From a virus: 22,221 nt of DNA. A model generated the notes under the pieces. It saw only the letters and a program-made list of their open reading frames with translations, was not told where the DNA came from and did no database searches. Made by a program: the position numbers and the translations under genes. The stretch is taken from positions 1-22,221 of IMG/VR virus record IMGVR_UViG_3300008262_000774; one strand, given 5' to 3'. Shown here one piece after another: positions 1 to 22,221 of this stretch (positions are counted from its first letter, which is position 1; every line of letters begins with the position of its first letter).

Positions 1-1280
1 CTATAGAAATTGCTATTTTAAAATCCACAACAACAAATGATGACGGTGAGGCATTATTAAAAACAGGTATTTTAGTTGAAGATTTTAAAGACTTTAATTC
101 CGCAGATTTAGCTAGTGGTTATTTTTCTGTAGCAATTGACACAGATGAGGGAGAATGTTTCCCAAATTTTGGTGCATGGAATTTGGATTTAGGATTGCTT
201 GAAGACACAGATATTTTTATGTTCAATGATATTATAACTAAGAAATATACTGAGGAGTTATATGTATCTAATTTGGAAGCTAATAATGAAATTTTTGTAA
301 ATCCAGGCGGCGTCAATGACGGTAAAGGTAGAGCAGAAATTTCTAAGAAAAATAGTTTTAGAGTAAACATATTATTGGCAGGTGGCCTATTAATAGGTGG
401 ATATATTGCATATAAAACTGCAGCGGCTCTTACAGCAAAAGCAACATTTGGCGCAGCAGTTACTGGATATACAGATTATGCTTTAATTGCTGCATACCAA
501 GGAGAATCTACGTTAAGTATTGCATGGGGAGCGGCTAAGGAGTTAGGATACGCAGTTCTTGATGCATTTAAATCTATAGATGGAATAATGTCTGTGGTTT
601 CTTGGCCATATAAAGCAGCCAAATTAGGAGTGGAGTGGGTATACAATGCTTTCACCGGAGGTGCTTCTAGTGTGGTACCGGGCACATATGCCTTTGGTGA
701 TGCTGCCTGGGCATCCGCAAAAACAGGGTTTGAATTAGTTGGTAATGCTTTGAGTAATATTTTTAATCAGCCTATAGGGGTTACCGCAACTGAAGTATAT
801 AATGGTTTAGGGTTTATATCTTCAGGTGCAGTATCAGCTACATGGGGAGCATTGTCAATTGGCGCAGATTTTGTTGCAGCAAAAACAGCAGGCGTGCCTA
901 TCATAGGTGCAGCAACAAAAGCTATTGCAGCAGGTGTAGCTAAGGCAACTTCATATTTGTTAGGCGCTCCCGTGTTAGTACAAGTTGCAGCAGTTGCCGC
1001 AATAGTTTATGTTGGAGCAAAAGTAGTTTCTTGGGTTTGGAAAGGATTGAAGAAATTATTTTCGGATGTAAACATGAAAGAGAAAATTATATTTAAGAAA
1101 AAAATGCCGAATGGTTTAAATCTATACGAATTTGAATATAAGAAAGAGTTTAAATCCATTGCGGGGTATGGTAGATACGAAGGATACATTGCACAAGAAG
1201 TGGAAAAGAGATATCCAAAAGCAGTACAAATTGAAAGTAATGGTTATAAATCTGTAAATTATTCTTTAATAGGAACATAG
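1..1280 (+). CDS. Large tail structural protein, 3' part, with C-terminal S74-type chaperone domain
   Basis: The frame is open from base 3 with no stop, so the gene starts upstream of the window; the TTG at 183 is internal. The first ~60 visible codons (for example TGILVEDFKDFNSADL) resemble DUF4815-type tail proteins of T4-like phages. An Ala/Gly-rich, strongly hydrophobic stretch of about 230 residues follows, with possible membrane-type segments near 352-430 and 960-1040. The last ~72 codons (1062-1277) look like an intramolecular chaperone of the Peptidase_S74 family: a Ser-Asp pair (SDVNMKE), an LYEFEYK strand and GYIAQEVEKRYPKAV. In that family the domain trimerises and folds fibres or spikes, then cuts itself off just before the Ser. 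The gene ends with TAG one base before the next ATG. The S74 call is fairly firm; the role of the hydrophobic part is unknown. Confidence 0.75.
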   Translation, partial: IEIAILKSTTTNDDGEALLKTGILVEDFKDFNSADLASGYFSVAIDTDEGECFPNFGAWNLDLGLLEDTDIFMFNDIITKKYTEELYVSNLEANNEIFVNPGGVNDGKGRAEISKKNSFRVNILLAGGLLIGGYIAYKTAAALTAKATFGAAVTGYTDYALIAAYQGESTLSIAWGAAKELGYAVLDAFKSIDGIMSVVSWPYKAAKLGVEWVYNAFTGGASSVVPGTYAFGDAAWASAKTGFELVGNALSNIFNQPIGVTATEVYNGLGFISSGAVSATWGALSIGADFVAAKTAGVPIIGAATKAIAAGVAKATSYLLGAPVLVQVAAVAAIVYVGAKVVSWVWKGLKKLFSDVNMKEKIIFKKKMPNGLNLYEFEYKKEFKSIAGYGRYEGYIAQEVEKRYPKAVQIESNGYKSVNYSLIGT

Positions 1281-1281
1281 C

Positions 1282-2931
1282 ATGGCGACAGAATCTAGTT
1301 CTGCAGTAACATCTTCCAGGGACACGGACATACCAGTTTTTGCTGGTTCGGAAATACTGTCCTTCGTTGTTTCAGAAATGCCCCCAGGCATAAAAATTTA
1401 TACTTATGTAAATGGTATTAATCTTACTCCCTTTACTGGACCTGTTACTACGGGGGCAACAATAGGACAAGAGATTGTGACTGATCAATTAGGTAGTGCG
1501 CAAGGATATCTTTATATACCTAGCACAGAAGGTCAGTATAAATTTCTTGCAGGTGAGATTAGATTGACGTTTGGCGATAGTCCAGACGGAATTCAAAATT
1601 GTAAATATACTTCTGAAACTACCTTAATGAATCATGGTTTGAGTCTTGTTGATACAGAACAAGGTGGGACAATTTCTTTAAGAAGAACTGAGAAATTTAG
1701 AACTTCAGTTTCGGGAAGTTCTGGAGAAGAGGATACTTCTTTAAACAGATTAAATCCGTTGTCCCAAAGTTTTACTGTTGATGAGGTAAGATATCCGTTA
1801 GGCGTTGTTGTTACGGGCGTAGGATTATTTGTCAGTCAAAAAGATGATAAATTACCGCTTGGGGTAGAATTGCGTCCTATGGATAAAGGTGCGCCATCTA
1901 CAACAGAGTATTTTTCCGGAACATCTGTATTTTTACCTCCCTCCAGTATACCAGAACCTCCTGAACCTGGAAAAAATATTACTCCTACAGATTTTACATT
2001 TAGACATCCAATCTATCTAAAACCAGGGGAATATGCGTTTTCAGTTTTAACGAAGTCTAATAAGTACAAGTTATATAGTGCAACAACTGCAGATGGAAAG
2101 AAAGTAAAAAATCCTTTCGCTGGAAAATTATTTAAGGCGCAAAATACTGGAGGATGGGTTGGCGATGTCAATGAGGATTTAACTTTTTATCTAAGAAAAG
2201 CTAAATTTGATACAGGCACTATAACTTTTGAAATGATTACGCCTGACCTTGCAGAAATTGATTATAACAGGTTGCGTTTATTAAGTACAGAAGTTGGTTT
2301 AGGTGATACTGCATATGCAAGTTATAAATTACAAACTACTGAAGATAGTGCCACAAGAGATAAGACAGAGTTTCAACCAATTGTTCCGGGGGATACTGTA
2401 GATTTAACAGGCAGACAAAGTGTAAAAAATGTAGGCGATATTAAACTTCAAATATCACTAACTACAAAAAGCGAAGATGTTTCCCCAATTTTAGATAGAC
2501 AATTATTAAAAGCACAAATATTTAGAAATAATATTACGGCTTATTCTAGTGACGTATCTGCCTCTGAATTAAAAGCTGGGCATGGATCTGCAAGATCAAG
2601 ATATATTAGCAAAGTAGTGTCTTTAGCAGAAGGATTCGATTCTACGGGGTTAGAAGTTAGATTAGATGTTAATAGAAAAATTGGTACGGATATAGAAGTT
2701 TTTGGTAGAGTTTTATCCAGAAAAGACAAAGCATTTGATACAGGTATTTTATCTAGACCATGGGTTCTTATGCCGTTAGTTTCTCCATCGTCAAAATCCT
2801 TTGCGGGAACTGACGACGATTCTTTTACGCAAGAAATTTATAGACTTCTTGAACCCTCTTTAGAATATACTGTAAATAAAACTATAGCTACTGGAGTAAT
2901 TGAGCCTGAGGATCACGATGATATTATATAA
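1282..2931 (+). CDS. DUF4815-like tail or baseplate structural protein
   Basis: 549 residues. The ATG lies one base after the upstream TAG, with AGGA at 1271-1274 as a likely ribosome site. From about residue 157 the protein matches by memory the conserved C-terminal part of large structural proteins of T4-like cyanophages and relatives: NPLSQSFTVDE, LPLGVELRPMDKGAPS, a proline-rich turn (PSSIPEPPEPG), IYLKPGEYAFSVLTKSN, then FKAQNTGGWVGDVNEDLTF. The mix of short beta strands and loops suits a baseplate- or fibre-attachment protein. No enzyme motif, signal peptide or membrane segment is visible. In related phages I recall this region on the same polypeptide as the DUF4815 part found in the previous gene, so the two products may act together. 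The family assignment is reasonable; the exact position in the virion is inferred. Confidence 0.7.
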   Translation: MATESSSAVTSSRDTDIPVFAGSEILSFVVSEMPPGIKIYTYVNGINLTPFTGPVTTGATIGQEIVTDQLGSAQGYLYIPSTEGQYKFLAGEIRLTFGDSPDGIQNCKYTSETTLMNHGLSLVDTEQGGTISLRRTEKFRTSVSGSSGEEDTSLNRLNPLSQSFTVDEVRYPLGVVVTGVGLFVSQKDDKLPLGVELRPMDKGAPSTTEYFSGTSVFLPPSSIPEPPEPGKNITPTDFTFRHPIYLKPGEYAFSVLTKSNKYKLYSATTADGKKVKNPFAGKLFKAQNTGGWVGDVNEDLTFYLRKAKFDTGTITFEMITPDLAEIDYNRLRLLSTEVGLGDTAYASYKLQTTEDSATRDKTEFQPIVPGDTVDLTGRQSVKNVGDIKLQISLTTKSEDVSPILDRQLLKAQIFRNNITAYSSDVSASELKAGHGSARSRYISKVVSLAEGFDSTGLEVRLDVNRKIGTDIEVFGRVLSRKDKAFDTGILSRPWVLMPLVSPSSKSFAGTDDDSFTQEIYRLLEPSLEYTVNKTIATGVIEPEDHDDII

Positions 2932-3092
2932 AGGATACTGAAAACAATGCCATTTTAAATACGAATATACATGCAGTTCATGAGTATAAACAAAAGAAAA
3001 AACAAACGGCAACTATTCGAAGAATGGAACAAGAAATAAATACATTGAAAGAAGAGTTATCTAAAATTAAAAATCATTTAAATTTAAGTTAA
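2918..3092 (+). CDS. Small coiled-coil virion-module protein, apparently split by a +1 frameshift
   Basis: The first ATG (2918) overlaps the end of the preceding gene and follows GAGG (2908-2911). It reads MILYKGY and stops at TGA 2939-2941. The +1 frame, open from 2922 to TAA 3090-3092, reads KDTENNAILNTN, then a basic stretch and a heptad-like helix (MEQEINTLKEELSKIKNHL), but has no ATG before codon 3024. Joining the frames at 2932/2934, that is skipping one G of AAAGGAT, gives MILYKDTENNAILNTN and a total of 57 residues. That matches the N-terminus I recall for a small protein in the structural clusters of T4-like phages. Function is unknown; the C-terminal helix suggests oligomerisation. 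The split may be a sequence error, a real mutation, programmed +1 frameshifting or a non-ATG start. No other gene fills 2932-3096. Confidence 0.55.
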
Positions 3093-3096
3093 AATC

Positions 3097-4716
3097 ATGC
3101 CATCACAAAGAAATTTTTCAAACGTAAATGTAGGTACCTCTCCTAATAGCGGAGATGGAGATCTTTTACGAGATGCATTTACAAAGGTAAATGAAAACTT
3201 TTATTCTTTGTATTCCGGAGGGCAATTTTTAGGGTTTCCTACAGATGGTAGACTTACTCCAGGATATACTTGGGCAAATGATAAAGATACAGGTATGTAT
3301 CGTTTAGGTCCAGGTAGAATTGGATTTACTCTAAACGGGTCGGACTCTTTAAATTTAAATGAGGATGGTACTATTACATGGTTTAGCGCCCCCTTAGCTA
3401 CGCAAGGATATGTTAATTCTCAGTTAACAAATTTTACCGGCGGAGTTAGTGCAGCTAATATCACAGTTGTTGTGGGTACAACCTCAGCGAATGTTACTGT
3501 AAATGGCGTTCCAGTGGTTTCTTCGTTACCCACTTTAGGCAACCACGAAGGTCGAATAGTATTTTTTAATGGTGATGTTTGGATATTTACTGGTTATCCT
3601 ACCGGCAATGGTGGAGGATTACCGGCAAACCCGGGAATCGCTAGATTGGCAGGATCGGATTATAGATGGGTGAGATTCAGAGGTGACAATGCGATTCCAA
3701 TTGGTACAGTTAAACCAGAAACTGCGCCCGAGGGAACTATCTTTTATGAAACCGGCAATGCCAAACCATACCTATTTTTATCAGGTTCATGGAGAACTTT
3801 ATCCAGCGTAATAACATCAAGTGCACCCTCTGGTTTAGAAGTGTTAGTTTCTTTACCGGCAACAGGTAGTCCAGATAATTATTCAGGAAGAACGGTTGTT
3901 GTTGGAAGCATTGCTTATATCTTCATAAGCGGTCAATGGAGAACTTTAAGTAGTTACGTATCAGGCGCGGGTGGTTCGGGTGGTATTAGTTTTGGAACTT
4001 CTTTACCTGCTACAGCAAACGTTGGAGAATTGTTTAGAGTAACGGCAGGTTCTGCGACACTTCCGGGATTATACATTTATGATACAACTTGGAAATCTAT
4101 TCCTCAATATACCGCAAATACAGTAATTGCTAGAATTCCGACTCTTGCAGCTTTGCCAACAGATACAACTTATTATAATCCCGGCGATTTAGTTATTGTT
4201 GGTTCAGCAACATATATTTTAAATACGACAAAAACTTCTTGGGATTTCTTTACACCTAATAGCGGTTCGGGCACTATTACTGGCATTGCGCTAAACCCAA
4301 ATCAAGTAGGTACTACAGAATTAGCTGCAAATGCAGTGACTGCCGCGAAGATTGCATCAAATACAATTATTAGTTCAAAACTAGTAAGTAATACTTTAAC
4401 CACAAGAGAGTTTGCGGATAATTCCGTCACATCTGCAAAATTGGCAGCAAACTCTATAACAACAAGCAAAATTCAAGATAATTCTATTACTGGTGAAAAG
4501 ATTGCCGCTAACACTATTAATGGTGCTAAAATAGTTTCTGGAACTATTGGTAGATCTCAGTTAGCACCAAATGTATTCACAGGTGTAACCGTTAGCGCAA
4601 ATAATCTAGCTGAAATTTCGTTAAACTTAGGAACTATAACGTCGGGAGTTTTAAGATCATCAGATAATAGATTTGTAATAGATTTGAATAATAAATCAAT
4701 TAGAATAGAATTGTAA
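3097..4716 (+). CDS. Tail fibre protein with TSAKLA-type repeats
   Basis: 539 residues. The N-terminus (NVGTSPNSGDGDLLRDAFTK then VNENFYSLY) is a virion-attachment motif common in fibre proteins of T4-like phages. It is followed by PGYTWANDKDTGMYRLGPG, a motif also frequent in phage fibres. The middle is rich in Gly, Ser and Thr and contains repeated small beta modules ending in WIFTGY, YLFLSGSWRTLSS and YIFISGQWRTLSS. Residues about 410-490 hold at least five short repeats (NAVTAAKIASN, NSVTSAKLAAN, NSITTSKIQDN, NSITGEKIAAN, NTINGAKIVSG), typical of trimeric fibre shafts. The C-terminus ends in short beta strands. There is no clear Shine-Dalgarno site, only an A-rich leader. The likely role is receptor binding or a short tail fibre; the receptor cannot be predicted. 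Confidence 0.75.
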   Translation: MPSQRNFSNVNVGTSPNSGDGDLLRDAFTKVNENFYSLYSGGQFLGFPTDGRLTPGYTWANDKDTGMYRLGPGRIGFTLNGSDSLNLNEDGTITWFSAPLATQGYVNSQLTNFTGGVSAANITVVVGTTSANVTVNGVPVVSSLPTLGNHEGRIVFFNGDVWIFTGYPTGNGGGLPANPGIARLAGSDYRWVRFRGDNAIPIGTVKPETAPEGTIFYETGNAKPYLFLSGSWRTLSSVITSSAPSGLEVLVSLPATGSPDNYSGRTVVVGSIAYIFISGQWRTLSSYVSGAGGSGGISFGTSLPATANVGELFRVTAGSATLPGLYIYDTTWKSIPQYTANTVIARIPTLAALPTDTTYYNPGDLVIVGSATYILNTTKTSWDFFTPNSGSGTITGIALNPNQVGTTELAANAVTAAKIASNTIISSKLVSNTLTTREFADNSVTSAKLAANSITTSKIQDNSITGEKIAANTINGAKIVSGTIGRSQLAPNVFTGVTVSANNLAEISLNLGTITSGVLRSSDNRFVIDLNNKSIRIEL

Positions 4717-4717
4717 A

Positions 4718-5365
4718 ATGTTAGGTCATAATGTTTCTGATGAATTATTACAATTATTAGAAGTTGAGAAAAGATTAGAATTGACTCAACGAGAGGGAAA
4801 ACTTTTTAAAAGAGCAAATGATGAAAATACTGTAGCAGTATTATTGAAAAAAGATAATTCCGAAATATCTAAATTGACTTTAGAAGAAAGATCAGAAATG
4901 AATCACTCTAAAGTCATTTTCGTAACTATAGGGTCATCTAAAAACTTTTCAGAAGTTTTTATACCTAATAGATATTTTGAAGATTTTAGTTATGAGGGAA
5001 GACCTTTTATACATGGGATGTTTGATTGTTACACGTTAGTCAGAGATTATTATAAAAGAAAATTTAATATCTTTTTACCAACTAATATACAAAGAGATTG
5101 GGAGTGGTGGAATAAAGGAGAGAATCTTTATTTAGAAAATGCTAAAAATTGTTTATTCGAGGAAGTAGAAGATATTAAAAAGCATGATGTCTTACTTATG
5201 AAAATTAATAGTCCAGTACCAAATCATGCTGCAATTTATTTAGGGGAAGGAAAAATACTGCATCATATGGCTGGTAGATTTTCCACAATACAGAATTTAA
5301 CTTTTTCCTACAAACAAAAAATTTCAATAATTTATAGAAATAATTTATTAAAAAATGTCAACTAA
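4718..5365 (+). CDS. NlpC/P60 cysteine peptidase, lambda gpK-like tail protein
   Basis: 215 residues. The C-terminal half matches the NlpC/P60 domain of lambda tail protein gpK: RPFIHGMFDCYTLVRDYY with nucleophile Cys104, RDWEWWNKGENLY, then PVPNHAAIYLGEGKILHH with general-base His170 and a candidate third residue at His182 or His183, followed by GRFS. In gpK homologues the position before DVLLM is normally Gly; here it is His (HDVLLM). The ~85 N-terminal residues are charged and helical and lack the metal-binding His motif of the JAB/Mov34 domain that precedes NlpC/P60 in lambda gpK. The family cuts peptidoglycan peptides or works in tail-tip assembly. The gene starts two bases after the fibre gene and overlaps the next by 11 bases. 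T4 itself has no gpK. Confidence 0.85.
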   Translation: MLGHNVSDELLQLLEVEKRLELTQREGKLFKRANDENTVAVLLKKDNSEISKLTLEERSEMNHSKVIFVTIGSSKNFSEVFIPNRYFEDFSYEGRPFIHGMFDCYTLVRDYYKRKFNIFLPTNIQRDWEWWNKGENLYLENAKNCLFEEVEDIKKHDVLLMKINSPVPNHAAIYLGEGKILHHMAGRFSTIQNLTFSYKQKISIIYRNNLLKNVN

Positions 5366-5885
5366 TGTTTTATGGGCGGGTACCGTATCTGGTAGAAAAA
5401 TAGTTTCTATCTTTAATAATCCGGACGGACAAACCGGAAGTAATGTTCCTTTGAATAATCCTTTACCAAATTTAAATAGAATTTATTTTGATTCTAGATT
5501 TGAATATCTTAGTATAACTTCAAAAACAGAATTTATTCAAGCATATCCATCTATAGATGTAAATACTGATCCAAATAATAACAAAGGCAAAGAGGCTTCA
5601 GAATACCCAAAACAGGGAACCAATACTTACACTATATTTAGACATAATTTGGGATATCCTCCTGCCGTTGTAGTAATAGATTACGATACGAGGGAATTAA
5701 TAGGATCCAATATGTTTGTTCAAAATTTAGATAATAACTCTTATAGAACAGCGACTCTTATGGTAGATACTACAAACGTATATTTGAAAGAAAAATATTT
5801 CGTACGAAGAGTAGGATTGCCCGCAATAACTAGAAGATATACTTTACTAATTTTTGAAAATACTGCACAGGTAACTTTAGTATAA
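5355..5885 (+). CDS. Putative tail-tip or fibre-associated protein, unknown function
   Basis: 176 residues. It begins inside the end of the NlpC/P60 gene (11-base overlap), so the two are probably translationally coupled. I do not recognise a defined family. The segment TIFRHNLGYPPAVVVIDYDT resembles a beta-strand motif (HNLGYxP) recurring in phage fibre and tail-tip proteins. The protein is rich in Asn, Thr and Tyr, looks mostly beta, and has no Cys, signal peptide or membrane segment. Its place between a tail peptidase and further tail-like genes makes a structural role likely, but this is inferred from context. Confidence 0.6.
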   Translation: MSTNVLWAGTVSGRKIVSIFNNPDGQTGSNVPLNNPLPNLNRIYFDSRFEYLSITSKTEFIQAYPSIDVNTDPNNNKGKEASEYPKQGTNTYTIFRHNLGYPPAVVVIDYDTRELIGSNMFVQNLDNNSYRTATLMVDTTNVYLKEKYFVRRVGLPAITRRYTLLIFENTAQVTLV

Positions 5886-5887
5886 TC

Positions 5888-7060
5888 ATGTCTAAATACT
5901 TAATTAATTTAACCGCAAATTTAGTCACTTTAGGTAATGTATTCACCACGGAAAGAAGTTATTTGTATAAAAATCCTGAACAATATTACGCAGGATCATC
6001 TTTTGCATTCACTAAAACGTTGTATGTACCCGAACTTAGAGTATTTCAGGAAACGTTAGAAGGATTATCTATAACAAATTTTACGCAAATTCCTTTGCGG
6101 GAAAGTTTACCTCCAGATATACCGTTTTCTGGACCTTTTTTGCAAAACTATTCTGCAGATGGCACTCTAAATACTTCATCATTCATTAACTTATTATTAA
6201 TTGATAAGCCACCTCTTAGAACAGGATTTTTCGATTTTTATGTTAATGGATATATATTCTCAGGGCTTATAACTAAACTTACGAAGTATAAACATTATAA
6301 TTGGCAACAGGATGGTTCTAAATATAGTTATATAGAGCAACCAGTACCATTAGGATATGGTATACAAATAAGTTCTAACCAATTATATACTGCAGAACTA
6401 GAATCCGACGGAAGTTATTCTTTGTTCCCCACCCCCTTATTTTTATTTTTATCGAGTTTAACTGGAAATGAAGAAATACTTTCATCTGCTTCTAACTTAG
6501 ATCCAAACACATATACTAATAATATACCCGGGTTACCTGAAGGCACTACTTTAGATTCTTTTCCTATAAGTAATACTATAGGTTCCTTACCGATAAGTTT
6601 ATTCTATATTTCTGAGGCAGATGCTTTAAGATATATTGCATCATATCCAAATCTAATAGAAAGTGTCGGAAATAGTCCTACTGTAGGACAACAACTTTAT
6701 GCGTCTGCTACAAGTAACAAAGAAATAACGTTCGATCCAATTTCATATCTGAACAAATATTCTGACGTTAGGCAATTATATGGATATGATACTTATGGTG
6801 CGACTGTACATTATATAACGATAGGGTATTATCAGGGAAGAACAATAGATAATGCTAGCTCAGAAAATACTTTAACTGGCGGTTTATATGATGAGCGAAA
6901 TAGTGCTATTGATTTAACTAATAATTTAATAATTTGGCCTGAGGGTGAGACAATAGTTCCCTTGGGAGCCGGATTATCATACAAATATAATACGAGAACA
7001 TATTTTTTAAATACCTCAGTTGAATTAGAAGGTAATTTAAAATATTTGGGAGTTCATTGA
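5888..7060 (+). CDS. Putative tail adhesin with a repeat of the DALRYIASYPDLI type
   Basis: 390 residues. The first ~240 are beta-rich and unrecognised (for example SGLITKLTKYKHYNWQQDG). Residues ~242-320 hold two related units: DALRYIASYPNLIESVG, followed by the fuller FDPISYLNKYSDVRQLYG, then YDTYGATVHYITIGYYQGR. This unit (F/YLxxYxDL, then AxxHYIxxGxxEGR) recurs in many environmental bacterial secreted or surface proteins and some phage fibres; its function is not established. The TGA stop overlaps the next ATG (TGATG at 7058-7062), indicating coupled translation. There is no clear Shine-Dalgarno site. A receptor-binding or decoration role is plausible from position. Confidence 0.6.
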   Translation: MSKYLINLTANLVTLGNVFTTERSYLYKNPEQYYAGSSFAFTKTLYVPELRVFQETLEGLSITNFTQIPLRESLPPDIPFSGPFLQNYSADGTLNTSSFINLLLIDKPPLRTGFFDFYVNGYIFSGLITKLTKYKHYNWQQDGSKYSYIEQPVPLGYGIQISSNQLYTAELESDGSYSLFPTPLFLFLSSLTGNEEILSSASNLDPNTYTNNIPGLPEGTTLDSFPISNTIGSLPISLFYISEADALRYIASYPNLIESVGNSPTVGQQLYASATSNKEITFDPISYLNKYSDVRQLYGYDTYGATVHYITIGYYQGRTIDNASSENTLTGGLYDERNSAIDLTNNLIIWPEGETIVPLGAGLSYKYNTRTYFLNTSVELEGNLKYLGVH

Positions 7061-7542
7061 TGAGTATTATTATAGAGAAAGATAATTTTTTGATAACCGA
7101 TGGTTTAGGTAAAACTAAATTTTCTTTAGATAGAAGAATTCCTCACATTATTTACAATTTACCTGGACTTAATACAATACCTAGAATTACAGAAGCAGAC
7201 CCAACCGCATCTAATATTGAAAGAACTGATGAGATAATTCTTATCAATAATACGTTAATAAATACTGATGATTATTTTATTCTTCCATTTATATCTATAA
7301 ATGGGGGATACGCAGATTCGGGCGATGCCGTAATTAATGCGACAGGATCAACTGTACTTAGAATCATAAAGCAGCCAAGTTCTGGAGAATTTTTAGGTTC
7401 TAGTATTTTAACTTTTAAAGTAGAACCTGAAACTTTAAAAATTGTATGTAAACATAGTTTCGAAAGAAAAGGATATACCAATATAGAAGGGGATGACCCG
7501 ATTGTTATATCCTACAGAGTATACTACGGGAGATTTTCATGA
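7060..7542 (+). CDS. Small putative tail structural protein, unknown function
   Basis: 160 residues from the ATG at 7060. I prefer this start to the TTG at 7057 because the ATG overlaps the preceding TGA and has GGGAG at 7047-7051 at good spacing. The sequence reads as beta strands with many Ile, Thr and Asn. The opening (DNFLITDGLGKTKFSLDRRI) resembles the start of other small phage tail proteins, but I cannot assign a family. There are no membrane or enzyme motifs. It sits in a run of small coupled tail genes and ends in a TCATGA overlap with the next gene. Confidence 0.6.
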   Translation: MSIIIEKDNFLITDGLGKTKFSLDRRIPHIIYNLPGLNTIPRITEADPTASNIERTDEIILINNTLINTDDYFILPFISINGGYADSGDAVINATGSTVLRIIKQPSSGEFLGSSILTFKVEPETLKIVCKHSFERKGYTNIEGDDPIVISYRVYYGRFS

Positions 7543-7757
7543 CACTACAAGTGACGAATTTATCAGTTAACTATTTAGAAGACTTTACTAAGATTACCTT
7601 AGAAGTTTATACGATGCAAGGTACCGTAGAAAAATTAAAAGATAAATTAATTCTAACACTGCCCGGTAAATATAATTCTATTAACGATACTTTAATGGAA
7701 GAAGTCGAAAAAGAATTAGTAAAAAACGGATTTAATTACACACCTTTGGTAAACTAA
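7539..7757 (+). CDS. Small hypothetical protein
   Basis: 72 residues. The ATG overlaps the previous stop (ATGA at 7539-7542), and GGGAG at 7528-7532 gives a ribosome site. The protein alternates beta strand (ITLEVYTMQGTVEKLKDKL) with an acidic helix near the C-terminus (NDTLMEEVEKELVKNGF). It has no recognised family. The overlap on one side and two-base gap on the other support a real gene in the tail operon. Confidence 0.6.
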   Translation: MTLQVTNLSVNYLEDFTKITLEVYTMQGTVEKLKDKLILTLPGKYNSINDTLMEEVEKELVKNGFNYTPLVN

Positions 7758-7759
7758 AA

Positions 7760-9331
7760 ATGGTTACACAAGTTAACAGCCTTGCCTCTCAACTAGCCTT
7801 TGTAGATAAAATACGAGGTAGAAGAAGATCTATAACTGAAACTATAAGATTAGTAAATTCTATTGCAGCAAACACTGCATACGTAGAACAATTTGGAGCA
7901 ATCGGTAATGGCACCACAGATGATTCTGCTGCATTTCAATCAGCGATTGATAGTCTTGGTACTACCGGCGGAAAGATAATTTTATCTAATGATAGGGTTT
8001 ATCGTATAGCATCAAATATAACGATCAAACCAAGTTGCCATCTTGAAGGGCAACAAAATATGATTGGTAGTAATGGTTATAATTATTTTACCAATTATAA
8101 TGCAATAGGTGGTTCTATTCGCTTAGATTCTAGAGCAACTATTAATATGAGATCTGGCTCTAGTATAAGCAAGATGTTGATTAGGCAAAGTAATTTAAAT
8201 TATCTAAGTCCTACTTCTTTTGCCGGAACAGCTATTACTATATCAGGATCCATAACTAATCTTGGTAATACTGCAATAGCCGCGGATGATACCAGTGTCA
8301 GCGATGTTATGATACTAGGATTTAATCAGGCGATTTTTGCGAATAACTCTCAGCGTTTGCGAGTTACCCAATGTAATATTGATTCTAATAACGGTATCCT
8401 AGTTAATTCCGCATATGATGTGCCTGTTATTAATCGTGTACATTGCTGGCCTTTTGCAACTATAGCAGCAGTAGCCAGAGGGTGGGCACCGAATCCTGGT
8501 GGTAACGCATTGACCAGAGTTGGTACTGCGTACAAGTTTCAGAATACTGTAGATTGGGGTAAAATTACTGATAGTTTTTCGTACGGATATCAACGAGGAT
8601 TTTGGGTAGATAGTAGTAATAGTTGCGAACTTACAGGTTGCGGCGCCGATAATGTACCCGAAGCCGGAGCTGGAGGTACAGGCCAAAGTGGAGATATTGG
8701 ATTCTTAGTTACAGGCGGTAGTACAGATACATTATTAACTAATTGCCAATCTGCAAGTAATGAAAAAGGGTTTTATATTAACACGTTGAACAATCTACCC
8801 ACTCAACTTACTAATTGCGTAGGTTGGTATAATAGAGACCATGGAGTACTAGTAGAAGGTGGCGATGTCACAGTACTTGGGGGAATTTATAGAAATAGTC
8901 AGTATGGAATTAAGGTTGATAGTGCTTCTAGTAATATAAATCTGCAGACAATTAGATTTAGCGATATTAGTACGAAACCTGTATTTAGTGCGGGGCCTTC
9001 CATAATTATGGAAGGAATTCATTTTGAAAATTGGACCAACAGTTCTCCTGCAATTTTCCCAACATCTAATATCACTGTTCCTGTTAGCAATGTACTAACT
9101 ATTCCGAATGAGGGCAAATTCTTTAACGTAACCAGTGCTAGCGGTTTGGGTAACGTACAATATGGATGGCCGGGTAGAACTGTAACTTTTAAATTTAATT
9201 CCAATATTATAGTGTTACAATCAACGGGCGATGCCGGAGGAATTAATTTGAAATCCACTGCAAATACTATGGTATTAACTAACGGCACCTTAACGATAGT
9301 TAGTGACGGTACTTCTTGGTATGAAACCTAA
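7760..9331 (+). CDS. Tail spike with pectate-lyase-type beta-helix
   Basis: 523 residues. Residues ~41-60 carry the hallmark start of the Pectate_lyase_3 superfamily (VEQFGAIGNGTTDDSAAFQS, then AIDSLGTTGGKIIL). About 350 residues of short turns rich in Asn, Ser and Gly follow (for example SNSCELTGCGADN, TDTLLTNCQSASNEKGFYI), as expected for a right-handed parallel beta-helix. The ~38-residue N-terminus (VDKIRGRRRSITETIRLVN) is probably the virion anchor. The last ~90 residues form a separate beta domain that may aid trimerisation. Such proteins are often spikes that bind or cut surface polysaccharide. Catalytic residues cannot be placed by eye, so depolymerase activity is unproven. Confidence 0.8.
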   Translation: MVTQVNSLASQLAFVDKIRGRRRSITETIRLVNSIAANTAYVEQFGAIGNGTTDDSAAFQSAIDSLGTTGGKIILSNDRVYRIASNITIKPSCHLEGQQNMIGSNGYNYFTNYNAIGGSIRLDSRATINMRSGSSISKMLIRQSNLNYLSPTSFAGTAITISGSITNLGNTAIAADDTSVSDVMILGFNQAIFANNSQRLRVTQCNIDSNNGILVNSAYDVPVINRVHCWPFATIAAVARGWAPNPGGNALTRVGTAYKFQNTVDWGKITDSFSYGYQRGFWVDSSNSCELTGCGADNVPEAGAGGTGQSGDIGFLVTGGSTDTLLTNCQSASNEKGFYINTLNNLPTQLTNCVGWYNRDHGVLVEGGDVTVLGGIYRNSQYGIKVDSASSNINLQTIRFSDISTKPVFSAGPSIIMEGIHFENWTNSSPAIFPTSNITVPVSNVLTIPNEGKFFNVTSASGLGNVQYGWPGRTVTFKFNSNIIVLQSTGDAGGINLKSTANTMVLTNGTLTIVSDGTSWYET

Positions 9332-9341
9332 GGTAAGATAA

Positions 9342-9674
9342 ATGGCTTCTACAAAAAATTTAGTAATAGATAAGGGAACTACTTTTGTCGAGTATATTAA
9401 TTATTTAGACAATAGTAAAAATCCTATATCTTTACAAGGTTATACCGTTGCGGGTCAAATGCGCAGATCGTTTTACACGGCAAATGCTATAACTTTCACT
9501 GCTAACATTGTTGATGCCGCAAATGGGAATGTTCAAATTTCTTTGACGGCGTCAGAAACAGCAAATATAAAAGATGGCAGATATGTGTATGATGTTGAGG
9601 CAACAAGCAATGCTACGGTTAAAAGAATAATAGAAGGTTTGGTAACAGTATACCCCGGAGTTACAAATGTCTAA
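9342..9674 (+). CDS. Conserved small virion protein of T4-like phages, role unknown
   Basis: 110 residues, with AAGG (9330-9333) eight bases before the ATG. The pattern DKGTTFVEYINYLDNSKNPI, then LQGYTVAGQMRRSFYT and IKDGRYVYDVEATSN, belongs by memory to a family of ~110-residue proteins found beside tail fibre genes or gp13 in marine T4-like phages. It looks like a single Ig-like or beta-sandwich domain. It overlaps gp13 by eight bases. A structural or fibre-accessory role is inferred from context. Confidence 0.65.
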   Translation: MASTKNLVIDKGTTFVEYINYLDNSKNPISLQGYTVAGQMRRSFYTANAITFTANIVDAANGNVQISLTASETANIKDGRYVYDVEATSNATVKRIIEGLVTVYPGVTNV

Positions 9675-10410
9675 GGTAACCAACAGAGAACAATTAAGAG
9701 ATTACTGCCTAAGAAGATTGGGTAGCCCTGTCATTGAAATTAACATTGACGATGATCAAATTGAAGATCGTATTGATGACGCATTCCAATTCTACAGAGA
9801 ATATCATTATGATGCAGTAGAATTAGTTTATTTGAAGCATGAAATTACTACAGAAAATTTAGCCAATGGCTATATTGAAATGAGCGATGCAGTTGTCGGA
9901 GTGAATAATATTTTTCCGTTTACTAATAAAACTACAGGAAATAATTTATTCAGCCTTCAATATCAAATTTTAATTAATGATCTTTACAGCCTAATGTCTA
10001 CAGATTTAATTTATTATTATCAGGTTAAAAGACATATTGAACTATTGAGTCAGCTTTTATCAGGAACTAAACCGATTAGATTCAATCGTCATATGAATAG
10101 ATTATTTGTAGATATGAGCTGGGATGATAATCTAGATGTAGGAGACTATATTATAGTAGAAGCATATCGAATCTTAGATCCCGAGACATATCGAGATGTT
10201 TACGATGATCGTTTCTTGAAGATGTATACTACTGCTTTAATTAAGAGACAATGGGGGGAGAATTTGAAGAAGTTCTCCGGAGTACAACTCCCTGCAGGAG
10301 TAACAATTAATGCAGATAAAATTTATGACGAAGCAGTCGTTGAATTAAAACAGATTGAAGATGATATGCAGTCTAGCTTCGAATTACCTGTGAACTTTTA
10401 TACAGGATAA
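9667..10410 (+). CDS. 13: Neck protein gp13 (head completion)
   Basis: 247 residues, shorter than T4 gp13 (309). The N-terminus is typical of environmental T4-like gp13: REQLRDYCLRRLGSPVIEIN, then DDDQIEDRIDDAFQFYREYH. The conserved C-terminal region includes YRILDPETYRDVYDDRFLKM and an ALIKRQWGENLKKFSGVQLP segment. gp13 joins gp14 at the portal vertex after packaging to close the head and accept the tail. The ATG lies inside the end of the preceding gene, with GGAG at 9656-9659. The gene is followed directly by gp14, as in T4. Confidence 0.9.
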   Translation: MSKVTNREQLRDYCLRRLGSPVIEINIDDDQIEDRIDDAFQFYREYHYDAVELVYLKHEITTENLANGYIEMSDAVVGVNNIFPFTNKTTGNNLFSLQYQILINDLYSLMSTDLIYYYQVKRHIELLSQLLSGTKPIRFNRHMNRLFVDMSWDDNLDVGDYIIVEAYRILDPETYRDVYDDRFLKMYTTALIKRQWGENLKKFSGVQLPAGVTINADKIYDEAVVELKQIEDDMQSSFELPVNFYTG

Positions 10411-10468
10411 TTATTAACAGGGTACATAGCAGAGTCTAATACCTGGTCAATAGAAAGTCAATACTTTT

Positions 10469-11212
10469 ATGCCTACAGTTAACCAATATTTTCAATCGGG
10501 AAGAAGTATTGGGGTTGCCTCTGAGCAAAACCTTTATGAGGATTTGATTATAGAATCCATGAAGATTTATGGGTTCGAGGTTTACTATCTACCTAGAAAA
10601 CCTGCAGGGTATGATGATATTCTAACTGAGAATACTGGAAATTATTATGAAAACGCATATCCCATTGAAATGTATATGGAAAATGTACAGGGGTTTCAGG
10701 GCGAGGGCGAACTGCTAACTAAGTTTGGTTTGGAAATTAGAGATTCGGCAAATTTTGTAGTTGCAAGAAAACGATGGTCGGAAACGATAGGTAGTACGGG
10801 CAACTCTATACTACCAGAAAGACCCGCTGAAGGAGATTTAATTTATTTTCCTTTAACCAAAGGTATTTTTGAGATACGAAAGGTTGATGGGCATGAACCT
10901 TTTTATCAGATAGGCAAGTTATACACATTCAAGTTATATTGCGAATTGATGCAGTTCTCCAATGAAAGATTTAATACAGGAGTTGCTGAGATAGATGAAA
11001 TTGCTGCAGGATTTGATCTTGGTGTTGATAATTTTGAGTTGGTACAAGAAAATGACGAAAGTATATTGCTTGAAACTAATGAGTTAACACCTATGATACA
11101 AGAAGGATATACTTCAGATAAACCGTTTGTTCTTGCAGATAATGAAAAATTCGAAAAAGAAAAAGATTCGGTTTTAGATTTTACTGAAAAAAATCCGTTT
11201 GGAGATATTTAA
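10469..11212 (+). CDS. 14: Neck protein gp14 (head completion)
   Basis: 247 residues, close to T4 gp14 (256). The start MPTVNQYFQSGRSIGVASEQ and the following NLYEDLIIESMKIYGFEVYY are characteristic of gp14 in T4-like phages. The middle (KFGLEIRDSANFVVARKRW) and the acidic C-terminus (DSVLDFTEKNPFGDI) also fit. It assembles with gp13 to form the neck. A 58-base gap (10411-10468) precedes it, and no good Shine-Dalgarno site is visible; an in-frame TAG at 10451 excludes an earlier start. The last base of its stop is the first base of the gp15 ATG. Confidence 0.9.
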   Translation: MPTVNQYFQSGRSIGVASEQNLYEDLIIESMKIYGFEVYYLPRKPAGYDDILTENTGNYYENAYPIEMYMENVQGFQGEGELLTKFGLEIRDSANFVVARKRWSETIGSTGNSILPERPAEGDLIYFPLTKGIFEIRKVDGHEPFYQIGKLYTFKLYCELMQFSNERFNTGVAEIDEIAAGFDLGVDNFELVQENDESILLETNELTPMIQEGYTSDKPFVLADNEKFEKEKDSVLDFTEKNPFGDI

Positions 11213-11958
11213 TGTTAGATCAAAGATACTATTGGGGAACAGTTAGAAAGGCAATCGTTGCGTTTGGTAATATGTTTAATAATATTACCATCGAAAAGAA
11301 GGGGCCTAATAATACAACTATTGTTCAAAGAGTACCCTTATCGTATTCTCCTAAACAAAAGTTTTTAGCAAGAATAAATCAACAACCAAATGTTGATAAA
11401 GCTAGCATGCAGGTAATTTTGCCTCGCATGGGGTTTGAAATGGTTGCAATGGATTATGATCCTAACAGAAAAATTAGTCCCCTGCAACAAACTAGATCTC
11501 TAAGTGGTTCTACAACTGCAAGTACTCAGTATGCACCTACTCCTTATAATCTTACAGTTTTACTTTACATCTATGCAAGAAATCAGGACGATGGTCTGCA
11601 AATAATAGAACAAATTTTACCGTATTTTAATCCTGATTATAATTTAACGTTAAAGGCAATACCCGAATTAAATATTCAGAATGATCTACCTATACTTTTA
11701 AATACTATAGGATTTGAGGATGATTATGAGGGAGATTTTACTACAAGAAGATCTGTAACTTGGACGTTGGGATTTACTGTAAAATTAAACTTCTATGGCC
11801 CTATTACCAAAACAGGAATCATCAAGAAAGTTATTGCAAATACTTTTGATAATAAGGATTTAACTAATCAAAGACAAAAAATTACTGTACAAACTAATCC
11901 TAATACTGCAAATGTATCTGATGATTATAGTTATTTAGAAGTGTTTGAAGATTTTTAA
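11212..11958 (+). CDS. 15: Proximal tail sheath stabiliser gp15
   Basis: 248 residues (T4 gp15 is 272). Diagnostic segments are LDQRYYWGTVRKAIVAFGNM, then FNNITIEKKG, ILPRMGFEMVAMDYDPNRK and a beta-rich C-terminus (RRSVTWTLGFTVKLNFYGP). gp15 forms a hexameric ring capping the head-proximal end of sheath and tube, stabilising the tail and connecting it to the neck. The ATG overlaps the gp14 stop (TAATG), and GGAG lies about eight bases upstream. Confidence 0.9.
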   Translation: MLDQRYYWGTVRKAIVAFGNMFNNITIEKKGPNNTTIVQRVPLSYSPKQKFLARINQQPNVDKASMQVILPRMGFEMVAMDYDPNRKISPLQQTRSLSGSTTASTQYAPTPYNLTVLLYIYARNQDDGLQIIEQILPYFNPDYNLTLKAIPELNIQNDLPILLNTIGFEDDYEGDFTTRRSVTWTLGFTVKLNFYGPITKTGIIKKVIANTFDNKDLTNQRQKITVQTNPNTANVSDDYSYLEVFEDF

Positions 11959-11960
11959 AA

Positions 11961-12386
11961 ATGAAAAACTTAAAAAAATTAGATTCGTTATTTGACCTTG
12001 ATCCGATGCCAGAATCATCTTCAGAATTAATTGTTCCTGAAAAAATGAATAGTAATAAATCATTGGATCAGGAGGATGACTATCAACTAGCAAGACAAAC
12101 TCTGAGAAAATTAATTCTAAAGGGGGATGATACTTTAGATAATTTAATAGAGTTATCTAAAAATTCTGAGACTCCGAGGCATTACGAAGTTGCTGGACAG
12201 TTTATCAAAACATTATCTGATGTGTCTAAAGACTTACTTGCACTCCAAAAACAAGTTAAGGATTTAGAAGTACAAGATTCTCCTAACCATATTAATACTC
12301 AGAATAACGTAGTATTTGCGGGGTCAACTAATGATCTTATGAAACTGCTAGGCAAAAAAGATAATGGCAAGTCAATCGACCAATAA
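11961..12386 (+). CDS. 16: Small terminase subunit gp16
   Basis: 141 residues, a little shorter than T4 gp16 (164). It sits between gp15 and gp17, as in T4. The central part is a helical core with coiled-coil character (YQLARQTLRKLILKGDDTLD, then an ALQKQVKDLEVQD segment), as expected for the ring-forming small terminase that recognises DNA and regulates gp17. The N-terminus is acidic, and the C-terminus (NDLMKLLGKKDNG) may contact gp17. Its last 23 bases overlap the gp17 start, implying coupled translation. The call rests on position, size and the recalled central motif. Confidence 0.85.
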   Translation: MKNLKKLDSLFDLDPMPESSSELIVPEKMNSNKSLDQEDDYQLARQTLRKLILKGDDTLDNLIELSKNSETPRHYEVAGQFIKTLSDVSKDLLALQKQVKDLEVQDSPNHINTQNNVVFAGSTNDLMKLLGKKDNGKSIDQ

Positions 12387-14040
12387 AAAGATTTCATACA
12401 ACGGTAATCCAAATCTAAAACAAATTGGAACCGTAATATCCTATACCTCTGAGCAGGTTGCGGAATTAATGAAATGTATTTCGGATCCAATTTATTTTAT
12501 AGAAACATATTGCCAAATTGTTTCTTTAGATAAGGGTTTAATCCCTTTTAAACTTTATGATTGCCAAAAACGAAAAGTAGATTTAATATTAAACAATCGT
12601 AGAGTTATATTAATGGAAGGTAGACAGCAGGGCAAAACAATTACGTCTGCTGCTTGTATACTTTGGTATACTTTATTCCAACCGAATAAAACGGTTGCTA
12701 TTCTAGCCAACAAGTCTGCCGCTGCTCGAGAAGTTCTTTATCGTTATGAGATGATGTATGAACTTCTTCCTATGTGGATGCAACAAGGTGTTAAGACATT
12801 TAACAAAGGTGATATTGAATTAGAAAATGGTTCAAGAATATTTACTGCGGCAACAAGTTCTTCGGGTATTCGAGGTAAATCTGTAAACTGGTTGTATATT
12901 GATGAAGCTGCAATTATTCCGAATAACGTAGCAGAGGACTTCTTCACTTCGGTTTATCCTGTAGTATCTGCGGGTGAAACTACAAAAATTCTTCTAACAT
13001 CTACTCCATTGGGATATAATCACTTCTGGAAATTCTGGAATGAAGCAGAGCAAGGGCTTAATGGATTCGTTCCAATGTTTATTCATTACAGCGAAATACC
13101 TGGCAGAGATGAAAAGTGGGCAGAAGAACAAAGATCTATTCTAGGTGAACTGAAATTTAATCAGGAAGTTCTATGTAAGTTCCTTGGATCATCTAACACA
13201 CTTATCAATCCTGATACGATTGGTAGAATGTCACATAAACAACCTATTCACACCTATGAGGGTTTGTCTGTTTATGAGGAACCTGAGGAAGAACATATCT
13301 ACATGCTAGTTGCAGATACTTCTAGAGGAGTCGGTGGAGATTATTGTGCATTCTCAGTAATGGATATCACTAAGTATCCATATCGTGTAGTTGCAAAGTA
13401 TAGAAATAATAGAATCAGTCCCTTATTATATCCGAATATAATTCATAAGGTTGCTAAGGATTTTAACAAAGCATATTGTTTAATAGAAATAAACGACAAC
13501 GGTCAGCAAGTCGCAGATTCTCTATATACCGATCTAGAATATGAAAATGTATTCTTTGTCGGAAGCAATTCAAAATCTGGGCAGTTTTTGTCCGGAGGGT
13601 TCTCACCTGGCGCTACACTTGGTGTAAGAACGACCAAACTGGTTAAGCGTTTAGGATGTACTGCCTTTAAGAGTCTCGTTGAAAATAATAAATTACTAAT
13701 CCATGATGCAGATATAATTAGTGAGATATCTACGTTCATAGAAGTTCGTGGACTCTATAAAGCGGATGAGGGATATCACGATGATCTGGTGATGACTCTG
13801 GTGCTATTTGCCTGGGCCACAAATGAGGCATTCTTTAAGGACTTGACGGATACTAATTTAAGAAAAATACTATATGAGGAACAGTTTAAACAAATTGAGG
13901 AGAATCTTACTCCATTTGGGGAACTAGATGAGGGTCCTACGGAGAGGACAACCGTAGAAATTGAAGCTGGGGATATGTGGTTCAAAGACGGTAGAGAAGA
14001 TATGAATAAAACTATACTAAATTGGCTGGAAAAAGTCTAA
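12364..14040 (+). CDS. 17: Large terminase gp17 (packaging ATPase and nuclease)
   Basis: 558 residues (T4 gp17 is 610). The ATPase domain shows Walker A GRQQGKT (residues 86-92), where T4-like phages commonly have RQLGKT or RQVGKS, Walker B WLYIDEA (Asp180, Glu181) and a coupling motif LLTSTP (210-215). The RNase H-like nuclease domain shows ADTSRGVGGDYCAF (Asp318), CLIEINDNG (Glu375) and YHDDLVMTL (Asp473/Asp474), a complete acidic set. The conserved opening YNGNPNLKQIG and VSLDKGLIPFKLYD also fit. The enzyme translocates DNA into the prohead through gp20 and makes the headful cut. The gene starts within gp16. After its TAA comes the only clear intergenic late promoter of the window. Confidence 0.96.
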   Translation: MASQSTNKKISYNGNPNLKQIGTVISYTSEQVAELMKCISDPIYFIETYCQIVSLDKGLIPFKLYDCQKRKVDLILNNRRVILMEGRQQGKTITSAACILWYTLFQPNKTVAILANKSAAAREVLYRYEMMYELLPMWMQQGVKTFNKGDIELENGSRIFTAATSSSGIRGKSVNWLYIDEAAIIPNNVAEDFFTSVYPVVSAGETTKILLTSTPLGYNHFWKFWNEAEQGLNGFVPMFIHYSEIPGRDEKWAEEQRSILGELKFNQEVLCKFLGSSNTLINPDTIGRMSHKQPIHTYEGLSVYEEPEEEHIYMLVADTSRGVGGDYCAFSVMDITKYPYRVVAKYRNNRISPLLYPNIIHKVAKDFNKAYCLIEINDNGQQVADSLYTDLEYENVFFVGSNSKSGQFLSGGFSPGATLGVRTTKLVKRLGCTAFKSLVENNKLLIHDADIISEISTFIEVRGLYKADEGYHDDLVMTLVLFAWATNEAFFKDLTDTNLRKILYEEQFKQIEENLTPFGELDEGPTERTTVEIEAGDMWFKDGREDMNKTILNWLEKV

Positions 14041-14113
14041 AAGCTGATAATTATAAATAAATAGAAATTCAAAATTATAGAGATATATCTATAAAATTAT
14101 CAAGGAGAAGAAG
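14041..14113 (+). promoter_or_regulatory. Late promoter and leader for the tail sheath operon
   Basis: The gap between gp17 and gp18 contains TATAAATA at 14052-14059, the exact T4 late promoter element read by the sigma factor gp55 with the gp33 co-activator and gp45 clamp. Transcription would start a few bases after the element, leaving a ~45-base AT-rich leader with the short palindrome AGATATATCT. A strong ribosome site, AAGGAG at 14102-14107, precedes the gp18 ATG. It likely drives high expression of sheath, tube and downstream head genes. Whether this phage uses T4-type late transcription is inferred from the motif. Confidence 0.75.
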
Positions 14114-16648
14114 ATGGCATTTCAGCTTTCACCTGGCGTTTTAGTTACCGAAGAGGATAGAAGCACGGTAGTTCCTTCGGTCGCAACTACTGCTGGAGCA
14201 TTTTCGGGAGCCTTTGTATGGGGGCCTGTTGGGGAAGTAACTACCGTAGATTCTGAGGGTAAGTTAGTAGAGATTTTTGGTAAACCGAATGATACAACTG
14301 CGGGATATTTTTTCACTGCAGCAAACTTTTTGTCGTATGGAAATAATTTGCAAGTTGTACGCAATGTTAATAGGGCATGAAATACTGCAACAGGAAATGT
14401 AACACTTACAGCGGAAGGACGACTTCTTTCAGTTGACATTTCGGAGCCAGGGTTTGGATATAGTACTCCTCCTACCGTATCTTTAACAGGGTTGAGTCCA
14501 TCAGCGACAACTGCAGTTCTAGGTGGCGGAAGAGTTGAGGAGATTAATGTAGTAAATTCTGGTAACAACTATACTACACTATCTAATATCGTAATACAGA
14601 ATCAAGATTCTACTTTTGCAAGTGCAAACTTAGATGTGCATTTTAAATTAAGAGACATTCAAATTAGTAACGGTGGAACTAATTACGGCCCTGCTGAGAC
14701 AGGGTGTAACGTAGTTATCAGCGGAGGCATTTTAGTTCCAGGTGGAGCTCATGCAACAGCAACACCGATCGTCACAGGAAATGTAATTACTGGTTTTACT
14801 ATTACCAGCAGCGGCAATGGTTATATTAGTGCACCCAATGTCATCATCAATCGTTTAGATGGCAACACCGGAACAGAAGCAGTCCTTACTGCTAATTTAG
14901 GATATGGTATTATCAACAAAATTACTGTTCTAAACAAAGGTGCGGGCGGATATAATTTTACACCTAACGTCACTATCAATAGAAATAACAGTTTAGGTGG
15001 AACTGTTGCAACTGCTAATGTGAGAATTGCAGCGCCAATTAATACCATTACCGTTAATGGTAATGTTACTATTAACTATGTTCCAAATGTAACAATTATT
15101 CCTGCAGCTGGAGATTTGCAATATATTACAAGTAATGCTGCAGCGATTGCCTCTCTTGGGTATAGTATAGCAAGTGTTAACGTAATAAACCCTGGTTCGG
15201 GCTATGATGATGCCCCAACTGTCTCAATCACAAGCCCTTCCGGAAACGCAAGCGCGACCGCAAGTGTAGTATTTGATGTACCATTAATTGAAAACTTCGA
15301 TGATTGGTTATCCAATCATAGTACTGGTGGATTTAGTTACGGTACATTTGCTGCTAAATACCCAGGTACTTTAGGCAACGGAATTAGAGTTTCTATGGCG
15401 GATGTTGCCACATATGATGGCTGGACATTCGCAGGTCAATTCAATTCTGCTCCTCGAACATCTGCTAGCGTATCTGCAAAAGGTGGAACGGATGACGAAT
15501 TACATGTGATAGTTATTGACGCATTTGGTACATGGACAGGTTCTCCGGGGGCAGTGCTTGAGAAATTCTCATTTTTATCTAAAGCTCAGGATGCGAAAAA
15601 TTCGGACCAATCTACAAACTATTACAAGGATGTGATATCCAATCAATCTAAGTATATTTGGGTAATAGACCACCCATCTGATACGACGAATTGGGGTTCC
15701 AGTGGTGCAGTTAATTATGACACTCTTACTTCGGTTTCTAATAGGCTGTTATCTGGCGGGGTATCTTCAGATGGCATATCTACCGCAAATGTTTTAGATG
15801 GATATAGTCTGTTCGCTAATGATGAATTATATGATGTTTCGTTGATTCCTATGGGACCAACAACAATTGCTGCTGCAGTTAATCAGGTAATTAACATTGC
15901 TGAAACTAGAAGAGATTGTGTAGTATTCTCGTCTCCTCCATATACAGATGTTGTTAATACTACAGGTCAAGCTACAAAAATTACCACATACAGAGATACT
16001 TTAACAAGTTCCTCATTTGCTGTTCTTGATTCGGGATGGAAGTATCAGTACGATAGATATAATGACAAGTACAGATATGTTCCTCTGAATGGAGATGTTG
16101 CTGGTCTTTCCGCAAGAACAGACTATATTGCGGATCCTTGGTTCTCTCCTGCGGGATATAATCGCGGTGTAATTAAGAACGTAGTTAAATTGGCTTGGTC
16201 TCCATCAAAGAATGATAGAGATACTCTTTACAAGAAGGGTGTAAATCCTGTAGTAACATTCCCAGGACAAGGCACATTGTTATTTGGTGATAAGACTCTT
16301 CTAGCAAGACCAAGTGCTTTTGATAGAATCAACGTTCGCAGATTGTTTATTGTATTAGAGAAAGCAATTGCTACTGCATCGAAGTTCCAATTGTTCGAGT
16401 TTAATGATAGTTTCTCGCAGGCACAGTTTAGAAATCTAGTTGAGCCATTCTTAAGAGACGTACAGGGACGTCGAGGTATTACAGATTTCCGTGTAGTATG
16501 TGATGATACAAATAACACACCTGCAGTAATTGATCGCAATGAATTTGTTGCAGACATTTTCATTAAGCCTGCAAGAGCAATCAACTTTATCCAGTTGAAT
16601 TTTATTGCTACAAGATCTGGTGTGTCTTTCGAAGAAGTAGGCGCTTAA
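14114..16648 (+). CDS. 18: Tail sheath gp18 with repeat insertion, interrupted by one in-frame TGA
   Basis: One frame of 844 codons, against 659 residues in T4 gp18. The N-terminus (FQLSPGVLVTEEDRSTVVPS, then FFTAANFLSYGNNLQVVRNV) and C-terminus (NDSFSQAQFRNLVEPFLRDV, then RAINFIQLNFIATRSGVSF) are classic sheath. TGA at 14378-14380 stops translation after 88 codons, yet the frame continues sheath-like to 16648. By the usual pattern after VVRxV the lost residue is probably Arg (CGA or AGA). Codons ~100-385 hold six or seven glycine/tyrosine beta repeats absent from T4. Sheath core resumes near IENFDDWLSNHSTGG and AKYPGTLGNGIRVS. The TTG at 14492 is internal. The sheath contracts around gp19 during injection and is essential, so a true null would be lethal; see findings. 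Confidence 0.9.
14378..14380 (+). other. In-frame TGA in the sheath gene
   Basis: The context is GTT AAT AGG GCA TGA AAT ACT GCA. Both flanks are in the same frame and both are sheath-like, so this is a single stop and not a frameshift. One base change (from CGA, AGA or GGA) restores the gene. Nothing else here reads TGA as an amino acid: Trp is TGG throughout, and three other genes end in TGA. Confidence 0.85.
14411..15265 (+). repeat. Glycine/tyrosine beta-repeat array inserted in the sheath protein
   Basis: Six clear copies of a unit of the form (I/V)xxVxVxxxGxGYxxxPxVxI, with some divergence. Cores are VDISEPGFGYSTPPTVSL, INVVNSGNNYTTLSNIVI, IQISNGGTNYGPAETGCNVVI, FTITSSGNGYISAPNVII, ITVLNKGAGGYNFTPNVTI and VNVINPGSGYDDAPTVSI. 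A seventh, weaker copy (ITVNGNVTINYVPNVTII) lies near 15043-15096. Each is followed by an Ala/Thr-rich strand such as ASATASV. This unit is widespread in large marine phage and bacterial structural proteins, likely as small beta modules. Confidence 0.8.
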
Positions 16649-16663
16649 TAGGAGTATAAAGAA

Positions 16664-17251
16664 ATGGCAATCCCATTTAATGTAGATAGATTTAAAGCTG
16701 AACTAACGAACGGCGGAGCGAGGCCAAACCAATTCGCCGTTCAATTGACGTTCCCAAACTATGTTGTGGCAAGAGCAGCCGCTGTAAATAAAGCTCCGTT
16801 TTTAGTTACTGCTTCAGAATTACCTGGTCAATCGATTGGTGTGACTCCTGTTTATTACAGAGGTCGCCTAATTAAAATGGCAGGTGATAGAGAGTTTGCT
16901 CCATTCAGTTGCACAGTTCTAAACGATTCTAGCTTTACTATTAGAACAGCATTAGAACAATGGATGAATGGTATTGAGAATTTAAGAAACAAAACTGGCG
17001 CATTACAGCCATCTCAATATCAGACAGATATGTTTATTTCTCAATTAGACAGAAATGGTGCAGTTCTGAAACAATATAAATTATACGGTGTATTCCCAAC
17101 AGATATTGGTGCAGTACCATTAGACTTTGGTACTAATGATCAGATATCTTCTTTTGGTGTAACGTTCCAATATCAGACTTTTGAGGCAACTAATACACCA
17201 GCAAGTCAATTGATAAACGCTATTACATCTTTAGGCGGAGTAGCGGTTTAA
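16664..17251 (+). CDS. 19: Tail tube protein gp19
   Basis: 195 residues (T4 gp19 is 163). The pattern NVDRFKAELTNGGARPNQFA, then ASELPGQSIGVTPVYYRGR, MAGDREFAPFSCTVLND and GTNDQISSFGVTFQYQTFE is that of T4-like tail tube proteins, which stack as hexamers to form the DNA channel inside the sheath. AGGAG at 16650-16654 gives a good ribosome site. The 15-base gap after gp18 suggests one transcript from the late promoter at 14052. Confidence 0.93.
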   Translation: MAIPFNVDRFKAELTNGGARPNQFAVQLTFPNYVVARAAAVNKAPFLVTASELPGQSIGVTPVYYRGRLIKMAGDREFAPFSCTVLNDSSFTIRTALEQWMNGIENLRNKTGALQPSQYQTDMFISQLDRNGAVLKQYKLYGVFPTDIGAVPLDFGTNDQISSFGVTFQYQTFEATNTPASQLINAITSLGGVAV

Positions 17252-17271
17252 TATTATAAAGTGATTAAATA

Positions 17272-18804
17272 ATGGCCATTAAACTATTTGGTTTTACTAT
17301 TGCTCGTGAAGACGAGGATATTGATAAAAAGAATCAGGCGTTTGCCACGCCTGTTCCTGACGACGGTGCCACTACTATTCAAACCAGCGGATTTAATGCT
17401 GGAGGATATTTTGGTACCTATGTTGACATGGATGCCACTGCTAAATCTGAGGCAGAATTAATTACCAGATATAGAGAGGCATCCGCATATTCTGATTGTT
17501 CCGCAGCAGTAGATGAAATTGTCACTGAGGCAATTGCCGCGGTGGATGACGAACAACCGGTGCAAATTAATCTTGACAATGTAGATGTTGCTGATGATAT
17601 TAAAGAAACTATAGAAAATGAATTTGAGAAAATTCTGCAGCTCCTAGAATTTAATAATAAGGGCCATGACATTTTTAGAAGATGGTATATTGACGGAAGA
17701 ATATATTATCAAAAAGTAATTGATATGAAAAACCCTAAGCGTGGGGTTATGGAACTAATTCAATTAGATCCTAGAAAAATAAGAAAAATTAAAGAAGTAA
17801 AAAGAGAAAAAGATAAAGAAACTAATATAGATAAGATTAAATCTATAGAAGAATATTTTATCTATAATGATAAAGGGATTAATTACAATCCTAATTTTTC
17901 TTATTCTTCAACAGTAAACCAAGGATTAAGAATTTCCACAGACTCGATAGCATATGCGCCATCTGGGTTAATGGATTTAGAAAAGAATGTAGTTGTTGGG
18001 CATTTGCATAAAGCAATTAAGCCTGTAAATCAATTAAAGATGATGGAAGATGCGGTAGTCATTTATAGATTGGCTAGAGCACCCGAAAGAAGAATATTTT
18101 ATATTGATGTTGGTAATTTACCAAAGATTAAAGCCGAGCAGTATCTAAAAGATATTATGGCTCGCTATAGAAACAAGGTTGTTTACGACTCTAACACAGG
18201 TGAGATTAGAGACGATAGAAAATTTATGTCGATGCTTGAGGATTTTTGGTTACCGCGCAGAGAAGGTGGTAAAGGAACAGAAATTAGTACTTTGCCTGGT
18301 GGAGAAAGCTTAGGTCAAATTGATGATGTAAATTATTTTCAAAATAAATTATACCAGGCATTAAACGTTCCTGTTTCAAGAATGCAACCTCAGCAAGGCA
18401 TTTCTTTTGGTAGAGCAACTGAGATAACAAGAGACGAATTAAAATTTGCCAAGTTTGTGTCAAGACTTCGCAAAAAGTTTAACGTAATATTTGACGACAT
18501 TCTAAAAACTCAATTAGTTTTGAAGGGTGTTATAAATGAAAAAGACTGGGCAATTATTGGAGAAAAGATTCAATATAAGTATGCCCAGGATCAGTATTTT
18601 GAGGAAATGAAGGCTGCGGAAAATTATAGAAATCAAATCGATTTATTAAATTTAGCGCAACCATACGTAGGAATATATTTTAGTCAAAGATTTATTATGA
18701 AAAATGTTTTAAGAATGTCTGATAAAGATATTCAAACTATGAAGTCGGAGATAGAAAATGAACCACCTCCGCCTCAAATAAATACTGAGCAAACCGGACA
18801 ATAA
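17272..18804 (+). CDS. 20: Portal vertex protein gp20
   Basis: 510 residues, close to T4 gp20 (524). Recognisable portal segments are ASAYSDCSAAVDEIVTEAI, FEKILQLLEFNNKGHDIFRR, LARAPERRIFYIDVGNLPK, then EQYLKDIMARYRNKVVYDS, MLEDFWLPRREGGKGTEIST and ALNVPVSRMQPQQGISFGRA. The part from RAPERRIFYIDVG onward is the region used as the g20 marker in environmental surveys. The protein forms the dodecameric ring that starts prohead assembly, docks terminase and later binds the neck. It follows gp19 after 20 bases with no strong Shine-Dalgarno site; the proline-rich tail (NEPPPPQINTEQTGQ) is complete. Confidence 0.96.
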   Translation: MAIKLFGFTIAREDEDIDKKNQAFATPVPDDGATTIQTSGFNAGGYFGTYVDMDATAKSEAELITRYREASAYSDCSAAVDEIVTEAIAAVDDEQPVQINLDNVDVADDIKETIENEFEKILQLLEFNNKGHDIFRRWYIDGRIYYQKVIDMKNPKRGVMELIQLDPRKIRKIKEVKREKDKETNIDKIKSIEEYFIYNDKGINYNPNFSYSSTVNQGLRISTDSIAYAPSGLMDLEKNVVVGHLHKAIKPVNQLKMMEDAVVIYRLARAPERRIFYIDVGNLPKIKAEQYLKDIMARYRNKVVYDSNTGEIRDDRKFMSMLEDFWLPRREGGKGTEISTLPGGESLGQIDDVNYFQNKLYQALNVPVSRMQPQQGISFGRATEITRDELKFAKFVSRLRKKFNVIFDDILKTQLVLKGVINEKDWAIIGEKIQYKYAQDQYFEEMKAAENYRNQIDLLNLAQPYVGIYFSQRFIMKNVLRMSDKDIQTMKSEIENEPPPPQINTEQTGQ

Positions 18805-18813
18805 GGAGTTATA

Positions 18814-19113
18814 GTGGATAATCCAATTAGAAACATGGTAGATAATATTCTAGCAAACAAAGAAGCAGAAGCCTTGGGTAATTTTGAAGCTGCGATTGCG
18901 GATAAAATGAATGACGCCTTAGAAATTAGAAAGCAGGAAGTTGCTTCAAGCCTAGGTGAATCGAATCTAACAGACAAGATTAATAAGGTTGCAGAATTTA
19001 TAGGTGACCTTGTTACAGGTGAGGCCGGTAGAAAAGCCGCAGAAAAAATGAACCAAAAGAAAGATGATAAGCAGCCTGCACAACCAACTCAACAACCTGC
19101 AAAAAGCCAATGA
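18814..19113 (+). CDS. Small prohead core protein, gp67-like
   Basis: 99 residues from a GTG start at 18814, chosen because AAGGAG (18803-18808) sits just upstream and no ATG fits. It lies directly after the portal gene, where T4 has gene 67. The N-terminal half is an amphipathic helix (MVDNILANKEAEALGNFEAA, then MNDALEIRKQEVASSLGESN). The DALxxxKxEVA motif recurs in prohead core proteins of T4-like phages. The C-terminus is Lys/Gln/Pro-rich and disordered-looking. It contains one L-x-E site (LGE), so the gp21 protease may cut it. It ends in ATGA overlapping the next start. The gp67 call rests on position and the helix motif. Confidence 0.7.
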   Translation: MDNPIRNMVDNILANKEAEALGNFEAAIADKMNDALEIRKQEVASSLGESNLTDKINKVAEFIGDLVTGEAGRKAAEKMNQKKDDKQPAQPTQQPAKSQ

Positions 19114-21365
19114 AATCATTTAATCGTTTAAGAGAAGAATCGCTGGAAGAAAAGTTAAAAGCATCTGATCCTACAGGAAAATGGATCAGCGATTTTGTTC
19201 ATAGCGATAATCCTAAATTTGCCGGCAAGAGCAAAAAAGAACGTATTCGTATGGCACTTGGTGCATCTTATGCTGCCAAACGACAGAACGAAGATAACAA
19301 TCACATTGTAGAAGCAACACATCGCATTGGTTTAACAGTTACCGACCCTAACCATCCTATGGTCAGCAAGCGCAAAGAAACCATACAGAAGACTGTGCGT
19401 ATGCCAGGTGAGGATCGAGAAAATGCCATCAAACGTGCCATTGCTCATTATCGTCGCAAGGGCTACAAGGTACATGATCATCACTACATTGGTACTGTGA
19501 ATGAAGAAGTTGAACTTATTGAAAAATATACTGAAAACGATATTGCCAATGGCGGTACAGTTATATACAAGCACCAAGGCAAACATTATATGAGCAAGGT
19601 GTCGCATAAAACCGGTGCTGGCGCTGGTACTAAAATTCATACTACATCTGCTCTGGGTCATGTTGTGCCTCTGCACCACGTAGTTTCAACAGATGCATCT
19701 GATTGGAACACTTATAAGAACAGACCTGTAAAAGAAGAAGTTGAACAGATTGATGAGTTAAAAAGATCTACTTTAGCTAGTTATGCCAACAAAGCAGAAA
19801 AATCATATCATTCAACTAGCGATGCTAAAACTAAAGCTAAGCGCGATGTTGGATTAGATAGAGCTGATAGAAAAATAGAAAAGAAAGATAATGCTAAAAA
19901 TCCATTTAATGAAAATATAGAACAAATTGACGAGTTAAAAAGATCTACTCTCGCTAGTTATGCGGGTAAAGCAAGTAAAGAGGTTGCCAAATCTCAAAGC
20001 TATGCGGCCAAATTTAAAAAAGATTCAGAATTTGAAAGAGACGTTGGGCATCCTTCCAGAGCTCGTGTATTAGATAAAGAAAGAGATGTAGAATTAAAGC
20101 ATGCAAAGAAAAGACAAGCTGGCTTTGATAAAGCTCTGACTCGTTTAGCTAAGGAAGAGTCAGAGCATATACAAGAGGGCGGTTTTGATATTCCAGAAAT
20201 TCCAAGAGCACCGACCCCAAAGCCTGCACCAAAAGATAAAAATAAAATTGCTGAGGGTTCAACACAAGACAAGTTATATCAACAGCATCAAGCTATTCGC
20301 ACTGCTAACAAAAGACCAAATCCTGAATATTATAAAGAGCTCGGAATGGCATATGATATTAAGGATGACAAAGAAAGAATGGCGAAACAAGCTGAAATTA
20401 AAAAGAAATATAAAGTAGAAGGCGCTCAATTAGATCAGTTAAAGACTATGCGAGATGATCCTAAGTGGCAAGAAAATCCTGAGCATAAAGCACAATTAGA
20501 TAAACGATTTAAGATGGCTAAGGATAGAGCAGACTTAGACAAAGGCGAGGTTGTAGATCCTGCAGGTAAACCTGTACCCGTTCTTACTCCTGATAAGTTT
20601 AAAGAGAAAAATCCTAACTTTATGAAAGAGGAAGGTGATTATCCTCATCAGGGAGTTGGAGTGAGTAGAAGTATGCAAATGGCTGCGGACATTGCTCGCC
20701 AAAAAGCAAGAACTTCTATGATGCAATCCAAATATGGGAACGAGTTTCAGGATAAAGCAATTCCGGATTATGATGAAGATAAGATGGATTTAAAACCTGG
20801 AACCGCACCTGGTACATATCAGGCTACAGTTAGAATGAGAGAAAGAATGAAACAAGAAAGTTTCTCTTCTCTTAGAAATAAAATTGCTGAAGCTAAAAAA
20901 ATGAAAGGTGAAGATCCTTGTTGGGATGACTACAAAATGATCGGAACCAAAACGAAAAATGGTAGAGAAGTTCCTAATTGTGTCCCGAAGGAAAGTGTAG
21001 CTGAAGGTAAAGAAGAACAAGAATATGATTATGAGGGAGACATGGCAATGTCTGATTTGCGTTCAATTTTACACAACGCAAAAACAGTACATGATATGTT
21101 AGAACCAAACACAAATATTCCTGAGTGGTGCCAGTCTAAAATTACTTTAGCAGAGGATTATATTTCGACCGTGGCAAATTATATGAGAGGTGAGATGACC
21201 GAGGAAGCTATTCTTGAGGCATCTAAACCTGGACTATATGCAAATATTCATGCTAAGAGAAAAAGAATAGCAAAGGGATCCGGTGAGCGTATGAGAAAAC
21301 CTGGTACCAAAGGAGCTCCTACTGCACAAGCATTTAAAGACTCAGCAAAGACAGCTAAAAAATAA
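19110..21365 (+). CDS. Large modular prohead core or internal head protein, candidate gp21-cleaved polyprotein
   Basis: 751 residues, highly charged, with no membrane segments. It occupies the place of T4 gene 68. It is a string of short modules that recur separately in T4-like phages: GKWISDFVHSDNPKFAGKSK (res ~23-42); HRIGLTVTDPNHPMVSKRKE (71-90) with YRRKGYKVHDHHYIG; a YKHQGKHYMSKVSHKTGAGA domain (153-172); two copies of EQIDELKRSTLASYA (212-226, 271-285); a Pro-rich linker (~361-375); a long helical middle; GEDPCWDDYKMIGTKTKNGR (600-619); a helical unit with PEWCQSKITLAEDYISTVAN (671-690); and a basic tail with KPGLYANIHAKRKRI (706-720). [L/I]-x-E motifs lie at most junctions. It overlaps the previous gene by four bases (ATGA). 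Scaffold and DNA-binding roles are inferred. Confidence 0.75.
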   Translation: MKSFNRLREESLEEKLKASDPTGKWISDFVHSDNPKFAGKSKKERIRMALGASYAAKRQNEDNNHIVEATHRIGLTVTDPNHPMVSKRKETIQKTVRMPGEDRENAIKRAIAHYRRKGYKVHDHHYIGTVNEEVELIEKYTENDIANGGTVIYKHQGKHYMSKVSHKTGAGAGTKIHTTSALGHVVPLHHVVSTDASDWNTYKNRPVKEEVEQIDELKRSTLASYANKAEKSYHSTSDAKTKAKRDVGLDRADRKIEKKDNAKNPFNENIEQIDELKRSTLASYAGKASKEVAKSQSYAAKFKKDSEFERDVGHPSRARVLDKERDVELKHAKKRQAGFDKALTRLAKEESEHIQEGGFDIPEIPRAPTPKPAPKDKNKIAEGSTQDKLYQQHQAIRTANKRPNPEYYKELGMAYDIKDDKERMAKQAEIKKKYKVEGAQLDQLKTMRDDPKWQENPEHKAQLDKRFKMAKDRADLDKGEVVDPAGKPVPVLTPDKFKEKNPNFMKEEGDYPHQGVGVSRSMQMAADIARQKARTSMMQSKYGNEFQDKAIPDYDEDKMDLKPGTAPGTYQATVRMRERMKQESFSSLRNKIAEAKKMKGEDPCWDDYKMIGTKTKNGREVPNCVPKESVAEGKEEQEYDYEGDMAMSDLRSILHNAKTVHDMLEPNTNIPEWCQSKITLAEDYISTVANYMRGEMTEEAILEASKPGLYANIHAKRKRIAKGSGERMRKPGTKGAPTAQAFKDSAKTAKK
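19743..19974 (+). repeat. Internal repeat pair in the core protein gene
   Basis: Two copies, about 19743-19797 and 19920-19974, encode EQIDELKRSTLASYANKA and EQIDELKRSTLASYAGKA. They are nearly identical in protein and share the stretch GAGTTAAAAAGATCTACT, with silent changes elsewhere. This points to duplication of one module followed by drift. Each contains an I-D-E site. Confidence 0.85.
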
Positions 21366-21374
21366 GAGGTAATT

Positions 21375-21758
21375 ATGCCAGTAGTTAAAACAGTTCTTAA
21401 GAAAGTTAGGCAGCAAGCCGGTATTAAATTAATCGGTGACGGTACTGCTACTATTACTTCTTTGGATTTAAAATTAGCAGATGAAACTGTAGATCAACCT
21501 AATGTGAAGATAACAGTTACTGGCGCGATGTGGACTGCTCCAGGGCCGGTGCCAATTATTATGACACGAGATGGTGTTGTTACTCAATACTTCAACGGCA
21601 ATGATAATTGGTCAATGACTCAGACATTAGGATTTCCTGATACTGCAAATGCCAGTGCAAATATTTCAGTTGCGATGCCTGCAAACTCTATGATTTACTT
21701 ACACCTAACTAAGTTAGATGGATTTGACGAACCGAATCAACAAATTTTACCTAGGTAA
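21375..21758 (+). CDS. Conserved small protein between core and protease genes, function unknown
   Basis: 127 residues, with AAGAGGT (21364-21370) just upstream of the ATG. The opening VVKTVLKKVRQQAGIKLIGD, then GTATITSLDLKLADETVDQP, and a middle with YFNGNDNWSMTQTLGFPDTA match by memory a family found beside gene 21 in several environmental T4-like phages. It looks like a beta-sandwich and has no Cys, membrane segment or enzyme motif. Its place among prohead genes suggests a capsid, decoration or core role, but no function is established. Confidence 0.65.
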   Translation: MPVVKTVLKKVRQQAGIKLIGDGTATITSLDLKLADETVDQPNVKITVTGAMWTAPGPVPIIMTRDGVVTQYFNGNDNWSMTQTLGFPDTANASANISVAMPANSMIYLHLTKLDGFDEPNQQILPR

Positions 21759-21763
21759 GAACT

Positions 21764-22221
21764 ATGAAACTAATTAAAGAAACGGCGCATGAATTAAAAT
21801 ATCTTGTCGAAGAAAATAAAAACGGCGGCAAGAATGTTTTTATCGAAGGTATTTTTGCCCAATCAGATAAAAAAAATAAAAATAACAGAACTTACGGCAA
21901 ATCTATTATGGAGCGTGAGGTAGAAAAGTACCAAGAGCTTATCGGTCAAAAGAGATCGTTAGGTGAATTGGGACACCCTGATAATCCATCTATTAACCTA
22001 CACCAGGTATCACATCTAATTACTTCTCTAAACATGGAAGGTAACGATGTAATTGGTAGAGCTAAAATTTTAGAAACACCTATGGGAACCATCGCAAAGA
22101 ACTTAATTGAGAATGGTGTACAATTGGGTGTATCTACTAGAGGTTTGGGTTCGTTAAAAATGAACTCGGAGGGCGTCAACGAAGTGCAGGATGATTTTCA
22201 TCTAGCAACCGTTGATATTGT
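21764..22221 (+). CDS. 21: Prohead core protease gp21, 5' part (cut by window end)
   Basis: The frame is open from ATG 21764 to the window end, giving 152 codons with no stop. Conserved segments are NVFIEGIFAQSDKKNKNNRT (24-43), SLGELGHPDNPSINL with catalytic His71, and GVQLGVSTRGLGSL with catalytic Ser124, as in the S77-type (T4 gp21) serine protease family. The last residues, HLATVDI, lead into the region that normally supplies the remaining catalytic residue. The enzyme sits inside the prohead, cuts core and capsid proteins after (L/I)-x-E, then degrades itself. Its presence beside the [L/I]-x-E-rich core protein is central to the polyprotein idea. The ribosome site is weak (GGTAAGA). Confidence 0.93.
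   Translation, partial: MKLIKETAHELKYLVEENKNGGKNVFIEGIFAQSDKKNKNNRTYGKSIMEREVEKYQELIGQKRSLGELGHPDNPSINLHQVSHLITSLNMEGNDVIGRAKILETPMGTIAKNLIENGVQLGVSTRGLGSLKMNSEGVNEVQDDFHLATVDI

Follow-up and report, generated by a model that had tools for sequence, protein, structure and literature searches.

The 751-residue product P0001, whose open reading frame (ORF) was verified at 19110..21365 (+), is probably, on sequence grounds, a modular, gp21-processed prohead-core polyprotein of an aquatic T4-like phage. It lies in the window, the whole stretch of 22,221 nucleotides of viral DNA analyzed here. What is new in this reading is the modular, swappable form of T4 core-protein processing. An N-terminal CTS-like peptide would bring P0001 into the prohead. 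As the head matures, gp21 (family S77) encoded by the same phage would cut after Glu in [LIVM]-x-E linkers, releasing about 12 peptides, each 14-125 aa long. Every module would be a unit of its own, exchanged, acquired, or dropped by phages at the linkers. The basic C-terminal peptide and some others would probably remain with the DNA or be delivered, and the rest may be cleared. A first-pass annotation had proposed a cleavable polyprotein, a reading that gains support from modules placed at gp21-like sites, a slot among the head genes, presence in many related phages, and homologues of several modules that are ORF-initial or free.

The portal protein gene gp20 (17272..18804, +; PF07230, E=2.8e-178) is followed by a 99-aa ORF (18814..19113, +) with weak Pfam and PHROG matches that liken it to DUF7216/phrog_683. 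This ORF occupies the position of T4 gp67, and a homologue comes after gp20 in the fetched loci L005-L008, L221, L248, L250, L252, and L258. Downstream of P0001, a 127-aa ORF (21375..21758, +) gave no match in Pfam and PHROG searches; homologues lie downstream of the modular ORF in L005-L007, L010-L012, L036, L221, and L258, and none was detected in L042. The window ends within the prohead protease gene gp21 (5' part, 21764..22221, +), which is complete in a contig of the same phage (L001:6655-7305; S77, PF03420, 2.2e-35), two genes downstream of P0001. The gene order in the source phage is gp20 - 99 aa - modular ORF - 127 aa - gp21 - gp22 - gp23. P0001 thus sits between gp20 and gp21, the slot in which the T4 core-protein genes gp67 and gp68 also sit.

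This arrangement recurs among relatives. The modular ORF is flanked by gp20 and gp21 homologues in L005-L007, L010-L012, L036, L042, and L258, and it follows gp20 in L008, L009, L221, L248, L250, and L252, where the stretches covered show no gp21. Across the fetched stretches, a modular ORF and a T4 head gene occur together in 29 loci; L002-L004, L015, and L189, duplicates of the source phage, were excluded before counting. L005-L007 are 90-92% identical to the window in gp20 and 87-89% in gp21, and their module sets differ from that of P0001. A scan with the T4-type late promoter motif yielded a single exact TATAAATA, at 14052, which is below the chance expectation.

P0001 opens with the CTS-like propeptide (residues 1-14; 19110..19151, +), with a predicted cut at LRE 7-9 and/or LEE 12-14; L005-L008 have [LI]xE at both places. 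Module 15-68 (19152..19313, +; end IVE 66-68) is kept in L005 and L007 while the next module differs, and the junction matching IVE 66-68 is also [LIV]xE in L005, L007, and L008. Module 69-138 (19314..19523, +; end LIE 136-138) is found amid other surroundings in L008 and L018, and module 139-216 (19524..19757, +; end IDE 214-216) in L009-L012, where its flanks are ISE and LDE and a different module follows. Two copies of an IDELKRSTL-type module come next. Copy 1, 217-275 (19758..19934, +; end IDE 273-275), is delimited by breakpoint data and repeat alignment, and copy 2, 276-356 (19935..20177, +; end IQE 354-356), by the ends of homology segments, 23 of which cluster with a median at residue 356. 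The description of these repeats as near-identical holds over roughly the first 17 residues (15/17 aa) but not beyond; residues 206-235 and 265-294 match at 20/30 aa, with synonymous changes.

The Pro-rich segment 357-382 (20178..20255, +; end IAE 380-382) is missing from L005-L008, where one IEE joins the modules that flank it in P0001. Module 383-507 (20256..20630, +) has ORF-initial homologues of its portion 384-444 in L225, L233, and L249, with ORF residue 2 aligning to P0001 residue 384. Its end, MKE 505-507, is a junction that was not listed earlier and is supported by L005-L008, in which another module, YDY, follows the corresponding MKE. Module 508-594 (20631..20891, +; end IAE 592-594) is defined by comparison with L005-L008 and by breakpoints. 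The CW module 595-632 (20892..21005, +; CWxxYxxxGTKxKxGxxVPNCVP; end VAE 630-632) is defined by relatives, with matches in 222 phage records and 108 non-redundant copies in the fetched loci. The YDY module 633-703 (21006..21218, +; end ILE 701-703), a predicted helical hairpin, is missing at this position in L005-L008. Last comes the GLY module 704-751 (21219..21362, +; phrog_16028, 6.1e-26), which is indeed the very basic C-terminal peptide described at first pass: 48 aa, pI 11.2, 14 K/R, and 2 D/E.

The nine [L/I]-x-E sites and the VAE originally listed, as well as two sites thought to be spared, are all at the residues claimed, and LRE 7-9 and IPE 361-363 are to be added. P0001 contains 13 [LI]xE against a shuffled mean of 5.87, with at least 13 in 0.35% of 20,000 shuffles. 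When spacings 0-7 are compared, [LI]..E peaks at 1, and the reversed E....[LI] has a count of 15 when the spacing is 4. Relative to shuffled sequence, [LI]xE is enriched 1.59x in modular ORFs and 1.30x in 548 non-modular ORFs from the same loci, controls that might include unrecognised modular ones; because such ORFs already exceed the shuffled rate, about 7.6 sites are expected in P0001. The raw count is modest evidence, and the location of the sites at breakpoints is strong evidence.

Homologues bear out the expectation that the motif sits at module edges more often than a null predicts. In 11 modular proteins, [LIVM]xE lies within 5 aa of the breakpoint at 74/159 edges, against 24% after rotation, and 0/1000 rotations equaled this. 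The control motifs [LIVM]xD (15/159) and [LIVM]xK (41/159) are at background, and the strict [LI]xE gives a weaker signal than [LIVM]xE (38/159 vs 14% rotated). Since [LIVM]xxE (38/159 vs 12%) and [AST]xE (34/159 vs 13%) are also raised, E-rich linkers make part of the signal. For the 38 breakpoint clusters of P0001, the mean distance to the nearest [LIVM]xE is 12.6 aa, compared with 16.9 in rotated sequence (0/710 as small); strict [LI]xE gives 21.8 vs 28.5, reached by 3.1% of rotations. Five of six control motifs are flat in this distance test, and the sixth, E-x-[LIVM], is close (0.14%) and overlaps the linker consensus.

Once repeated contexts were excluded, the motif precedes YDY in 75% of 33 independent contexts (mean share throughout) vs 19%, GLY in 67% of 27 vs 12%, and CW in 43% of 58 vs 17%, each at p<0.0005. 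These counts describe the best 80 loci from the IMG/VR scan for each module, and the loci in which modules were counted also supplied the sequences for the module HMMs. Strict [LI]xE occurs at 24% of YDY junctions vs 11% elsewhere in the same ORFs, and V is very common at P3 of the junction motifs in the family. The claim that [L/I]-x-E marks the junctions survives in that modules are joined at gp21-like sites, but for most junctions it needs widening to [LIVM]xE. Junctions lacking the motif, which the first-pass annotation would have counted against cleavage, do exist: 9/34 GLY fusions have none (five Met-preceded GLY fusions excluded).

CTS-like starts, which would serve for entry into the prohead, occur in 19/166 modular ORFs, P0001 included, vs 8/548 control ORFs. 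The gp23 N-termini, readable in 7/16 fetched loci (three identical; 9 gave none), have L-x-E in the processing region in 9/9 read by eye (7 distinct), and V or M at P3 is absent from these 9; V or M before x-E falls outside the T4 L/I rule. S77 was found in 16/50 contigs of the first search and in 0/41 further contigs, all under 40 kb, and the T4 portal in 2/44 contigs. The junction motif does not separate contigs without a found S77 (18/27) from those with one (11/15). Many contigs are probably fragments, but a different protease, or no protease at all, may serve in some of the phages.

According to passages of PMC9026906, most fragments of the T4 core are removed from the head. It is possible, though doubtful, that gp21 cuts P0001 into fragments that serve solely to form the prohead core before being removed, none being delivered, with module turnover reflecting loose scaffold constraints. 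T4 gp22, gp67, and gp68 offer a precedent (passages of PMC5694885), the slot between gp20 and gp21 suits it, and a Pfam search of P0001 gave no domain at or above the cut-off. Against it, two relatives appear in virion mass spectrometry tables (PMC9146016 / PMC10665884): S-SZBM1_139, which shares CW-region PHROGs with P0001 (10.5% coverage, the figure 4 being read as peptides), and S-CREM2 ORF160, modular by eye (7 unique peptides, 13.1%). Known domains likewise argue against mere scaffolding, since a Pfam scan of 61 long modular ORFs, picked from 175 by strand and length, found CTP_transf_like in 7, HicA_toxin in 4, Zeta_toxin in 2, and NUDIX in 1. LPD23, a polyvalent-protein domain, was in 1/61. 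The basic module is also a free 48-aa ORF in Pelagibacter phage HTVC120P and lies within 12 aa of the ORF start in 60/105 non-redundant copies (15/90 for YDY), and no S77 was found in the 11 GLY-scan contigs tested. HTVC120P and S-RIP2 are Autographiviridae per database records. The notion that free GLY comes only from T7-like phages was dropped, the T7-type connector PF12236 being present in 1/11 GLY-scan contigs.

It is unlikely that P0001 stays whole, with E-x-[LIV]-x-E acting as a recurring docking motif (for gp22/gp23, for example) or as an acidic flexible linker. The enrichment of E.[LIVM].E reaches 3.0x in modular ORFs but also 2.0x in controls, and the raised E-rich control motifs at edges also fit an uncut chain, as does the conservation of [LI]xE inside the folded YDY module. 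The YDY hairpin is predicted confidently (AF2 mean pLDDT 89.7); Foldseek gave it 0 PDB matches and no BFVD match with E under 2.9. IPE 670-672 and LAE 680-682, correctly placed inside a module at first pass, both fall in this hairpin, which may therefore protect them. Among aligned YDY modules the IPE-type site is kept in 57/57 and the LAE-type in 45/57, within the predicted fold, so the motif alone does not imply a cut. ILE 701-703, itself a predicted cut site, is modeled as part of a short helix (pLDDT about 91 across 693-702); floppy ends therefore cannot explain everything. The full-length AF2 model (mean pLDDT 44.7 with 5 aligned sequences) was too poor for use. What speaks for cutting is that modules begin where the motif stops, commonly with A, G, or S as the next residue, a context that would suit a protease site ([LIVM]xE[AGS] is 2.04x shuffled in modular ORFs and 1.36x in controls), that ORF-initial homologues begin at or near the same place, and that the gene adjoins gp21.

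Conserved junction DNA that lets modules recombine, with the peptide motif as a by-product, is very improbable. Modules are clearly shuffled at junctions, but at 40 YDY junctions the third positions of codons show no more conservation than the same codons do elsewhere in the ORFs (Glu 0.78 vs 0.81; Val, n 17, 0.41 vs 0.53; Ala, n 24, 0.63 vs 0.49, at the upper 95% limit); it is therefore apparently the amino acids that are under selection, and this explanation was rejected. An accident of Glu-rich, Ile/Leu-containing composition is scarcely credible and was rejected for the family: the 1.30x enrichment in ordinary ORFs and the 3.1% strict-motif result for P0001 alone would suit it, but the rotation test on 11 proteins, the flat [LIVM]xD and [LIVM]xK, and the independent contexts of all three module sets do not.

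The proposed gp21-processed polyprotein resembles T4 gp22, gp67, and gp68 in being a core-type gene beside gp21 with several L/I-x-E sites; gp21 fragments T4 core protein into peptides (passages of PMC9026906 and PMC5694885), as is predicted for P0001. Unlike them, P0001 has 751 aa and interchangeable modules with homologues elsewhere, its type of module content varies among near relatives, and none of its Pfam or PHROG matches is named gp67 or gp68. Like T4 internal proteins and Alt, it has a CTS-like N-terminus that ends in a gp21-like site, but here a single targeting peptide would carry many modules that are later separated. The T4 CTS layout, in which residues 4 and 7 serve targeting and residues 8 and 10 processing (passages of PMC9026906), fits S-CREM2 ORF154, an NMNAT-like relative in the virion proteome, and the S-SZBM1_140 CTS is one residue shorter. 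In T4, an Asp at position 10 of the CTS inhibits processing (PMC9026906).

Giant phages phiKZ and SPN3US (gp175/gp245) also have a gp21-type protease, and some giant-phage head proteins have more than one cleavage site; however, these proteins lose propeptides from larger mature proteins, and the relevant passages of PMC5694885 describe no modular chain of short peptides. Polyvalent proteins of phages and conjugative elements, according to passages of PMC5512222, likewise combine many domains per phage protein in mosaic architectures, are explicitly compared with RNA-virus polyproteins, and have larger globular domains whose release is ascribed to embedded peptidases. In contrast, most P0001 modules have fewer than 100 aa, and gp21, the candidate protease, is a separate protein. 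The several effector domains and/or embedded peptidase of a polyvalent protein were not seen in P0001 at the Pfam cut-off, and some of its relatives carry single known domains.

As its modules are joined at apparent protease sites, one gene may load many small proteins into the head. It is possible, though less likely than not, that aquatic T4-like phages have a system of polyproteins loaded into the head, in which one CTS would bring in swappable cargo, gp21 would separate it inside the capsid, the products would be kept or ejected with the DNA, and new cargo could be inserted between two [LIVM]xE linkers. The cargo in such a system would comprise basic DNA-binding-like peptides, HicA-like, NMNAT-like, and NUDIX domains, and many unknown domains. 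If this is true, modular ORFs would escape normal annotation because they are chains of unrelated pieces, and many 'hypothetical' modules of aquatic phages could be tested as capsid cargo whose N- and C-termini are predictable. Processing by gp21 would then do more than clear the core, serving as a release route for multi-protein delivery, and the natural chain of modules would hint at how one gene loads unrelated peptides into a T4-type head.

The first-pass annotation proposed that the 751-residue protein encoded at 19110-21365 (+) is a chain of modules separated by gp21 sites, and each [LI]xE it had listed lies at its assigned residues (LEE 12-14, IVE 66-68, LIE 136-138, IDE 214-216, IDE 273-275, IQE 354-356, IAE 380-382, IAE 592-594, IPE 670-672, LAE 680-682 and ILE 701-703), as does the near-match VAE (630-632); two further [LI]xE sites, at 7-9 and 361-363, had been missed. 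The resulting 13 sites compare with 5.87 in shuffled sequences, 0.35% of which reach 13. This raw count flatters the case because non-modular ORFs of the same loci are also enriched over shuffled sequence (1.30-fold in 548 such ORFs, against 1.59-fold in modular ORFs). The position of the sites is stronger evidence than their number.

The gene belongs to a T4-like phage, represented here by a 22-kb virus record; its gp20 and the one in Pelagibacter phage Mosig share 54% identity. A 126-kb contig, L001, encodes the protein at 100% identity in the order gp20 - 99 aa - 751 aa - 127 aa - gp21 - gp22 - gp23, in which gp21 is an S77 protease (PF03420, 2.2e-35), gp22 is T4_CASP (3.1e-62) and gp23 is matched at 1e-140. 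A Pfam scan of the 751-residue protein gave no domain above cut-off, and all seven of its PHROG matches are of unknown function. The 127-aa ORF (21375-21758) has no family match; homologues lie 3' of the modular ORF in the related loci L005-L007, L010-L012, L036, L221 and L258, and none was detected in L042. Elsewhere in the window, the tail-sheath gene contains an in-frame TGA at 14378-14380, where 117 bases carried by the other contig of this phage are missing (either a natural variant or an assembly artefact), and an ORF with an NlpC/P60 hydrolase domain (4718-5365; 2.1e-11) lies 5' of the terminase gene.

Relatives retrieved from IMG/VR (14 loci for the whole protein and the best 80 loci for each of three modules) are mosaics. 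In L005-L007, gp20 and gp21 are 90-92% and 87-89% identical to those of the window's phage, and the protein between them is a different module set. The shared first module, to about residue 58, is followed by three different modules in four phages, the type being the same in the window's phage and L008; the linker after it reads IVE in the window's phage, LEE in L005, IDE in L007 and VDE in L008. L005-L008 lack the YDY module (633-703) between CW (595-632) and the basic module, which are joined there by a short stretch containing VPE and LEE; their YDY is placed after an MKE equivalent to residues 505-507. Residues 357-382, between IQE and IAE, occur only in the window's phage among the five aligned proteins. 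Modular ORFs also lie between gp20 and gp21 homologues in L010-L012, L036, L042 and L258, after gp20 in L008, L009, L221, L248, L250 and L252 (gp21 being beyond the fetched stretch), and at other positions among the head genes, such as the gp21-gp23 interval of L070, L074 and L089. At least 29 loci combine a modular ORF and a T4 head gene within the fetched stretches. The L042 ORF (3831-5963), between diverged gp20 and gp21 homologues, contains three tandem copies of a domain of ~60 aa, whose ends coincide with or lie close to VTE (before A), IYE (before E) and INE.

Among 159 homology edges in 11 proteins of this slot, 74 have an [LIVM]xE ending within 5 aa; rotated sites give 24%, and none of 1000 rotations reached the observed value. 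Strict [LI]xE is near 38 of these edges (14% rotated, p 0.001). [LIVM]xD (15/159) and [LIVM]xK (41/159) are at background level; [LIVM]xxE (38/159) and [AST]xE (34/159) are also raised, so part of the signal is an E-rich linker. Across 175 non-redundant modular ORFs, [LIVM]xE per 4-aa bin is 0.21 at left edges and about 0.08 far off, [LIVM]xD stays near 0.04 throughout, and [LIVM]xxE rises from about 0.05 to 0.13. To allow for common descent, sequences upstream of each fused module were clustered into contexts; the mean share per context with the motif ahead of the module is 75% for YDY (33 contexts), 67% for the basic C-terminal module GLY (704-751; 27 contexts) and 43% for CW (58 contexts), against 19%, 12% and 17% at random places in the same ORFs. 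V/I-x-E-A is the most frequent YDY junction, and third codon positions there show no conservation beyond background, a pattern that favours selection at the peptide level over a DNA linker.

A search of 50 contigs detected an S77 protease in 16; 11 of the 14 contigs of at least 100 kb gave a match, and none of the 11 from the GLY scan did. It was detected in 0 of 41 further contigs, all <40 kb, and a T4 portal in 2 of 44 contigs searched. Absence of either from fragments proves little. Read by eye, all nine gp23 N-termini (seven distinct) carry L-x-E in the processing region, LFE in the window's phage; V or M at P3 is therefore a putative extension of the motif.

Modelled from 57 aligned sequences, YDY is a predicted helical hairpin (mean pLDDT 89.7; 95-98 at module residues 11-60). 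IPE 670-672 starts the second predicted helix and LAE 680-682 lies within it; equivalents occur in 57/57 and 45/57 sequences, a retention so wide that they are taken as part of the fold. These internal sites may thus be spared, as first suggested. The four residues right after VAE have pLDDT <50; at the opposite end, residues 693-702, before the proposed cut at 703, include a short predicted helix rather than a floppy tail (pLDDT about 91, in a region covered by few aligned sequences).

Some modules also stand alone or begin an ORF. The basic module (phrog_16028) matches 123 phage records and in Pelagibacter phage HTVC120P is a free 48-aa ORF between scaffold and capsid genes. Among non-redundant copies from the best 80 loci per module, 60/105 GLY, 15/90 YDY and 10/108 CW start within 12 aa of a mechanically assigned ORF start, and the 384-444 module starts at residue 2 of ORFs in L225, L233 and L249; ORF starts thus fall at or near several proposed cuts. 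In a haloarchaeal tailed virus, HRTV-29 gp36 (L019:4842-6398), between portal and capsid genes, has CW near its N-terminus and just two [LI]xE in 518 aa.

Starts resembling a capsid targeting sequence (CTS; M[KR]-x-[FY]...[LIVFM]-x-E) occur in 19/166 modular ORFs and 8/548 controls, at least two of these eight being NMNAT-like by eye. S-CREM2 ORF154 and S-SZBM1_140 are cytidylyltransferase/NMNAT-like with such starts; S-SZBM1_139 shares CW-region PHROGs with the 751-residue protein, and S-CREM2 ORF160 is modular by eye. All four are listed in virion proteomes; an NMNAT is also reported in the S-SCSM1 virion, with a warning that it may be carry-over in the preparation (PMC9602691). In L283 (10390-11478) and L284 (1109-1969), NMNAT/cytidylyltransferase-like virion proteins have CTS-like starts ending in I-x-E or L-x-E before A, which may explain their entry into the head. 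Pfam matches in 61 long modular ORFs were CTP_transf_like (7), HicA_toxin (4), Zeta_toxin (2), NUDIX (1) and LPD23 (1), with phage portal (2), XkdF protease (1) and DUF2213 (1), so some modular ORFs are not T4-type core genes. A HicA_toxin domain (PF07927, 1.1e-11) occupies residues 298-349 of the modular ORF L013:2464-4128, between proposed cuts after LDE and INE; a stretch that by eye resembles this module lies between LDE and LAE in the gp20-gp21 slot of L036, and similar stretches occur in L191 and L192.

In published accounts, gp21 cuts after L/I-x-E and breaks T4 core proteins into pieces, most of which do not stay in the head (PMC9026906, PMC5694885), some giant-phage head proteins are processed at several sites (PMC5694885), and polyvalent proteins have already been likened to polyproteins (PMC5512222). 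Passages of a jumbo-phage survey (PMC7824862) do not use the word 'polyprotein', and among titles, abstract openings and passages from the open-licence PMC literature none describes a gp21-cut modular polyprotein. A cleavable polyprotein is the best reading of the 751-residue protein, and a reasonably probable one: the sites stand as first described, near module breakpoints, whereas cleavage, targeting and peptide fate are inferred. The proposed polyprotein would fall, as a variant, among the gp21-processed prohead core proteins, a known kind.
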